Part shown: positions 1-64,000 of the stretch, in pieces
Layout: every line of letters starts with the position of its first letter
How positions within the stretch are numbered: position 1 is the stretch's first letter
Assembly (NCBI RefSeq): GCF_001890385.1
Contig: NZ_CP018221.1
Location: 1,413,501-1,477,500 of the forward strand
Origin: Tardibacter chloracetimidivorans
GTDB lineage: Bacteria; Pseudomonadota; Alphaproteobacteria; Sphingomonadales; Sphingomonadaceae
Direction: 5' to 3'
DNA: 64,000 bases
The notes under the pieces: model-generated
The model's database searches: none
The model's input: the letters and a program-made list of their open reading frames with translations, nothing else
What the model was told of the DNA's origin: nothing
Program-made: the position numbers and the translations under genes

Positions 1-1513
1 TTTCCAGAGGAGACCCGTTCATCCCGAGCGAAGTCGAGGGACGTGTCTCGACTGCGCTCGACACGAACGGCTCCTTTTCCGCTTCATCCGGCCAGCCAAG
101 CGTGCCGAACGGCCAGAGCGCCGATGAGAACCACGTATCGAGCACGTCGGTGTCGCGCGTCAGCGTCGCATCGGGGCCAGCCTGCGCCCGCGCCTGCTCC
201 TCATTCTCGGCGACGAAGACATTGCCGTCGCCGTCGTACCACGCCGGAATCTGGTGCCCCCACCAAAGCTGACGGCTGACGCACCAGGGCTGGATATTCT
301 CCATCCAGTTGAAATAGGTCTTGGCCCAGGTTTCCGGCACAAAGCGGGTTTCGCCGCTGCGCACCGCCTCGATCGCCGGTTTCGCCAGCGTCGCCGCATC
401 GACATACCATTGGTCGGTCAGCCAGGGCTCGATCACCACGCCGGAGCGATCGCCATAGGGCGTCTGGATGACGCGATCCTCGACCTGTTCCAGCAGGCCC
501 AGCGCCTCCAGCCTTTCGACCACAAGCCTGCGTGCCTCGAAGCGGTCCAGGCCGAGCAGGTCATCGGGAATGCCGCCGCACTGTATCACCCGCGCCTCGG
601 CATCCAGCATGTTGAGCATTTCGGCGGGCCTGAAACCGGCACGCTTGCCCACCTCGAAATCGTTGAAGTCATGCCCCGGGGTGATCTTCACCGCACCCGA
701 GCCAAGCTCCGGATCGGCATGTTCATCGCCGACGATCGGCACCAGCCGGCCGGTGATCGGCAGCTTCACATTCTTGCCGATCCACGCCTTGTAGCGCGGG
801 TCGTCCGGATGAACGGCCACCGCCATGTCCGCCAGCATCGTCTCGGGCCGGGTGGTCGCGACGACGATATGGCCGGAGCCTTCCTCCAACGGATAGCGGA
901 CATGCCAGAAATGCCCCTGCACTTCCTTCGTCTCCACCTCCAGGTCCGAAATCGCGGTGCGGAACTTCGGGTCCCAGTTGACGAGGCGCTTGTCGCGATA
1001 GAGCAGGCCCTGGTTGTAAAGCTCGACGAACACCTTGATGACGGCGGCGGAAAAGCCCTCGTCCATCGTGAAGCGCTCGTTCGCCCAGTCGCACGACGCG
1101 CCCAGGCGGCGGAGCTGCCGGGTGATCTGGCCGCCCGATTGAGCCTTCCATTCCCAGACATGCTCGAGAAAGGCCTCGCGGCCCATCTCCGCGCGCTTCT
1201 GCCCCTGGCTTTCCAGCAGCCGCTCCACCACCATCTGCGTCGCGATACCCGCATGGTCTGTGCCGACGACCCAGAGCGCATCCTTGCCCTTCAGCCGCGC
1301 GTGGCGGATCAAAATGTCCTGCAACGTATTGTCGAGCGCATGGCCGATGTGGAGCGAGCCCGTCACATTGGGCGGCGGAATTACGATGGTGAAAGGCTCC
1401 GCATCGGGCCGTTCGGGCCGGAACGCGCCGGAGCTTTCCCAATGCGGATACCAGCGCGCCTCGATGGCGGCGGGGTTGAAGGTCTTGTCGAGCTGGCCAG
1501 TGGTGTCGGTCAT
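1..1513 (-). CDS. valS: Valyl-tRNA synthetase, C-terminus cut by window edge
   Basis: Cytoplasmic class I aminoacyl-tRNA synthetase that charges tRNA-Val and edits mischarged threonine. The ATG at 1513 opens [21 protein letters not shown], the usual ValS N-terminus. The HIGH-type signature [15 protein letters not shown] follows, then the editing-domain segments [14 protein letters not shown] and [17 protein letters not shown], and [15 protein letters not shown]. The KMSKS loop and anticodon-binding domain lie beyond the left edge. The frame reads through the palindromic repeat at 16-69. About 500 of some 900 residues are present. Identification is secure. Confidence 0.95.
16..69. repeat. Palindromic repeat inserted in frame in valS
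   Basis: An imperfect inverted repeat: the left arm at 16-41 and the right arm at 42-69 share the core CGAGCGnAGTCGAG and both outer ends read CGTTC on their own strand. The segment lies inside the valS frame (minus strand) and is read without a stop, adding roughly 18-20 residues including ETRPSTSLG. From general knowledge, repeats of this kind are scattered through sphingomonad genomes, mostly between genes. That it is an insertion is inferred from its palindromic form and its position after the conserved [17 protein letters not shown] block. Confidence 0.7.
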
Positions 1514-1557
1514 GATGCCGCCGCTCTTAGCCGCACCTGTCCGTCGGGGAAAGCCGT

Positions 1558-2166
1558 TCAGTCGGTGCCGGCTTGCAGCGCCTCGATCAGGTCGCCCGGG
1601 GCGGAAGGATCGACGATAATGGTGCCGTCGTCCTGCTTTTCGCCAATACGCCGGGGCGCGGCGCCACTGTTGTCGAACATGTCCACGCGGTCGGCTTGGT
1701 CCAGAAACCATTGCAACTGCTCGAACGATCGCTTCCGCCGTCCAAACACCTTGTCTTCGGGCACGTCATGGCCGCCTTTTGCAACCCTTATGCGGATACG
1801 TTCCATCTGGAGTTCGGCGCTTTTCAGAACCACATAGACCAGCCGCACCGAAAAGCCGAGGTTGCGCGCCTTCTCCACCAGCTTACGGTATTTCGGCGTC
1901 GACAACACCGTCTCCACGCCCACGCTTCGCCGCACGCCGAGCGAGGCATGAAGCCATGCTTCTATTCGCTGGACTGCGGCCAAATTGGCGGCCTGCTGTT
2001 CAAGCCCCTCCATCTCCTTGATTTCGGTGGTGAGAAGATCGGGATTTATGATCCAGATCGACCCATCAAAATCCTGGAGAAATGCGTCGGAATAAACGGT
2101 GCTCTTGCCGCTGCCGTTCGGCCCCGCGAAAATCCAGAGCGTGGGCCGGTCAAAATGGTTCGACAC
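1558..2166 (-). CDS. Zeta-toxin-family P-loop kinase/ATPase
   Basis: A 202-residue single-domain P-loop protein. The Walker A motif GPNGSGKST is at residues 15-23, followed by ETVLSTPKY and [12 protein letters not shown], both typical of the zeta-toxin / COG4185 family. Characterised zeta toxins phosphorylate UDP-N-acetylglucosamine and block cell-wall synthesis; whether this one does is inference. The start is a GTG (2166) sharing one base with the TAG stop of the small upstream gene, so the two are probably translationally coupled like a toxin and antitoxin. Confidence 0.75.
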
Positions 2167-2375
2167 TATTCCGCAGCGATGGCGAGTTGCTTTTCCTTGC
2201 GCCGCTCACGCGACACATTGGATTTGAAAACCGAAAGAAGGTCGCTGCTGAACGTCTTGCTGTTGACGTCGATCACGCGGACGCGGTGCGCCTTGCCCGA
2301 CGAATCGCGAACCGTGCGCGTCGTCACTTCCGACGAGCCACTGTCCCTGATCTTCGCAATTCGTAACTTGGCCAT
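2166..2375 (-). CDS. Small basic protein, putative partner of the zeta-type toxin
   Basis: A 69-residue protein starting at the ATG at 2375, preceded by an AGGTGA ribosome site (an upstream in-frame ATG at 2408 lacks one). It opens MAKLRIAKIRDSGSSEV and ends in a charged helix-like tail (SRERRKEKQLAIAAE). I recognise no domain. It lies directly upstream of the zeta-type gene with a one-base stop/start overlap, the usual position of an antitoxin. It does not resemble the epsilon antitoxin or the HTH protein PezA. The antitoxin role rests on context only. Confidence 0.6.
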   Translation of the reverse strand: MAKLRIAKIRDSGSSEVTTRTVRDSSGKAHRVRVIDVNSKTFSSDLLSVFKSNVSRERRKEKQLAIAAE

Positions 2376-2426
2376 CCAATTCACCTCTGACGCCAAGATA
2401 ATGGACATGCGCCGGTTAGGGAAGGC

Positions 2427-2975
2427 CTAGCGCCCCTTGCCGGTCAGCCGGGCGATCTCTCGCGAGACGACCTCGTCGACGATATCGGGCAGGTTCCTGT
2501 CCAGCCAGTCCTTCAGCATCGGCCGAAGCATCTCGCGGACCAGCCCCTCCAGCGTTACCGAACCCGATTCCGGACCGGCCATCGCGCTGGACAGCGCCTT
2601 GAGCCGCTCGGCCGTGGCCGAGGCCGTCGCATCGGATACTATTGCCGGGTCCTCCGCCGGGGCTTCGCCTCCGGCCACGTCGGTAAGCTCCAGCACCTCT
2701 TCCTCGGGCGCGCCCGGCTCCGCCGTTTCCTCAGGGACGGGAGGAATGTCGATTTCCTGCCGCGCGGCTTCGAAATGCGCCTCGAAGCTGGCGGTCCCGG
2801 CAGCGTCGGCACCATCGGGCGTGGGAGATTCGGACCCTGAGTCCGGCGCTTCGCTGTTACGGCCGCCTGTCTTGCGCGGCGTCAGACGTCCAGCCGGAGC
2901 GGGATCGTCCGCAATGATCCGGCGGATCGATGCGAGTATCTCCTCCATCGTCGGTTCACCGCGCGAATCCGCCAT
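2427..2975 (-). CDS. popZ: PopZ-like polar organising protein (DUF2497)
   Basis: Start at ATG 2975, preceded by AGGGAG. The N-terminus, MADSRGEPTMEEILASIRRI, is the conserved PopZ/DUF2497 motif. The middle is acidic and Pro/Ala-rich (about residues 35-120, disordered). The C-terminal helix VREMLRPMLKDWLDRNLPDI and VDEVVSREIARL form the oligomerisation region. In Caulobacter, PopZ builds a polar hub that anchors the chromosome origin and signalling proteins. It lies 25 bp after tolC on the same strand and is probably cotranscribed; this neighbourhood is common in alphaproteobacteria. Confidence 0.85.
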   Translation of the reverse strand: MADSRGEPTMEEILASIRRIIADDPAPAGRLTPRKTGGRNSEAPDSGSESPTPDGADAAGTASFEAHFEAARQEIDIPPVPEETAEPGAPEEEVLELTDVAGGEAPAEDPAIVSDATASATAERLKALSSAMAGPESGSVTLEGLVREMLRPMLKDWLDRNLPDIVDEVVSREIARLTGKGR

Positions 2976-3000
2976 AACGCTCCCTCTTCCGGCCCAGATC

Positions 3001-4440
3001 CTATTCAGCGGTCGGGCCAACCGTCCTCGTCGCCTGCGGCTTCGGGGGCTCGCCCGTCCGCCAATCGGAAATGCTGTTTCTCACCCGACGGTAGTTGGCG
3101 TCGGGATCATAAAGCGCCCCGCCTTCCAACCCCAGGTCCCGCGCCTCCGCCTTTCCGATCGCCGCGAGCAAGGCAAAACCCGCCACATATTCATCGCGCT
3201 TTGCGGTCACCAAGGCAACCTGGCTGTTGAGCAGTTCCTGCTCGGCGTTGAGCACGTCCAGAACGTCCCGCGTGCCCACGGAATTTTCCGCCCGCACGCC
3301 TTCCAGCGCCAGCGTGTTCGCCGAAACGGCGGCCTCGGACGATTCCTTCACCGCGCGCGCGGTCTGCAGATTGGCGAAGGAGGCGCGGGCCTGATTGACC
3401 ACGAACCGCTCGGTCAGCACCATATTTTCCAGCGCCTGCGACTGTTGCGCCTGGGCCTGGCGGACGCGCGACGCCACGGCCCCGCCCTGGTAAAGCGGAA
3501 TGCGCGCCGTCAGCCCGGCCCGGCTGCTCTTCTGCACATTGTCGACGGGCGCGCCGGGCAGGCCCACCGCATCGTCCAACGTGTTGAGATAATTGTCATA
3601 GCTGGCGCCCACTGTGCCGGACACCGTGGGCAGCCGATCGGCCTTGGACGTGTGCACCGTATAGAAGGCCGCGCGTTCGGTCGCCTTCGCCGCAAGAATG
3701 TCCGGGTTGTTTTCAAGCGCGACATCGACGGCCTGGGTGGCCGTGGGCGGCAGGGCCGGCAGCGGCGGCGGTGGCTCCAGCTCCTGCGGAAGCGTCCCGA
3801 CGACGCGCAGATAATTCTCGCGCGCGACGATCAAATCGCCCTGCGCCGCGGTTAGCGAGCTTTGCGCGCCCGCTAGCCGCGCTTCGGACTGGGCCACATC
3901 GGTGCGGGTGAGATCGCCCACCTCGAACCGGTCCCGCGTCGCCTGAAGGTTGGTGCCGAGCACCTTCACCTGATTTTCGTTCAGCTCGACGACCTGTTCC
4001 GCCCTTATGACTTCCAGATAGGCCGAGACGACGTCGACGAAGGTTTCCGCCTCGATCGCGCGCAGGTCCGCCCGCCCGGCCTCGACGCGGCTTTCAGCGG
4101 AACGGATTGCCGATCCCACGCGACCGCCCTGAAAAAGCGGAATGTCGATGTCGCCGTTCACCGTCAGCGACCGGCCGCCGGAATCGAGCCGCCCCAGTCC
4201 CCGGAAGCTTTGCGTCAGGCCCGTCGTCACCGAAAAGGTGGGCCGGCCCAGCGCCTTGGCCTGCGGGACGCCCTCGTCCAGCGCCCTCAGCCCCGCGCGC
4301 GCGCCGGTAAGCGACGGATTGCTGCGATAGGCCTGGTCCAGCGCCTCCCTGAGGGTGTCGGCTGACGCGGCCGGGGTGAATGCAGCTGCCAGCAGGGCCG
4401 CACCGGCGAGCATTTTCAGTTTCGTTCGCATGCGCTGCAT
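3001..4440 (-). CDS. tolC: TolC-family outer membrane efflux/secretion protein
   Basis: A 479-residue protein with a cleavable signal peptide (about residues 1-27, ending AASA). It carries two repeats of the outer membrane efflux domain; DIPLFQGGRVGSAIRSAES in the first is mirrored by RIPLYQGGAVASRVRQAQA in the second. There is no lipobox cysteine, so it resembles TolC of type I secretion more than NodT/OprM lipoproteins. TolC trimers form the outer membrane channel for tripartite pumps and type I exporters. It starts 3 bp after the methyltransferase gene and runs towards popZ. Confidence 0.88.
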   Translation of the reverse strand: MQRMRTKLKMLAGAALLAAAFTPAASADTLREALDQAYRSNPSLTGARAGLRALDEGVPQAKALGRPTFSVTTGLTQSFRGLGRLDSGGRSLTVNGDIDIPLFQGGRVGSAIRSAESRVEAGRADLRAIEAETFVDVVSAYLEVIRAEQVVELNENQVKVLGTNLQATRDRFEVGDLTRTDVAQSEARLAGAQSSLTAAQGDLIVARENYLRVVGTLPQELEPPPPLPALPPTATQAVDVALENNPDILAAKATERAAFYTVHTSKADRLPTVSGTVGASYDNYLNTLDDAVGLPGAPVDNVQKSSRAGLTARIPLYQGGAVASRVRQAQAQQSQALENMVLTERFVVNQARASFANLQTARAVKESSEAAVSANTLALEGVRAENSVGTRDVLDVLNAEQELLNSQVALVTAKRDEYVAGFALLAAIGKAEARDLGLEGGALYDPDANYRRVRNSISDWRTGEPPKPQATRTVGPTAE

Positions 4441-4443
4441 GGC

Positions 4444-5097
4444 TCAGAACTGGAAGGCCCGGGCGCGGGCAAAGCCGGGCAACCGTTCGGCCGCCGGCGC
4501 ATCCGCGAACTCCGTCAAGCCGAAGGCGTCGCCCGAACGCACGCCAACGGCGGCGCGTCCGACACCCATCGCGTCGATATGGACCGTCGCCAGCTTTCCG
4601 CCCTCGCGCAGCTGCCTGACGATCGCTTGCGGGATTTCCTCGACCGCTCCGTCGATGAGGATGAAGTCGAACGGCGCATGTTTCTTGACGCCGCCCTCAA
4701 GCTCACCCTCTACAACCTGCGCGCTCTTCCCCAGCAGCGCGCGCGCACGCGAAGCGAGATCGGCATCTGATTCCAGCATCGTCACATCCAGCCCCATGGC
4801 CGCGAGAACCGCTGCCGAATAGCCGGTTGTCCCGCCGATCACTAGCGCCTTCCCGCCTCCGGAAAGCCCGGCCTTTTCCAGCAGCTTGCCAAGCACGTCC
4901 GGCGGCAGCAGCGCCCTGCCCTTGCCCGCCGACGTCGTCCGGTCGGCATAGGCGACGGGCCGGCAACCGGGATCGACGAAATCCTCCCGCGCGACTGAAT
5001 CGATGGCGGAAAGGACCTCGGGCGCGTTCACTCCCGACGTGCGAAGCTGGCTCACGATCATAGCCGCCCGCATCGCTTCAAAGCTCGGATTGTCCAC
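4444..5097 (-). CDS. Protein-L-isoaspartate O-methyltransferase-like protein
   Basis: A 217-residue cytosolic SAM-dependent methyltransferase of the PCMT family. Residues 6-45 (FEAMRAAMIVSQLRTSGV, then REDFVDPGCRPVAYAD) match the family N-terminal lid. The SAM-binding glycine loop is altered to VIGGTTGYSAAVLAAMG, and a FDFILIDGAVEEIP segment follows. True Pcm enzymes repair isoaspartate in damaged proteins; the altered glycine loop and short length place this in the Pcm-like group often found beside tolC in sphingomonads, so its substrate is uncertain. It is the first gene of a pcm-tolC-popZ unit. Confidence 0.8.
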   Translation of the reverse strand: MDNPSFEAMRAAMIVSQLRTSGVNAPEVLSAIDSVAREDFVDPGCRPVAYADRTTSAGKGRALLPPDVLGKLLEKAGLSGGGKALVIGGTTGYSAAVLAAMGLDVTMLESDADLASRARALLGKSAQVVEGELEGGVKKHAPFDFILIDGAVEEIPQAIVRQLREGGKLATVHIDAMGVGRAAVGVRSGDAFGLTEFADAPAAERLPGFARARAFQF

Positions 5098-5303
5098 AAC
5101 AACACTTTCTGGCCGCGACCACTGACGAGGAACGCGCCGTGCGGCGCTGAACAGCCGCCCGCCACGTCCGCACCGGCTTTATCGTCCAAACTTGCGGTTG
5201 ACCAGAGACTTGCAAGGCCGCACGGGCTCGCCACCGAACTCCTCATCGCCCAGGTCGGATGATGCGTCATTTACACCACAAGCTCTTGCCATAAGATGTT
5301 GTG
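5098..5303. promoter_or_regulatory. Divergent intergenic region
   Basis: This 206-bp spacer separates the minus-strand pcm-tolC-popZ unit from the plus-strand lysR-fds unit and must hold both promoters. I found no clear -35/-10 pair. An AT-richer patch at about 5268-5300 precedes the LysR start. Confidence 0.4.
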
Positions 5304-6206
5304 ATGCAGACACGCCTCGTCGAATATTTCCTGTCCCTAGAACGCGAAGGTCATTTCGCGCGGGCCGCGGCGCGCTGCAACGTGTCGCAACCCACGCTTT
5401 CGGCAGGCATCGCCACGCTGGAGGCGCAGCTTGGCAAGCGGCTGATCCGGCGCGACCCCAAATATGCCGGGCTGACGGACGAGGGCGTGGCGATACTGCC
5501 CTGGGCGCGGCAGCTGATCGCTGCGGCCGAGGCGCTGGGGCAGGCCGCCGAAACCGCGCGCGGGCCGTTGAAGGGCGAACTGCGGCTGGGAGCGATCCCC
5601 GCCGCCATGCCCGTGATCGGCCGTCTTGCCGAAGCGATGCTGGCGCGCCATGCGGGACTGAACGTCTCGGTGCGCGCGCTGACCTCTCGCCAGATCGAAC
5701 GCGAACTCGCGGCATTCGAGCTGGACGCCGGCCTCACCTATCTGGACTTCGAGCCGCCCGCCCACGCCTTGTCCGTTCCCTTATATGTAGAGCGCTCCAT
5801 GCTGATAAGCGCGGTGGACGGCGTCCCCATACCGGAGCTGCTCGACTGGGCCGATCTTGCCCGGTTGCCGCTTTGCCTGCTGCATCAGGGGATGCAGAAC
5901 CGCCGTATCCTCGATGCACGGCTGGCCGAGCGCGGGCTGGCGCTCCGGCCGCGCGTCACGGCCGACAGCTATCTCGCCCTGCTCGGGCTGGTGCAGCAGG
6001 GGCGTCTCTGCTCGATCATACCCGACAGCCATGCGACCCTGCTGAACGGCCTCAGCTGGGCAGCGACCCGATCCCTGCCCGAAATGGGAGAAGGAAGCCG
6101 CGTGGGCATCATCGTGTCCGACAGCACACCCATGGGTCCGCTGGCGCAGGCGGTGCTTGGCGTCGCGCGCGAACTGCGCCTGCCGCCCGGCTTTTGCGCT
6201 GCCTGA
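5304..6206 (+). CDS. LysR-family regulator of the formate dehydrogenase operon
   Basis: About 300 residues, with an N-terminal winged helix-turn-helix (FARAAARCNVSQPTLSAGIA at about 19-38) and a periplasmic-binding-like effector domain from about residue 90. A GTG at 5301 directly precedes the ATG at 5304, and either could start it. It lies on the same strand 98 bp upstream of fdsG, where FdsR-type regulators of fds operons sit, so control of formate dehydrogenase, perhaps in response to formate, is the likely role. A LysR-type palindrome overlaps its stop codon. Confidence 0.85.
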   Translation: MQTRLVEYFLSLEREGHFARAAARCNVSQPTLSAGIATLEAQLGKRLIRRDPKYAGLTDEGVAILPWARQLIAAAEALGQAAETARGPLKGELRLGAIPAAMPVIGRLAEAMLARHAGLNVSVRALTSRQIERELAAFELDAGLTYLDFEPPAHALSVPLYVERSMLISAVDGVPIPELLDWADLARLPLCLLHQGMQNRRILDARLAERGLALRPRVTADSYLALLGLVQQGRLCSIIPDSHATLLNGLSWAATRSLPEMGEGSRVGIIVSDSTPMGPLAQAVLGVARELRLPPGFCAA

Positions 6207-6222
6207 TAGATTTTCTCTATCA
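6204..6222 (+). promoter_or_regulatory. LysR-type operator candidate upstream of fdsG
   Basis: The perfect inverted repeat TGATAGA-TTTTC-TCTATCA contains ATAG-N7-CTAT, which fits the T-N11-A consensus of LysR-type regulators. It overlaps the TGA stop of the lysR gene and lies about 80 bp upstream of the fdsG start, a reasonable activator position. Binding is inferred from sequence only. Confidence 0.55.
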
Positions 6223-6303
6223 AGCATTGCCAGCTTCGATTTGACCGCAAGAGCACACGCCTGCACCATGTTTCGCTGACATTGGCCGACGATGGCGGGT
6301 TGA

Positions 6304-6756
6304 ATGCACGAGTTTATCAGCACCTGGGTTGCGCGCCATGGCGCCACGCGCGACAAACTGCTGCCCCTTCTTCATGCGCTGCAGGAGGAAGTCGGCCATG
6401 TCGATGACACCCTTGTTCCGGCAATCGCCGAAAGCCTCAATCTATCGCGTGCGGATGTGCACGGGGTCATCACCTTCTATCATGATTTCCGCCGCCAACC
6501 GGCAGGCCGCCATGTCGTGAAGCTGTGCCGCGCGGAAAGCTGTCAGGCGCGCGGCGGCGCTGCGATGGAGGAAGCGGCGGCTGAACGGCTGGGGGTTCGA
6601 ATGGGCGAGACGCGCGGTGACGGACAGATCAGCCTTGAGCCCGTCTATTGCCTGGGCCTCTGCGCGATCGGTCCCAATGCGCTTGTCGACGGCCGCCCTG
6701 TCGCGCGGATTGACGACGCGGCGCTGGAGCGCATCGCATCGCAGGTGGCGGCATGA
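6304..6756 (+). CDS. fdsG: NAD-dependent formate dehydrogenase gamma subunit
   Basis: A 150-residue NuoE-like thioredoxin-fold [2Fe-2S] protein. The four cluster cysteines occur as CRAESC and CLGLC, spaced as in NuoE/HoxE/FdsG. The N-terminal helical part contains VHGVITFYHDF, typical of the family. It passes electrons within the cytoplasmic FdsABG complex that oxidises formate to CO2 and reduces NAD+. It is the first structural gene of the operon, and its stop overlaps the fdsB start (ATGA). Confidence 0.93.
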   Translation: MHEFISTWVARHGATRDKLLPLLHALQEEVGHVDDTLVPAIAESLNLSRADVHGVITFYHDFRRQPAGRHVVKLCRAESCQARGGAAMEEAAAERLGVRMGETRGDGQISLEPVYCLGLCAIGPNALVDGRPVARIDDAALERIASQVAA

Positions 6757-8339
6757 CGCGCGTGTTTGTCAGCCGCGACATGGCCTCGGTCGCACTTGGA
6801 GCCGATGCGCTTGCGCGGGCCTTGTCCGACATGGGATGCGAGGTTGTGCGCACCGGGTCGCGCGGCTTGTTTTCCGTAGAACCGCTCGTTGAGGTGGAGT
6901 CCGAGGACGGCCGCATCGGCTATGGTCCGGTTCAGCCGGAAGACGTGGCCGCGGTGCTGGACGGCACGCACCCGAACCGGCTGGGGCGGGTCGAGGCACT
7001 GCCCTTCTTTGCCGGGCAGCAACGGTTCACCTTCGCGCGTTGCGGAATCGTCGATCCGCTGAGCATGGCGGACTATGCCGCGCATGACGGCTGGAAGGGA
7101 CTGGAGGCGGCGCGCGCGCAATCGCCGCAGCAGGTCGTCGACGCGGTCAAGGCGAGCGGGCTGCGCGGGCGCGGCGGCGCAGGCTTTCCGACCGGGATCA
7201 AGTGGCAGACCGTGCTCGATGCGCCGGGCAGCCCCAAATATATCGTCTGCAATGCCGATGAGGGCGACAGCGGCACCTTTGCGGATCGCATGCTGATGGA
7301 GGGCGATCCTTTCTGCCTGATCGAGGGGATGGCGATCGCGGCCCATGCCGTCGGCGCGACGCATGGCTATATCTACATCCGCAGCGAATATCCCTTTGCG
7401 ATAGATACGATGCGAGAAGCCATCGGGCTGTCGGCCGAGCGCATCGTGCCCTTCACGCTGGAGGTGCGCGTCGGCGCGGGCGCTTATGTCTGCGGAGAGG
7501 AAACCGCGCTGCTCGACAGCATCGAGGGCAAACGCGGACAGGTGCGCGCCAAGCCGCCGCTTCCCGCATTGCAGGGACTGTTCGGCAAGCCGACCGTCAT
7601 CAACAATGTGCTGAGCCTCGCGGCCGTGCCCTTCATCCTTGCCGAGGGGGCGGATGCCTATGCCGCCGTCGGCTTCGGGCGTTCCCGCGGCACCATGCCG
7701 GTGCAGCTTGCGGGCAATGTAAAGCACGGCGGCCTTTATGAGATCGGCTTCGGCATTACGCTTGGCGCACTGGTGAACGACATCGGCGGCGGTGCGGCGA
7801 GCGGCCGCCCGGTGCGCGCGGTCCAGGTCGGCGGGCCGCTGGGCGCATATTTCCCGCCCTCCATGTTCCATCTGCCGTTCGATTATGAGGCCTTCGCGCA
7901 GGCGGGCGGGCTGATCGGCCATGCCGGGATCACCGTGTTCGACGACAGCGTCGACATGGCGCAGATGGCGCGCTTCGCCATGGAGTTCTGCGCGGTCGAA
8001 AGCTGCGGCAAATGCACGCCATGCCGTATCGGATCGACACGCGGCGTGGAGATCATGGACCGGATCGTGGCAGCGCGCCACGTCACGCCCGTCGGGATGG
8101 AGCAGGCCGGCTCCGGATATCTGGGCGAGGCGCTCTATTCCCGCGCGCCATCGCGCATCGATATCTCGATCGAGGGGCAGACGGCGCTGTTGCGCGACCT
8201 TTGCGATACGATGAAACACGGCTCGCTGTGCGCTTTGGGCGGCTTCACGCCCTATCCGGTGCTGAGCGCGCTCGACCATTTTCCCGAGGATTTCGGTGCG
8301 CCGGCGCCGGTCAGACAAGCGGCGGAGCAGGACGCATGA
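6753..8339 (+). CDS. fdsB: NAD-dependent formate dehydrogenase beta subunit (diaphorase)
   Basis: A 528-residue NuoF-like flavoprotein. An N-terminal thioredoxin-like extension (residues 1-130) precedes the NADH/FMN module with LRGRGGAGFPTGIKW and NADEGDSGTFADR, then GAGAYVCGEETALLDSIEG. The [4Fe-4S] site is ESCGKCTPCRIG near residue 415. It takes electrons from FdsA through the clusters and reduces NAD+. It overlaps fdsG and fdsA by ATGA junctions, consistent with stoichiometric translation. Confidence 0.95.
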   Translation: MTRVFVSRDMASVALGADALARALSDMGCEVVRTGSRGLFSVEPLVEVESEDGRIGYGPVQPEDVAAVLDGTHPNRLGRVEALPFFAGQQRFTFARCGIVDPLSMADYAAHDGWKGLEAARAQSPQQVVDAVKASGLRGRGGAGFPTGIKWQTVLDAPGSPKYIVCNADEGDSGTFADRMLMEGDPFCLIEGMAIAAHAVGATHGYIYIRSEYPFAIDTMREAIGLSAERIVPFTLEVRVGAGAYVCGEETALLDSIEGKRGQVRAKPPLPALQGLFGKPTVINNVLSLAAVPFILAEGADAYAAVGFGRSRGTMPVQLAGNVKHGGLYEIGFGITLGALVNDIGGGAASGRPVRAVQVGGPLGAYFPPSMFHLPFDYEAFAQAGGLIGHAGITVFDDSVDMAQMARFAMEFCAVESCGKCTPCRIGSTRGVEIMDRIVAARHVTPVGMEQAGSGYLGEALYSRAPSRIDISIEGQTALLRDLCDTMKHGSLCALGGFTPYPVLSALDHFPEDFGAPAPVRQAAEQDA

Positions 8340-11182
8340 CCTTCACGCGCGAAACCGATCACGGCACCCCTCCCGTCATTGCCGGCGGCAAGACCGTGAG
8401 CCTGACGATCGACGGCCAGAACGTCACCCTGCCGGAGGGGACCAGCATCATGCGCGCCGCCTCGCTGCTGGGCGGTTCGATCCCCAAGCTGTGCGCCACC
8501 GACAGCGTCGAGAGCTTCGGTTCCTGCCGTCTCTGCCTGGTCGAGGTGGAAGGGCGCAACGGCTACCCCGCATCCTGCACCACGCCGGTCGCCGAAGGCA
8601 TGGTCGTCCGCACACAGACGGAGCGGCTCAAGAAGTTGCGGCGCGGCGTGATGGAACTTTATATTTCCGACCATCCACTCGACTGCCTGACCTGCGCGGC
8701 CAATGGCGATTGCGAATTGCAGGATCAGGCGGGGGCGGTGGGCCTGCGCGACGTGCGCTACGGCTATGACGGCGCGACCAACATGGGGCAGGCGAAGGAC
8801 CAGTCGAACCCCTATTTCGACTTCGATCCGTCCAAGTGCATCGTCTGTTCGCGCTGCGTGCGCGCGTGCGAGGAAGTGCAGGGAACGTTCGCCCTCACGA
8901 TCGAGAACAAGGGCTTCGAGTCCAAGGTGTCCGCCTCGCAGGGGCAGGACTTCCTCTCGTCCGAATGCGTGTCCTGTGGGGCCTGTGTTCAGGCCTGCCC
9001 CACCGCCAGCCTGATCGAGAAGAAGGTGGTGGAGACCGGCACGCCCGACCGCGCCGTCGTCACCACCTGCGCCTATTGCGGCGTCGGCTGCACCTTCCGC
9101 GCGGAGATGCGGGGCGAGGAACTGGTGCGCATGGTGCCGTGGAAGGAAGGCAAGGCCAATCGCGGGCATAGCTGCGTCAAGGGCCGCTTCGCCTGGGGCT
9201 ATGCCCAGCATCAGGATCGCATCCTGAACCCGATGATCCGGGCGAGCGTGACGGAACCCTGGCGCGAGGTGTCATGGGAGGAAGCGATCGCCCACACCGC
9301 CAGCGAGTTCCGCCGCATCCAGGCGAAATACGGCACGCGCGCGGTCGGCGGCATCACCTCCAGCCGCTGCACGAATGAAGAGACTTTTCTGGTTCAGAAG
9401 CTGATACGCCAGGGCTTCGGCAACAATAATGTCGATACCTGCGCGCGCGTCTGCCACTCGCCCACCGGCTATGGGCTGAAGACCACCTTCGGAACGTCGG
9501 CCGGCACGCAGGATTTCGACAGCGTCAGCCAGGCGGACGTTATCCTTGTCATCGGCGCAAACCCCACCGATGGCCATCCGGTCTTCGCAAGCAGGATGAA
9601 AAGGCGTCTGCGCGAGGGCGCGAAGCTGATCGTCATCGATCCGCGACGCATCGACCTGGTGAAATCGCCGCATGTCGGGGCGGAACATCATTTGCCGCTT
9701 CGGCCGGGCACCAACGTCGCGGTGCTGACCGCAATGGCGCATGTGATCGTCACCGAGCGGCTGTATGATGAAGCCTTCATCCGCGAGCGCTGCGACTGGG
9801 ACGAGTTTCAGGATTGGGCGGATTTCGTCTCCGAACCGGCGCGTTCGCCCGAAGCGGTCGAACCGCTGACCGGCCTCGCCCCTGAGGACGTGCGCGCCGC
9901 TGCGCAGCTCTATGCGACCGGCGGCAATGGGGCCATCTATTATGGACTTGGAGTCACCGAGCACAGCCAGGGCTCATCCACCGTCATGGCCATCGCCAAC
10001 CTTGCGATGGCGACGGGCAATATCGGTCGCGAAGGTGTGGGCGTGAACCCGTTGCGCGGCCAGAACAATGTCCAGGGCGCTTGCGACATGGGAAGTTTCC
10101 CCCACGAGCTTTCAGGCTATCGCCACGTCTCCGACGATGGCGCGCGGGCGATGTTCGAAAGCGCCTGGGGCGTGAAGCTCGACCATGAACCGGGCCTTCG
10201 TATCCCCAACATGCTGGACGCCGCGACCGAAGGCACGTTCAAGGGCATCTTCATTCAGGGCGAGGATATCCTCCAGTCCGATCCCAACACCCATCACGTC
10301 GCCGCGGGGCTGGAGGCGATGGAATGCGTGGTGGTGCAGGACCTGTTCCTGAACGAAACCGCCAATTACGCGCATGTCTTCCTTCCCGGCTCCACCTTCC
10401 TGGAAAAGGACGGCACCTTCACCAATGCCGAGCGGCGCATACAGCGCGTGCGCAAGGTGATGTCGCCGCTGAACGGCTATGCAGACTGGGAGGTGGTGCA
10501 ACTGGTGGCCAATGCGCTGGGCCTCGACTGGAGCTACACGCATCCGTCGCAGATCATGGACGAGATCGCGGCGCTGACGCCGACCTTTGCCGGTGTCCAT
10601 TACGACCGGCTGGAGGAGGAAGGCTCGCTCCAGTGGCCGGCGAACGAGGCGGCTCCGGACGGCACGCCGACAATGCATGTCGACGGCTTCGTGCGCGGTA
10701 AGGGCAAGTTCGTCGTCACCGATTATGTGCCGACCGACGAAAAGACCGGACCGCGCTTCCCGCTGCTGCTCACCACGGGACGCATCCTCAGCCACTATAA
10801 TGTCGGCGCGCAGACCCGCCGCACCGCCAACACCGCATGGCACCCGGAGGACCGGCTGGAGATCCACCCCGCCGATGCTGAAAACCGGGGAATCAAGGAC
10901 AACGACTGGATATGCCTGCGCAGTCGCGCGGGCGAGACGACGCTGCGCGCGCTCATCACCGAGCGGGTCGCGCCGGGTGTGGTCTACACCACATTCCACC
11001 ATCCCGAGACGCAGGCGAACGTCATCACGACCGACTATTCGGACTGGGCCACCAACTGCCCCGAGTACAAGGTGACCGCGGTGCAGGTAAGCCTCTCCAA
11101 CGGCCCCAGCGACTGGCAGCAGGATTATGCCGAGCAGGCGCGCCGGAGCCGCCGCATTGCGCCTCTGGAAGCAGCCGAATAG
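8336..11182 (+). CDS. fdsA: NAD-dependent formate dehydrogenase alpha subunit (molybdenum)
   Basis: A 948-residue catalytic subunit; the ATG at 8336 overlaps the fdsB stop. In order: a [2Fe-2S] domain (GSCRLCLVEVEGRNGYPASC), a NuoG-like histidine/cysteine cluster (HPLDCLTCAANGDCELQ), a two-[4Fe-4S] ferredoxin domain (CIVCSRCVRAC, CVSCGACVQAC), a further cluster (CAYCGVGC), then the bis-MGD molybdopterin domains. The active-site segment is NVDTCARVCHSPTGYG: cysteine, not selenocysteine, ligates Mo, with the conserved neighbouring histidine. It is full length compared with known FdsA proteins. Confidence 0.96.
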   Translation: MTFTRETDHGTPPVIAGGKTVSLTIDGQNVTLPEGTSIMRAASLLGGSIPKLCATDSVESFGSCRLCLVEVEGRNGYPASCTTPVAEGMVVRTQTERLKKLRRGVMELYISDHPLDCLTCAANGDCELQDQAGAVGLRDVRYGYDGATNMGQAKDQSNPYFDFDPSKCIVCSRCVRACEEVQGTFALTIENKGFESKVSASQGQDFLSSECVSCGACVQACPTASLIEKKVVETGTPDRAVVTTCAYCGVGCTFRAEMRGEELVRMVPWKEGKANRGHSCVKGRFAWGYAQHQDRILNPMIRASVTEPWREVSWEEAIAHTASEFRRIQAKYGTRAVGGITSSRCTNEETFLVQKLIRQGFGNNNVDTCARVCHSPTGYGLKTTFGTSAGTQDFDSVSQADVILVIGANPTDGHPVFASRMKRRLREGAKLIVIDPRRIDLVKSPHVGAEHHLPLRPGTNVAVLTAMAHVIVTERLYDEAFIRERCDWDEFQDWADFVSEPARSPEAVEPLTGLAPEDVRAAAQLYATGGNGAIYYGLGVTEHSQGSSTVMAIANLAMATGNIGREGVGVNPLRGQNNVQGACDMGSFPHELSGYRHVSDDGARAMFESAWGVKLDHEPGLRIPNMLDAATEGTFKGIFIQGEDILQSDPNTHHVAAGLEAMECVVVQDLFLNETANYAHVFLPGSTFLEKDGTFTNAERRIQRVRKVMSPLNGYADWEVVQLVANALGLDWSYTHPSQIMDEIAALTPTFAGVHYDRLEEEGSLQWPANEAAPDGTPTMHVDGFVRGKGKFVVTDYVPTDEKTGPRFPLLLTTGRILSHYNVGAQTRRTANTAWHPEDRLEIHPADAENRGIKDNDWICLRSRAGETTLRALITERVAPGVVYTTFHHPETQANVITTDYSDWATNCPEYKVTAVQVSLSNGPSDWQQDYAEQARRSRRIAPLEAAE

Positions 11183-11192
11183 GATCGCTGCC

Positions 11193-11426
11193 ATGAGCGA
11201 CGAGAATGAAGTCATGTCGACCGGCGACCGGTTGATCTACATGGCGAACCAGATTGCGCGTAATCTGGCGGCTGAGGGCGAGGCCGAGGCGGTGGCCGCG
11301 ACCGCGCGGCATATCGCCAGCTTCTGGGATCCCCGCATGCGCGCGCGGATCGCCGGCCTGATCGTTGAAAAGCCGGCTGCGTTTTCGCCCATCGCCGCCG
11401 CCGCGGTCCGCCGGATCACCCCTTGA
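11193..11426 (+). CDS. fdsD: Formate dehydrogenase delta subunit
   Basis: A 77-residue protein starting at ATG 11193, 10 bp after fdsA. It reads MSDENEVMSTGDRLIYMANQ followed by FWDPRMRARI, the FdsD signature (LIxMANQIxxFF...WDPRMR). FdsD is a small accessory protein needed for active FDH in several organisms; its exact role is unsettled. Its stop shares bases with the TTG start of fdhD. Confidence 0.88.
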   Translation: MSDENEVMSTGDRLIYMANQIARNLAAEGEAEAVAATARHIASFWDPRMRARIAGLIVEKPAAFSPIAAAAVRRITP

Positions 11427-12247
11427 ACGATTCAGCCAGGCAGGAAGCGGCGCTTGCGCCACTGCCCTTCACCCGGCTGACCCCTGACGGCGCGAGCCGG
11501 CCGATCGACCGTGAACTGGCCGAGGAGGTGCCGGTCGCGATCGAGTTCAACGGCATCGGCTATGCCGTGCTGATGGCGACCCCGCAGAACCTCGACGATC
11601 TGGTGCTGGGCTTTGCCTTGTCGGAGCGGCTGTCAGGGCCGGAGGATACGCCCTTCGACGTCGACATCCATCGCACCCCGCAAGGAATGGTCGCACGGGC
11701 GAATCTGCCCCCCGAGCGGACGGGCGCGCTTCTGGAGCGGGTGCGCCACCGGGCGACCGACTCCTCCTGCGGCCTGTGCGGCATCGAGAATCTGGAACAG
11801 GCGAGCCGGCCGCTGCCGCCTGTCACTGCACGATCGCGCGCGGACCGCACGGCCGTCTTCCGTGCGCTGGCCATGCTGGGCGATTACCAGCCGCTCAACG
11901 CCGCGACCGGTGCAGCCCATGCCGCCGGCTGGGCGGGGGCCGACGGCGCGATCCGGCTGGTGCGCGAGGATGTCGGCCGGCACAATGCGTTCGACAAGCT
12001 GATCGGCGCGATGCGGCGGGCGGGCGCGGACTGGAGCGGCGGCTTTGCGCTGTTGTCTTCGCGCTGCTCCTATGAACTGGTGGAAAAGGCGGCGCTGTCG
12101 AACTGCCCGCTGCTCGTCACCATATCAGCGCCGACGCGGTTGGCCGCCGAGCGCGCCAAGGCCGTGGCGTTGCCGCTCGTCGTCCTCGCCCGCCCAGACG
12201 CGCTGCTGAGCCAGGGCTGGGAAGAAGACACGTCCGTCGAGACTTGA
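11423..12247 (+). CDS. fdhD: FdhD/FdsC sulfurtransferase for formate dehydrogenase maturation
   Basis: A 274-residue FdhD-family protein that delivers sulfur to the molybdenum cofactor of formate dehydrogenase. The catalytic cysteine pair is in SSCGLCGIENL (about residues 113-123), followed by EDVGRHNAFDKLIG and SSRCSYELVEKAA, all family hallmarks. The start is TTG at 11423, overlapping the fdsD stop (TTGA). The gene order is fdsG-B-A-D-fdhD, while fdsGBACD places the FdhD homologue (fdsC) before fdsD. Confidence 0.93.
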   Translation: MNDSARQEAALAPLPFTRLTPDGASRPIDRELAEEVPVAIEFNGIGYAVLMATPQNLDDLVLGFALSERLSGPEDTPFDVDIHRTPQGMVARANLPPERTGALLERVRHRATDSSCGLCGIENLEQASRPLPPVTARSRADRTAVFRALAMLGDYQPLNAATGAAHAAGWAGADGAIRLVREDVGRHNAFDKLIGAMRRAGADWSGGFALLSSRCSYELVEKAALSNCPLLVTISAPTRLAAERAKAVALPLVVLARPDALLSQGWEEDTSVET

Positions 12248-12434
12248 GGCTGTGAGCCGCGTCCGAATGCCCCTCCGCCTCGCCCATCGGCGGCAGAGGT
12301 GTTTAATGGGCTTGATGAAACACCCTCCGGCGGCTAAGCGGCATCGTCCTTTGAACGCCAATGCGCAAACTCAGAGGATTTCGAGTGCAAACTCGGCAGG
12401 TTGAAACTGAAAGACCACATGGTTTCAACGGGAT

Positions 12435-12508
12435 GGCCCGATGGCGGAGTGGTTACGCAGAGGACTGCAAATCCTTGCACGCCGGTTCGATTCCGGCTCG
12501 GGCCTCCA
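12435..12508 (+). tRNA. tRNA-Cys (GCA)
   Basis: A complete cloverleaf. The acceptor stem is GGCCCGA/TCGGGCC, the anticodon loop CTGCAAA gives anticodon GCA, and the T arm is GCCGGTTCGATTCCGGC. The 3' end TCCA encodes CCA. The 3' third of this gene is repeated imperfectly at 62162-62187, suggesting use as an integration site. Confidence 0.95.
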
Positions 12509-12510
12509 CC
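12485..12510 (+). repeat. Left att-like repeat (3' end of tRNA-Cys)
   Basis: This 26-bp stretch (T loop to just past CCA) matches 62162-62187 in the same orientation at 23 of 26 positions, including 16 consecutive bases ending in CCTCCACC. Direct repeats of a tRNA 3' end are the usual footprint of tyrosine-integrase islands. Confidence 0.5.
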
Positions 12511-12750
12511 TAACTTCAACTTAAATTATTGTTCAATCTATTATATTTGTACCACACCCAAGCCACCGTTCCCTCACTGCATCCCTCATCAGTTAGCGAG
12601 ACCAGTTCATAGGGACAGTCGCTGGGTCAACCCGCACATGGCGGGCAGCTCCGCCGCTCTTCATCCACGGCTCTGGCTTCGAGGGTCTGGTTCCGGACGC
12701 CGACGGCGGCGTCACGATCGATCGGCTGGATTGACTGCTGGGTGCGTCGT
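12511..12750. other. AT-rich spacer beyond tRNA-Cys, no gene seen
   Basis: The first 60 bp are clearly AT-richer than the rest of the window (TAAATTATTGTTC, TATTATATTTG), then composition returns to high GC. A short plus-strand open stretch ending IHGSGFEGLVPDADGG...RLD (stop near 12734) looks like a gene tail without a head, but I cannot assign it. No integrase gene is visible here. Confidence 0.4.
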
Positions 12751-13164
12751 TCAGCCGGCGGTCGTCTGCTTTGCCGCGCACGCCGCCACGACCGGCGCGG
12801 GATCGTAATAGAATGGCTTGATCTCGCAAAGCTTGCCATCGCGGAAACGGAACATCTCGCAGATTTCGGCCGGCGCAAGCGACGGATCGGCAAAACGGAT
12901 CGACAGGATCGTGACCGCATAGTCGCCACCCACCGTCGTCTGCACACGGTCCAGACCCGCCGCGTCCATTATCGTGAAGACCTTGGTGTAAAGCTCCTTC
13001 AGCGCACCCTTGCCGCGATAGACGCCCGCCATCGGCAGCGAGTCCGCCTCGCTCACCACGAAGTCGTCGGTCAGCATGGTTTCGATGCGATCCCAGTCCC
13101 CCGCGCCCGTCGCGGCGTAGAGGTCGTCGACAAACGCTTCGATCTCGCTTGCAGTCATGCCCAT
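12751..13164 (-). CDS. SnoaL/NTF2-like domain protein
   Basis: About 137 residues, the size of a single cone-shaped NTF2-fold domain. It opens MGMTASEIEAFVDDLYAATG and contains GDWDRIETMLTDDFVVSEAD, typical of SnoaL/limonene-epoxide-hydrolase-like proteins. The ATG at 13164 lies 6 nt after GGGAGG; 13167 and 13158 are alternatives. Members of this fold include isomerases, epoxide hydrolases, hydratases and aldol-type lyases, so the reaction is undefined. It is divergent from the VOC-Rieske ferredoxin pair, with 104 bp between. Confidence 0.75.
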   Translation of the reverse strand: MGMTASEIEAFVDDLYAATGAGDWDRIETMLTDDFVVSEADSLPMAGVYRGKGALKELYTKVFTIMDAAGLDRVQTTVGGDYAVTILSIRFADPSLAPAEICEMFRFRDGKLCEIKPFYYDPAPVVAACAAKQTTAG

Positions 13165-13268
13165 CATGATCCTCCCTTTGCTTGGCCCGTTCTCGCGCAA
13201 ACACGCGCGTTGTGGACCTAGTGCAATGGCTAGCGACCCTGCGATCGCGACTGCGCTATGCAGGCACG

Positions 13269-13796
13269 ATGAGGTCAGTGGTTCGTCAGATCGCCTATTT
13301 CTGCGCCGATGTGCGCGACGCCGCGGTCGCCCATCACCGCCGCTTCGGCTCCGGCCCCTATTTCGTCGCCGACAACATCCCCCTCGCCCGATCGGTGCAT
13401 CGCGGGCAGGAACGCCCGTTCGATCACAGCTCGGCCTATGGCCAGTGGGGCGACGTGATGATTGAGTTCGTGCAGCAGAACAACGCCGGACCCTCTGCCT
13501 TTCGCGACATGTATCCCGAAGGATCGGGGCGCTGGGGGCTGCACCACACCGCCATCTGGGTCGAGGACGTCGACGCCGAAGCGGCGCGTCTCGCCGGCGA
13601 GGGCTTCCCCCTGGCGCAGCGGGCGGAGATGACCGACGGCTTCGTCTTCGCCTTCGTCGACACCGCCGCCGCCTATGGCCATATGCTGGAACTCTATGCC
13701 CCGGTCCCGGCACTGACCGGCTTCTACGCAATGGTCAGGCAGGCGGCGGACCGCTATCAGGGCGGTGATGTACTCACCACCATAACGATGACATAG
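13269..13796 (+). CDS. VOC-fold (glyoxalase/dioxygenase superfamily) protein
   Basis: A 175-residue protein starting at ATG 13269 (MRSVVRQIAYFCADVRDAAV). The paired betaalpha-beta-beta-beta units include GPYFVADNI, MIEFVQQNNAGPSAF and GLHHTAIWVEDVDAEAARLAG. The HH pair and the late E in MLELYAP could ligate metal. It resembles the methylmalonyl-CoA epimerase-like VOC proteins at 43201 and 57460 (all have GP-Y/F-F and a terminal MxRxAADxxxG-like end). Its stop is 7 bp from the Rieske ferredoxin start. Confidence 0.75.
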   Translation: MRSVVRQIAYFCADVRDAAVAHHRRFGSGPYFVADNIPLARSVHRGQERPFDHSSAYGQWGDVMIEFVQQNNAGPSAFRDMYPEGSGRWGLHHTAIWVEDVDAEAARLAGEGFPLAQRAEMTDGFVFAFVDTAAAYGHMLELYAPVPALTGFYAMVRQAADRYQGGDVLTTITMT

Positions 13797-13803
13797 GACG
13801 ATC

Positions 13804-14157
13804 GTGAGCGAGACATGGCACCCGCTGGTTCCCGAGGCGGAATTTCCTGAAGACGGCAAGCTGGCGACGCGGGTCGGCGGCTGGTTCGTTCTGGCGGCGC
13901 GAACCGACGACGGCTTCCACGCCGTCAACGACCGCTGCACGCATCAGGCGGCGCTGCTGTCGGGCGGGCGTATCCGGCGCGGCGCGATCATGTGCCCGTT
14001 GCACGGCGCGCGGTTCGAGGTCGCGACCGGCCGCTGCATCGGCGCGGCCTATCCCGACCTTCGCACCTTTCCCGTGCGCGTGAACGGCGACGGCATGATC
14101 GAGGTCGCGGTGCCCGATGCCCCGCCCGGAATGGACGAGCTTCCGGTCACGCTCTGA
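13804..14157 (+). CDS. Rieske [2Fe-2S] ferredoxin
   Basis: A 117-residue small Rieske protein. The cluster ligands are CTH (DRCTHQAALL) and CPLHG (IMCPLHGARF), spaced as in bacterial Rieske ferredoxins. It starts at GTG 13804 after AGGACGATC. Such ferredoxins feed electrons to Rieske oxygenases, and it is the only electron-transfer partner I see for the four oxygenase alpha subunits in this window; no NAD(P)H-ferredoxin reductase gene is recognisable. Confidence 0.85.
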   Translation: MSETWHPLVPEAEFPEDGKLATRVGGWFVLAARTDDGFHAVNDRCTHQAALLSGGRIRRGAIMCPLHGARFEVATGRCIGAAYPDLRTFPVRVNGDGMIEVAVPDAPPGMDELPVTL

Positions 14158-14242
14158 AGGCCCCTCTCCCAAGCCATAGTTGGCCGGCCGGACGATGCGG
14201 CTAGTCTCGGCTTCCACGACCAAACACTGAGGAGATGATGCC

Positions 14243-14671
14243 ATGCCCTTTACCGGACCCGCCGAGGATCGCCTCGCCATTCGCGACCTGCTCGACGCCT
14301 ATGCCGACGCGGTGACGCGCTGCGACGTGAACAACTGGGGCGCGACCTGGGCGGAGGATGCCGAGTGGTCGCTGCCCGACTATCCGGAGATCGGCACCAC
14401 CAGGGGTCGCGAGGCGATCATCGCCATGTGGGTCGAGGCGATGAAGCAATATCCCGGCATCATGTTCGAGGCCTGGCCGGGTTCGATCGAGATCGAGGGC
14501 GAGCGCGCGACCGTGCGCAGCTATTCGTCGGAAGTGTACGATCAGGACGGCGTCACCAAGCGCGACCGGGGCGTCTATGACGATGAATGCGTGAAGGTGG
14601 ACGGGCGCTGGCTCTTCAAGCGCCGGACCTTCCGCAACATCCATCGCCAGCAAGGCCCCAGCGGCGTCTGA
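14243..14671 (+). CDS. SnoaL/NTF2-like domain protein
   Basis: A 142-residue single-domain protein. It begins MPFTGPAEDRLAIRDLLDAY and continues NNWGATWAEDAEWSLPDYPE, closely resembling the proteins at 32235-32678 and 43754-44173 (shared EDRLAI and WG/STWAxDAxW), so the three are paralogues. The start follows GAGGAG. It ends just before a strong terminator and is probably the last gene of the VOC-ferredoxin-SnoaL unit. Specific chemistry is unknown. Confidence 0.78.
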   Translation: MPFTGPAEDRLAIRDLLDAYADAVTRCDVNNWGATWAEDAEWSLPDYPEIGTTRGREAIIAMWVEAMKQYPGIMFEAWPGSIEIEGERATVRSYSSEVYDQDGVTKRDRGVYDDECVKVDGRWLFKRRTFRNIHRQQGPSGV

Positions 14672-14698
14672 ACCGCTGCTTCGACAGAAGCGGGCATT

Positions 14699-14730
14699 AA
14701 AAAAGGCGGGGATCGCTCCCCGCCTTTTTC
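14699..14730. terminator. Bidirectional intrinsic terminator
   Basis: A perfect 13-bp stem, AAAAAGGCGGGGA / TCCCCGCCTTTTT, with a four-base loop at 14713-14716. It has T-runs on both strands, so it can end the plus-strand SnoaL transcript and the minus-strand receptor transcript that converge here. Confidence 0.9.
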
Positions 14731-15702
14731 GCATCTGGCCCGAAGGTCAGAAGCGCTTGGTGAACTCGACCTTCACGGTACGCGGCAGCGTGCCGAAGCC
14801 CAGCTGATCCGCCCGGACGCCGGCCGGCGTGCCGGTTCCGGAGCCCGTGCCGGGCCCATCGACGACGCCCGTCACATAGAACTCATTGGTCAGGTTCTTG
14901 CCGATCAGGGCGATCTGCCAATTGTCGTCCTCGGCACCGAAGCGGATGCCGGCATCGAGCGTCGTGTAGCTGTCCTGCCGGGACAGCGGATTACCGAAAC
15001 CCGAGGCCAGATACGAGTCGCTGTAGCGGACATTGGCGTTGAGGCCGATCTTGAAGCGGTCGCTGACCGGCGTTTCGTAGAACACACCGATCGCGCCTGT
15101 CCATTCCGGCGCCACCGACAAGGGCGCGCCCGAAAGATCCTGCCGCGAGTCGATGGCCGAGAGGGTGATGTTGCAACCCTGCGCCGGGGTCTGGCCCGCG
15201 TAGCACGGTCCCTGCGGGAAGCTATCATACTTCGCGTCGGTGTAGTTGAGGGATCCGGTGATGTTCAGCCCGGGCACGCCGCGTGGCGCGAATTCGAACT
15301 CAAGCTCCACACCCTTGGTGTTGGCGTCCGCCGTCAACGTCTGGAAGGCAAAGATCGGCGCGTTGAAGAAGTCGACCTGGAAGTCCTTATAGTCATAGGT
15401 GAAGAGGACAAGGTTGGCACGCAACTGGTTTTCGAGCAGTGTCGCCTTGACACCGGCCTCGAACCCCTCGGCGGTCTCGGGATTGAAGGTCAGGTCGTTG
15501 AAGGGGTCGCTTGAAAAGGCGGAGTTGATGCCGCCGTTCGAGAAACCGCCCGACTTGTACGCCGTCTTGTACGACCCGAACAGCATCAGGTCGTCGGCCG
15601 GCTTCCACGTCAGCGTCGCTTCGGGCGAGAAATCCTTGAACGTCTGGTCGGCGGTGATGACGCCCAGCCCGTCGGCGGCATTGGCCGGACGGAAGATGAA
15701 GG

Positions 15703-16852
15703 CGTGCCTATCCGCTTGACGCATACACCCACTACATCTAGTGGCTGCCTTGTGGCGCGCGCCTGACTTTTCCTGCGGCTTGGTGCCACCCAAAGCGGTT
15801 GTAAAGGGTGGGGATTGTGGACGTTCTTGACCGCGACAAGCTGCCGTTCCCGAAATCCCTCCCCGAGTTCCAGCGGCTTTTCCCGGATGATGGCGCTTGC
15901 GCGTCCTGGCTTGAAAAAGCTCGCTGGCCTGATGGATTTGCGTGCCCACGCTGTGGCGTCGTCGGCGATCCGTTTCGTTTCACCACTCGGCCTGTCATCC
16001 TGATGTGCCGCTCGTGTCGCCGTCAGACCGGCCTGATGGTCGGCACGGCCATGGAACGAAGCCACATCCCGCTCAGCGTGTGGTTCTGGGCCGCTTACCT
16101 GGTTGCGAGTCAGACGACCGGCATATCTGCCGTCCAGTTGCAGCGCCAGCTTGGCCTGACCCGGTACGAGACGGCCTTTGGCCTGCTCCATAAACTGCGC
16201 GCCGCGATGGTGCGCCCCGATCAGGATCGGATCGGCGGGCAGAGCGGTCAGCATGTCGAGGTCGATGAGACCTGGATCGGCGGGCGAACGCGCGGCGAAG
16301 GCCGGGGAACCCACCACAAAACGCTGGTGGTCGCCGCCGTCGAAGTTCGTCACCGGGAGCCTGGCACTGGCCAGGACCGCCGCCGGAACGGACGCTATGC
16401 CGGAAGGGTTCGATTGGCCATCGGTGCAGACCGCAGTGCCGGTGCCCTTGGTGGCTTTGTACAGAGCGCGGTCGAGCCGGGAACGCTGGTCATCACCGAT
16501 GATTGGAGCGGCTATAGCGGGTTGCAGGGCGGCGGTTACGACCATCACGCCATCGCCCAGTGTGGCGACCCGGAGGTGTCCGAAGAGTTCCTGCCCATCG
16601 TCCATCTGGTGTTCTCAAACCTCAAAGCGTGGCTCAACGGCATCCACCACGGCGTCAGCACCAAGCATCTGCAAGCCTACCTCAACGAGTTCACTTTCCG
16701 CTTCAATCGCCGCTTCTACCCGTTCAACGCCTTCCGATCCCTCCTCGGGATCGCCAGTGATATCGAGGCGCCGACCTTTGCCGAACTCTACTCAGGCCAA
16801 TGGACCCACCATACCATATCTAGTGGGTGTATGCCTTAAGCGGATAGGCACG
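15703..16852 (+). mobile_element. IS1595-family insertion sequence (1150 bp)
   Basis: The inverted ends read CGTGCCTATCCGCTT then GCATACACCCACTA on each side (left from 15703, right from 16852 on the other strand), with a few mismatches between the two blocks. The element is flanked by a perfect 8-bp target duplication, GATGAAGG (15695-15702 and 16853-16860), the size typical of IS1595. It contains one transposase gene. Its target is the TonB receptor gene above. Confidence 0.92.
15817..16839 (+). CDS. IS1595/ISXO2-type transposase
   Basis: About 340 residues. The N-terminal zinc-binding region has CPRCG and CRSCR pairs (about residues 47-70). The ISXO2-like DDE-type domain carries VDETWIGGRTRGEG, TLVITDDWSGY and VFSNLKAWLNGIHHGV, followed by NEFTFRFNRRFYPFNAF. 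The GTG at 15817 lies 9 nt after AAAGG; GTG 15808 is in the same frame. The stop lies inside the right inverted repeat. The frame is intact and probably active. Confidence 0.9.
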   Translation: MDVLDRDKLPFPKSLPEFQRLFPDDGACASWLEKARWPDGFACPRCGVVGDPFRFTTRPVILMCRSCRRQTGLMVGTAMERSHIPLSVWFWAAYLVASQTTGISAVQLQRQLGLTRYETAFGLLHKLRAAMVRPDQDRIGGQSGQHVEVDETWIGGRTRGEGRGTHHKTLVVAAVEVRHREPGTGQDRRRNGRYAGRVRLAIGADRSAGALGGFVQSAVEPGTLVITDDWSGYSGLQGGGYDHHAIAQCGDPEVSEEFLPIVHLVFSNLKAWLNGIHHGVSTKHLQAYLNEFTFRFNRRFYPFNAFRSLLGIASDIEAPTFAELYSGQWTHHTISSGCMP

Positions 16853-18431
16853 GATGAAGGTAAGCGCGGGATTCACATAGGGCTGCGAGAAGCTGCTGTC
16901 CTTCGTCTCATGCGTGTACCGACCACCGGCGGAAAGCTCGAGGCCAGGGATGATCTCATAGTTCAGCTGACCGAATATAGCCAAGGTTTCGCCAGTGGTG
17001 TCGCTGATCTTGGATGATGCGGCATAGATCAGACCGGCGGGTGCGGCCGAGTTGCGAACACCACCATAATAACCATATTGCTCAAAGTCGCGCCTGGTGT
17101 GCTGGTAAAGGCCACCGATCATGAAGTTGAACGGGCCATCAAACGCCGATCGCAGGCGAAGCTCCTGCGAATAGGCTTCCCAACTCGCGTTTTCCGTCGC
17201 CCAGGTCGGCGTTGCATCGCTCGTCTGGAAATCGCACACGCAGGCCCACTGGTTGCGGTTCCACTGGTAGTTGGTGACGCTCGACAGGACGAGCGTATCC
17301 AGATCATATTCGACTTCGCCATTGACCGCCCAGGACTTGTAGCGATTGTAGGGCTCGCCGTTCGGGCGGGCGAACAGCGACGCCTGCGCCAGTTCCACCG
17401 GGAAGTTGTTCTGGTGCGTGACGAAGTCCTTGGCACAAGGAAATCCGGTGAGCTGGCTGATCCCGTCCGCGCGCCCGCACGCGAAGGCGACATAGTTCCA
17501 GCTGTTGTTGAGCGTGTCGTTCCAGTCATAGGTCGTCTTGATCGTGGCGGTCAGCCGATCCTGCGGCTTCCACTGCAGCGTCATCCGCGCGAGGATCTCC
17601 TCCTCCTGCGGCATCGGGCTTGCGACCGGCGTCGACACGAGAGTTTCCGGATCGCCGCCCGTTGCCACGTCGATCGTGGTGTAGCCGCGATTCACCGAGA
17701 CGTTGTCGTAATAGCCGCCATCCATCTTCGAGTAACGGACGGCGAGACGCAGGCCCAGCTGGTCGGACAGCGGACCGGAGACGATGCCCTCGATCTGATA
17801 TTGCTCGGCCTTGAACTCGTATCCGGCAGTCGCGCGGCCTTCCCATTCGGGCGTCGGATCGTTGGTGCTGAGCGAGATCACGCCGGCCGTCGCGTTCTTT
17901 CCGAAGAACAGCGCCTGCGGGCCCTTCAGCACTTCGACGCGCTCGAGGTCGAAGAAGCCTTCCTGGATGACGCGGCCCTGCCCGTAATAGGCGCCATCGA
18001 CAATCACCGCGACCGATTGCTCGATGCCGATCGACGTGGAGGACGAGCCGACGCCGCGCAGCGTGATCTGCGCGGCCGAGCCGTTGGAGGCGCGACCGAC
18101 ATTGAGGTTGGGAGTCGCGGCGGCGATCTTCTCGATGCTGGTGATGTCGCGCTGCTGGATCACCGCTTCGGATAGCGCCGTCACGGCGACGGGCACGTCC
18201 TGAAGGCTTTCCTCGCGCTTACGAGCGGTGACGAGGATGTCCTCAAGCCCGCCGACGGGTTCAGGCGCCTGAGCGAACGCAGGGTCGCACAGCAGCGACA
18301 GGCCTACCGCACTGGTAGCCAGCAGAAACGCTTTTGATCGAAGCATATTCCATCCTCTCCTGAAATTGTCGTTTTGTTAGATGCCCTTGATAGCGCGGAA
18401 CAACTGCCCTGCCGCCCTCACCAAAGGTCTA

Positions 18432-19482
18432 GAGCGGTTTCCGATCATGCTGCATCGTATCCGCAGGCGGTGAAATAGTTGGCGCATTCTTGCGGGGTGT
18501 AGAGGTCGAGGATGCGGCCGATAGCGGTCCAGAGGCCGTGGATAGTGCGTTCGGCGGCTTTGCGCAGGTGCGCTTTGAGCTTCGAGAATGCTTTTTCGAT
18601 CGGATTGAAGTCGGGGCTGTAGGGCGGGAGGAACAGGAGCGTTGCGCCCGCCGCCTCGATGGCCTCGCGCACCTCGGCGCCCTTATGGCTCGACAGATTG
18701 TCCATGACGACGATGTCGCCGGGGACGATCTCGGGGACGAGCACCTGGGTGATATAAGCGGTGAAGGCGTCGCGGTTAATTGGCCCGTCGAGCACCATCG
18801 GCGCGACCATGCCCGTGTTCCTGAGGCCTGCCACGAACGTCGTCGTCTTCCAGTGTCCGTGCGGAACGCCCGCGCGCAGCCGCTCGCCCTTGCGGCAGCG
18901 ACCGTGGCGGCGCGCCATGTTCGTGCTGGCCCAGGTCTCGTCGATGAAGATCAGTCGGTCGGGGTCGAGATCGACCTGGCTCTCGAACCAGTCCCAGCGG
19001 CGGGCGAGGATGTCGGGCCGGTCCTGTTCGGTGGCGTGCGCGGTCTTTTTTTACGCGTGATCCCGTGCCGGTCGAAGAACCGCCACAAGGTACCGATCCC
19101 CACCGACACACCGTGCCCGCGCAGCATCGCCATCAACTCTTCGAGCGTCATGTCGGGCGTCTCGGCAATGGCGGCCCGGATGAGATCGCCGTGCGCCTCG
19201 ATCCGCGCCGAACGGCGGTCGCCGCCCTGCGGGCGCGGTGCTACCGAGCCCTTGGCAAGCAGCCTTTGCCGCCACCGGATTGCGCTCGACACGCTGATCC
19301 CGAACCGCGCCGCCGCAGCACGGCACGACAAGCCGTCTTCGACCGCCGCCAAAACACGCTCGCGCAAATCCACAGACAAGGCTCGACCCATCCCATGCCG
19401 ACCTCCTCACCGGCAAATCGGATGAATCAGAAAATATGCCGCTTGGGAATCCCTCGCGATTCAATCAGCTCGGAAACCGCTC
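18432..19482 (-). mobile_element. IS630-family insertion sequence (1051 bp)
   Basis: The inverted repeats GAGCGGTTTCCGA lie at both ends (18432 onward; 19482 backward) and abut TA dinucleotides at 18430-18431 and 19483-19484, the IS630/mariner signature target. The element lies 85 bp upstream of the disrupted receptor start and about 75 bp upstream of the divergent MDR reductase, so it separates their former shared promoter region. Confidence 0.9.
18445..19391 (-). CDS. IS630-family transposase, two frames joined by -1 frameshift
   Basis: The first frame (19391 downward) gives the HTH part (MGRALSVDLRERVLAAVEDG, CRAAAARFGISVSSAIRW) through HGITRKK. The second frame (to 18445) continues KTAHATEQDRPDILARRWDW and carries the DDE residues in FIDETWAS, VVMDNLSSHKG and SPDFNPIEKAFSKLK. 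The frames meet at a run of seven A on the coding strand (19052-19046); slipping back one base gives RKKKTAHATEQDRPD, the usual IS630 sequence, for a 315-residue product. This looks like programmed frameshifting, not damage. Confidence 0.88.
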
Positions 19483-19556
19483 TAGCCCTCTCCAAAATAA
19501 TAGGTGCGGCGACTGCATCCGGGACCGCACGCTGCGAGCGCCCCTCAGGAGAGATC

Positions 19557-20567
19557 ATGACGATTAATTACTTCTGGCAACTCGACAGGCATCCGGTCGG
19601 CCATGCCTTTGTCGACGCGCTGAGCCTGCGCACCGAAACGCTGGCCCCGCTGCGGCCGGGCGAGGTGCGCATTCGCGCCGACTGGCTGTCGATGGATTCA
19701 GGCACCCGCATGTGGATGAGCCCGCGCACCGACGGTTATCAGCCGCCCCTGCCGCTTGGGTCCAAGATGGTCGGCCTCGCGCTCGGTCGCGTGGTCGAGA
19801 GCCGCGATCCGCGTTTCGAAGATGGGACGCTGGTGCGCGGCTTCGGCCAATGGGCGACCTACTCGACCATGCTGCCGGATACGGCGGGAATGGTAGCGCT
19901 GGACGAAAGCGTCGCCGACCCGCGCGAACATATCGGCGCGCTCGGCATGAACGGCTGGACCGCGCTGGTGGGCGTGCGCGAGGTCGCGGCGGTGAAGCCG
20001 GGCGAATGGCTCGCCGTGTCGGCGGCGGCGGGTGCGACCGGCAGCCTTGCCTGCCAGATCGGTCACAACCTCGGCGCACGCGTGATCGGCATCGCCGGTG
20101 GCCCTGAAAAACGGCAGTGGCTGCTGGACGAACTCGGCTGCGACGTCGCGATCGATTATCGCAACGAGGATGTCGCGGCGGTCCTCGCCGGGATCGACGG
20201 AGGCGTGAACGCCTATTTCGACAATGTCGGCGGCCCGCTGCTCGACGCAATGCTGCCCAACATGGCGCATTACGGCCGTGTCGCGATCTGCGGCCTGGTC
20301 GCGGGCTATGCTGCAGACAAGCCGCTGCCCGGCCCTGCCCGCTTCGACCAGATCCTGATGCGGCGGCTGCGCGTCGAGGGCTTCTTCATTCCCGATTTCC
20401 TGCATCGCGGCCCTGAACTGAGCGAGCAGCTCCGCGCCTGGCTGGACGCGGGCCGCCTGGCGATGCGGTTCGACGAGACTGTGGGTCTGGAGAATGTCCT
20501 TGACGCCTATGGGCGGATGCTGAGCGGCGGCAACATCGGCAAGGTGATCGTCAGGCTGGCCCCCTGA
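19557..20567 (+). CDS. MDR-family NADP-dependent oxidoreductase (LTB4DH/CurA-like)
   Basis: 336 residues, start ATG 19557 after AGGAGAG. It is a medium-chain reductase without zinc ligands: the N-terminal GroES-like domain is followed by the nucleotide-binding motif AAAGATGSLACQIGHNLGAR (about 155-175) and then AYFDNVGGPLLDAML, typical of NADP-dependent alkenal/one reductases. It probably reduces an enone C=C bond. The neighbouring ThuA-like gene overlaps by one base (TGATG). Paralogues lie at 24691 and 59035. Confidence 0.82.
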   Translation: MTINYFWQLDRHPVGHAFVDALSLRTETLAPLRPGEVRIRADWLSMDSGTRMWMSPRTDGYQPPLPLGSKMVGLALGRVVESRDPRFEDGTLVRGFGQWATYSTMLPDTAGMVALDESVADPREHIGALGMNGWTALVGVREVAAVKPGEWLAVSAAAGATGSLACQIGHNLGARVIGIAGGPEKRQWLLDELGCDVAIDYRNEDVAAVLAGIDGGVNAYFDNVGGPLLDAMLPNMAHYGRVAICGLVAGYAADKPLPGPARFDQILMRRLRVEGFFIPDFLHRGPELSEQLRAWLDAGRLAMRFDETVGLENVLDAYGRMLSGGNIGKVIVRLAP

Positions 20568-21370
20568 TGCCGATCATCCGCCATCATGCGCCGATCAACT
20601 GCCTGGTGGCGGTGCGCGGTCATCCGTTCGACCGCACCGCCTTCGACGCGGTCTTCCAGGCGATGGACGGGATCGCCGCGACGATGGTTGACCAGCCAGC
20701 CGCCGCGCGGCTGATGAACCCTGAAGGGATGCGCGGCTTCGACGCGCTGGTGCTGTACGACATGCCCGGCCTCGATTTCGAGGCGGCCGACGATGCGCCG
20801 GCCTATGTCGACCCGCCCGATGCGCTGCGCACGGGCTTTCGCCAGCTGCTGGAGCAGGGCACGGGCATTGTCGCGCTTCACCATTCGATCGCCGGCTGGC
20901 CGAGTTGGCCCGAATATGGCGAATGGCTGGGCGGTCGTTTCCTCTATCATCCCGGGCAGGTACGGGAGCGCGACTGGCCCGACAGCGGCTATGCGCATGA
21001 TGTGACACACGATGTGGAGGTGCTGGTCGATCATCCGGTGACCGCCGGGCTGCCGCCGCGCTTCACACTCACCGACGAGCTGTATCTCTGCCCCGTGTTC
21101 GAGGCGGAGGTGGCGCCCCTGCTGCGATCGTCGGCGACGTTCACGCGCGACCATTTCTGGTCGGCGGAGCTTGCCGTGGCGGGCCGCATGCACGACCGCA
21201 GCGGCTGGGACCATCCGATGGGGTCGAGCCTTGTCGGCTGGACGCGGCAGGCGATCAACAGCCGCCTTGTCTATCTCCAGCCGGGCGACGGTCCAGCGGC
21301 TTACGACAATCCGCACTACCGCCGGCTGGTGGAAAACGCGATCCGCTGGGTTGCGCGGGCTACTGCGTGA
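20567..21370 (+). CDS. ThuA-like domain protein
   Basis: 267 residues of the ThuA / class I glutamine-amidotransferase-like fold. FDALVLYDMPG forms an early strand, GIVALHHSIAGWPSWPEYGEW matches the ThuA HHSIA(G)W motif, and DELYLCPVFEAEV and NPHYRRLVENAIRWVA are family C-terminal features. ThuA proteins act in disaccharide and keto-glycoside catabolism, but the role here is unknown. It is coupled to the MDR reductase; its end overlaps the convergent SDR gene by 11 bp. A second ThuA protein is at 48145. Confidence 0.78.
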   Translation: MPIIRHHAPINCLVAVRGHPFDRTAFDAVFQAMDGIAATMVDQPAAARLMNPEGMRGFDALVLYDMPGLDFEAADDAPAYVDPPDALRTGFRQLLEQGTGIVALHHSIAGWPSWPEYGEWLGGRFLYHPGQVRERDWPDSGYAHDVTHDVEVLVDHPVTAGLPPRFTLTDELYLCPVFEAEVAPLLRSSATFTRDHFWSAELAVAGRMHDRSGWDHPMGSSLVGWTRQAINSRLVYLQPGDGPAAYDNPHYRRLVENAIRWVARATA

Positions 21371-22124
21371 TGAGGCCGCCGTCGACGACGAATTCGGTTC
21401 CCGTACAATAGCGGCTCTCGTCCGACGCGAGGAACAGGTTCATGTTCGCGACGTCGATCGGCTCACCGAAATAGCCCATCGGTATGCTCGCCGAAATCTG
21501 CTCGAAGATTTCCGGATTGTCGTCCATCGCGACCTTCTGGATGTTGGTCATGATCATGCCCGGATGGACGCTGTTGACCCGGATCCTGTCACGGGCGCAT
21601 TCCAGCGCGACCGCTTTCGAGAAGGAGCGCACGCCGCCCTTTGCCGCCGCATAGGCCGCGCAGCCCTGCACGCCGATCAGCCCCGCGACCGATGAGATGT
21701 TGATGATGGAACCGCCCTGCCCCACCTCGCGCATCAGCTTCACCGCGCGCTGCGTGCCGTAATAGACGCTGTTCAGATTGACGTCGTTCTGCCTGATCCA
21801 TTCCGCATCGGTGAAGTCCGCGATCGCCCGCAGGATGGCGATGCCTGCATTGTTGACGATGACGTCGAGCCGGCCGTGATCACCCGCGATCCATGCGAAC
21901 ACCGCATCCCAGTCGGCGGTGCTGGTGACGTCGTGGCGCATTGCGCTCGCGTTCCCGCCCTTCGCCCGGATGTCCGCCGCGATCCGTTCGACGCCTTCGC
22001 CGTCAATGTCGGTGATGAGGACGGTCGCACCTTCTTCCGCGAAGCGTATAGCCGTCGCGCTGCCAAGGCCGGGCACCGACGCGCCTCCCGTCACCAATGC
22101 AATCTTCCCCGACAGCCTTCCCAT
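21360..22124 (-). CDS. SDR-family NAD(P)-dependent dehydrogenase
   Basis: 254 residues, start ATG 22124 after AAGGAG. It is a classical SDR with NNAGIA, a catalytic serine in ISSVAG, and YAAAK. The cofactor loop is slightly expanded ([14 protein letters not shown]). D/DID after the second strand suggests NAD preference. Substrate unknown; probably an alcohol/ketone step of the same pathway. It lies 74 bp downstream of the convergently organised receptor start-to-end layout, after the TonB receptor gene on the same strand. Confidence 0.82.
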
Positions 22125-22198
22125 GCGATACTCCTTGTCCAGATTGGTGAGGGCGTCCCGATTGCGGGACGCCCTCAATGCGCTCCCAGCAGGAGAAC

Positions 22199-24541
22199 TC
22201 AGAAACGGAAGCCGATCGTCCCGCCGTAGGTGCGCGGTTCCAGCGCCATGCCGAAAGACCATAGCCCGGCCACGGTGAAGGCGTGGGTGGTCGTGCGCTC
22301 ATCGGTAAGGTTGCGGCCGAACACGCGGACATAGGCGTCGACGTTGTCGAGCGTGAAGTCTACCGTCAGGCTGACGTCGACGAGATCCTGCGTGGTGGTG
22401 CGCACGCGCGAATCGTTGCCGTTGACGATGACCGCCGTGGCGTTGCCCGAACCGTCCGTCACTGGGGTGAGTGACGCTGCGGAGAGCTGCTCGTCATAGG
22501 GGCTGATATGCCTCCAGCCGACATTCAAGCTGACCCTGCCGAAGCTCGTCGGCAATGAGTAGTCGGCGTTGAGCGAACTTGTGAATTCCGGCGCATAGAT
22601 GAGATTATTGGCCGAATAGTCGAACGGCACCAGACCCACGCCGCAGCTGTTGGAGGCAACCGGACCGCCCGCATAGGCGCCGCAGGTCACAAAGTCGCGG
22701 AAATGCGAGTCCATATAGGCGGCCGAGGCGGTGATCCTGAGCTCCGGCGTGACCCTGAGCGAGGCATCCATCTCGATACCCTTGATGAGCGCGCCGCCCG
22801 CAACATTGCCGGTGATCGTCTGGTTGCCCGTCGGACCGCCGGGGACAGTCAGATTCTGCTGCATGTTCTTGTAGTCGGACACATACCCTGCGAGGTTGAT
22901 GTCCAGCCTGCGGTCGAACAGCGCCAGCTTCGCGCCGATCTCATAAGCGTCCACCGTTTCCGGCTGGAACGGCGTGCTCGCCGTCTCGGCCGTGGCCGCG
23001 CGCGGGCTGAACCCGCCGGAGCGATAACCGCGCGACCAGCTCGCGTAGAACATCATATCGCTGTTGGGCCGGTAGTCGATGCCCACCTTCGGCGTGAACT
23101 TGCTGAAGCTGGCGTCACCCGATCCCACCGGCACGAACTGATCGGCGCTGACGTTGCTGGGATCGATCAGCCGCCCGCCCGCGAAGCCGTTGCTCAATTT
23201 CTTGTTGTCGTGGCTCCAGCGACCGCCGAAGGACAGCCGGAATTTGTCGGCAAACTCCCAGTTGAAGTCGCCGAAGAACGCATAGCTTTCCGTGCGGCCC
23301 TCGACATGCTGCGCGTTGGTGTCGAACAGCGTGGGCGGCGTGGTGGGATCGAAACCGAACACACGCGACCATTGAGTAAGGTCATACTTGGAATGAAAAT
23401 AATAGGCGCCGACCACATAGTCGAACCCTTGGAAGAGATTCCCCGATGCGCGTAGCTCCTGGCTCCACTGGGTGTAGTTCTGGCGCCTATCGACATAGTA
23501 AAGGTCGGTAGATGATCCGTCAAAGTCCTGGGTCTGCTTCTCGCGGCTGTGGCGCCATCCTGTAATGGAGGTGAAATTCACAAGGCCGGCATCGTAATTC
23601 ATCTGCAAGGTGGCATCGGGTGCACGATAGTGGCTTTCCGCGTCATCGCCGAACGTCGTATAGAGATCAGTCGTGTTATTGCGGTTGCACTCGTTCGCCG
23701 GCTCGAATGCGCAGAACACCTCGCTGCTGTTGGCGAGGTTGCTGACCACCGGGTCGAAACTCTGCACGACATTTTCAATCGTGAACTGAGCGTCGAAATT
23801 CGATCCCGCTGGCTTGAACAGCACGCTTCCGCCATAGGTGTCGCCCTTGCTCCAGCCGGCGTTGACGTTGCGGATGACGTTGTCGTAGAAGCCGTCGGTC
23901 TCGTTGTGGAAATAGAAGAGCTTCACGCCCCATGTGTCGCCGTCGCCATAGTTGACGACCGCCTTTCCGCTCCAGGTGTTCCAGCGGCCATAGCTGAACT
24001 CGGCCTTTGCCCCCGGCTCCATGGTGGGTTTGGTGCGCGTGATGCTGATGACGCCGCCGATCGTGTTGGCGCCGAACAGCGTGCCCTGCGGCCCGCGCAG
24101 CACCTCGATCTGCTCGATATCGAACACATCCTGCAGCTGCCCGGTGTTGGTGCCGATGGTGACGCCGTCCACGACGACGCCGACGGTCGGGGTCTGCGAC
24201 TTTTCAATATCGGCGTAGGTCAGGCCGCGGATCGATATATTGGCGGCCTGCGCCCCGGAATTCTGCTGCGTGATGAGAAGGCCGGGCGCGGCACCCTGCA
24301 AATCGCCGATGTTGACGGCGGCCTTGGCTTCGAGCATCGCGGTGTTGACCGCCGTGATCGCGACGGGTGTCGTCTGCAGCGTTTCCGACCGGCGGCGGGC
24401 CGTCACGATAATGTCGCCGTCATTCAACGGTGCTGCGTCGGCGCCCGCCGTTTCATCCTGTGCCAGGGCCGGCATCGCGACGCCGCCGAGCGCGGTCGAT
24501 GCAAGACAAACAGCGATCAATTTCGCACGAGCAAGTGCCAT
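22199..24541 (-). CDS. TonB-dependent receptor
   Basis: 780 residues; start ATG 24541 after GAAGGA. The signal peptide ends [10 protein letters not shown]; a TonB-box-like [20 protein letters not shown] precedes the plug domain ([20 protein letters not shown]), then the 22-strand barrel, ending [10 protein letters not shown] with terminal phenylalanine. It imports a bulky compound across the outer membrane using TonB energy. It is intact, unlike the receptor at 14747-18346, and shares a divergent promoter region (24542-24690) with the MDR reductase, suggesting joint control. Confidence 0.92.
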
Positions 24542-24690
24542 GTCCTTCTCTCCCACACAGGCCGTCGGCCCGACTTCTTTTTGTGAGATCAGTATGAGAG
24601 ACGGATGATCACTGCCAAACTGCACTTAGTTACAGGTGCGGCATCATAATCGTCAGTTCACTGTGCAACTGTTGCAGCGAGGACACGAAA

Positions 24691-25704
<1,014 letters not shown>

Positions 25705-25738
25705 TGCGCGACGCCAGGCTGGAGCCGGTGGTCGGCTG

Positions 25739-26233
25739 TCAGACCCGCTTTATTTCAGGCGAGTCGTGGATTTCCATGATCTCGAAGACATTGCCGAACC
25801 AGTCGCGGCAATAGGTGGCGCAATAGCCGGACTTGCTGCCGTCGGCGTTCACCGTGATCGTCGAAAGGTCGGGCGGCGTATGAACGCGGACACCCGCCCC
25901 CACCAGCCGTTCGTGACAGGCGGCGATGTCGTCCACCTGAAGCGCGAAATGGGTGTAACCAAAGCGGTTGACGCCCCTGTCCGGGTCCTGCGGCTCCGAC
26001 CGCGGCTGATGATATTCGAACACCTCGATATGCGTGTTGCCAAGGCGGCACATGAATTGATCCGCCGCGCTGCCCGGCAGGCCGACGACGGCATCGATGA
26101 AGGCATCGTCGCGCCAGCTGAGCGGCGGAACCTCCTCCACTCCGCCGAGCAGGTCGATGAAGAAGACCCGCGCCCGCGCGAGATCGGGCACGGAAATGCC
26201 GATGTGGTGAATGCCTTGAACGCCCAAGCCCAT
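25739..26233 (-). CDS. VOC-fold glyoxalase-like protein
   Basis: A 164-residue single VOC protein. MGLGVQGIHHIGISVPDLAR carries a first metal histidine, THIEVFEYHQP a possible glutamate, and GYTHFALQVDDIAACHERLV a second histidine; YCRDWFGNVFEIMEI supplies the last glutamate. All four ligands of an active metal site therefore seem present, as in glyoxalase I or extradiol-type VOC enzymes. RBS AGGAGG. It precedes no gene downstream on its strand, and follows the SDR (26251) by 17 bp, so they are cotranscribed. Confidence 0.78.
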   Translation of the reverse strand: MGLGVQGIHHIGISVPDLARARVFFIDLLGGVEEVPPLSWRDDAFIDAVVGLPGSAADQFMCRLGNTHIEVFEYHQPRSEPQDPDRGVNRFGYTHFALQVDDIAACHERLVGAGVRVHTPPDLSTITVNADGSKSGYCATYCRDWFGNVFEIMEIHDSPEIKRV

Positions 26234-26250
26234 CGCGTCCTCCTGGATCG

Positions 26251-27018
26251 TCAGAACTGGACCCGCTTGGTATAGCCGCCGTCGACCACGACGTTGGTGC
26301 CGGTGGTGTAGGACGATGCCGGGCTGGCGAGAAACACGATCGTCTTGGCGACCTCCTCCGGCCCGCCCCAGCGGCCCAGCGCGAACTGTGCTTCCGTTGC
26401 GTTGTAAAGCTCGGGCATGGCGCCCTTGATCGCTTCCCAGTTGCCGCCGGGGAACTTGATCGGGCCGGGCGACACGCTGTTCACGCGGACGCCCTTCGGG
26501 CCGAGCGCCTGGCTCAGCTGTCCGGCATAGACGATGAGCGCGCCCTTCAGTGCATTATAGCCCTGCGGCACGAGGAAGGTTTCAAGCCCCGCGGTCGACG
26601 CGATGATGACGACCGAGGCAGCATCGGACTTCTCCAGATACGGCTCCAGCACCTCGACGCCGATCACCGCGCCCATGATGTCGAAGTCCAGCGTCTTATG
26701 CCAGTCACCGGTCGCGCCCGCGCCCGAGGTCGAGATCATCGGCACGAAGATGTCGCAGCCGCCGAGCTTCTCCGCCGCCGCGCTTAGCCAGGCGCGATAG
26801 GCATCGTGGCCCGCCTCCATGTCGAAGGGCTCGCCGATCACCTTGCCGCCATGCACCGACATGGCATCCGCCGCCTCGGCCACCTGATCGGCGTTGCGCG
26901 AGCAGAAGGCGATGTCGGCGCCTTCGGCCGCGAACAGTTCCGCGGTCGCCCGGCCGATGCCGCGGCTCCCGCCCGTCAGAATGACTTTCTTGCCTTTCAG
27001 TCCCAAATCCATGGTCAT
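26251..27018 (-). CDS. SDR-family NAD(P)-dependent dehydrogenase
   Basis: 255 residues. TGGSRGIGRATAELF is the cofactor loop; CSRN after strand 2 suggests NADP. The YNALKG segment supplies the catalytic Tyr and Lys, and a serine lies in IIASTAG. The ending SYTTGTNVVVDGGYTKRVQF is typical. The usual NNAG motif is replaced by VPMIST, which is unusual. Start ATG 27018, or ATG 27012 with better spacing from GGAG. Upstream gene of the SDR-VOC pair. Confidence 0.8.
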   Translation of the reverse strand: MTMDLGLKGKKVILTGGSRGIGRATAELFAAEGADIAFCSRNADQVAEAADAMSVHGGKVIGEPFDMEAGHDAYRAWLSAAAEKLGGCDIFVPMISTSGAGATGDWHKTLDFDIMGAVIGVEVLEPYLEKSDAASVVIIASTAGLETFLVPQGYNALKGALIVYAGQLSQALGPKGVRVNSVSPGPIKFPGGNWEAIKGAMPELYNATEAQFALGRWGGPEEVAKTIVFLASPASSYTTGTNVVVDGGYTKRVQF

Positions 27019-27149
27019 GCTCTCCGGGTATGGCTTCTCACGCTCCTGTCTGAAGGCGCGGGACGGATGCAGCCACTCCTCTTTTGGTCAGGAACAGGAG
27101 CGGTGTCGGACATGATAGCCCTGATGGCCTGCACAAGGGAGAATACATC

Positions 27150-27956
27150 ATGGGCCGCTTGCAAGGAAAGTCCGCTGTCGTTCTGGGCGCGTCGGGCGTC
27201 GACAACATGGGCCAGTGCATTGCCCGGCGCTTCCTGGCCGAAGGCGCGCGCGTGCTGGTCTCGGGACGCAAGGAAGACGTACTTCGGGATTTCGCGGACG
27301 CTCATGGCTGCGAGTGGGCCTCTTGCGACCTGACCGATGAGGCGAGCGTCAACGCGCTGGCGGACACCTCGGCCGGCCGGCTGGGCGGCATCGACATTGC
27401 GCTTAACGCCACCGGCTGGGGCTTGCTCAAGCCGTTTCTCGACAATAGCCACGAAGACCTGATGGCGATGACCGCGCTGCAGTTCGTCGGTCCGTTCCAC
27501 TTCTTCCAGGCCATGATCCGCAAGATGGCGCGCAGCATGGGCGGGCGTGGCGGATCGATACTGACGATCAGTTCGGCGACGGCTACCATCATGCTCGACG
27601 ACCACGCGGCCTATATGGGCACCAAGGCGGGGATCGATCACGTCATCCGCTGCATCGCCAACGAGTTCGGCGAAGAGGGCATCCGCGCCAACTCGATCTC
27701 GCCCGGCCTGACCGACACCCCGATGACAGCGGAGGCGAAGACCGTGCCGGGTGTCTTCGAGGCGTTCCTGCCAGGCTATCCGCTGGGCCGGATCGGCACG
27801 TCGGAGGACATTGCGGCGGCGGCGGTGTTCCTCGCCAGCGACGAATGCTTCATGACGGGCGAAAACCTGCAGGTGAACGGCGGTCTGACGCTGCGCCGCA
27901 ACCCGTCCAAGGCGGAAATCGAGCAGTCAATCGCCCGCGCAGCCAAAGGAGCCTGA
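27150..27956 (+). CDS. SDR-family oxidoreductase
   Basis: 268 residues, start ATG 27150 after AAGGGAG. The cofactor loop is atypical (LGASGVDNMGQCIARRF), followed by VSGRKEDV, then ALNATGWGL in place of NNAG. The catalytic residues are present: ISSATATI and YMGTK. The C-terminus extends about 15 residues beyond the usual VNGG end (LTLRRNPSKAEIEQS). Divergent from the SDR-VOC pair at 25739-27018, with a shared 131-bp promoter region. Confidence 0.8.
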   Translation: MGRLQGKSAVVLGASGVDNMGQCIARRFLAEGARVLVSGRKEDVLRDFADAHGCEWASCDLTDEASVNALADTSAGRLGGIDIALNATGWGLLKPFLDNSHEDLMAMTALQFVGPFHFFQAMIRKMARSMGGRGGSILTISSATATIMLDDHAAYMGTKAGIDHVIRCIANEFGEEGIRANSISPGLTDTPMTAEAKTVPGVFEAFLPGYPLGRIGTSEDIAAAAVFLASDECFMTGENLQVNGGLTLRRNPSKAEIEQSIARAAKGA

Positions 27957-27959
27957 ATA

Positions 27960-28119
27960 TGGTCGATCAGCTGCCGCTTCGTGCCATCATCATGGTCGCA
28001 CTCGTGCCGCTTGCACGATCATAGTCGCGATCACCGTCCTGGGGGAGCCAGCGTCCTGGCTGCGCATTGGCGTGCTGTGCTCCGCATGCGCGCTGATCGG
28101 ATTTGCCGCCACCGTTTAA
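27960..28119 (+). pseudogene. Possible remnant of a small multidrug-resistance-type transporter
   Basis: An ATG at 27960, right after the SDR stop and a GGAG, opens only 22 codons (MVDQLPLRAIIM...). In another frame from about 28024 the sequence encodes VAITVLGEPASWLRIGVLCS then CALIGFAATV and a stop. LGEPASWLRIG followed by a hydrophobic segment resembles the last transmembrane helix of SMR/EmrE proteins. The two pieces would need a frameshift and internal loss to belong together. Weakly supported. Confidence 0.35.
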
Positions 28120-28131
28120 TGGCGGCGCGGA

Positions 28132-29757
28132 TTAGCGCTGCGATGCCTCTCTCGCGGCCGCCCTCAGCAGATCCTTGCGCACCTTTCCGGACGCGGTGCG
28201 GGGAAAGTCGGCAACGAATACGAAGCGCTCGGGGATTTTCTGAGGGGCCAGCCCGCTTGCCCGGACGTGCGCCGCCAGCGTCTCCGCCTCCGGCTCAACC
28301 TCTCCCGCGATCACGAACGCGCAGACGCCTTCGCCGAGGCGCTCGTGGGGCATGGCCACCACGCTGGCCTCGCGTACCGAAGGATGGCTGTGGAGCACGT
28401 CCTCGATCTCCTTGGCGGAGATATTCTCGCCGCCCCGGATGATCAGGTCCTTCTTGCGCCCGGTGATGGTCAGCGCACCTTCAGGCGTCCGCACGCCAAC
28501 GTCGCCGGTGCGGAAATAGCCGTCGCTGGTGATCGCCTCGCGCGTCTGCGCCTCGTCGGCATAGCCGAGCATCATGCCGGGACCGCGCGCCAGTATTTCC
28601 CCCTCCTGCCCGTCGGGCAGGTCGCGGTCCCCGGCATCGACGATGCGCACGTCATAGTCGACGATCTCGCCGTCGGTCGTCGCGGCGAGCTGCGGATCGC
28701 GCGGCCAGCCGAATGTCACCAGCGGCACTTCCGACGCGCCGAACACACGGAAGGCGCGGCAATTCTCGAATGCCGCGTTCGCGGCCGGGATGAGCTCGGC
28801 AGGAACGGCCGCCCCGCCACAGGCGAAGAAGCGGAACGTCGGCAGCCGGTTGCCGGCCTCCCGCGCCGCCGCCGCCAGTTCGACCAGGAACGGCGTCGCC
28901 GCTACCGTGCCGACGAGGCCGTGGCGGTCGATCAGCGCCAGCGCGACCTTTGCATCCCAGCTTTCCATCAGGACGGCGCGGGTCTGGCAGACCAGCGGCG
29001 CTTCAAGGCCATTGGCATAGCCGGAGATGTGAGTCACCGGCGACGGCATCAGCGTGCCCTCCCCGGCGCGCAGTTCCCAGTGCCGCGCGCTCTCGCGAAG
29101 GATGCGCTGGATCGAGACATGGCTGTGAAGCACGCCCTTGGGCCGCCCCGTCGTGCCCGAGGTGTAGAGGACCATCTTGACGCCGAGCGGATCGACCGAG
29201 GGGCGTGCGAAGGGCCTCCCCCGTCCCTCGGCGAGCAGCGCCGCATAATCGTCGGGACCATCGCCGCGGACGGTGAAGACATGGTCGAAGCCGGGGATGG
29301 TGTCGCGGATGCGGGCGGCCATGGAAGCGAAATCGAACTTGCGGAAGGTCGTCGGCACGAACAGCGCCCGCGCGCCGCAGTCGCCGACCATCAGCGATAC
29401 CTCATGATCGCGGTAGATCGGCACGATCGGGTTGACGATCATCCCGCCGAGCGCTGCCGCCAGATTTACGACCGCAGCCTCGTGCCAGTTCGGTAGCTGG
29501 AAGGCGATGACGTCGCCGGGGCGCAACCCCCTGTCGTACAGCGCCGTCGCCAGCGCCTCGGCGTCGGCGAGCAGCGCCGCGCGCGTGATCACGCGGTCGC
29601 CATCGACGATCGCCACGGCGTCGGGATCGTCCGCCGCCAGCGCATGCGCCTGATCGGCAATCGTCCGCTCGTCCCAAAGCCCCGCGCGGGCAAAGCGCTC
29701 AAGATGCGGTGCCGGCACGGGCAGCCAGTCCCACGGCGTTTTCTTCCTCTCGTTCAT
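28132..29757 (-). CDS. AMP-dependent acyl-CoA synthetase/ligase
   Basis: 541 residues of the adenylate-forming superfamily. The ATP motif is VLYTSGTTGRPKGVLHSH (about 194-211), then YFRTGDVG, GRKKDLIIRGGENISAKEIE and the C-terminal FPRTASGKVRKDLL with the catalytic lysine. It activates a carboxylic acid as AMP ester and then CoA thioester, closest in style to medium-chain/cyclohexane-carboxylate ligases. The N-terminus (APHLERFARAGLWDERTIAD) supports this class. It stands alone, divergent from the Rieske oxygenase at 29886, and would supply the CoA ester for the beta-oxidation genes at 51-57 kb. Confidence 0.88.
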   Translation of the reverse strand: MNERKKTPWDWLPVPAPHLERFARAGLWDERTIADQAHALAADDPDAVAIVDGDRVITRAALLADAEALATALYDRGLRPGDVIAFQLPNWHEAAVVNLAAALGGMIVNPIVPIYRDHEVSLMVGDCGARALFVPTTFRKFDFASMAARIRDTIPGFDHVFTVRGDGPDDYAALLAEGRGRPFARPSVDPLGVKMVLYTSGTTGRPKGVLHSHVSIQRILRESARHWELRAGEGTLMPSPVTHISGYANGLEAPLVCQTRAVLMESWDAKVALALIDRHGLVGTVAATPFLVELAAAAREAGNRLPTFRFFACGGAAVPAELIPAANAAFENCRAFRVFGASEVPLVTFGWPRDPQLAATTDGEIVDYDVRIVDAGDRDLPDGQEGEILARGPGMMLGYADEAQTREAITSDGYFRTGDVGVRTPEGALTITGRKKDLIIRGGENISAKEIEDVLHSHPSVREASVVAMPHERLGEGVCAFVIAGEVEPEAETLAAHVRASGLAPQKIPERFVFVADFPRTASGKVRKDLLRAAAREASQR

Positions 29758-29885
29758 GCCCGATTCCTGCCCGTCCGTGCTGCATCCGCCAATTGGCCAA
29801 AAAGGCAGGCACCTATCATCTCTTGCAGCTTGTGCCCCTCGTTCCGCTGTGGCGACATGGCCACAAAGCCAATGAGGAGAGTTAC

Positions 29886-31064
29886 ATGGACCGCGTCAAA
29901 CAGCTAGGCAATGTGGCCGAGATCATGCTCGACTATGTCGAGAACAACCGGACCTTCGCCGGCGACAAGACGATGTCGGTACCCACCGAAAGCTACACCA
30001 GCAAGGACCAGTGGCGCGCCGAGATGGAGCTGGTCTTCAAGCGCGTGCCGCTGATGCTCGCCTTCACGGCGGAGCTGCCGAACCCCGGCGATTACAAGGC
30101 GATGGAGGCTGTCGGCCTGCCCATCCTTATCAACCGCGACAAGGCGGGCAAGGTCCGCGCCTTCCTCAACGTCTGCTCGCACCGTGGCGCCCCCGTCGCG
30201 CCGGAAGGGCACGGCAATTGCGCGCGCTTCACCTGCAAATACCACAGCTGGACCTTCGGTCAGGACGGCCGGCTGATCGCTGTCGCGGAGGCAAGCACGT
30301 TCGGCGACGTCAACAAGGCCGAGCGCGGCCTAACCGAACTGCCGTGCGAGGAGCGGGCAGGCATGATCTTCGTCTGCCTGACGCCCAATGCGCCGATCGA
30401 CCTCGACGGTTATTTCCGGGGCTATCTGGAGGACTTCGAAGCGCTCGACTTCGGCAACTGGACTTTTCTGGGCGCGCGCACGATCGAAGGCGCGAACTGG
30501 AAGATCGCGTTCGACGGCTATCTGGAAGGCTATCATTTCGCGTCGCTCCATGCCGACACCATTCACCCGCGCACGCCGTCCAACCGCATGCATTTCGAAG
30601 GCTTCGGGCCGAACATGCGTATCGGCTTCCCGCAGCGGCACATCTCGGAAGCGCTTCGCGGCCTTCCGCGCAGCGACTGGGGCGCTCAGGAGAACAACGG
30701 CTACGACTTCGTGCGGATCTTCTTCCCCAATGTCTCGATCTTCGTCGCGCCGGAGATCACGCAGGTGGCGCAACTGTTCCCCGGGCCGACGCCCGACCGC
30801 AATCGCACCGTCCTCAACTATCTGCGCCGGGAACCCGTGCGCGACGAGGAGGATCGGGCGGCTGTCGAGACGATGATCAACTTCTTCCGCGACGTCACCT
30901 ATCAGGAGGATTATGTCATCGGGCTTGAAATCCAGAAGGGCCTGGAAAGCGGCGCGCATGACGAGATCGTCTTCGGCCGCAACGAGCGGGGCAACCAGTT
31001 CTTCCACGAGTGGCTGAACTGGTATCTGGAGGATGATCCGTCGGCGCCCGAGCCGACGATGTAA
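29886..31064 (+). CDS. Rieske non-heme iron oxygenase alpha subunit
   Basis: 392 residues, start ATG 29886 after GAGGAGAG. The N-terminal Rieske domain has CSHRGAPV and CKYHSWTF. The catalytic domain has NWKIAFDGYLEGYHFASLH, where H217 and H222 bind iron. E214 replaces the aspartate that usually bridges Rieske cluster and iron. It is followed by a TIM-barrel protein and an EthD-like protein (10-bp gap, then ATGA overlap), forming one operon. Hydroxylation or O-demethylation of a ring compound is likely. Confidence 0.88.
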   Translation: MDRVKQLGNVAEIMLDYVENNRTFAGDKTMSVPTESYTSKDQWRAEMELVFKRVPLMLAFTAELPNPGDYKAMEAVGLPILINRDKAGKVRAFLNVCSHRGAPVAPEGHGNCARFTCKYHSWTFGQDGRLIAVAEASTFGDVNKAERGLTELPCEERAGMIFVCLTPNAPIDLDGYFRGYLEDFEALDFGNWTFLGARTIEGANWKIAFDGYLEGYHFASLHADTIHPRTPSNRMHFEGFGPNMRIGFPQRHISEALRGLPRSDWGAQENNGYDFVRIFFPNVSIFVAPEITQVAQLFPGPTPDRNRTVLNYLRREPVRDEEDRAAVETMINFFRDVTYQEDYVIGLEIQKGLESGAHDEIVFGRNERGNQFFHEWLNWYLEDDPSAPEPTM

Positions 31065-31074
31065 GGGCAGGCGT

Positions 31075-31866
31075 GTGAACCCCATCTCGCTTGCCTCGGG
31101 CGTAGTGCCCGAGTTCGGCCCGCTCGACACCGTGCGCGCCGCAGCCGCGGGCGGGTTCGACGCCGTGGGCCTCTGGGTCGAGCCGGCGCAATGGACGGCC
31201 GAGACGACGCGGGAGATTCGCGCGGCGCTCGCCGACGAGGGGCTTCCCGTCCTCGACGTGGAGGTCGCCTGGCTGAAGCCCGATGCCGCGCTGGGCGATC
31301 ATCGCCGCATCATCGACATCGGCGCGGACCTCGGCGCGGCGCACATGCTTTGCGTGTCCTCGCATTCCGACAGGTCGGCCACCGTCGCCGAACTGGCCGC
31401 ACTGTGCCGCCATGCCGAGGGCAGCGGCATGCGCATCGCGCTGGAATTCGGCATTTTCACCGAGGTGAAGAATCTTGCTGCCGCACTGGCGATACTCGAC
31501 GATGTCGGTCATCCCTTGCGTGCGTTGCTGATCGACCCGGTCCATGTCGACCGGTCGCGAAGCGCGATCGATGCCATCGCGGATATCGACCCTGCGCTGC
31601 TGCCCTATGCCCAGTTCTGTGACGCGCCCGCCGCGCGGCCCGATCCGGCCGATTTCGATGCGGTGATCACCGACGCGATCGACCTTCGCGAGCAGTGCGG
31701 CGCGGGCGCACTGCCGCTCGGCGCGCTTTACCACGCGCTGCCGGCCGGCATTCCGCTCAGCATCGAGCTTCGCTCCAAGGCCCTTCGCGAGACCTTTCCC
31801 GATCCCGCCGACCGCGCGCGAATCACCGCGCAGGCGACTCGCGCATGGCTGAAGGTTCTGCAATGA
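31075..31866 (+). CDS. TIM-barrel sugar-phosphate isomerase/epimerase-like protein
   Basis: 263 residues starting at GTG 31075. AP-endonuclease-2-type TIM barrel: ISLASGVVPEFGPLDTVRAA, GFDAVGLWVEP, MRIALEFGIFTEV and LLIDPVHVDRSR hold the metal-ligand-type glutamate, aspartate and histidine positions. Enzymes of this fold include sugar epimerases, inosose dehydratases and C-glycoside deglycosidase subunits. It sits between a Rieske oxygenase and an EthD-like protein, which suggests isomerisation or dehydration of a ring-derived intermediate. Confidence 0.72.
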   Translation: MNPISLASGVVPEFGPLDTVRAAAAGGFDAVGLWVEPAQWTAETTREIRAALADEGLPVLDVEVAWLKPDAALGDHRRIIDIGADLGAAHMLCVSSHSDRSATVAELAALCRHAEGSGMRIALEFGIFTEVKNLAAALAILDDVGHPLRALLIDPVHVDRSRSAIDAIADIDPALLPYAQFCDAPAARPDPADFDAVITDAIDLREQCGAGALPLGALYHALPAGIPLSIELRSKALRETFPDPADRARITAQATRAWLKVLQ

Positions 31867-32234
31867 CCGTGACGCTGATCACCCTGCTCAAGCGCCGGAG
31901 CGGCATGAGCAAAGCCGACTTCATCGCCTATTACGAGACCCGTCACCGCCGCATCGGCGAGGAGGTGCTGTCAGGCTATGCCAGTCGCTATGTCCGGCGT
32001 TTCCTTCATCCGGTAGACGGCACCGACCAGGATCATGACTTCGATGTCGTGCTGGAAATCGACTTCCCCGATCAGGCGACAATGGATGCCTGCTTCGCGG
32101 CGATGCAACCGCCCGAGATCATGGACCGCATCATCGCCGACGAGGAACGCTTCTTCGACCGCTCGCGCAACCGGGCGTTCACGGTCGAGGAACATGCATC
32201 GACGCTCCCTGATCCGAGAGCGGTCTCCCGCTGA
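31863..32234 (+). CDS. EthD-like ferredoxin-fold protein
   Basis: 123 residues, ATGA overlap with the previous gene. MTVTLITLLKRRSGMSKADF followed by YYETRHRRIGEEVL matches the EthD domain (dimeric alpha/beta barrel; KR..G.s.eeF..yw...H). EthD proteins accompany P450 or oxygenase systems (e.g. ETBE degradation) and some are decarboxylases or cyclases. Its stop codon directly abuts the stop of the convergent SnoaL gene with no spacer. Confidence 0.72.
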   Translation: MTVTLITLLKRRSGMSKADFIAYYETRHRRIGEEVLSGYASRYVRRFLHPVDGTDQDHDFDVVLEIDFPDQATMDACFAAMQPPEIMDRIIADEERFFDRSRNRAFTVEEHASTLPDPRAVSR

Positions 32235-32678
32235 TCAGCCCTCGCTCGCCATGTGCATCACCCGATATTCGCGGCGCGTGAAGAGCCAGCGGCCGGTCGC
32301 CTTGCTCAGTTCATCGGCGTAGCGGCCGCGCACCCGCAGGGTCTTGCCTGATTCCGGATCCTGAAAGATTTCCGAGGTATAGACAATGGCGCTCGCGCGG
32401 TCGCCATCCACCGCGATTTCGCCCGGGGTGGAGACATAGATCATCGGCTTGGTGCAGTTTTCGAGCCCATAGACCTTCATCGATTCGACCCAGCCGGCGA
32501 CGATGGCCGCCTTGCCGTCGAACCCGTCGAGCCCCGGAAACTCCGGCAGCGCCCAATAGGCATCGTCGGCCCAGGTCGAGCCCCAGAGTTCGGCATCCTT
32601 GGTCATGACACCGTGGGAGTAGGTTTCCACCAGCTCCCGGATCGCGAGGCGATCCTCAATCGGTCCTGCAAAAGCCAT
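32235..32678 (-). CDS. SnoaL/NTF2-like domain protein
   Basis: 147 residues, start ATG 32678 after GGGAGG. MAFAGPIEDRLAIRELVETY and AELWGSTWADDAYWALPEFP mark it as a close paralogue of 14243-14671. Last gene of the minus-strand Rieske-SDR-SnoaL unit, 11 bp after the SDR. The single cone fold could act as hydratase, isomerase or lyase; no catalytic assignment is possible by eye. Confidence 0.78.
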   Translation of the reverse strand: MAFAGPIEDRLAIRELVETYSHGVMTKDAELWGSTWADDAYWALPEFPGLDGFDGKAAIVAGWVESMKVYGLENCTKPMIYVSTPGEIAVDGDRASAIVYTSEIFQDPESGKTLRVRGRYADELSKATGRWLFTRREYRVMHMASEG

Positions 32679-32689
32679 GTCGGCCTCCC

Positions 32690-33376
32690 TCACCAGCTAT
32701 GCGGCTCGCCGTTCCATTTGTAGAAGTCGCCCGACATCTCGATGGTCCAGGCGTCGGCGAGCTTGCGGATGCCTGACGCGCTCTCCTGCGGCGTGATCTC
32801 GGCATCGGCGCCGCCCATGTCAGTTTGGACCCAGCCGGGGTGGACCAGCCCGACGATGATGCCGCGATCCTTGAGATCGATGGCGACCGACCGCATCATT
32901 CGGTTGAGGGCGGCCTTGGCGGCGCCATAGGCATAATAGCCCCCATAGGGCCAGGTCGATGCCGCCAGCTGGCTGGAGAAGTTGATGACCCTGGAGCCGG
33001 AGCGCAGGCGCGGAAGGAAAGCCTGAAGCACCCGCAACGGCCCCTGCACCATGATGCGAAAGGCATCGTCCCATGCCTCCCAGTCGGCGGCTTCCAGCTC
33101 GCCGGTCGCCGGCCCAGTGACGCCCGCGACATTGTACAGGATATCGACCGCCTCGTCGCCGGTCGAGGCGGCGCCTTCGCGCACCGAGGCGTCGTCCCCG
33201 ACGTCCATGCGGTGCACGGTCAAACGACCGTCCGAGCCAGCGGCCATCGCCTCCAGTTCGGTCGCCCCAGCCGGATTGCGCACCAGGGCCAGGACGCGGT
33301 CACCCACGCTGAGATGCTGCCGCGCAAGTTCGAGGCCGATGCCGCGTCCTGCGCCCGTAATCGCCACCGTCTTCAT
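32690..33376 (-). CDS. SDR-family dehydrogenase
   Basis: 228 residues, start ATG 33376 after GGAGG. TGAGRGIGLELARQH is the cofactor loop, YNVAGVTG replaces NNAG, the catalytic set is NFSSQLA and YGAAK. It resembles the carbonyl-reductase/C-factor group of short SDRs (VHPGWVQTDMGG). Start overlaps the stop of the upstream Rieske gene (TGATG), so the proteins are made together and probably act in sequence. Confidence 0.82.
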   Translation of the reverse strand: MKTVAITGAGRGIGLELARQHLSVGDRVLALVRNPAGATELEAMAAGSDGRLTVHRMDVGDDASVREGAASTGDEAVDILYNVAGVTGPATGELEAADWEAWDDAFRIMVQGPLRVLQAFLPRLRSGSRVINFSSQLAASTWPYGGYYAYGAAKAALNRMMRSVAIDLKDRGIIVGLVHPGWVQTDMGGADAEITPQESASGIRKLADAWTIEMSGDFYKWNGEPHSW

Positions 33377-34716
33377 CAGGGCCTCCTTCCTTCGAGCCAA
33401 TCGTTGAGCACTTCATGGAAGAAGCGCACGCGTGTTTCCTGTGCCGAAAGATAAGCATCCTGATAGCCTTTGGAATGCAGGCCGGCCTGCATCCCCTCGG
33501 CAAGCTCCATGTCCTGATAGACGATCTGCCCCGCGAGTTCCGGGATTCCGCGCCCGGCGTCGAAGTCGCGATGCTCGCATTCTGTCGCTTCCTTGAGCGG
33601 ACGCGGCCCGGCCATGATCGATTCGACCGTCTCCTGCCCCTCGACGGGAAAGGCCATGCACCACAGGTCGAAATAGCATTTTCCCGGATCGTCCGGGTGC
33701 GGCTCGGACCGGAAAAACACCAGATTGTCAGGCAGGAAGCTGATCGTCACATTGGGGAAAATGACGGTGTGCGGACTGTCGGTCAGTTCCTCGTCATTCA
33801 TATGCTCGTAATGAACGTAGCCGCGTTCCTTCCACAGCCGACGCTTTGCCGCCTTGAGGTCGAGCCACCCCTGCATCGCCAGATCCTCGTAGGAGGCGTA
33901 GCTGTCGGGATCGATACCCCAGGCCTGAAGGATCATCTTGTACGGGTGCGGCAAGTGCTCCGGCAGCCGGTCTGACAGCGACGGGCGCATCGGCTGCACC
34001 GTCCGCCCATGGCCGCTGGGCCACATCTCGTGCCGGGCGGTGTCGACATCCTGGTCGATCCACGGCGGTACCTGCGGATGCGCGGTACGGGTATGATAGC
34101 TCTCGCTGAAATTGTCGGTGACGAACTTCCAGTTGGCATTGAGCGCGATCCGATACCAGGCGACGCGCACCGCCGTGTCCATCGGATAGTTGCGATAGAC
34201 GTCGGGCATGGGCGCCAGATATTCGGCGAGGCTGGGCCCTTGTTCGGCCATGGTGTACCAGACGAAACCGCCCCATGTATCGCAGCGCAATTCCCTGAGC
34301 TTGAGCTTTCCGCAGGGATTGCCCTGAGGAAAGTCTTCCGGGTCCTGCGCATGTACCAGCACGCCGTCGAGCCCGTAGCGCCAACCGTGATATGGACAGG
34401 CGATCATGTCGGCGGAAGAGGACTGGCCCACCATCCGCATGCCGCGATGCGCGCAACTGTTGTAGAAGGCGCGGACCGATCCGTCTTCCTGACGGATGCA
34501 GATCACCGATTCCTTCATGAAATTATGGACGACATAATCACCCGGCTCCGGCATTTCCGCGGTGCGGCCGGCGATGTGCCAGATGCGGGTCCACAGCATG
34601 TCCCATTCACGCTGGGCAAATTCGCTGGAAAAATAGCGGTCGCCCGTGATGGCGTCGCCCCGCAGGTTGGCGGGATCGCGGCCGCTCAGCGGCGGCGGCG
34701 GTGCGTGCAGCGTCAT
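33376..34716 (-). CDS. Rieske non-heme iron oxygenase alpha subunit
   Basis: 446 residues, start ATG 34716 with GGGAGAGG upstream. The Rieske ligands are SCAHRGMRM and CPYHGWRYG; the catalytic site is NWKFVTDNFSESYHTRTAHP with H208 and H213, and E205 at the bridging position. Closely related in length and layout to the oxygenase at 41882 (shared DPEDFPQGNPCGKLKLRELR vs DPDDFPNGNPCGKVKLSELR). No beta subunit is encoded nearby, so it is probably a homotrimeric alpha-only monooxygenase. Confidence 0.9.
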   Translation of the reverse strand: MTLHAPPPPLSGRDPANLRGDAITGDRYFSSEFAQREWDMLWTRIWHIAGRTAEMPEPGDYVVHNFMKESVICIRQEDGSVRAFYNSCAHRGMRMVGQSSSADMIACPYHGWRYGLDGVLVHAQDPEDFPQGNPCGKLKLRELRCDTWGGFVWYTMAEQGPSLAEYLAPMPDVYRNYPMDTAVRVAWYRIALNANWKFVTDNFSESYHTRTAHPQVPPWIDQDVDTARHEMWPSGHGRTVQPMRPSLSDRLPEHLPHPYKMILQAWGIDPDSYASYEDLAMQGWLDLKAAKRRLWKERGYVHYEHMNDEELTDSPHTVIFPNVTISFLPDNLVFFRSEPHPDDPGKCYFDLWCMAFPVEGQETVESIMAGPRPLKEATECEHRDFDAGRGIPELAGQIVYQDMELAEGMQAGLHSKGYQDAYLSAQETRVRFFHEVLNDWLEGRRP

Positions 34717-34832
34717 GATCCTCTCCCGGTTGAAGTCTGGTATTGCGGACGGGGTGATGCAAGTGTGCCCGCGCGACGCGCCAGGCCAAACTGGCATAAA
34801 GGAGAGAAAAGCGGCAGAGGTGCCGGTTTCTC

Positions 34833-35504
34833 TCAGCGCCCCCGATAGAGGGCGTCGACCATCTGCGTCACCAGCCCGCGGATACGCGCGCTTCGTTCCC
34901 CCTGGCCGAGCACCGGCTCAAGCATCAGCATGCCCATGTGCGCCACCGTCGTCAGGTCGTTCGCCAGCCGCATGTCGTCCCAGTGCGCCTGCCATTGCGG
35001 GAAGGCACGGCTCATCTCGTCGAACCAGATCGTATCGTAACGCTGCGCCTGCGGCACGAACTGCTGCGCCAGTTCGCTATCGGTGCGGGCCGCCACCGCA
35101 AGTTCCACATAGGCGGAATATTCGCGACTGTGGACCGATTGCCAATGCAGTTCGCTCGCGATCTCGACCGAGGAGAGATCGCCGTTCGTGGCCAGCGCCT
35201 CGAGATAGGCGTCGAGGTAGGCGCCCATCCTCTTGTAGAAGACATGCTCGATCGTGGCCGCCACCAGTTCCATGCGCGTGGCGAAGTGATGGTGCATCGC
35301 ACCGCGCGACACGCCGCAACGCTGCGCGACATGCGCGGCCGAGAAACTGGCGTATCCGCTCTCGACCAGGCAATCGATAGCCATCTCGACAAGCCTGAGG
35401 CGGGTGCCGGCGCTTTTGCGCTGCTGCCAGTGGCGCGGCGGTTCCGCCCCATGCACCGGGTTGACGGCGGCCAACATGCGCTCGCGGATCAGTTGGAGGG
35501 ACAT
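34833..35504 (-). CDS. TetR-family transcriptional regulator
   Basis: 223 residues. The N-terminal HTH is within LVESGYASFSAAHVAQRCG and VSRGAMHHHFATRMELVAA (about residues 42-80), the TetR hallmark; the C-terminal helical domain presumably binds a pathway intermediate. It lies 116 bp upstream of the Rieske gene on the same strand and is divergent from the TonB receptor at 35683, so it may repress both directions. Confidence 0.85.
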   Translation of the reverse strand: MSLQLIRERMLAAVNPVHGAEPPRHWQQRKSAGTRLRLVEMAIDCLVESGYASFSAAHVAQRCGVSRGAMHHHFATRMELVAATIEHVFYKRMGAYLDAYLEALATNGDLSSVEIASELHWQSVHSREYSAYVELAVAARTDSELAQQFVPQAQRYDTIWFDEMSRAFPQWQAHWDDMRLANDLTTVAHMGMLMLEPVLGQGERSARIRGLVTQMVDALYRGR

Positions 35505-35682
35505 CGCGCAATCATAATGCGCACGCCCGCGGCATCACCAGCGTTTCCTGCCTAGCACAAACCTCAGTTCCCGAAGCCGGGCAGCAGTCGGATAAAACCG
35601 ACAGTAGTGCCGGTGTGAAGCGAGAACCACCTCACCACCCAACGCGGGGCGCCGCCGGTATGCTGTCACAGGGAGAGGACCA
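35505..35682. promoter_or_regulatory. Divergent tetR / TonB receptor promoter region
   Basis: This 178-bp spacer separates the tetR gene from the 35.7-44.2 kb operon. The inverted repeat GTCGG-ATAAAA-CCGAC at 35587-35602 and the GGGAGAGGA ribosome site before 35683 are visible. The repeat is a candidate operator, not a demonstrated one. Confidence 0.35.
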
Positions 35683-37896
35683 ATGACGCCGCACCACCGC
35701 AAGTTGTCGTCCAGTTGCCTGAGCCTTGCAATGGCGCTGGGCATCGCCGGCCACCCGGACTCCGCTGTCGCCCAGGAACAGGACCAGGGCATCAGCGATA
35801 TTGTCGTCACCGCGCAGAAGCAGTCGGAAAATCTCCAGGACGTGCCGATATCCGTCTCCGCCATCACGGCGGAAACGCTGCAGGATCAGCAGGTCACCAA
35901 CATTGCCGACCTGTCCAACAGCCTGCCGAACGTTCAGATCAACAGCTTCTCCAACTCACCCGACTCGGCGGTCTTCACCATCCGGGGCATCGGCGTGAAC
36001 GACGCCGACCCCTATGTCGGCACGACCGTCTCGGTGGTCGTCGATGGAGTTGTCGTGGGGGTCAACACCGCCGCCCTGCTGTCGCTGTTCGATATCGAGC
36101 GGGTGGAGGTTCTGCGCGGCCCTCAGGGCACGCTGTTCGGCGCCAATACCACCGGCGGCGTCATCAACGTGGTGACCAAGCAGCCGACCGGCACGCTGGG
36201 CGTCGAGGGCGAGATCATCTACGGCAACTACAATCATCTCGAGGCGAATGCCGCCGTCAACTTCCCGATCACAGACAATCTCGCCGGCAAGGTGAGCATC
36301 CTGCACAACTCGATGGACGGCTTTTTCCGCAACTATGGCGACGGCCGGCGCATCGGGGAGCGGAACGTCACCTCCCTGCGTGGCTATCTGAAATATGAGC
36401 AGGGCGACTATGACGCCACGCTGATCGGCGAATATGTGCGCAGCCGCAACGGCTCCCAGACGGGGGTTATTATCGCGGGGCCGGGCGAGCTGTTCTACAC
36501 GCCGGGAGAGACCGAAGATCCGTTCTCCTTCCGCCGGGGCCTGAGCAACGATCAGCCCGACTACAACAACCGCGACACCTATTCGATCACCCTCACCCAA
36601 AATCTCGACAGCCCCGTCGGCGAGATCACGTCGATCACCAACTATCGCGAATATGACAGCGATCTGTATTCCGACGACGATGCGACCACCCGCATCCTCC
36701 TGCAGACCCGGCGGCAGACCGACCATCGTCAATTCTCGCAGGAATTACGCGATCTTATCAGAATCGGCGATTCGACACGGCTCATCGTCGGAGCCTTCTA
36801 TTTCGAGCAGAGCTATTTCCTCGATCAGGATGGCAAGCTGGACGGCTTCCTTCCCGGCCTGGGGCAACCGCAGACCCAGGATCAGGAGAACCAGTCGATC
36901 TCCGGCTTCGCCCAGCTCTACCACGATCTGACCCCCGAGCTGCGTGTCCAGGCGGGTCTCCGCTACAGCCACGAGCGTACCGAGGCGGTGTCGACCACAG
37001 CCAACACGATCAACCCCAGCGGTCAGGCGACGTTCGACGATCCGCTGATCCCCGGCAGCCTGATTGTCGCATCGGGCAAAAAAAGCTGGAACCGCATCGG
37101 ATACAAGGTCGGCATCGATTACCGGCCGATCGATGAACTGATGCTCTACGGCTATTATGCGCGCGGCTTCAAATCGGGCGGCTTCACCGGCCGTATCGCC
37201 ATAGCGGAGGACATCGGCCCGTTCAATCCGGAGGAAGTCGACACTTTCGAGGCGGGTCTCAAGGCCGATCTTCTCGACCGGAGGCTGCGGGTGAACCTCG
37301 CGGCGTTCCTCAACAAATATCGTGACATGCAGGTGGTGCAGAACATCACCTACCCCAGTGGCGCCAACTCCGCCTCAATCGCCAATGCGGGCAGGGCCGA
37401 AACAAAGGGTTTCGAGCTGGAGCTGACCGCCGCGCCGGCCCAGGGCCTGACCCTCACGGGTTCGCTCGCCTATCTCGACGCCCGGTACGAGGAATATGAC
37501 ACCCGCGTGCTCGACCCGGGCACCGGCAATCTGGTGCCGGTCTCCTATGCCGGCAACCGTTTGATGAACTCGCCCGAGTGGAGCGCATCGCTGGGGTTCA
37601 ACTGGACCCAGCCGGTGGGATCGGGAACGCTCACCGCGACCGGCCAGTACAGCTACACCAGTTCCAAATACACGAGCTACACCAACCTGCCGGTCGAGCT
37701 GGTCGGCGCGGTCAATCTGGTCAACGTCAGCCTTTCCTGGGGGCCGACCGACGGCAACTGGGAGCTGGGCGCCTATGCCCGAAACCTCTTCGACGAACAG
37801 TATTTCAACCAGAAGCTGAGCCTCGCCGGGATCGGCACCCTCGCCTCGCTCGGCAATCCGCGCGAATATGGCGCGGTGTTCCGCTTCAACTTCTGA
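35683..37896 (+). CDS. TonB-dependent receptor
   Basis: 737 residues. Signal peptide ending SAVAQEQ, TonB-box-like ISDIVVTAQKQSENLQDVPI, plug motif [20 protein letters not shown] and barrel ending EYGAVFRFNF with terminal phenylalanine. Start ATG 35683 after GGGAGAGG. First gene of a nine-gene plus-strand run ending at 44173, so it probably imports that operon's substrate. Full length and intact. Confidence 0.92.
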   Translation: MTPHHRKLSSSCLSLAMALGIAGHPDSAVAQEQDQGISDIVVTAQKQSENLQDVPISVSAITAETLQDQQVTNIADLSNSLPNVQINSFSNSPDSAVFTIRGIGVNDADPYVGTTVSVVVDGVVVGVNTAALLSLFDIERVEVLRGPQGTLFGANTTGGVINVVTKQPTGTLGVEGEIIYGNYNHLEANAAVNFPITDNLAGKVSILHNSMDGFFRNYGDGRRIGERNVTSLRGYLKYEQGDYDATLIGEYVRSRNGSQTGVIIAGPGELFYTPGETEDPFSFRRGLSNDQPDYNNRDTYSITLTQNLDSPVGEITSITNYREYDSDLYSDDDATTRILLQTRRQTDHRQFSQELRDLIRIGDSTRLIVGAFYFEQSYFLDQDGKLDGFLPGLGQPQTQDQENQSISGFAQLYHDLTPELRVQAGLRYSHERTEAVSTTANTINPSGQATFDDPLIPGSLIVASGKKSWNRIGYKVGIDYRPIDELMLYGYYARGFKSGGFTGRIAIAEDIGPFNPEEVDTFEAGLKADLLDRRLRVNLAAFLNKYRDMQVVQNITYPSGANSASIANAGRAETKGFELELTAAPAQGLTLTGSLAYLDARYEEYDTRVLDPGTGNLVPVSYAGNRLMNSPEWSASLGFNWTQPVGSGTLTATGQYSYTSSKYTSYTNLPVELVGAVNLVNVSLSWGPTDGNWELGAYARNLFDEQYFNQKLSLAGIGTLASLGNPREYGAVFRFNF

Positions 37897-37909
37897 CGCG
37901 GGGACGGGA

Positions 37910-38971
37910 ATGATGTCGACCGTCGACGCCTGGACGTTGGCGGCAAGCCATGCGATCCGCAACGTGCTGGCAATCCACAGTCGGGGCGTGGACCGGGGTG
38001 ACGGCAACCTGCTGGGCGCTGCCTATCATGCCGACGCGACGGTCGATTACGGCTTCTTCGCCGGTGAGGCATCGACGCTGGTGTCGATCCTCGCCGGTGC
38101 GCAGGCAGCCGCCCCGCCAACAATGCACCGTACCGCAGGCAGCGACATCCGCGTTTCCGGCGCACAGGCGGTCGCGGAATCCTATGTCATCGCGGCGATC
38201 GAGGAGCCCGGGCTGAGACGCACGGTCTTCGGCCGCTATCTCGACCGGTTCCGCCACGACGGCGACGCGTGGCGGATCGCGCACCGGATCTATGTGCTTG
38301 ACGGCAACACCAATCGGCCCGGCGATACCAGCCGCGCCGACCCGCCGGTCGCGAGCGACCATTTCGTGCCCGCGGGGGGCAAGGGCGCGAGCGACGCCGG
38401 CCGCGCGCTGCTTGCCCATCATGATGCCTCCACCCGCATGCTGCAGAAGGTGACACCCATGGCCCCTGACGAAGCCGCCCTCGACGCGGCGCTTGCCCGC
38501 GAAGCGATCCGCCAGCTTGTCGCCGGCTATTGCCGCGGCGTCGACCGCGCCGACGCGGCGCTGCTCGCGTCGATCTTCTGGGAAGACGCGACCGTCATCT
38601 CCGGCATCGTGAACGGCACCGCGCCGGATTTCGCGCGCGACATCACCGCCTTCGTCCGCGCCAACATGCAAAGCTGCTTCCACTCGGTCGCGAACGAATG
38701 GATCAAGGTACGCGGCGATCACGCCGTGGGCGAGCATTATGTCATCGCCCATGCGCGCGCGGCCGAAACCGACAGCATGACCGGGGGCCGCTATATCGAC
38801 CGGTACGAGCGCCGGGACGGCGTATGGAAGATCGCCAGCCGCGCCTTCGTCAGCGACTGGGCGACCAGCCACCCCACGACCTATGAGAGCGGCGGCTTCT
38901 ACGAGGCGCTGACGACGCGCGGATGCTTCGGGCGCGAGGATCTCGTTTACGGGCTGTGGAGCCAGTCGTGA
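37910..38971 (+). CDS. Tandem SnoaL/NTF2-like fusion protein
   Basis: About 353 residues built of two NTF2-like domains: residues about 8-150 begin AIRNVLAIHSRGVDRGDGNL and residues about 190-345 begin AIRQLVAGYCRGVDRADAAL. Each contains an [F/Y]GRYLDRF or GGRYIDRYERRDGVWKIA strand pair. The linker (about 150-185) is Pro/Gly/Ala-rich. Starts: ATG 37910 or the adjoining ATG 37913. The end overlaps the P450 start (GTGA). Single NTF2 domains usually dimerise; this gene covalently fixes a pair, so one half may be catalytic and the other structural. Confidence 0.8.
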   Translation: MMSTVDAWTLAASHAIRNVLAIHSRGVDRGDGNLLGAAYHADATVDYGFFAGEASTLVSILAGAQAAAPPTMHRTAGSDIRVSGAQAVAESYVIAAIEEPGLRRTVFGRYLDRFRHDGDAWRIAHRIYVLDGNTNRPGDTSRADPPVASDHFVPAGGKGASDAGRALLAHHDASTRMLQKVTPMAPDEAALDAALAREAIRQLVAGYCRGVDRADAALLASIFWEDATVISGIVNGTAPDFARDITAFVRANMQSCFHSVANEWIKVRGDHAVGEHYVIAHARAAETDSMTGGRYIDRYERRDGVWKIASRAFVSDWATSHPTTYESGGFYEALTTRGCFGREDLVYGLWSQS

Positions 38972-40176
38972 CCAGCGCGGTGCTCGCCACGCCCACGCAT
39001 GTCGCTCCCGAGCGGGTGGTCGACATCGACATCTACGCGCTGCCGGGACAGTCCGACGATTTTCACGCCGCGTGGAGGACGCTCCAGGACGGCGCGCCGC
39101 CGATCGTCTGGACGCCCCGCAACGAGGGGCACTGGATCGCGCTATCCGGCGAGGTGCTGGCGGAGGTGCAGTCCGACTATGAGCGCTTTTCCAACCGCAT
39201 CATCGTCATCCCCAAGTCGGTCGGCGCGCAGCACGGCCTGATCCCGACCACCATCGACCCGCCCGAGCATCGCCCCTATCGCAAGCTGCTCAATGACGCC
39301 ATGTCGCTCGCCAAGGTGCGCCGGATGCACGAGAGTATCAGACAGACGGCGGCCGAACTGATCGACGGCTTCGTGGATGCGGGCCGGTGCGATTTCACCC
39401 ACGACTATGCGCGGGTCTTCCCGCTACGCATCTTCATGTCGCTGGTCGACCTGCCAATCGCCGACGTCGAGCGTATCCGCCACTGGGCGGAGTGCATGAC
39501 CCGACCCAATCCGCCCATGCCCTTCGGCGCCGCCAAGCGCGCCTTCTACGACTATCTGGCGCCCGTGGTTGCCGCGCGCAGCGCCGCCCCGGGCGAGGAC
39601 CTGATCAGCCATGTCGTGACCGCCGATATGGAAGGCCGACGGCTAACCACGGATGAGGCGCTGGCGCTGTCCACCCAGGTCCTGATCGCCGGCGTCGATA
39701 CGGTCGTCAATTTCCTCGGCTTCCTGTTCCTCCATCTCGCCACGCACGACGATACGAGGCGGGAGCTGGCGGCGATGAGCAGCAGTGGGCTGCTCACTGC
39801 ATCAAACGAACTGTTCCGCCGCTTCGGCCTTGTTATCATTGCCCGCATCGTGCGCGAGGACATGGAGTTTCACGGCGTCCGCCTGAAGGCGGGCGAGCTG
39901 GTGTGCATCCCCACGCAGGTGCATGGTCTCGATGCGCGGATCAACGCCTGCCCGATGGATGTCGATTTCAGCCGTCGCAGCGGCCGTCACTCCACGTTCG
40001 GCAGCGGGCCGCACATGTGCCCCGGTCAGGAACTGGCGCGCGCGGAAGTGGCAATCACGCTGGAACAGTGGCTGCGGCGCATTCCCGACTTCCGCGTCGC
40101 CGCCGATGCCGATACGCGCTGCTCGGGCGGCATCGTCGGACAGGTCAATCGCCTCGTACTGGAGTGGGATCGATGA
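38968..40176 (+). CDS. Cytochrome P450 (CYP101-like bacterial class)
   Basis: 402 residues, GTG start. The I-helix is AGVDTVVNFLG, the K-helix ExxR is ELFRRF, and the heme-binding loop is FGSGPHMCPGQELARAE with Cys351. The N-terminal style (PPIVWTPRNEGHWIALSGEV) resembles P450cam-type enzymes acting on terpenoid-like compounds. It needs a [2Fe-2S] ferredoxin and reductase, which are not recognisable in this window. Overlaps on both sides (GTGA with the SnoaL fusion, ATGA with the GFA gene). Confidence 0.9.
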   Translation: MTSAVLATPTHVAPERVVDIDIYALPGQSDDFHAAWRTLQDGAPPIVWTPRNEGHWIALSGEVLAEVQSDYERFSNRIIVIPKSVGAQHGLIPTTIDPPEHRPYRKLLNDAMSLAKVRRMHESIRQTAAELIDGFVDAGRCDFTHDYARVFPLRIFMSLVDLPIADVERIRHWAECMTRPNPPMPFGAAKRAFYDYLAPVVAARSAAPGEDLISHVVTADMEGRRLTTDEALALSTQVLIAGVDTVVNFLGFLFLHLATHDDTRRELAAMSSSGLLTASNELFRRFGLVIIARIVREDMEFHGVRLKAGELVCIPTQVHGLDARINACPMDVDFSRRSGRHSTFGSGPHMCPGQELARAEVAITLEQWLRRIPDFRVAADADTRCSGGIVGQVNRLVLEWDR

Positions 40177-40583
40177 GCGCCACTCGCTCCGGCGGATGCC
40201 TGTGCGGCGCCGTCCGCTATGAGGCGGCATGGCCGCCGCTGGCGTTGGTCGTCTGCCATTGTCGTAACTGCCAGAAACAATCGGGCTCCGCGCTATCGGT
40301 CGTCGCCATGGTCGCGCGCAACGGCCTCAACGTCACTGGCGAAATGGCAATGTTCGAGGATCGGGGATCGAGCGGACAGGCCGTTTACCGCCATTTCTGT
40401 CCGGCCTGCGGCTCGCCGCTGGTGACCGACACGCCGGCCGCGCAGGCGGAAGGCCATATCTTCATCAAGGCGGGCACGCTCGACGAGACCGCGGACCTGA
40501 CGCCCACGGTGCATTTCTGGTCATGCCGCGCGCAACACTGGTTCCCGTTTCCCGAGGGCACCCAGCGCCTCGAGACGCAATGA
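40173..40583 (+). CDS. GFA-family (glutathione-dependent formaldehyde-activating-like) zinc protein
   Basis: 136 residues. The zinc cysteines occur as GGCLCGAVRYE, CHCRNCQK and CPACGSPL, the GFA/CENP-V pattern. Paracoccus Gfa was proposed to speed the glutathione-formaldehyde reaction; the function of most homologues is unproved. It is coupled to a P450, so capture of formaldehyde from O-demethylation is an attractive inference, though GFA proteins are also found in unrelated settings. Confidence 0.85.
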   Translation: MSATRSGGCLCGAVRYEAAWPPLALVVCHCRNCQKQSGSALSVVAMVARNGLNVTGEMAMFEDRGSSGQAVYRHFCPACGSPLVTDTPAAQAEGHIFIKAGTLDETADLTPTVHFWSCRAQHWFPFPEGTQRLETQ

Positions 40584-40594
40584 GGAGAGATGTT

Positions 40595-41341
40595 TTGGCC
40601 AAGATGGACGGCAAGGTCGCGCTGATCACCGGCGGCGCTTCGGGACTGGGGGCGGAGGACGCCCGCGTCCTCGCGCGCGAAGGCGCCAGGGTGGTCATCA
40701 CCGACGTGCAGGACCGGCTGGGTCAGGAAGTGGCGGCGTCGATCCCCGATTGTCTCTATCTCAACCACGACGTTCGCGACGAAGCGCGCTGGCGGGAGGT
40801 CGTCGAGGCGACGATCGACCGCTTCGGACGGCTCGACACGCTGGTCAACAACGCCGGCCTCGTCCGCTTCGCTCATATCGAGTTGATGTCCTACGCCGAC
40901 TACAAGCTGCAGGTCGACGTCATGCTCGATGGCACCTTCCTCGGCTGCCATGTCGCCCTGCCGCACATGTCGAAGGACGGCTCCGGCGCGATCATCAACA
41001 TGGCATCGATCGCCGGGCTGATGGGGATCAGCGCCATTCCCGCGTACAGTGCCGCCAAGGCGGGCATCATCGGCATGACGCGCAGCATCGCCGTCCACTG
41101 CCGCGAGCAGGGCTACAAGATCCGCTGCAACGCCATCGCGCCCGGCGGCATCGCTACGCCGATGACGGCGCAGGCCGTCGCCGAACTGCCCGACGACGAT
41201 CCAGGCCGCGCCCAGACCAATGCTTTCGGCATGGGCCAGCCGAGCGACATCGCCAACATGGTCCTTTATCTCGCCTGCGAGGATGGGCGTCACATTACCG
41301 GCACCACCATCACCATCGACAATGGGGAGACGGTGGCATGA
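40595..41341 (+). CDS. SDR-family NAD-dependent dehydrogenase
   Basis: 248 residues. ITGGASGLGAEDARVLA binds the cofactor, D in ITDVQD suggests NAD, NNAGLV and ASIAG / YSAAK complete the active site; ends TGTTITIDNGETVA. The TTG at 40595 is best spaced from GAGGAGAG; ATG 40580 (overlapping the GFA stop) and ATG 40604 are alternatives. Close in type to cyclohexanol or hydroxysteroid dehydrogenases. Confidence 0.85.
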   Translation: MAKMDGKVALITGGASGLGAEDARVLAREGARVVITDVQDRLGQEVAASIPDCLYLNHDVRDEARWREVVEATIDRFGRLDTLVNNAGLVRFAHIELMSYADYKLQVDVMLDGTFLGCHVALPHMSKDGSGAIINMASIAGLMGISAIPAYSAAKAGIIGMTRSIAVHCREQGYKIRCNAIAPGGIATPMTAQAVAELPDDDPGRAQTNAFGMGQPSDIANMVLYLACEDGRHITGTTITIDNGETVA

Positions 41342-41877
41342 CCAGCGCCTTCGACCTGGAGGCGGAGGTCCGCGACCTCGCCGCGCGGCGCGACATACAC
41401 GACGCCGTCTGCCGCTACATGCGCGGGCTCGACCGGCTCGACCCCGTGCTCCAGCGCAGCGCCTTTCACGACGATGCCTGGATCGACGCCGGCACCGTCA
41501 AGGGCGACGCTAACGGTTTTGTCGAGCAAGCGCAGGCGCTCCTTGCGACGATGGAGGGCACGCACCACATGCTGGGGCAGGTGCGCATCGAAGTGGACGG
41601 GGACACCGCCCGGGGCGAATGCTACTTCCAGGCATGGCACGATACGCGCGACGAAGCCGGCAATTCGCGCGACCTGTTCGTGTCCGGCCGATATGTCGAC
41701 GAATATGCCTGTCGCAATGGCGAGTGGCGGATCGTGAGACGCGCGCTCATAACCGACTGGGTATGTGACAATCCGGCCCACCGCGCTTTCTTCGCCGCCG
41801 GCCCCGAACTCATCCGCGCCGGGAGACGGGGCCAGGATTTCAGCGACACCCGCAACTGGCCGGCAAGAGAGGAATGA
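41338..41877 (+). CDS. SnoaL/NTF2-like domain protein
   Basis: 179 residues, ATGA overlap with the SDR. AARRDIHDAVCRYMRGLDRL followed by FHDDAWIDAGTVKGDANGFV and VSGRYVDEYACRNGEWRIVR match SnoaL_4 proteins; HDD and GTHHMLG are possible active-site residues. The C-terminal 35 residues are an extension absent from the 14243/32235 paralogues. It precedes the Rieske oxygenase by 4 bp. Confidence 0.78.
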   Translation: MTSAFDLEAEVRDLAARRDIHDAVCRYMRGLDRLDPVLQRSAFHDDAWIDAGTVKGDANGFVEQAQALLATMEGTHHMLGQVRIEVDGDTARGECYFQAWHDTRDEAGNSRDLFVSGRYVDEYACRNGEWRIVRRALITDWVCDNPAHRAFFAAGPELIRAGRRGQDFSDTRNWPAREE

Positions 41878-41881
41878 CACC

Positions 41882-43204
41882 ATGACCGCCGAACCCATGC
41901 TTTCCCGCTATTCGAAGGACTTCGATCAGCCCGTGCGCGGCGATACCATCACCGCCGACCGCTATATCTCGCGCGAGTGGATGGAGCGGGAGATGAAATA
42001 TCTCTGGCCCAAGGTCTGGCATCTCGGCGGGCTGGTCGCGGAACTGGAGGAGGAAGGCGATTTCATCCGCCACAACTTCGCCAAGGAGTCGGTCATCATG
42101 GTCCGCCAGGCCGACGGATCGATCAAGGCGTTCTACAACAGCTGCCCCCATCGCGGTAATCGGCTGGTGCTGGGCGACGTCGGTTCGACCCCGCGCATCA
42201 CCTGCGGCTATCATGGATGGCAGTTCGACCCCGACGGCACGCTCGTCCATGTGCAGGATCCTGACGATTTCCCGAACGGCAACCCGTGCGGCAAGGTGAA
42301 GCTGAGCGAACTGCGCTGCGATACATGGGGTCCGTTCGTCTTCTGGTGCATGGATGACGATGTCGCCCCGCTCCACGAGTGGCTGGCGCCCTTCCCCCAG
42401 CGGCTCGCCGGCTATCGCCTCGAAAACTGGGTGCGCGTGCTCAACGTCTCGGCGGACTGCGATTTCAACTGGAAAATCATCCGCGACAATTTCAACGAGA
42501 GCTATCATCTGCCGACGATCCATCCGGAGCTGTCGACCTTCATCAACGACGGGCTGCCGACGACCCTGTTCGAGATGTACCCGTCAGGCCACAACTCGAT
42601 GTGGATGGTCGGGCATCAGGCGACCACGCGGAAGGATTATGTCAGCGGTGACGTACCCCCCGGCCTCTATGAGGCTGCGGAGGCCTGGGGTATCGACCCC
42701 AAAGCCTATCGCGGCCGCACCGCAGACATCCGGCAGGCGGTCATCGAGGCCAAGCGCAAATTCGGCCCGGAACGCGGCTATGACTATACGAACATGAGCG
42801 ACCAGCAGCTTGTCGACTATTTCCACTGCACGCTGTTTCCCAATCTGACGATCACCATGTCTCCCGAACAGTGCCAGATCCTGCGCACCGAACCGCATCC
42901 GACCGACCCCGAAAAGTGCGTCTTCCAGCACTGGTGTCTCTATCCGCCGGTCAAGGGCATGAAGGAAGTCGAGACGCCGGTGGGCAAGGCGCCGCTGAAG
43001 CATGACGCAATCCACCGGCACAGCACCTATGGCGACGGCGTTTCGCTCGGTTTCGTTGCCGACCAGGACCTGTCGATCGGCACCACCCAGCAGCAGGGAC
43101 TGAACTCGCGCGGGTTCAAGGGCTGCATCCTGTCCAATCAGGAAAAGCGCGTGCAGCGCTTTCACGAGCTGCTGAACGACATGCTGTGCGGCAAGGAAGG
43201 ATGA
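41882..43204 (+). CDS. Rieske non-heme iron oxygenase alpha subunit
   Basis: 440 residues. Rieske ligands in SCPHRGNRLV and CGYHGWQFD; catalytic segment NWKIIRDNFNESYHLPTIHP with H209 and H214, and E206 at the bridging position. Sister of the oxygenase at 33376-34716. Coupled downstream to a VOC protein by an ATGA overlap. Part of the operon led by the TonB receptor at 35683, so it probably acts on the imported substrate or the P450 product. Confidence 0.9.
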   Translation: MTAEPMLSRYSKDFDQPVRGDTITADRYISREWMEREMKYLWPKVWHLGGLVAELEEEGDFIRHNFAKESVIMVRQADGSIKAFYNSCPHRGNRLVLGDVGSTPRITCGYHGWQFDPDGTLVHVQDPDDFPNGNPCGKVKLSELRCDTWGPFVFWCMDDDVAPLHEWLAPFPQRLAGYRLENWVRVLNVSADCDFNWKIIRDNFNESYHLPTIHPELSTFINDGLPTTLFEMYPSGHNSMWMVGHQATTRKDYVSGDVPPGLYEAAEAWGIDPKAYRGRTADIRQAVIEAKRKFGPERGYDYTNMSDQQLVDYFHCTLFPNLTITMSPEQCQILRTEPHPTDPEKCVFQHWCLYPPVKGMKEVETPVGKAPLKHDAIHRHSTYGDGVSLGFVADQDLSIGTTQQQGLNSRGFKGCILSNQEKRVQRFHELLNDMLCGKEG

Positions 43205-43749
43205 CGACCGTCACGCTGGGTCAGGTCGGCCCGCATGTCATGCAGGCCGCCTTCATAGTCGAGGATGTGGAGGCGGCAGCGCGTGCGTGGATCGCCACCA
43301 CCGGCATCGGCCCCTTCTTCCTGGTGCCGCATATCCGCCTTGCCGAGGCGCGCTATCGCGGAGCGCCCTCGGATGGCATCGACTTCTCGGTCGCGATCGC
43401 CCAGTCGGGCGGCGTGCAGATCGAACTGATCCAGCAGCATTGCGACCGCCCCAGCGCCTATCGCGACACGATTGCCAGGGGGACGACAGGCTTCCACCAT
43501 TTCTGCGTCTACACCGACGATTATGACGCGACCCGGCAGCGCTATCTGGACCAGGGCTTCGTCAGTGCGGTCGATGGCGTCTTCGGCGCGATGCGCTTCT
43601 GCTATGTGGACACGTCACCTGCCCTCGGCTGCATGATCGAGATCGTCGAGCAGGACGACGCCCAGACCGCTGCCTTCACCCGCATCGCCGAGGCGGCGCG
43701 CGACTGGGACGGCAGCACCGACCCGATCCGACCGCTGTTTCCGGAGTGA
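43201..43749 (+). CDS. VOC-fold protein
   Basis: 182 residues. VMQAAFIVEDVEAAARAWIA, GIGPFFLVPHI, GVQIELIQQH, TTGFHHFCVYTDDYDATRQR and CMIEIVEQ trace a VOC fold; it ends AARDWDGSTDPIRPLFPE, nearly the same ending as the protein at 57460 (AARDWDGTDPVRILA). The pair are paralogues assigned to the two plus-strand operons. Activity unknown: isomerase, hydrolase or epimerase are possible. Confidence 0.78.
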   Translation: MTTVTLGQVGPHVMQAAFIVEDVEAAARAWIATTGIGPFFLVPHIRLAEARYRGAPSDGIDFSVAIAQSGGVQIELIQQHCDRPSAYRDTIARGTTGFHHFCVYTDDYDATRQRYLDQGFVSAVDGVFGAMRFCYVDTSPALGCMIEIVEQDDAQTAAFTRIAEAARDWDGSTDPIRPLFPE

Positions 43750-43753
43750 CGCC

Positions 43754-44173
43754 ATGACCCCGTGCCCCATCGAAGACCGCCTCGCCATTCAGGATCTGAT
43801 GATCGCCTATGCCCACGCGGTCGACAGCCTGTCCGACATCGACGGCATCTGCGACGTCTTCACCGAGGATGCCGATTTCGACCTCTCCGGGATCAACTAT
43901 CCCAGCGTCAAAGGGCATAGCGGCATCCGCGAGTTCTTTACCGGTGTTTTCGCAGGCATGGCGCATCATGCGCACTATCTGACCAACTTTGCGGTCACCG
44001 CATACGCCGGCGACAGCGCGACCATGCGCGCCTATGTCATCGGCATGGGCCGGTACAAGGATGGCGGCGGCATCACCGTGCATGGCCGCTATTATTTCGA
44101 CGTCGTGCGCACCCCCCAGGGATGGAAGACCAGGCGCTATACGATGGACTTCCTGATCCCCGTCGAAGCCTGA
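43754..44173 (+). CDS. SnoaL/NTF2-like domain protein
   Basis: 139 residues. PCPIEDRLAIQDLMIAYAHA and DIDGICDVFTEDADFDLSGI mark it as another EDRLAI-type paralogue. HAHYLTNF and GRYYFDVVRTPQGWKTRRYT are the later strands. Last gene of the operon that begins at 35683; 5-bp spacing from the VOC gene, with a CGGAG ribosome site inside that gene's end. Convergent with the SDR trio. Confidence 0.78.
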   Translation: MTPCPIEDRLAIQDLMIAYAHAVDSLSDIDGICDVFTEDADFDLSGINYPSVKGHSGIREFFTGVFAGMAHHAHYLTNFAVTAYAGDSATMRAYVIGMGRYKDGGGITVHGRYYFDVVRTPQGWKTRRYTMDFLIPVEA

Positions 44174-44191
44174 CGCGGATCGGACGCGCCG

Positions 44192-44971
44192 TCAGACCTG
44201 CGTAAAGCCGCCGTCCATGACGAGTTCCGACGACGTGACGAAGCTTGCCGCGTCGGAACAGAGATAGACGACACCGCCCGCCATCTCGTCGGGACGGCCG
44301 AGCCGGCCGATCGGGTGACTGGCGACGATCGCCTGCATCGCGACCTCACGCGATGGCACAGCGCCGAGCGCGACGTATTTGTCCATGATGCTGGTCAGCA
44401 TGGCCGTGTCGATGCCGCCCGGATGCACGCTGTTGCAGCGGATGTTGTAACCGAGCGCCGCGAACTCGATCCCCATGCACTTAGACAGCATTTTCACCGC
44501 CGCCTTGCTGGTGCAATAGGCGGCGTTGAAGGCGGCGCCGCGCATCCCGCCGACGCTCGAAAAATTGACGACCGAGGCGCCGCTGGCCCTCGCCTTGCCG
44601 CCTTCCTTCAGCAGCGGCAACAGCGTCTGCACGCCGATGATGATGCTGTCGACGTTGATCGCGTTGACCCGATGGAACTCGGTCAGCGGCGTATCCTCGA
44701 TCTTGCTGACGACCGAGATCGCGGCGACATTCACGAGAGCGTCGATCCGTCCATAGCGTTCCTGCGCCAGCGCCGCGACCGCCTTCCAGTCGGCCTCGCT
44801 GGTGACGTCGTGACGCAAATAATGCTCGGCCCCGATGTCGCCCGGATTGTCGCCGATATCGGTTGCGATCACGGTGGCATGCGCGTCCTTCATCGCCTGC
44901 ACCGTCGCACGCCCGATGCCGCCCGCCGCGCCGGTCACCACCGCCACGACATTGTCGAGTGCAATCGTCAT
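44192..44971 (-). CDS. SDR-family NAD-dependent dehydrogenase
   Basis: 259 residues. VVTGAAGGIGRATVQAM, NVAAISVV in place of NNAG, SSVGG and YCTSK; ends SSELVMDGGFTQV. Third gene of a minus-strand trio of SDRs (46585 to 44192), 16 bp after the second. Homologues act on cyclic alcohols or steroids. Confidence 0.83.
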   Translation of the reverse strand: MTIALDNVVAVVTGAAGGIGRATVQAMKDAHATVIATDIGDNPGDIGAEHYLRHDVTSEADWKAVAALAQERYGRIDALVNVAAISVVSKIEDTPLTEFHRVNAINVDSIIIGVQTLLPLLKEGGKARASGASVVNFSSVGGMRGAAFNAAYCTSKAAVKMLSKCMGIEFAALGYNIRCNSVHPGGIDTAMLTSIMDKYVALGAVPSREVAMQAIVASHPIGRLGRPDEMAGGVVYLCSDAASFVTSSELVMDGGFTQV

Positions 44972-44987
44972 CGCTCGATCCTTTGAC

Positions 44988-45806
44988 CTATTGCGCGGTC
45001 CAGCCGCCGTCGATCACCAGTTCCGCACCCGTCATGTAGCTGCTGTCGGCGCTGGCGAGGAAGAAGGCGGCCGACGCCAGTTCCGACGGATCGGCGAGCC
45101 GGCCGATCGGCGTCTTGCCCGCCACCATCGCGACGAGGTCGTCGGGCTTTTCCGCAATGCCCGTGTCGACCCAACGCTGAAAACCCGCCTGGAGGAGCGG
45201 CGTCACCACGAAGCCGGGATGGAGCGAGTTGGCGCGTATCGGCATCTTCTTCGCCGCGAACTCGACTGCTATGCCCTTGGTGAAGAGGCGCACCGCGCCC
45301 TTGCTAGCGTTGTATGCAGACACCTCGTTCATGCCGACAAGCCCCATGATCGAACTGACGTTGATGATCGAGCTGCCACCCTTCACATCCCACCCGCTCT
45401 GGGCCATCAGCGGCACGAAGGCGCGGACGCCCAGGAATACGCCATCGACGTTGACCGCCATGATCCGCCGCCAGCCGTCCATCGACAGGGTCTCGACCGG
45501 GCCGGTGAGGTCGATTCCGGCATTGTTGACGAGGATGTGGAGCTTGCCGTGCCGTTCGGCCACGGCCTCCGCTGCGCGCGCCCAGTCCTCCTCCTTCGCG
45601 ACATTGGCCTGCACATAGCTGGCCGCCTCGCCAAGCCGCGCCATTGTGTCCTGCGCCACCGGGCTGTCGGAGCTATCCAGGTCCGACAGCACGACCTCCG
45701 CCCCTTCGGCCAGGAAGCGCTCTACACAGGCAAACCCGATGCCGCGCAGGCCGCCGGATACGAAAGCGACGCGCCCCGTCAGCCGCTGTGCACCCAGGTC
45801 GCTCAT
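44988..45806 (-). CDS. SDR-family NAD-dependent dehydrogenase
   Basis: 272 residues. VSGGLRGIGFACVERFLAEG for cofactor, SDLDSSD suggesting NAD, NNAGID, SSIMG and YNASK; ends TGAELVIDGGWTAQ. The first residue set (MSDLGAQRLTGRVAF) is encoded from an ATG overlapping the stop of the upstream SDR. Middle gene of the SDR trio. Confidence 0.83.
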   Translation of the reverse strand: MSDLGAQRLTGRVAFVSGGLRGIGFACVERFLAEGAEVVLSDLDSSDSPVAQDTMARLGEAASYVQANVAKEEDWARAAEAVAERHGKLHILVNNAGIDLTGPVETLSMDGWRRIMAVNVDGVFLGVRAFVPLMAQSGWDVKGGSSIINVSSIMGLVGMNEVSAYNASKGAVRLFTKGIAVEFAAKKMPIRANSLHPGFVVTPLLQAGFQRWVDTGIAEKPDDLVAMVAGKTPIGRLADPSELASAAFFLASADSSYMTGAELVIDGGWTAQ

Positions 45807-46585
45807 ACGCCCATCATCCCCGCCGTTGTTGCACCGTCGATCACATATTCGGCGCCCGACACGAACGCGGCCTCGTCGGATGCGAGCCAGGCGACAAGTC
45901 CGGCCACTTCATCGACCGACGCCATGCGTTTGAGCGGCGACATGCCTTCATAGGCGGCGCGGGTCGCTTCGGCAGCGCCCGACTGCTCGATCAGTTTCTG
46001 GATCATGGCGGTCTCGACGACACCCGGCAGGATCGCGTTGACGCGGATCCGGTACCCGCGATTGCCGCAATGGACCGCCGCCGATTTCGCGAGCGCGACC
46101 ACCGCGGCCTTCGACACCGAATAGGCGACGAAATTACCCATCGCCCGATGCGCGTTCATCGAACTGTTGATGATGATCGAGCCGGTCGGCCCTCCGGCGT
46201 TGCGCGCCATCGCCTTGATGGCGTGCTGCACGGTCAGCATCGCACCAGTCTGGTTGATGCCGATGACGTTGTTCCAGCCGTCGAGACTGATATCCTCCAC
46301 GCTGCCGTCGCCATGTTCGGTACCGGCATTGGCGAAGGCGATGTCGAGGCGACCACGCGCGCTCAGAAGGCTCTCCATCAGGGCGACCCATGCGGCACCG
46401 TCGCGCACGTCGTGCCTGTGAAACTGCGCCCCCGTCTCCGCGCACAGTGCCGCGGCCGCTTCGGCGTTGGAGCCGGTAAACGCGACCTTGGCGCCTTCGC
46501 TCACGAGACGCCGCACGGTTCCCGCGCCAATTCCCGATGTGCCGCCCGTCACCAGCGCGACCTTGCCGTCCAGCCGTCCGCCCAC
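45803..46585 (-). CDS. SDR-family NAD(P)-dependent dehydrogenase
   Basis: 260 residues starting at GTG 46585 after GAGGAGGG. VTGGTSGIGAGTVRRLVSEG, TGSNAEA after strand 2 suggesting NADP, ANAGTE in place of NNAG, NSSMNA and YSVSK; ends SGAEYVIDGATTAGMMGV, where GA replaces the usual DGG-Y/F. First gene of the trio, divergent from the Rieske-ThuA pair with a 144-bp spacer. Confidence 0.82.
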   Translation of the reverse strand: MGGRLDGKVALVTGGTSGIGAGTVRRLVSEGAKVAFTGSNAEAAAALCAETGAQFHRHDVRDGAAWVALMESLLSARGRLDIAFANAGTEHGDGSVEDISLDGWNNVIGINQTGAMLTVQHAIKAMARNAGGPTGSIIINSSMNAHRAMGNFVAYSVSKAAVVALAKSAAVHCGNRGYRIRVNAILPGVVETAMIQKLIEQSGAAEATRAAYEGMSPLKRMASVDEVAGLVAWLASDEAAFVSGAEYVIDGATTAGMMGV

Positions 46586-46729
46586 GCGCCAGCCCTCCTC
46601 TCCGTTGCTGCCTTATTGTTCCGGCAAACGCCGCCGCCCCGCAACCTAGCTTTTGTTCAAGGTGACCCGATGACGGAAACGGCGCACAAGAACAAAAAAT
46701 GGCCAAACTGCAATTACGGAGCGGGATCG

Positions 46730-48148
46730 ATGGCGGAACGTGACCCGACATGCAAAGGCGGCATGGCGCGCAGCCCCGGCATCAGCTGGACCGAGCTGAT
46801 GGCGCAGGACTCACGGCCCGCGCCCGATAGCCTGACGCAGGAACATTATGAATATCGCGGGTCCGACCCGATCCCGGCGGACCGCTATACCAGCGAGGCC
46901 TTCGCAAAGGCGGAGCGTGAGCGGATGTGGCCCTATGTCTGGCAGTTCGCCGCGCGCGAGGAGGACTTGCCCGATCCCGGCGACTATGCCGTTTATGAAA
47001 ATGCCGGCCGGTCCTGGCTGCTGTCGCGGCAGGAGGACGGTTCGGTCCGCGCCTTCCACAATGTCTGCCTGCATCGCGGACGCAAGCTGAAGCGCGAGAC
47101 GGGAACGGCGGACCGCTTCACCTGCCCGTTCCACGGCTTCAGCTGGAACAAGGACGGCAGCTTCGCGCAGATGCCCTGCCAGTGGGATTTCTCCCATCTC
47201 GATCCTGCCGCGATGAACCTGCCCGAGGCCGAGGTCGACCGCTGGAGCGGCTACATCTTCCTGCGCGAGGAGAAGGGCGGACCCAGCCTGCGCGACTATC
47301 TCGCGCCCCTGCCCGAGCATTTCGCCCGCTGGCGGCACGAGGAATGCACGACGGTGATCTGGGTGGCCAAGGAAGTGGCGGCCAACTGGAAAGTGACGGC
47401 CGAGGCCTTCATGGAAGCATGGCACACCGTCATCACCCATCCGCAACTGCTGCCGTTCACTGGCGACTGCAACAGCGCCTATTGGAACTGGGGCGACAAT
47501 GTGAACGCCAACCTCGTTCCCTTCGGCATCATGTCCCCCCATCTCGACGCCAACGGCAAGGAACAGCAGTGGATCGTCGACGAGTTCGTCAAGTATAACG
47601 GCCGCTCGGCCGACAATTACGAGACCGCCAGCGATCCTTTCGCGGTCTCGGTGCCCCAAGGCATGAGCGCGCGCGAGGCGCTGGGAGCGGCAATGCGCGC
47701 CGGCTATACCGCGCAGACCGGCTATGACCACGACCATGCGACCGACGCTGAATTACTGGATGCGCTGGTTTACAACGTCTTCCCCAATTTCGCGCCCTGG
47801 GGCGGCTTCATGCCGAACATCATCTATCGCTGGCGGCCGGGCAAGACGCCCGACACCTGCCTGATGGAAGTGCGCATCCTGTCACGCGTCAAGAAGGGCG
47901 AGCCGATGCCGCGCGGCGTGCCGATGAAGCTGCTCGGCCCGGACGATAAATGGACAGCGGCGCCCGAACTCGGCATCCTCGGCGACGTGTTCGAACAGGA
48001 TATGGAGAACCTGCCTTATGTGCAGGAAGGTCTCCATGCTTCCAAGACGGGCGTCGTCCAACTGGCGAACTATCAGGAAATCCGCATCCGCCAGTTTCAC
48101 CAGACGCTCGAGAAATATCTCGATGGGCGGCTCGGAGCCAAGGCGTGA
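46730..48148 (+). CDS. Rieske non-heme iron oxygenase alpha subunit
   Basis: 472 residues from ATG 46730 (GGAG eight bases upstream); an in-frame ATG at 46670 with AAGG could add 20 residues. Rieske ligands in VCLHRGRKLK and CPFHGFSWN; catalytic segment NWKVTAEAFMEAWHTVITHP with H232 and H237, E229 at the bridging position. It differs from the other three in its long N-terminus and in AEAFMEAW. Coupled to a ThuA-like gene by a GTGA overlap. Confidence 0.88.
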   Translation: MAERDPTCKGGMARSPGISWTELMAQDSRPAPDSLTQEHYEYRGSDPIPADRYTSEAFAKAERERMWPYVWQFAAREEDLPDPGDYAVYENAGRSWLLSRQEDGSVRAFHNVCLHRGRKLKRETGTADRFTCPFHGFSWNKDGSFAQMPCQWDFSHLDPAAMNLPEAEVDRWSGYIFLREEKGGPSLRDYLAPLPEHFARWRHEECTTVIWVAKEVAANWKVTAEAFMEAWHTVITHPQLLPFTGDCNSAYWNWGDNVNANLVPFGIMSPHLDANGKEQQWIVDEFVKYNGRSADNYETASDPFAVSVPQGMSAREALGAAMRAGYTAQTGYDHDHATDAELLDALVYNVFPNFAPWGGFMPNIIYRWRPGKTPDTCLMEVRILSRVKKGEPMPRGVPMKLLGPDDKWTAAPELGILGDVFEQDMENLPYVQEGLHASKTGVVQLANYQEIRIRQFHQTLEKYLDGRLGAKA

Positions 48149-48924
48149 GCGAGAAGGAGACGCATCCGCCGCGGATCGACTGCGTGTTGATCTGCGGCGG
48201 CGTCTGGCATGACATGGACTTCGCGCGGCTCGAATTGCTGAAGCTGCTCGCCGAGGACCAGCGGGTCCGCACCCGCGTGTTCGAGAATTACGAGACGCTC
48301 GACGCGCTGCGCGAGGCCGATATCCTGATCACCTACACCTGCGACGTGACTCCTTCGCTCGCGGCGCAGGAACTCCTTCGCGGTTGGCTGGCGAACGGCG
48401 GGCGCTGGTATGCGCTGCATGGGACCAATTCGGTGCTGCGTCTGCTCGCCGAGGGCCCGGATGCGGGCCTGTGGGAGGCGCCACGCTGGGCGCCACTGTT
48501 CATGGACCTACTGGGCAGCCAGTTCCTCAGCCACCCGCCGATCGCGCCATATCGTGTGACGGTCGCTGACCCTGCGCATCCGCTGACCCAAGGGATCGAG
48601 CCGTTCGACACGACGGACGAACTCTATCACATGGAATGTCATGGCGACCTTCACGTGCTCCTCGAAACCGAGTGCACGCAGGAAGGCACCGGCTTTGTCG
48701 AGGCCGCGGACGCGCCCGGCATGCATCCGGTCATGTACCTGAAGCAGCACGGCCGGGGTGCGGTGCTGTACAACACGCTCGGCCATTGCCGGGGTCACTA
48801 CGACCTGCAGCCGATGCTCGACTGGTGGCCGACCGTCGACCGTTGCGCCTGGGACCTGCCGGTCTTTTACGAACTGCTTCGGCACGGCATCGGCTGGCTC
48901 AAGGAACGCGAACCCGCCGCCTGA
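48145..48924 (+). CDS. ThuA-like domain protein
   Basis: 259 residues starting at GTG 48145. IDCVLICGGVWHDMDFARLE, ADILITYTCDVTPS, GGRWYALHGTNSVL, DELYHMECHGDLHVL and GRGAVLYNTLGHCRGHYDLQ form the ThuA fold; H in ALHG and GHCRGH match conserved ThuA histidines. Paralogue of 20567-21370, again fused in an operon to a redox enzyme, here a Rieske oxygenase. Convergent with the acyl-CoA dehydrogenase (4-bp gap). Confidence 0.8.
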   Translation: MSEKETHPPRIDCVLICGGVWHDMDFARLELLKLLAEDQRVRTRVFENYETLDALREADILITYTCDVTPSLAAQELLRGWLANGGRWYALHGTNSVLRLLAEGPDAGLWEAPRWAPLFMDLLGSQFLSHPPIAPYRVTVADPAHPLTQGIEPFDTTDELYHMECHGDLHVLLETECTQEGTGFVEAADAPGMHPVMYLKQHGRGAVLYNTLGHCRGHYDLQPMLDWWPTVDRCAWDLPVFYELLRHGIGWLKEREPAA

Positions 48925-48928
48925 TCGC

Positions 48929-50047
48929 TCAGGCGGCGATGCCCGCAAAGCGATCAAGCGCCGCGTCGGGGTCGTCAGGCCAGCGCGACAGGACGAGCAG
49001 CCGCTTGTGGCCGTGGCCGATGCTGAGTTCGTCGGTCACGCCCATGCCGCCGTGGAACTGCACCATTTCATGCGCGAGCGTCAGCGACACGTCGGAGATG
49101 AATGCCCGCACGCCGCACACGGCATTGACGAAGTCCGCATCGCCGCGCGCGACCATGGCGAGGTTGAGAAGGGCGCGCGCCTGCTCGATCGCGGCATATT
49201 GCGCGACCATGCGGTGCTGGATCGCCTGAAAGCTCGACAGCGGCACGCCGAACTGCTCGCGCGTGCGCAGATAGTCCTTTGTCTCCGCAAACAGCCGTTC
49301 CATGATGCCCAGCGCTTCGGCGGCGCGCGCAAGATTGGCGAGCATCGTGGCCTTGTCGATAGCGGCGGCGCCTCCTGAGACCATATGATCGGCCGACACG
49401 CGGACGCCGTCCAGCCGGAGCGAGACCGCCGCGCCGCCGTCGGCCATGCGCCAGTCGGAAATCGCGAGGCCCGGCGCATCGGCGGGCACAAGGAACAGCC
49501 GCACCGATGCGGGATCGCCCGGATCGCCACCTTCGCGTGCGCTCACCAGATAGCCATCTGCGTCGACACCGGCCGGAACATAGGCCTTGGCGCCGTTCAG
49601 CACGGCACCGTCGGCGGACAGCTCCGCCCGGGTCTTGACCCACAGCCGGCCGGCGCGGCTGCCGGCTTCGGCATGCGCGACCGCAAGCCGCCGATCACCG
49701 GTGATCAGGTCGGGGAGCCACGCATCGCGCAGCGCCGCCGGCGCCGTGTCCGCGAACAGGCGCCCCGCGAACAGTCCGTTTTCGATCAGTGGTTCGACGA
49801 CCAAGCCGCGTCCCAGCGCCTCGAACACCGTGGCGATGCCCGTGGCGTCAAGCTCGAGGCCGCCCGAGGCTTCGTCGAACAGCGCCGCGATCAAACCCAG
49901 CTCGCCCAGCAGACGCCAGTTGTCGATCGAAAAACCGGTGGCTTCACGCTGGTAAGCCCGACGTCGGTCGATGTCATATGTCTCGTTGACGAAGCGCTCT
50001 GCCAGGGCCTTGAGCATTTCCTCGTCTTGGCTGAGATCGAAATTCAC
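48929..50047 (-). CDS. Acyl-CoA dehydrogenase family protein
   Basis: 372 residues starting at GTG 50047 after AGGGAG. MNFDLSQDEEMLKALAERFV-type N-terminus, then LRTREQFGVPLSSFQAIQHR and VQFHGGMGVTDELSIGHGHK, the FAD-binding C-terminal signature. It resembles the shorter subunit of two-gene acyl-CoA dehydrogenases (as in steroid side-chain ChsE1/ChsE2 pairs). A larger ACAD lies at 52764 on the other strand. It would introduce a double bond into an acyl-CoA, passing electrons to ETF. Confidence 0.85.
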   Translation of the reverse strand: MNFDLSQDEEMLKALAERFVNETYDIDRRRAYQREATGFSIDNWRLLGELGLIAALFDEASGGLELDATGIATVFEALGRGLVVEPLIENGLFAGRLFADTAPAALRDAWLPDLITGDRRLAVAHAEAGSRAGRLWVKTRAELSADGAVLNGAKAYVPAGVDADGYLVSAREGGDPGDPASVRLFLVPADAPGLAISDWRMADGGAAVSLRLDGVRVSADHMVSGGAAAIDKATMLANLARAAEALGIMERLFAETKDYLRTREQFGVPLSSFQAIQHRMVAQYAAIEQARALLNLAMVARGDADFVNAVCGVRAFISDVSLTLAHEMVQFHGGMGVTDELSIGHGHKRLLVLSRWPDDPDAALDRFAGIAA

Positions 50048-50197
50048 CCACGCTCTCCCTTCTGGGACTGTGTAGCAGGTCGAAGGAGGTTGGCCCGCTG
50101 CGCAAAAGATCAGGGGAGGACTGGTCCGATGCAACGATGGTCGCATTGTTCCGGATGCTAAACTCCGCTAACTTGCCGTAAAATGGAAGGGAGCGGA

Positions 50198-50968
50198 GTG
50201 AGTCCATATTCCCAGGCGAGGGTGGAGGCCGTCAGGATCTCCAGACCCGAGGACATCAAGCGTGCGGCGGAAGCGCTCCACGCCTTCGCCATGGAGTGCG
50301 GGCTGCGAGCCGCGCCGGCACATGACATAGCCGACAAGCGGACACCGGTGGATGCCGACGGCAACCCGCTGGCGCGCGACGTATTCGGCTGGACCGAGGA
50401 GCGGGTCTGGTGGCGCAACGCCCGCATTGCGCTGGATTCGCCGATCACGTCCGCCTGCCGCTTCGAAAGCCAACCCTTCTGGGTCAACGCATCGGGCTTT
50501 CACACGCGTCAGCCCAGCGCCTATCTCGACTCGGTCGATCTCACCAACTTCGATACGCGCGCGATGACCCGCGCGGCCATTGTGGTGCCCGTCCATCTAC
50601 CGTTCGGCCAGATCGGCGCGGTCAGCTTCAATCCGCTTGACCCTGAACAGACGGACCTGTCGGAGGCGTTCGAGTTGGTCAGCGATGCGCTGGGCCTCTA
50701 CGCCCGCACCTTTATCGCCAGCTATGTGCATGTGATGGGCTCGATCCAGGCCCTGCCGCCGCAATCGCGCCTGTCCAAGCGCGAGGTCGAGTGCCTGCGT
50801 TGGGCGGCGATCGGCAAGACCGACATGGAGATCAGCATGATCATGTCGCGCAGCCGGGCAACGGTGCGCTTCCATATCCACAATGCCTCGCTGAAGCTCA
50901 ACGCCGTGAATCGCAGCCAGACCGTCTTCAAGGCGGCACAGCTCGGCTACATCTCACTGAACAAGTGA
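50198..50968 (+). CDS. LuxR-family transcriptional regulator (solo)
   Basis: About 256 residues. An N-terminal autoinducer-binding-type domain (residues about 15-170: RPEDIKRAAEALHAFAMECG, RVWWRNARIALDSPI) is followed by the LuxR HTH LSKREVECLRWAAIGKTDME and RATVRFHIHNASLKLNAVNR. GTG 50198 follows GGAAGGGAG; ATG 50183 is in frame but lacks a ribosome site. No luxI-type synthase is seen. Divergent from the ACAD at 48929 and upstream of the DUF35-thiolase-E1E2 operon, so likely its regulator. Confidence 0.85.
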   Translation: MSPYSQARVEAVRISRPEDIKRAAEALHAFAMECGLRAAPAHDIADKRTPVDADGNPLARDVFGWTEERVWWRNARIALDSPITSACRFESQPFWVNASGFHTRQPSAYLDSVDLTNFDTRAMTRAAIVVPVHLPFGQIGAVSFNPLDPEQTDLSEAFELVSDALGLYARTFIASYVHVMGSIQALPPQSRLSKREVECLRWAAIGKTDMEISMIMSRSRATVRFHIHNASLKLNAVNRSQTVFKAAQLGYISLNK

Positions 50969-51226
50969 AGGTGGCCCTCCGCGCTGTCGTGTGCGGTAAA
51001 CCGGGCGGCGCGAACGCGCCTGGATGATACAGGGACGGTCCTCCACGCAGGCCATCGACGCCCTCCACCCAAAGCCGGGGATCGGCCAACGCCCTCTCCG
51101 CTATTCCTTGGGCCCATACTCTCATGAACTGGCAGAAGAGCTACCCTAGCGTTTTGCAGAGTCGGAAAAGTTCGGAAATCGGGCGTATCTCTCAACCATA
51201 CCGGACCCATGCCGGAGTGGAGAACG
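50969..51226 (+). promoter_or_regulatory. Upstream region of the DUF35-to-VOC operon
   Basis: 258 bp without a gene between luxR and the DUF35 gene. It should carry the operon promoter. I see no convincing lux-box-like 20-bp palindrome or terminator. Confidence 0.35.
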
Positions 51227-51622
51227 ATGCAGGCAATCGCCGAAGGCCTTTTTACCGATGAGACTCCGCCGCGCCTGATCGGCGGCCGCGACCGCACGAC
51301 AGGTCGAATCGTTTTCCCCTGTCCGCAGGGCGAGCGGTTCGAGCCTTGGCCGCTCCAGCGCAAAGGGACGCTCTGGTCCTGGACGGTGCAGCGCTATCGG
51401 CCGAAGTCGCCGCCTTATGCCGGCCCCGACGCCTTCACACCCTGGGCCGTCGGCTATGTCGAGCTTCCGGGCGAGACGATCGTCGAGGCGCGCATCGTCG
51501 GCGTGGAGTTCGATTCCCTGCGCATCGGCATGGCACTGGAGCTGACGCAGGTGCCGCTCGATCCCGCCGCGCCCGAATCGGCTCTGATCCCCGCCTTCAT
51601 GCCCGCGAGTGCGAACCGATGA
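51227..51622 (+). CDS. DUF35 OB-fold protein lacking zinc-ribbon cysteines
   Basis: 131 residues, start ATG 51227. LIGGRDRTTGRIVFPCPQGE, LWSWTVQRYRPKSPPYAG, PWAVGYVELPG and SLRIGMALEL match DUF35/OB-fold acyl-CoA-associated proteins, but only one cysteine (in FPCP) remains where the family has a four-cysteine zinc ribbon. DUF35 proteins partner thiolase-like proteins; its stop overlaps the thiolase-like start (ATGA), so the two probably form a complex. Confidence 0.8.
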   Translation: MQAIAEGLFTDETPPRLIGGRDRTTGRIVFPCPQGERFEPWPLQRKGTLWSWTVQRYRPKSPPYAGPDAFTPWAVGYVELPGETIVEARIVGVEFDSLRIGMALELTQVPLDPAAPESALIPAFMPASANR

Positions 51623-52764
51623 GCGATGTGTGCATAGTCGGCATCGGCATCCATCCCTTCGGCCGCACCGATGGACTGTCGGGCGTCGATCAGGGCGTCG
51701 TTGCCGTGCGGCAGGCGCTCGACGACGCGGGAATCGACTGGCCCGCGATCCAGTTCGCCTATGGCGCATCCGATGCGGCTGGGAATCCCGACACGATGGT
51801 CGACCGGCTGGGGCTGACGGGTGTCCAGTTCATCAATGTGCGCAATGGCTGCGCCGCCGGCGGATCGGCTTTGTTTTCGGCGCAGATGGCGATCAAGTCG
51901 GGCGAGTATGACCTCGGTCTCGCGGTCGGCTTCGACAAGCATCCGCACGGCGCCTTCAACGCGCTGCCATCGGAATACAACCTGCCCGACTGGTATGGCG
52001 AAGCCGGCTACATGATCACCACGCAGTTCTTCGCGTGCAAGATCATGCGCTACATGCACCAGCATGGCATCAGCCGTGAAACGCTGGGACGGGTTTCGGA
52101 AAAGGCGTTCCGCAACGCAGTGCACGCGCCCCATGCCTGGCGGCGCGAACCGGTGCCGCTCGATGTGATCCTCGACGCGCCGATGGTGAGCGATCCCTAC
52201 AGCAAGTTCATGTTCTGCTCACCGGCCGAAGGCGGCGTCGCGCTGATTCTCGCCAGCGAGAAGAAGGCGCGCGAACTGGGCAAGCCGCTCATCCGCCTGA
52301 AGGCCGCGACGATGCGCACACGCCCGCCGGGGTCGTTCGAGGTGTTCGCCCCGTCGATCGACGTCGACCGCGGCGGCTCTGCGACCAACATCGCGTCCGC
52401 CGACGCCTTCCGCCAGGCAGGCATCGGTCCGGAAGGCATCGCCGTCGCCCAGCTTCAGGATACGGAATCCGGGGCCGAGATCATGCACATGGCCGAAAAC
52501 GGCTTCTGCCGGGACGGCGAGCAGGAGCAATGGCTTGCCGAAGGCCGGACGGAAATAGGCGGCCGCTTGCCCGTCAACACCGATGGCGGCTGCCTTGCCT
52601 GTGGCGAGCCGATCGGCGCGTCGGGCCTGCGTCAGGTCTATGAGAATGTAGTCCAGCTGCGCGGGCACGGCGGCGGCCGGCAAGTGCCGGGTGAACCGAA
52701 GACCGCTTACAGCCACGTCTATGGCGCGCCGGGCGTTTCGGCCGTCACGATCCTGGAACGCTGA
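51619..52764 (+). CDS. Thiolase-like protein (SCP-x/Ltp type)
   Basis: 381 residues of the thiolase fold: VGIGIHPFGRTDGLSGVDQG, FINVRNGCAAGGSALFSAQM with Cys78, then NTDGGCLACGEPIGASGLRQ. In thiolases the last motif is GHPxGxSG; here E330 replaces the active-site histidine. Some lipid-transfer-type thiolase-like proteins (Ltp2 with a DUF35 partner) are retro-aldolases in steroid side-chain degradation, so this pair may cleave a beta-hydroxyacyl-CoA. Coupled to DUF35 and to the ACAD (TGATG). Confidence 0.82.
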   Translation: MSDVCIVGIGIHPFGRTDGLSGVDQGVVAVRQALDDAGIDWPAIQFAYGASDAAGNPDTMVDRLGLTGVQFINVRNGCAAGGSALFSAQMAIKSGEYDLGLAVGFDKHPHGAFNALPSEYNLPDWYGEAGYMITTQFFACKIMRYMHQHGISRETLGRVSEKAFRNAVHAPHAWRREPVPLDVILDAPMVSDPYSKFMFCSPAEGGVALILASEKKARELGKPLIRLKAATMRTRPPGSFEVFAPSIDVDRGGSATNIASADAFRQAGIGPEGIAVAQLQDTESGAEIMHMAENGFCRDGEQEQWLAEGRTEIGGRLPVNTDGGCLACGEPIGASGLRQVYENVVQLRGHGGGRQVPGEPKTAYSHVYGAPGVSAVTILER

Positions 52765-53972
52765 TGGATATCGACCTTTCCCCTGAAGACAGCGCCTTCC
52801 GCGACGAAGTCAGAGCCTTTCTGGCCACGTCCCTGCCCGACAGCGTGCGCGAGGGCGCGGCGGCGACGCCGTCGGTCTTCGTCGAACCGGAAATCGGCCA
52901 GACGTGGAACGCCGTCCTGAACGCCAAGGGCTGGCTCGGCTATCAATGGCCGACCGCGCATGGCGGCACCGGATGGAGCCCGGTTCAGCGGTATATCTTC
53001 GAAAAGGAATGCGCGCTCGCCGGCGCGCCGAACCTTACCGTACTAAGCCTCAAGCTCGTCGCGCCGGTCATCTACAGCTTCGGGACGGAAGCGCAGAAGG
53101 CGTTCTATCTGCCCCGCATCCTGTCGGGCGAGGACTATTGGTGCCAAGGCTTTTCGGAGCCGGGCAGCGGGTCCGACCTTGCGTCGCTCGGCTGCCGCGC
53201 GGTGCGCGACGGCGACCGCTATGTCCTCGACGGCTCCAAGATCTGGACCACGCACGCGCATCACGCCAACCGCATGTTCTGCCTCGCGCGGACGGACGCC
53301 AGCGGACGCAAGCAGGCGGGGATCAGCTTTTTCCTCGTCGACATGAACCAGCCCGGCGTGTCGGTACGTCCCATCCTGACCACCGCCGGCGACCATGAGG
53401 TCAACCAAGTGTTCCTTGAAGGCGTCACTGTCCCGGCCGACGATCTCGTGGGGCAGGAAGGCGACGGCTGGAAGATCGCCAAATTCCTGCTGGAGAACGA
53501 GCGCGGCGGATCGTGCCACGCGCCCAAGCTCGGCTATGATCTGGAACAGCTGGAACGCGCCGCCAGGTCGGAAACCGACGGGCGCGGCGACGTGCTGGCC
53601 GACGATCCGCAATGGCGGCGCAAGATCGCGCGCTGCCGCCTTGGCGTCCAGGCACTGGAGATGATCGAACTCAAGATCCTCGCTGACATTGCGCATGGCC
53701 GGCCACCGGGCCCGCAGACATCGCTCACCAAGCTGCTCGCATCCAACCTGCGGCAGGACATCGACCTGCTGGCGGTCGACCTTTACGGGCCGGCGGGGCT
53801 TCAGCTCACCGAGGTGCGGCCGCTCTACGGCGCCGACGCGCCGCCGCCCGTCCACAGCCGCGCCGCGCAGCTCGCCGCGCCCCGCTATCTCAACAGTCGC
53901 GCCTGGACCATCTTCGGCGGGACGAACGAGGTGCAGGCCAATATCATCGCCAAGTCCGTTCTGGGCTTGTGA
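52764..53972 (+). CDS. Acyl-CoA dehydrogenase
   Basis: 402 residues. MDIDLSPEDSAFRDEVRAFL, WPTAHGGTGWSPVQRYIFEK, CQGFSEPGSGSDLASLGCRA (FAD/substrate motif), KIWTTHAHHANRMFCLARTD and IFGGTNEVQANIIAKSVLGL (C-terminal FAD motif). Catalyses alpha-beta dehydrogenation of an acyl-CoA. One-base overlap with the thiolase-like gene. Could pair with the ACAD at 48929 as a heteromer. Confidence 0.9.
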   Translation: MDIDLSPEDSAFRDEVRAFLATSLPDSVREGAAATPSVFVEPEIGQTWNAVLNAKGWLGYQWPTAHGGTGWSPVQRYIFEKECALAGAPNLTVLSLKLVAPVIYSFGTEAQKAFYLPRILSGEDYWCQGFSEPGSGSDLASLGCRAVRDGDRYVLDGSKIWTTHAHHANRMFCLARTDASGRKQAGISFFLVDMNQPGVSVRPILTTAGDHEVNQVFLEGVTVPADDLVGQEGDGWKIAKFLLENERGGSCHAPKLGYDLEQLERAARSETDGRGDVLADDPQWRRKIARCRLGVQALEMIELKILADIAHGRPPGPQTSLTKLLASNLRQDIDLLAVDLYGPAGLQLTEVRPLYGADAPPPVHSRAAQLAAPRYLNSRAWTIFGGTNEVQANIIAKSVLGL

Positions 53973-53991
53973 AACAGGACGAGGAGAGACC

Positions 53992-54978
53992 ATGCAACTG
54001 AGCCGGGAAGCGCTTTTGCAGGCCTATCGCCAGATGAAGGTGATCCGCGAGTTCGAGGAGCGCCTGCACAGCGAGATCCAGACCGGCGAGATCGCCGGCT
54101 TCACCCATCTCTATGCCGGGCAGGAAGCCGTGGCTGTCGGCGTGTGCGAGCATCTAACCCCCGCCGACAAGATCATCTCCACCCATCGCGGCCACGGCCA
54201 CTGCCTCGCCAAGGGCTGCGACGTGAACGACATGATGAAGGAGATCTGGGGCAGCCGCGAGGGGTTATGCAGGGGCAAGGGCGGCTCCATGCACATCGCC
54301 GACACCAACGTCGGCATGCTGGGCGCCAATGGCATCGTCGGGGCGGGCGCACCGATCGCGGTGGGCGCGGCGCTGTCGAACAAGCTCGACGGACCTGACG
54401 AGAACGGGAAGCTCAGGGTCGCGATCGCCTTTTCCGGCGACGGCGCCTGCAACCAGGGCACGACTTTCGAGGCGATGAATCTCGCCGTCGTCACGCAGGC
54501 GCCCTGCATCTTCGTGTTCGAAAACAATCATTATTCGGAACATACCGGCGTCGACTATGCGGTCGGCACATCAAAGGACATCGCCAGCCGCGCCGAGGCC
54601 TTCGGGATGAAGGTATGGCGCGCCGATGGCACCGACTTCTTCGCGGTCTATGAAACGATGCGCGAGCTTCTGGACTATGTGCGCGCCGGCAACGGCCCTG
54701 CCGCCGTCGAGTTCGACACCGAGCGCTTCTACGGCCATTTCGAGGGCGACCCGCAGCGCTATCGCGGTCCCGGCGAACTCGACCGCATCCGCGAGACGCG
54801 CGATTGCCTCAAGGCTTTCCGCGCAAGCGTGACCGGGGCCAGGCTGCTGACCGATGCCGATCTCGACGCGCTCGATGCCGAGGTGATGGACGCGATCGAG
54901 GGCGCGGTCGAAACGGCGCGCGCTGCCCCGCGACCGACCGCCGAAGACGTCCTGACCGACGTCTATGTGAACTATTGA
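53992..54978 (+). CDS. acoA: TPP-dependent dehydrogenase E1 alpha subunit (AcoA-like)
   Basis: 328 residues, start ATG 53992 after GAGGAGAG. HLYAGQEAVAVGVCEHL, ISTHRGHGHCLAKGCDVNDM, GKGGSMHIAD and the thiamine-binding SGDGACNQGTTFEAMNLA...ENN motif are E1alpha hallmarks, with closeness to AcoA (acetoin:DCPIP oxidoreductase) and branched-chain E1alpha. With the next two genes it forms an E1-E2 complex oxidising acetoin or a 2-oxoacid to acyl-CoA. Which substrate is not clear. Confidence 0.88.
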   Translation: MQLSREALLQAYRQMKVIREFEERLHSEIQTGEIAGFTHLYAGQEAVAVGVCEHLTPADKIISTHRGHGHCLAKGCDVNDMMKEIWGSREGLCRGKGGSMHIADTNVGMLGANGIVGAGAPIAVGAALSNKLDGPDENGKLRVAIAFSGDGACNQGTTFEAMNLAVVTQAPCIFVFENNHYSEHTGVDYAVGTSKDIASRAEAFGMKVWRADGTDFFAVYETMRELLDYVRAGNGPAAVEFDTERFYGHFEGDPQRYRGPGELDRIRETRDCLKAFRASVTGARLLTDADLDALDAEVMDAIEGAVETARAAPRPTAEDVLTDVYVNY

Positions 54979-54995
54979 GCGAGGGCGCGGGACTG

Positions 54996-56006
54996 ATGGC
55001 AAAGATGATGTATCGCGAAGCGGTGGTGTCGACCATCGCGGCCGAGATGGAACGGGACCCCAGCGTCGTCGTCCTTGGCGAGGATGTGGTGGGCGGCATG
55101 GGCACCGCCGGCGGCCCTGAAGCCATCGGCGGCATCTGGTCGACATCGACCGGGCTGTTCGGCAAGTTCGGCAAGGATCGCGTGATCGACACGCCGATTT
55201 CCGAAAGCGCCATCATGGGTGCAGCCGCCGGTCTCGCGTTGGCGGGCAAGCGGCCGATCGCCGAGCTGATGTTCGCCGACTTCATCGGCGTGTCGCTCGA
55301 CCAGATCTGGAACCAGATCGGCAAGTTCCGCTACATGTTCGGCGGCAAGTCCAAATGTCCGGCGGTGATCCGCATGGCCTATGGCGCGGGTTTCAATGCC
55401 GCTGCACAGCACAGCCAGTCCGTCCACCAGATCCTGACCGGCATGCCGGGGCTGAAGGTCGTGATGCCCTCCACCCCCGCCGATGTCGCCGGCCTGCTCC
55501 GGCAGGCGATCCGCGACGACGACCCGGTCATCTTCCTCGAGCACAAGGCACTCTACGCCACCAGCGGCGAGGTGCCCGACGGCGAGCATCTCGTCCCCTT
55601 CGGCCATGCGCGCATCGCGCGGGCGGGCGAGGATGTGACGATCGTTGCGACCGGCATGCTGCTCGGCTTCTGCGAGGCGGTCGCCGACAAGCTGGCGGGC
55701 GAAGGCATCGGTTGCGACGTCATCGACCTGCGCACCACCAGCCCGCTCGACGAGGAGGCCATCCTGGATTCGGTCGAGGTCACCGGGCGGCTGGTGGTGG
55801 TCGACGAGGCGCCGCCGCGCTGCGGCCTTGCCACTGACATCTGTTCGCTCGTCGCCAACAAGGCATTCGCCAGCCTGAAGGCGCCGCCGCAGCCGGTCAC
55901 GCCGCCGCACACGCCGATCCCGTTCGCCCGAGAGATGGAGAGCGCCTATCTGCCGTCTGCGGACAAGATCGAGGCAGCTGTTCGCAAGCTCCTCGACTGG
56001 CGCTGA
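54996..56006 (+). CDS. acoB: TPP-dependent dehydrogenase E1 beta subunit (AcoB-like)
   Basis: 336 residues, start ATG 54996; a TTG at 54975 overlapping the previous stop is an alternative. MYREAVVSTIAAEMERDPSV, VLGEDVVGGMGTAGGPEAIG, PISESAIMGAAAGLALAGKR and DLRTTSPLDEEAILDSVEVT are E1beta landmarks. It pairs with the alpha subunit to form the heterotetrameric E1. Confidence 0.88.
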   Translation: MAKMMYREAVVSTIAAEMERDPSVVVLGEDVVGGMGTAGGPEAIGGIWSTSTGLFGKFGKDRVIDTPISESAIMGAAAGLALAGKRPIAELMFADFIGVSLDQIWNQIGKFRYMFGGKSKCPAVIRMAYGAGFNAAAQHSQSVHQILTGMPGLKVVMPSTPADVAGLLRQAIRDDDPVIFLEHKALYATSGEVPDGEHLVPFGHARIARAGEDVTIVATGMLLGFCEAVADKLAGEGIGCDVIDLRTTSPLDEEAILDSVEVTGRLVVVDEAPPRCGLATDICSLVANKAFASLKAPPQPVTPPHTPIPFAREMESAYLPSADKIEAAVRKLLDWR

Positions 56007-56018
56007 GGGAGGCGGAGC

Positions 56019-57446
56019 ATGGCTGATATTCGCCCTTTCTGCATGCCCAAATGGGGCATCGAGATGACCGAGGGCACCGTCGCCGAATGGATGGTGGCCG
56101 AAGGCGAGGCGTTCCACAAGGGACAGACCATCTGCCTGATCGAAACCGCCAAGATCACCAATGACGTCGATGCCGAGTTCGACGCCGTGCTGGCGCGGAT
56201 CCTGGTGCCGGCTGGGAGCGATCCCGCGCCGGTGGGCGCGCTGATCGGCGTCTTCGCGGAGCCGGGCACCGACAGCGCGGCGATCGACGCCTTCATCGCG
56301 AACTTCAAGCCCGCCGACACGGCGGTTGCCGCCAAGGGCGCGGGCGAGAAGGCGAAGCCGGCCACCCCTGCGCCGGCACCCGCCGCTGCCACCCCGCGCA
56401 AGATCATCACCAACCGCCCGATCAGCCCCGAGGCGCTGAAGCTCGCAGAGCAGGCAGACGTCGACCTTGCCGGGATCGAGGGCTCGGGGCGCGGCGGCCG
56501 CATCACCTATCAGGATGTTGACCAGGCCCGCCGCCCCGCGGCGCGGGGCCCCTTACGCGGCACGGTTCCGGTCGAGCCCGAAAGCGCGGTCTTCGCCTCC
56601 CCGCTCGCCCGGCGGATCGCGGCGCTGCACGGCGTCGACCTCGCCGGTCTCAGCGGAACCGGCGCGCGGGGCCGCATTTCCAAGGCCGACGTGCTGGCGC
56701 TGGTACCCGCCCCTGCCCCGGCCGCTGGCGGCGCTATCGCGGCTCCGTTCGTGCCGGTCGACAACCGCCCGACGGTCGTGCCTTTCGACCGCATTCGGAA
56801 GGTCGTGGCGCAGCGGCTGACCGAAGCCAAGCAGCAGATCCCGCATGTCTACCTGAGGGTCAGCGCGCGCGCCGACGAACTGGCGGCCATGCGCAAGACC
56901 GCCAATCTGATCCTCGGCTGCAAGGCCTCGATCAACGACTATGTCATCAAGGCGGCGGCCATGGCTCTCGCCCGCCATCCCGACGTCAATGTGCAGGTGC
57001 ATGGGCAGGAGATCCATCGCTTCCCCCATGCCGACATCGCCATCGCCGTCGCCAGCCCCAAGGGGCTGGTAACCCCCATCGTCCGCCAGGCGGACCGCAT
57101 GCGCATCGACCAGATCGCCGGGGCCACGCGCGCGCTGATCGACAAGGCGGCGGCCGGGCGTCTGGGCTTTGAGGATATGGATGGGGGCACCTTCTCCGTC
57201 TCCAACCTCGGCATGATGGAGATCGAGGACTTCGCCGCAATCATCAACCCTCCGCAGGGTGCGATCCTGGCCGTCGGCGGCATCACGCGTCAGCCGGTCG
57301 AGACCGCCGAGGGTGGCATCGCGTTCGAAAGCCGCATCGCTATGACGCTGTCGGTCGATCATCGCGCGATCGACGGCGCGGCGGGCGCCGCCTTCCTCGC
57401 CACACTGAAATCGCTGATCGAAGCACCCGAAGGCCTCTTCGCCTGA
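56019..57446 (+). CDS. acoC: Dihydrolipoamide acyltransferase E2 (AcoC-like)
   Basis: 475 residues: lipoyl domain (residues 1-78) with lipoylation lysine K45 in ETAKITNDV, the AcoC-type variant of ETDKA; an Ala/Pro linker; two peripheral-subunit-binding domains (ISPEALKLAEQADVDLAGIE at about 134 and SPLARRIAALHGVDLAGLSG at about 190), where one is usual in E2; and the catalytic domain ending SVDHRAIDGAAG with the active histidine. No E3 gene follows, so a shared dihydrolipoamide dehydrogenase encoded elsewhere must serve. Confidence 0.9.
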   Translation: MADIRPFCMPKWGIEMTEGTVAEWMVAEGEAFHKGQTICLIETAKITNDVDAEFDAVLARILVPAGSDPAPVGALIGVFAEPGTDSAAIDAFIANFKPADTAVAAKGAGEKAKPATPAPAPAAATPRKIITNRPISPEALKLAEQADVDLAGIEGSGRGGRITYQDVDQARRPAARGPLRGTVPVEPESAVFASPLARRIAALHGVDLAGLSGTGARGRISKADVLALVPAPAPAAGGAIAAPFVPVDNRPTVVPFDRIRKVVAQRLTEAKQQIPHVYLRVSARADELAAMRKTANLILGCKASINDYVIKAAAMALARHPDVNVQVHGQEIHRFPHADIAIAVASPKGLVTPIVRQADRMRIDQIAGATRALIDKAAAGRLGFEDMDGGTFSVSNLGMMEIEDFAAIINPPQGAILAVGGITRQPVETAEGGIAFESRIAMTLSVDHRAIDGAAGAAFLATLKSLIEAPEGLFA

Positions 57447-57459
57447 TCCGGAGACAAGA

Positions 57460-57999
57460 ATGATGACCACACTCGGCCCGATCAAGAAGCTCGCCCCGAT
57501 CGAGCAACTCGCCTATCTGCCGACCGACTTCGACGCAGCGCTTCGCTACTGGACCGAAACGGTCGGAGTCGGTCCCTTTTTCGTCATGGAGAATATCCGG
57601 CTGGGCGACATGAAATATCGCGGCCAGCCAACCGACGCCGTCTTCTCGCTTGCGATCGGCTATTGGGGCGATATCCAGATCGAGCTGATCCGCCCGGAGA
57701 ACGACGCGCCGTCGATCTACAATGGCGAATATGCCGTTACCGACCGCGTTCACCATGTCTGCCTGTTCGTGAACTCCATCGCCGAAGCGCGCACCGCCTG
57801 TGCGGAGGCGGGGGCCGAAATCCTGGTCGAGGGCAAGGTCGGCGAGGATGGCGAGGTCATCTATGTCGACGCAGGGGGCGGCCCGGGCCATATCATCGAA
57901 ATCCTGCAGCCAATGAGCGGCTCCGAAACGCTGTTCGCAATGATGCGCGACGCCGCAAGGGACTGGGACGGCACCGACCCGGTCCGTATCCTCGCCTGA
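57460..57999 (+). CDS. VOC-fold protein
   Basis: 179 residues. IEQLAYLPTDFDAALRYWTE, VGPFFVMENI, IQIELIRPEND, VHHVCLFVNSIAEARTACAE and GHIIEILQPM trace the fold; ends AARDWDGTDPVRILA. Paralogue of the protein at 43201. Last gene of the DUF35-to-VOC operon, 13 bp after E2, with GGAG six bases before ATG 57460. Epimerase or isomerase activity on a CoA ester is possible given the context. Confidence 0.78.
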   Translation: MMTTLGPIKKLAPIEQLAYLPTDFDAALRYWTETVGVGPFFVMENIRLGDMKYRGQPTDAVFSLAIGYWGDIQIELIRPENDAPSIYNGEYAVTDRVHHVCLFVNSIAEARTACAEAGAEILVEGKVGEDGEVIYVDAGGGPGHIIEILQPMSGSETLFAMMRDAARDWDGTDPVRILA

Positions 58000-58039
58000 G
58001 CCAGGCGAGCGATTCCTCCGCGTCGCGCAACGAAGTGCG

Positions 58040-59002
58040 TCAGGGGCGCATCAGCACCCGGCCGAAAGGATGCGCCTCGGCGACGTGGCGGTGCGCCGCC
58101 TGAACCTCCGACAGCGCAAAGCTGCGGTCGATCGGCATGACCAGCCGCCCCTCGGCCATGCGCCGGAGCAAGCTGTCGATCAGCCTGTGCGCGCGCGGCG
58201 TTGCCATGTCGCGCCCGAAGGAAATACCGAACACCGTCAGACTCTTGCGGATCAGGGGGAAGAAGCCGAAGCTCGGCAGAGCCCCGGCGGCGGCGCCGAC
58301 GACGGCATAGCGCGCCCGTGGTCGTGCGGCGTCGATCAGCGCCTCGACCGACTGGCCGCCCGCCATGTCGAGGATGATGTCGGCGCCCTTGCCGCCCGTG
58401 GTCTCGCGGCAGCGCGCGGCGATATCCTCGCTGCGGTGATCGATGCCATGGTGCATGCCGTAAGGTGCGATCCGCGCCAGCCGCTCGGCGCCGGACGCGG
58501 TGCCGATAACGGTCGCGCCCGCCTGAGCCGCCAGTTGCACGGCGGCCAGCCCGACGCCACCCGCCGCGCCCTGGACCAGCACGGTTTCGCCAGGCTTGAC
58601 CCTGCCGAACTCGAACAGGCAGTCGCTCGCCGTACCGAAAGCGACCGGGACGGTGGCGGCAAGATCGAGGTCGAGGCCGTCGGGCACCGCATAGGCATGA
58701 TGCTCGAGCACAGCGAACAGCTCGGCATGGCTGCCGTTCCAATTGAAGCCCACCACCCGATCGCCCGGCGCGAAGCGCGTGACCCTTTCGCCGATCGCCT
58801 CGACCCGCCCCGCGGCCTGATAGCCGGGGACGAACGGCACCTCCCGCGGAGGTGAAAACTGGCGGTTGAGGAGGTCGCCGCCCTCGATGCTGATCGCCTC
58901 GACGCGGATCAGGACGGTGTCGGGGCCGACCGCGGGGTCGGGCAGTTGGCCGACGCGCAGCACGTCCGGCCCGCCATTCTCCTCATACCAGGCAGCGCGC
59001 AT
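58040..59002 (-). CDS. Quinone oxidoreductase-like MDR protein
   Basis: 320 residues. MRAAWYEENGGPDVLRVGQL, VPGYQAAGRVEAIGERVTRF, NWNGSHAELFAV, QGAAGGVGLAAVQLAAQAGA (NADPH loop) and SFGFFPLIRKSLTVFGISFG match zinc-free quinone oxidoreductases of the zeta-crystallin group. It probably reduces a quinone or enone. Second gene after the MDR at 59035 on the same strand (32-bp gap). Confidence 0.83.
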   Translation of the reverse strand: MRAAWYEENGGPDVLRVGQLPDPAVGPDTVLIRVEAISIEGGDLLNRQFSPPREVPFVPGYQAAGRVEAIGERVTRFAPGDRVVGFNWNGSHAELFAVLEHHAYAVPDGLDLDLAATVPVAFGTASDCLFEFGRVKPGETVLVQGAAGGVGLAAVQLAAQAGATVIGTASGAERLARIAPYGMHHGIDHRSEDIAARCRETTGGKGADIILDMAGGQSVEALIDAARPRARYAVVGAAAGALPSFGFFPLIRKSLTVFGISFGRDMATPRAHRLIDSLLRRMAEGRLVMPIDRSFALSEVQAAHRHVAEAHPFGRVLMRP

Positions 59003-59034
59003 GACTCAGTATCTCCACGTGGTCGGCGACCGCA

Positions 59035-60078
59035 CTATGCACCACGATCGGCGAGTGTGCTCACGCGATCGTCCACCCGTACCAGCGTCTTACCCATGGT
59101 CTCGCCCGACATCAGGCGGATGAACGCCGCCGGGGCGCTCCCGATGCCGGTTGACACATTCTCGGTCGCGACCAGTTGCCCGGACCGCACCCATTCGCCA
59201 AGCGCATCCTCCGCCTCATGCACCATGTCGCCCGCCTCATAGGCCAGGAAACCGCGCATGGTGATCCGGTTGACCAGCACCTGCCAGATGTTGCGCAGTC
59301 GATAGGGCTCGGACTGATTGTTGTAATTGGCGATCATGCCGCACACCGGAATGCGTCCGAACGCCTTCATGCGCGGCAGCACGGCATCGAGCGTCGCGCC
59401 GCCCACATTGTCGAAATACAGGTCGATTCCTTCCGGGAAATGCCGGTCGATCGCCGCCCCCAGATCATCGACGGCGCGGTAGTTGATGGCAGCGTCGAAG
59501 CCGAGCAGATCGGTGACGATGCGCGCCTTGTCTTCCGAGCCGACCGTGCCGACGACGCGGCAGCCCGACAGCCGGGCGACCTGGCCCGCGACGCTGCCGA
59601 CGGCCCCGGCGGCGGCGCTGACCAGCACCTCATCGCCCGCGCGCAGCTCGCCATAGCGCTTCAGCCCCACATAGGCGGTGATCCCCGACCAGCCGACCGC
59701 GCCCATATAGACCGTCAGCGGCAGATCATCGGCGACACGCACATTCTCGAAGGCGACGCCGCCGGGATCGAGGACGGAATAGCGCTCCCAACCGGCGAAG
59801 CCGCGACCGAAATCCCCCTCGCGGAAATCGGGATGGCGGGATTTGACGACCCGCCCCAGAACCATGGCTGGGATGAGGCCGCCGATGGGCACGGGCGGCA
59901 TATAGCTCTTTACGTCATCCATCATGCCGCGCACCGCCGGATCGATCGCGAAAACCAGATTCTCCAGCAGGACCTGCCCGTCCGCCAGTTCGGGAACGGG
60001 CGCTTCGTCGGTTCGGAAATTCTCCGGGACCGGGACGCCCTGGGGGCGCGACGACAAGACAATCCGCTGGTTGATCAT
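59035..60078 (-). CDS. MDR-family NADP-dependent oxidoreductase (LTB4DH/CurA-like)
   Basis: 347 residues, start ATG 60078. NQRIVLSSRPQGVPVPENFR, AIDPAVRGMMDDVKSYMPPV, SAAAGAVGSVAGQVARLSGC (NADP loop), LYFDNVGGATLDAVLPRMKA, YRLRNIWQVLVNRITMRGFL. Paralogue of 24691-25704 and 19557-20567. Enone/alkenal reductase activity is likely. It is the last catabolic gene before the IS110-type element. Confidence 0.84.
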   Translation of the reverse strand: MINQRIVLSSRPQGVPVPENFRTDEAPVPELADGQVLLENLVFAIDPAVRGMMDDVKSYMPPVPIGGLIPAMVLGRVVKSRHPDFREGDFGRGFAGWERYSVLDPGGVAFENVRVADDLPLTVYMGAVGWSGITAYVGLKRYGELRAGDEVLVSAAAGAVGSVAGQVARLSGCRVVGTVGSEDKARIVTDLLGFDAAINYRAVDDLGAAIDRHFPEGIDLYFDNVGGATLDAVLPRMKAFGRIPVCGMIANYNNQSEPYRLRNIWQVLVNRITMRGFLAYEAGDMVHEAEDALGEWVRSGQLVATENVSTGIGSAPAAFIRLMSGETMGKTLVRVDDRVSTLADRGA

Positions 60079-60313
60079 GACCCTCTCGCCCGCTTTTGTT
60101 CCATGAGGCGCATCACGGCGCCAAAGCCGGGATATAGCAGCCACAGAGTCAACGTGACTGACATATTGGCCAGTAAGCATGAGCCTGTGCGGAGACAAGC
60201 GAGCGGAAGCGACAGCAAGCGATCATGTTAACCCCATGACGGCGCTATCGCCATGGGCCACCCGAGCATATCAGGTCCGACAACGTCCTAGGTCGGGAAG
60301 CAGCGGCGGAAAA
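60079..60313. other. Non-coding spacer left of the IS110-type element
   Basis: 235 bp without a supportable gene. It should contain the promoter of the 60078-58040 pair. No repeat, RNA or ORF of note was found; one side is the boundary of the mobile element. Confidence 0.4.
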
Positions 60314-60328
60314 CGGCCAGCAGGTCTC

Positions 60329-60497
60329 GTTGCGCCGATCATGATCAGCGCTGATGTCGTTCTGATCCAGATGGCTTCCATCGTCAAGGAATGCGCTCTC
60401 GGCCATAGCAAACACAGGATCCAGCGGCCGCATCGGTCGTGGTCCTCACCGTCCTTAAAATGAGATGCGGATGCCAGATGGAAGGCCCGAACATTAT
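60329..60497 (-). ncRNA. Candidate bridge/seek RNA region of the IS110-type element
   Basis: This 169-bp non-coding segment lies between the transposase stop and the inverted repeat, on the transposase strand, where IS1111-type elements encode their guide RNA. It is conspicuously longer than the other end (45 bp). The RNA and its loops were not derived; support is positional. Confidence 0.45.
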
Positions 60498-61790
60498 CTA
60501 CAGGGTCGCCGCAGCGCCCTCACGGCACGACAGAGAGGGGTCCTTCCATCTGGTGTCCGCCCGTTCGACGAACGGACGGTACTCGGCTCCCGTCTTGATG
60601 ACGGCATGCGCGACGCGCGCCATCTTGGCGGTGAGTGCGGTCATCGCCTTGCGGCGGCGATCAGGGTCGTTGCCGTGTCCGGCCACATAGCGACCAAGCT
60701 TGTCGCGGAAACTGTTGTCGCGTTGGCGGATGGCAACCTGGGTAGCCATCCAGAAGGTGCGCCGTAGCCGGGCATTACCGTACTTCGAGAGCTTGGTACG
60801 CCCACGAAAGGTGCCTGACTGGCAGGTCGCAAGATCAAGCCCGCAGAACTTGAGGAACTGGCGATGGTGGGCAAACCGGCGAAGGTCGCCGGCCTCGGCG
60901 AGGATGGTCAGCGCGTTGATCGGCCCGATCCCGGGGATCATGCGCAGGAGCTGGTAATCGCGGTTGTCGCTGAGCAAAGCATGGGCAGTTCGCTCGATCT
61001 CGTCGCGTTGCCGGATCAGGCTGCGGGCCTGAGCGATGACCATACGGAACATGGCGATCGCGATGGAATCCTCATCGACCGGGAGCGCCACCGAGGCGCA
61101 GGCCGTCTCGTAAATATCGTTGAGCAGCCGGGCCTTGGACACCTTGCGGCCGACCAGGCCCCATGCCTCGCGCGTGAAGGCCTCCTTGCCGAGCGTGATC
61201 ATGCTGGCCGGGGTCGGGAACCGCTCGAGCAGGGCCAGGAACCAGTCGGACCGGCTGTTGCCGGCGAAACGTTCGATCTCCGGAAAGTACAGCGGCAGGT
61301 AGTGCGTCAGGAGGCGATGCCACGTCTGGGTCTTGGCCTTGGAGATCGCCTCGTGCGTCTTTGACATCTCCTGCAGATCGTTGATGCCGGCGGCGAGTGG
61401 ATCGACGTAGCGTTGGGTGGCACCGATCCGCAGCATGTGCAGGATTACCTGCGCATCCTTGGAATCGTTCTTGTCCCAGCCATTGTGCAGCGCCTCGCGG
61501 GTGCGGGCCAGGGCAACCGACGAAATCAGCCGCAGCTCGAAACCCGCCGAGAGCAAGCGATGCGCTAGGGTGCGGTGGTAGTTGCCGGTGGCCTCGAAGC
61601 CGACGATCACGGGACGAGCGACATCCCCGAGCTCCGAGGCGAGACGATCATAGTCCGCCTTGGTCGCCATCACCGTCATCCGCCGCCGGCGCCCACCTTC
61701 GGGGCGCTCGATCAGCACCTCCTGGCGGTGCTTGGACATATCGATGGCTACCAGCACGGCGTCGGCGGGAGTAGAGGTACGCTTGGTCAT
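60498..61790 (-). CDS. IS110-family DEDD transposase
   Basis: 430 residues, start ATG 61790. The RuvC-like DEDD domain shows VAIDMSKHRQEVLI, VGFEATGNYHR and WDKNDSKDAQVILH; the C-terminal Transposase_20 domain shows LRMIPGIGPINALTILAEAG and LDLATCQSGTFRGRTKLSKY, with the conserved serine in CQSG. Full length and intact. The family is guided by a non-coding RNA made from the element's own end. Confidence 0.92.
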   Translation of the reverse strand: MTKRTSTPADAVLVAIDMSKHRQEVLIERPEGGRRRRMTVMATKADYDRLASELGDVARPVIVGFEATGNYHRTLAHRLLSAGFELRLISSVALARTREALHNGWDKNDSKDAQVILHMLRIGATQRYVDPLAAGINDLQEMSKTHEAISKAKTQTWHRLLTHYLPLYFPEIERFAGNSRSDWFLALLERFPTPASMITLGKEAFTREAWGLVGRKVSKARLLNDIYETACASVALPVDEDSIAIAMFRMVIAQARSLIRQRDEIERTAHALLSDNRDYQLLRMIPGIGPINALTILAEAGDLRRFAHHRQFLKFCGLDLATCQSGTFRGRTKLSKYGNARLRRTFWMATQVAIRQRDNSFRDKLGRYVAGHGNDPDRRRKAMTALTAKMARVAHAVIKTGAEYRPFVERADTRWKDPSLSCREGAAATL

Positions 61791-61857
61791 GGTCGGTCCG
61801 TCTCCAAAGTGTTGAGTCGACAACTTCACTTTTAGAGACCTGCTGGCCGGTCATGAC

Positions 61858-61932
61858 CGCCTTGATGAAGGCGGCGGGCGCTACGCACCCTTGCCTTCAT
61901 CAAGGCGAAGCGGCCCTTCGAGGGCCCGCTTC
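61858..61932. repeat. Two tandem hairpins at the right flank of the IS110-type element
   Basis: The first is a perfect 15-bp inverted repeat, CGCCTTGATGAAGGC (61858-61872) and GCCTTCATCAAGGCG (61893-61907), with a 20-base loop. The second is a near-perfect palindrome, from GAAGCGGCCC (61907 on) to its mirror ending at 61932. They begin nine bases outside the element's inverted repeat and may be its target, or part of the older IS3 element beside it. Confidence 0.6.
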
Positions 61933-61935
61933 CCA

Positions 61936-62040
61936 ATGTGCTACGGTCCGGAGTTCGTCGCCCATGCAGTGCGCGAATGGCTCGGGCGGGTCGGCGTCAC
62001 GAACCTTTATATCGAGCCCGGCAGCCCATGGTGCTGCCGG
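61936..62040 (+). pseudogene. IS3-family transposase (OrfB) fragment
   Basis: An open stretch reading GPEFVAHAVREWLGRVGVTN then LYIEPGSPW is the integrase-core segment (NGPEFV...IEPGSPWENG) of IS3-family OrfB. The upstream DNG and downstream ENGxxESFN parts are absent: the frame runs into unrelated sequence after PGSPW. A relic, non-functional. Confidence 0.7.
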
Positions 62041-62161
62041 TCCTCGCCAGCGTCGGGGTTCGACGCGGCCAGCGGGAAAATCCGGCTCACGGGGCTGCGC
62101 GATCAGAGTGGCACAGGCTCGACCGTTAAGGCCGGGAGGCGGCCGCCAATGGCGAATGGCA

Positions 62162-62187
62162 GTTCGATCTTGGCTCGGGCCTCCACC
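62162..62187 (+). repeat. Right att-like repeat (copy of tRNA-Cys 3' end)
   Basis: GTTCGAT, three differing bases, then GGCTCGGGCCTCCACC: 23 of 26 positions equal to 12485-12510, same strand. The sequence upstream does not form a full cloverleaf, so it is not a second tRNA gene. Candidate right junction of an island integrated at tRNA-Cys. Confidence 0.5.
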
Positions 62188-62241
62188 CAACCAGCTGCAG
62201 CCAACTCGACAGTTCACGACTGATGGCGGTCACTACCCAAT

Positions 62242-62265
62242 AAAAAAGGGCCCCGTAGGGCCCTT
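62242..62265 (-). terminator. Intrinsic terminator after the CsbD-like gene
   Basis: Stem AAGGGCCC (62246-62253) and GGGCCCTT (62258-62265) with a CGTA loop; read on the minus strand it is followed by a T-run (TTTTTTATT). It lies 27 bp past the stop of the CsbD-like gene. Confidence 0.85.
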
Positions 62266-62291
62266 CCGCTTGTTCGGCGCAATCACGGGTT

Positions 62292-62474
62292 TCACACCTT
62301 GTCGCCCAATGCGCCCTTTACCTTGCCTTTCAGGTTCTGCGCCTCGCCCTTGCGTTCCTGCGCCGCGCCTTCAGCGGTCACATCGGGCCGGCCGGCGGCC
62401 TTTCCCGCCGCCTGTTTCGCATTGCCCGCCGCTTCATTGGCCAGGCCCTTCGCCTTGTCCTTCAGTTCACCCAT
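62292..62474 (-). CDS. CsbD-like stress protein
   Basis: 60 residues from ATG 62474 (MGELKDKAKGLANEAAGNAK), eight bases after GGAG; an upstream in-frame GTG at 62483 is less likely. Lys/Ala/Gly-rich repeats of the CsbD family (AxGKAxGRPDVxAEGxxQ, GKVKGALGDKV). CsbD proteins are small general-stress proteins of unknown mechanism. Followed by its own terminator. Confidence 0.85.
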   Translation of the reverse strand: MGELKDKAKGLANEAAGNAKQAAGKAAGRPDVTAEGAAQERKGEAQNLKGKVKGALGDKV

Positions 62475-62710
62475 GTCGTCCACTCCTTCTGGAGGCAGAC
62501 CAGGACGATTATCGCCCCGGCTTCACATGAGACTAGAGACGCCTGGGACACGAGGTTGGTTCCGGCCGCCCGTTTGGGCCAAGCCCACGGGGCATTCAAA
62601 CCATGCACTGCGCATTTCGCCGCATGGCCCGTCCCATTCCGGAACGCCGACCTCGTTCCGTTGTTCAATCAGCATGAGCGGGCAACGGAATTGCGAGACG
62701 GAGAAGGCCG
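62475..62710. other. Spacer, no gene seen
   Basis: 236 bp between the minus-strand CsbD-like gene and the plus-strand gene at 62711. It should hold both promoters. A GAGACGGAGAAGG ribosome site precedes 62711. Nothing else stands out. Confidence 0.4.
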
Positions 62711-63133
62711 ATGGCAGACGAACGGTACGAACAAAGGCAGCGCAGCCCTGAAAGCGGCCAGCGCAGCCGCCAGAACTCCATATTCGACGATGCGTCCGGA
62801 ATGGAGCGGGACGAGGGCCGCAGGTCTTTCGCCCGCAGCGAGGCCCGGACGGGTTCTTGGTTCGGACATGAGGACGACGACACAGGCGACGACCAGGGCG
62901 AGGACGGCCATTATCGCCGCTGGCGCGACAGCCAGATCGAGCAGTTGGACCGCGACTATGACGAATACCGCAGGGAGCGCCAGCAGCAGTTCCAGTCCGA
63001 TTTCGACAGCTGGCGTCAGAACCGCCGGCAGCAGGCGCAGGGGCAGGAACGGCAGCAACCGTTGTCGGCCCCCAAAGAGCGGCAGGCGGCGACATCGATC
63101 GGCGGCAGCTCCACCAGCAGCGGCAAGGCCTGA
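62711..63133 (+). CDS. Hypothetical hydrophilic, low-complexity protein
   Basis: 140 residues with no signal peptide or membrane segment. Rich in Arg, Gln, Ser, Asp and Glu. It has SRQNSIFDDASGMERDEGRR and GSWFGHEDDD near the N-terminus and HYRRWRDSQIEQLDRDYDEY with RRERQQQFQSDFDSWRQNRR in the middle, a predicted charged helix. The mid-part recurs in hypothetical proteins of sphingomonads beside PRC-barrel genes. Probably stress-related by neighbourhood; no function assignable. Confidence 0.7.
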   Translation: MADERYEQRQRSPESGQRSRQNSIFDDASGMERDEGRRSFARSEARTGSWFGHEDDDTGDDQGEDGHYRRWRDSQIEQLDRDYDEYRRERQQQFQSDFDSWRQNRRQQAQGQERQQPLSAPKERQAATSIGGSSTSSGKA

Positions 63134-63172
63134 CCGACCCAACGACCCATCATCAAAGAGGAGGCCTGACCA

Positions 63173-63748
63173 ATGGGCTATTATGATCGTGACGACGACA
63201 GCTACACCCGGACGCGGGACTCATCCGAGCGTTCGTCGAACTGGCGGAACGAAAGCATCTTCGGCCGCAGCAACAGACGCGATGACGATGGCGACTGGCG
63301 GACGCGGCGCTCCACACGCGGCAGCTCTGGCAATCGGAATTACCAGAGCCGGGACAGCGGCGACGAGGGCTATGGTCCCGACGACGATCGCGACGACCTG
63401 CCGAGGAACGAGACCAACCATCTGATCGCATCGAATAAGGTGGAAGGCACTGCCGTTTATGGCAGGGACGGCGAACGCCTGGGCCACATCTACAACTTCA
63501 TGGTCGACAAGGTGAGCGGCCATGTCGAATATGCAGTCATGGCCTATGGTGGGTTCCTGCGCATGGGCGAGCGCTATTTCCCCCTGCCGTGGCAGACGCT
63601 TGATTATGACACGCGCAGAGGCGGCTACCGGATCGACATGACCGAGCGGGATCTGGAGCGCGCGCCCAGCTTCGACAGGAACAGCGAGCCGTCGTTCAAC
63701 CGCCGCTATGGAAGCCGCGTCTACAGCTATTATGGCCTGAGCTACTGA
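63173..63748 (+). CDS. PRC-barrel domain protein with disordered N-terminus
   Basis: 191 residues. Residues 1-80 are Asp/Arg/Ser/Asn-rich and low in complexity. The PRC-barrel follows (about 82-165): NHLIASNKVEGTAVYGRDGE, LGHIYNFMVDKVSGHVEYAV, YFPLPWQTLDYDTRRGGYRI. The last residues (NRRYGSRVYSYYGLSY) are Tyr-rich. PRC-barrel proteins act in photosynthetic reaction-centre assembly, RNA processing and stress; this type is common in sphingomonads without known role. 39 bp after the previous gene and likely cotranscribed. Confidence 0.82.
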   Translation: MGYYDRDDDSYTRTRDSSERSSNWRNESIFGRSNRRDDDGDWRTRRSTRGSSGNRNYQSRDSGDEGYGPDDDRDDLPRNETNHLIASNKVEGTAVYGRDGERLGHIYNFMVDKVSGHVEYAVMAYGGFLRMGERYFPLPWQTLDYDTRRGGYRIDMTERDLERAPSFDRNSEPSFNRRYGSRVYSYYGLSY

Positions 63749-63886
63749 CCGGAGGCGCAGGCCCGCCAGCGGGGGCCGCACGCCTTCGATTCACCGCAAA
63801 GCTGTTGTGCGGCGACCGGGCTGCCGTCATCCTCGATATCGGGCTGGCGGCAGCTTCGTGCTGCGCAAAAGAGAGCGGAGTTTTGG

Positions 63887-64000
63887 ATGGGCAGGGTCGC
63901 AAAGACCGGCCGCGGCGCGGCGATGCTTGCGGAAATGCAGGAGTTCAGCAGCTTTGCTCCGGCAGAGCAGCGCTACATCTGCCGGGCGCTGGAAGTGGCG
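63887..64000 (+). CDS. Start of an unidentified gene, cut by window edge
   Basis: An open frame from ATG 63887 (GCGGAG ribosome site nine bases upstream) through the end of the window: MGRVAKTGRGAAMLAEMQEF then SSFAPAEQRYICRALEVA. 38 codons seen, no stop. The fragment is too short to assign. Confidence 0.5.
   Translation, partial: MGRVAKTGRGAAMLAEMQEFSSFAPAEQRYICRALEVA

What the first reader, a model, noticed from the sequence alone, without database searches (positions are those of the whole stretch)
60314..61849. IS110/IS1111-type element with a likely guide-RNA segment
The 15-bp inverted repeats define the element. The 170 bp between the transposase stop and the left repeat is where IS1111-type elements encode a bridge or seek RNA. 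The transposase is full length with DEDD and the CQSG serine, so this may be an active RNA-guided recombinase with its own target choice.
Basis: partly seen in the sequence, partly recalled or inferred. Interest (0 to 1): 0.58.

Follow-up and report, generated by a model that had tools for sequence, protein, structure and literature searches.

The report
RNA-guided jumping gene targeting other transposons
This is a mobile DNA element whose own small RNA very probably steers it into one spot, the catalytic-site codons of other transposons' enzymes, so it works like a parasite of parasites; a similar targeting habit was already reported for one other element of the same broad family.

Summary
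The 15-bp repeats are exact but internal: three identical genomic copies put the element at 60285-61942 plus a 2-bp core. It encodes a 430-aa DEDD/serine IS110-family recombinase, too long for the IS1111 group. A guide RNA downstream of tnp is well supported: it starts inside the coding sequence (about 60553-60373, minus strand), pairs in 96.2% of 1668 cells over 58 aligned sequences with 158 double-change cells against 38 shuffled, and has the layout of the IS621 bridge RNA. Its donor guides co-vary with the element ends. The target is CC-RT-TRTC, the Asp-Asn-Gly codons at a catalytic Asp of DDE (rve) transposases: 59 of 59 distinct sites; 65 of 68 scanned target frames hit Pfam rve. The right target guide GAUAAUG has U at both synonymous codon positions; being invariant, it could not be tested by covariation. 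ISEc21 is already known to target this region in some IS3 elements (PMC11187229). What looks new is an IS110-type lineage with a downstream RNA and a frozen target guide. No RNA or transposition data.

The parts
60285..61942 (-). IS110-family element; with one copy of the 2-bp core it is 1660 bp. Left end (LE) is at 61942, right end (RE) at 60285 (tnp orientation)
   Evidence: Three genomic copies identical over 60282-61946; same ends in relatives; coordinates
60283..60284 (-). core dinucleotide (GT on tnp strand) at the RE junction
61943..61944 (-). core dinucleotide at the LE junction; its first base is G or A in relatives
60498..61790 (-). recombinase (tnp), 430 aa. Numbered from one codon upstream of the ATG (61793), the catalytic residues are D18, E67, D110, D113 and S326-G327
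   Evidence: Pfam PF01548 and PF02371; NF033542; IS621/ISCro4 homologues; residues invariant in 16 of 16
60373..60553 (-). inferred bridge RNA (minimal extent), starting inside the tnp coding sequence
   Evidence: Covariation in 58 sequences; fold of the window strand
60542..60553 (-). stem P1, 5' strand, inside tnp
60522..60527 (-). left target guide UGCCGU; GCC and the last U invariant in 58 of 58 rows, the G between them in 56
   Evidence: assigned by position and complementarity
60502..60520 (-). stem-loop between the two target guides
   Evidence: 99.3% of cells paired; changes on both sides in 4 of 7 pairs
60492..60498 (-). right target guide GAUAAUG, sharing its first G with the tnp stop codon TAG
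   Evidence: TAGAYAATG found beside the tnp end in 72 of 72 protein-selected loci given; 24 of 568 window tiles hold a GAYAAYG
60474..60485 (-). stem P1, 3' strand; part of it can also pair with 60375-60382
60462..60465 (-). stem P4, 5' strand (partner 60397-60400), closing the donor loop
   Evidence: 98.7% of cells paired
60450..60455 (-). left donor guide AGGACG, pairs with the bottom strand of RE
   Evidence: 328 of 336 pairs standard over 56 rows
60416..60446 (-). stem-loop P3 between the donor guides
   Evidence: 94.3% of cells paired
60405..60413 (-). right donor guide GUUUGCUAU, pairs with the top strand of core plus LE, two U taken as flipped out
   Evidence: 357 of 364 pairs standard over 52 rows
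60397..60400 (-). stem P4, 3' strand
60373..60382 (-). second copy complementary to the P1 3' strand (alternative pairing)
   Evidence: 89.2% of 464 cells paired
60295..60301 (+). short subterminal inverted repeat GGGAAGC (partner 61928-61934)
61928..61934 (+). short subterminal inverted repeat GCTTCCC
60314..60328 (+).
61835..61849 (+). 15-bp inverted repeat, partner copy; internal
61788..61942 (-). upstream non-coding region with strong hairpins; the last one (about 61840-61800) holds the GGAG that precedes tnp
   Evidence: Folding z-score -6.29; GAYAAYG in 0 of 70 upstream regions
60240..60282 (+). 5' piece of the interrupted IS3-type transposase reading frame (...PPEHIRSD)
61945..62040 (+). 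3' piece of the same reading frame (GPEFVAHAVREW...); end placed by eye

Best explanation
A complete, probably recently active IS110-family insertion sequence. Its DEDD/serine recombinase is directed by a bridge RNA made from the 3' end of the element, overlapping the end of tnp. The RNA has a target loop (left guide UGCCGU, right guide GAUAAUG) and a donor loop (left guide AGGACG, right guide GUUUGCUAU). The target loop reads the codons of the D-N-G catalytic motif of rve/DDE transposases, with the element's tnp antisense to that gene. The donor loop reads the joined RE-GT-LE ends. Recombination at the shared RT core inserts the element in one orientation and breaks the host transposase. Shown here by sequence: ends, core, copies, target, RNA structure, donor-guide covariation, catalytic residues. 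Inferred: transcription, a circular intermediate, loop-DNA pairing for target choice, and strand exchange as in IS621.
For: Three identical copies at three different IS3-type transposase sites in one genome. 59 of 59 distinct two-ended sites carry CC-R-T-T-R-T-C; CC and T-R-T-C were not imposed by the search patterns. 65 of 68 scanned target frames match Pfam rve. RNA structure: 96.2% of 1668 cells paired (87.4% shuffled), 158 double-change cells against 38.0, 21 pairs with double changes against 12.8, each reached in 0 of 500 shuffles; the count of further pair types is weaker (41 against 37.9, reached in 38 of 500); slid controls pair at most 50.5%. Donor guides against ends: RDG-LE 357 of 364 (shuffle maximum 351), LDG-RE 328 of 336 (shuffle maximum 322), 0 of 2000 shuffles for either. 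Changes matched on both sides: AGGAC to AGTAC in L104; to AGTCC in L106, L109, L113; RTAGC/GCUAU to RTAAC/GUUAU in L081 and in L116, L119, L121; RTAGT/ACUAU in L109; RTGAT with AUCAU or GUCAU in L106, L113; a C-to-T change with G-to-A in L098, L117. Order of parts and two unpaired U agree with IS621 (PMC11208158, passages). The model matches IS621 (E 1.8e-14) and ISCro4 (2.1e-14).
Against: The right target guide does not vary except U/C at one place, so target guiding could not be tested by covariation; it rests on place and complementarity. The aligned RNAs were collected with a pattern holding TAGAYAATG, so its presence in all 58 rows is by construction; the independent counts are 72 of 72 and the unfiltered listings. 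Target bases opposite the left guide beyond CC are not fixed (G in 50 of 74 at -3, T in 45 of 74 at -4). Donor mismatches: RDG in L105 (four), L071, L073, L109; LDG in L112 (two), L076, L107 and at the last base in L104, L106, L109, L113. No Rfam match at E up to 1. The window RNA alone folds only at z -1.83, 8 of 200 shuffles as good. The upstream region is also highly structured. The modelled serine loop (323-333) has pLDDT under 50. No transcript data.
Confidence: 0.88

Rival explanations
1. The guide RNA lies in the upstream region (LE, 61788-61942), as in most IS110-group elements, and the downstream conservation serves something else.
For: The upstream strand folds far better than shuffles (z -6.29). 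[quoted passage not shown]
Against: 0 of 70 upstream regions hold the target complement GAYAAYG. Part of the clade has GTTGTC in the last upstream hairpin, but Methylobacterium and Rhodobacterales copies with the same target lack it (by eye). The downstream RNA carries covarying stems and donor guides that follow the ends.
Confidence: 0.05
2. Target choice is made by protein-DNA recognition or by selection alone: insertions elsewhere are lost and those in other transposases survive; the RNA acts only on the donor or as a regulator.
For: The own genome has 459 CCRTTRTC sites but only 12 rve matches, so eight bases alone do not explain 65 of 68 scanned insertions in rve genes. The target guide hardly varies.
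Against: The one site seen outside any transposase-like frame among the 59, L047, still carries the full motif, and so does L115 in a DUF1173 gene. The fixed bases coincide with the guide complement. IS621, ISEc11 and ISEc21 are experimentally RNA-guided (PMC11208160, PMC11187229).
Confidence: 0.07
3. The real element is the reader's 60314-61849 unit, nested inside a second, outer repeat.
For: The 15-bp inverted repeat is perfect in the window.
Against: In 61 two-ended loci the outer termini abut the target. Donor guides match the outer ends. The only outer piece without tnp that I met is the decayed LE of L004; I made no systematic search for an outer unit alone.
Confidence: 0.01

Closest known systems
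ISEc21 (IS110 family; Siddiquee et al. 2024, PMC11187229)
   Same: RNA-guided; targets codons for and around the second D of DDE in certain IS3-family transposases; bottom-strand match 5' of top-strand match
   Different: ISEc21 has a 358-aa transposase and its RNA upstream of tnp; here 430 aa and RNA downstream. Its guide letters were not compared: they are in figures and supplements that are not held
IS621 (PMC11208160 and PMC11208158)
   Same: DEDD plus serine recombinase; stem, left guide, stem-loop, right guide in both loops; two flipped-out U in the right donor guide
   Different: IS621 RNA lies in the LE upstream of tnp, targets REP elements, core CT; here downstream, transposase codons, core RT. 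IS621's left target guide pairs 9 nt and its right one 4 nt; here the right guide is the longer (7 nt)
IS1111 group (ISEc11, ISKpn4, ISPa11; PMC11187229)
   Same: RNA in the non-coding region downstream of tnp; subterminal inverted repeats
   Different: Transposase 330-350 aa; top-strand match 5' of bottom-strand match (reversed here); the long repeat here lies 29 and 93 bp inside the ends
ISMex12 and ISRel25 (names from plasmid annotation)
   Same: Same clade: both carry TAGATAATG after tnp; the LE of each abuts an IS3-type target by eye, for ISRel25 the RE too
   Different: ISRel25 65.8% aa identity, ISMex12 73.1% DNA identity; the ISMex12 copy seen lacks its RE. No paper naming either was found in the library searched

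Membership tests
IS110 family (broad) | DEDD RuvC-like domain plus Tnp domain with catalytic serine | tested here: met
IS110 family (broad) | bridge/seek RNA with target- and donor-matching loops in a non-coding end | tested here: met
   By sequence only; the transcript is not testable here
IS110 family (broad) | circular intermediate with abutted ends | not testable with these tools
   Only indirect: L065 has one element's RE joined through GT to another's LE
IS1111 group | transposase of 330-350 aa | tested here: not met
   430 aa; range from PMC11187229
IS1111 group | long non-coding region with RNA downstream of tnp | tested here: met
IS1111 group | subterminal inverted repeats of 7-17 bp | tested here: inconclusive
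   7-bp repeat near the ends and 15-bp repeat 29/93 bp in; the 15-bp one is 70.4% complementary in 49 distinct pairs against 66.3% shuffled, 1 of 2000 as high
IS1111 group | top-strand target match 5' of bottom-strand match in the RNA | tested here: not met
   Bottom-strand guide UGCCGU lies 5' of top-strand guide GAUAAUG, on my assignment of the guides
IS110 group (narrow) | RNA upstream of tnp | tested here: not met
   IS110 members with a downstream region are mentioned as exceptions in PMC11187229 (section 6)
IS110 group (narrow) | bottom-strand guide 5' of top-strand guide | tested here: met
   rule from ISEc21 in PMC11187229

The most novel reading that the evidence does not exclude
A separate, phylum-crossing IS110 lineage has specialised in parasitising other transposons. 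Its target guide is frozen on the Asp-Asn-Gly catalytic codons and uses U at both synonymous third positions, so that rU pairs with dA or dG and every codon version of the motif is hit, while the donor guides and ends drift together. The guide reads a protein motif at the DNA level, and the element may act as a curb on competing DDE transposons. With ISEc21 this would be repeated evolution of the same targeting strategy.
Probability: 0.45. Interest if true: 0.75.

Novelty: new variant of a known kind. Interest (0 to 1): 0.58.

Why it matters
In this family each element or group of close relatives usually picks a different site (PMC11187229). Here the target guide is kept down to about 43% protein identity, in Alpha-, Beta- and Gammaproteobacteria and an acidobacterium, while the donor guides change with the ends. 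That makes it testable why a programmable system would freeze its target: a universal harmless site, hitch-hiking on other mobile elements, or suppression of rivals. The wobble-reading guide also suggests a rule for targeting a coding motif despite synonymous variation. The RNA overlaps the recombinase gene and sits at the opposite end from IS621, so it may be a useful intermediate between the IS110 and IS1111 plans.

Tried and rejected
Rfam search of 59000-63500 gave no match up to E 1. I first took the RNA for an upstream one because of the strong LE hairpins (note); guide search and covariation spoke against that. I first paired GCC with GGC as a small hairpin; it never varies, and GCCGU is now read as the left target guide, with a stem beside it that has double changes. 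I looked for relatives with a different target to test the target guide: L098-L109 and L113-L121 all show TAGATAATG, and where both ends could be read the target was CCRTTRTC (partly by eye). The 25-30% identical L122 and L123 gave no readable guide by eye. Two scripts used wrong filters (one search kept 73 records, only 5) and were replaced.

Patterns that fix part of a result: the LE pattern fixes core R and T and the RE pattern fixes the GT before the flank; CC and T-R-T-C were free. The 15 further sites were found with patterns that impose CCRT and TRTC, so they are no independent evidence for those bases. In one search the RE pattern fixes the last C and G opposite the left donor guide, and the LE pattern lists forms already seen; the rows are related, so the shuffles overstate independence. 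In one search the GAYAAYG in the 58 RNAs is by construction (rows chosen with TAGAYAATG); only the upstream GCCRT in 58 of 58 is free, against 6 of 568 window tiles holding both.

Rows dropped: of 80 loci, L061, L062, L063, L080 (partial matches) were left out, so 76 plus the window entered. Of those 77, 12 lacked a recognised end, L023 and L065 had a wrong end picked, and L027, L028, L030, L053 had short flanks; 59 remained, plus own copies L002 and L003 = 61 loci, 59 distinct sites. One search left out L009, L012, L069, L070, L085, so 72 were given. Of 94 RNA records 77 were distinct (six loci with cut RNAs and the repeat fetches of own-order genomes were skipped) and I gave 58 of the 77 to the alignment, leaving out 19 near-duplicates. 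One search used 52 of 58 rows for RDG-LE (five without LE, L104 for a gap) and 56 of 58 for LDG-RE (L085, L105 without RE). Of 74 sites 68 had a frame of at least 40 aa and were scanned. The three of 68 without rve are taken to be L007 (49 aa, nothing at E up to 1), L119 (E 0.19) and L115 (nothing at E 0.001).

Full report
The thing itself. The window (probably a Sphingomonadales genome, judging by its nearest named relatives) holds a tnp gene on the minus strand, 61790-60498, 430 aa. Pfam finds both IS110-family domains, NCBIfam's IS110 family RNA-guided transposase model passes its cut-off while the TIGR-Tas model stays below its own, and the only solved relatives by sequence are IS621 and ISCro4. 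A model built from 16 sequences (mean pLDDT 78.8, pTM 0.63, serine loop poorly modelled) matches IS621 at E 1.8e-14 and ISCro4 at 2.1e-14, with TIGR-TasR next at 2.9e-7. D18, E67, D110, D113, S326 and G327 are invariant in 16 of 16. That they correspond to D11, E60, D102, D105, S241 and G242 of IS621 is inferred from the alignment and the residues named in PMC11208158 (passages).

Ends. Two more copies lie in the same genome, one on the main contig and one on a 183-kb contig. Compared over 60251-61950, both are identical to the window from 60282 to 61946 and differ outside. This puts the ends outside the 15-bp repeats. In tnp orientation the LE usually begins RTAGCACATTGGG and the RE usually ends TAGGACGT, with a shared core RT. 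The element is 60285-61942 plus the core. Identity of three copies at different sites argues for recent movement.

Target. All 59 distinct two-ended sites carry CC-R-T-T-R-T-C across the junction. CC and the last four bases were free in the search; there the second R is G in 50 and A in 9. Read on the other strand this is GAY AAY GG, Asp-Asn-Gly, which is tautological given the motif. The independent fact is that the surrounding frame is a DDE transposase: 65 of 68 scanned pieces match Pfam rve at E up to 0.01, from IS3-type and other rve types. Exceptions: L115 sits in a DUF1173 gene of a conjugative plasmid, L047 in a frame that does not look like a transposase (by eye; too short to scan), L119 is only weakly rve-like and L007 too short to score. 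Relatives at 43-65% identity (Rahnella, a Salmonella plasmid, Acidisarcina, Sulfitobacter, Thioclava and others) have the same target where both ends could be read. A decayed LE (L004) sits at the same motif in the own genome.

RNA. In 58 aligned distinct sequences, the window among them, the segment starting about 50 nt inside the tnp end forms four stems. 96.2% of 1668 cells pair (87.4% shuffled); 158 cells have changes on both sides (38.0 shuffled, 0 of 500 as high); the number of further pair types is less telling (41 against 37.9, 38 of 500); sliding the partners drops pairing to at most 50.5%. The 3' strand of P1 can also pair with a second copy downstream (89.2% of 464 cells, 53 double-change cells against 16.5 shuffled), so a switch between two forms is possible. 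The order is stem, left target guide, stem-loop, right target guide; then stem, left donor guide, stem-loop, right donor guide, as described for IS621 (PMC11208158, passages). The window strand alone is not exceptionally stable (z -1.83), though its minimum-energy fold contains P1 and the target stem-loop.

Guides. Right donor guide against core plus LE: 357 of 364 standard pairs; left donor guide against RE: 328 of 336; 0 of 2000 shuffles reached either. The informative part is the set of matched changes listed under evidence; relatedness makes the shuffle count too favourable, and the patterns fixed part of the ends beforehand (see Tried and rejected). The target guides UGCCGU and GAUAAUG match the fixed target bases on bottom and top strand. 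TAGAYAATG follows tnp in 72 of 72 protein-selected loci; GCCRT lies 8-45 nt upstream of it in 58 of 58 aligned RNAs, while 6 of 568 window tiles hold such a pair and 0 of 70 upstream regions hold GAYAAYG. Because guide and target hardly vary, target guiding is inference. Beyond CC the left guide is not strictly matched: -3 is G in 50 of 74 and -4 is T in 45 of 74 sites. U stands opposite both R positions in guides reading GAUAAUG (70 sites: G-G 38, A-G 19, G-A 7, A-A 6); the four GACAAUG guides are all at TGTC sites, too few to test.

Why nearly always transposases. The own genome holds 459 CCRTTRTC sites (255 for the reversed pattern) but 12 rve matches. Either recognition is longer than the fixed bases, or insertions in other transposons survive better and travel with them. 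I cannot separate these.

Known work. Siddiquee et al. (PMC11187229; sections 6, 8, 9, 12, 13, 14 read and passages elsewhere) report that ISEc21, with an upstream RNA, targets codons for and around the second D of DDE in certain IS3 elements. The target type is therefore already in print. PMC11208160 (section 12 read, passages otherwise) predicts bridge RNAs in 85.7% of catalogued IS110 and 93.0% of IS1111 elements, mostly in LE and RE respectively, so members of this clade may be among them; supplements could not be read. Searches for IS110 with bridge or seek RNA, for IS3/DDE targeting, and for ISRel25, ISMex12 and ISEc21 gave no other report of this lineage (listings only; some listings were capped, and only openly licensed papers are held).

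Verdict. It mixes an IS110-type enzyme and guide order with an IS1111-type RNA position, and its lineage keeps one target, the catalytic codons of other transposons.

Noticed in passing
L044, L057, L068, L083, L084: The two halves of the interrupted transposase on either side of the element seem to come from different IS types, as if copies had recombined or the recombinase had joined two targets (by eye).
   Followed up: no
L065 around 4000-4025: One element's RE is joined through GT directly to another element's LE of a different subtype: a tandem pair that looks like a circle junction; a second guide RNA follows at about 5450.
   Followed up: no
window 61788-61942, minus strand: Very stable hairpins upstream of tnp; the last one holds the GGAG before the start codon and may block translation from outside transcripts.
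   Followed up: partly
L004:1456-1540: Decayed LE relic of this clade at an IS3-type transposase remnant, beside what reads to me like a tyrosine integrase frame (the frame was not searched).
   Followed up: partly
window 60373-60382 against 60474-60485: The 3' strand of P1 has a second complementary copy that also co-varies: a possible conformational switch in the RNA.
   Followed up: partly
L115: Insertion in a DUF1173 gene of a conjugative plasmid, a non-transposase site with the target motif.
   Followed up: partly
L112 (viral contig), about 12887-13200: The same RNA and a degenerate RE lie in an IMG/VR contig, the only match of one pattern scan.
   Followed up: no
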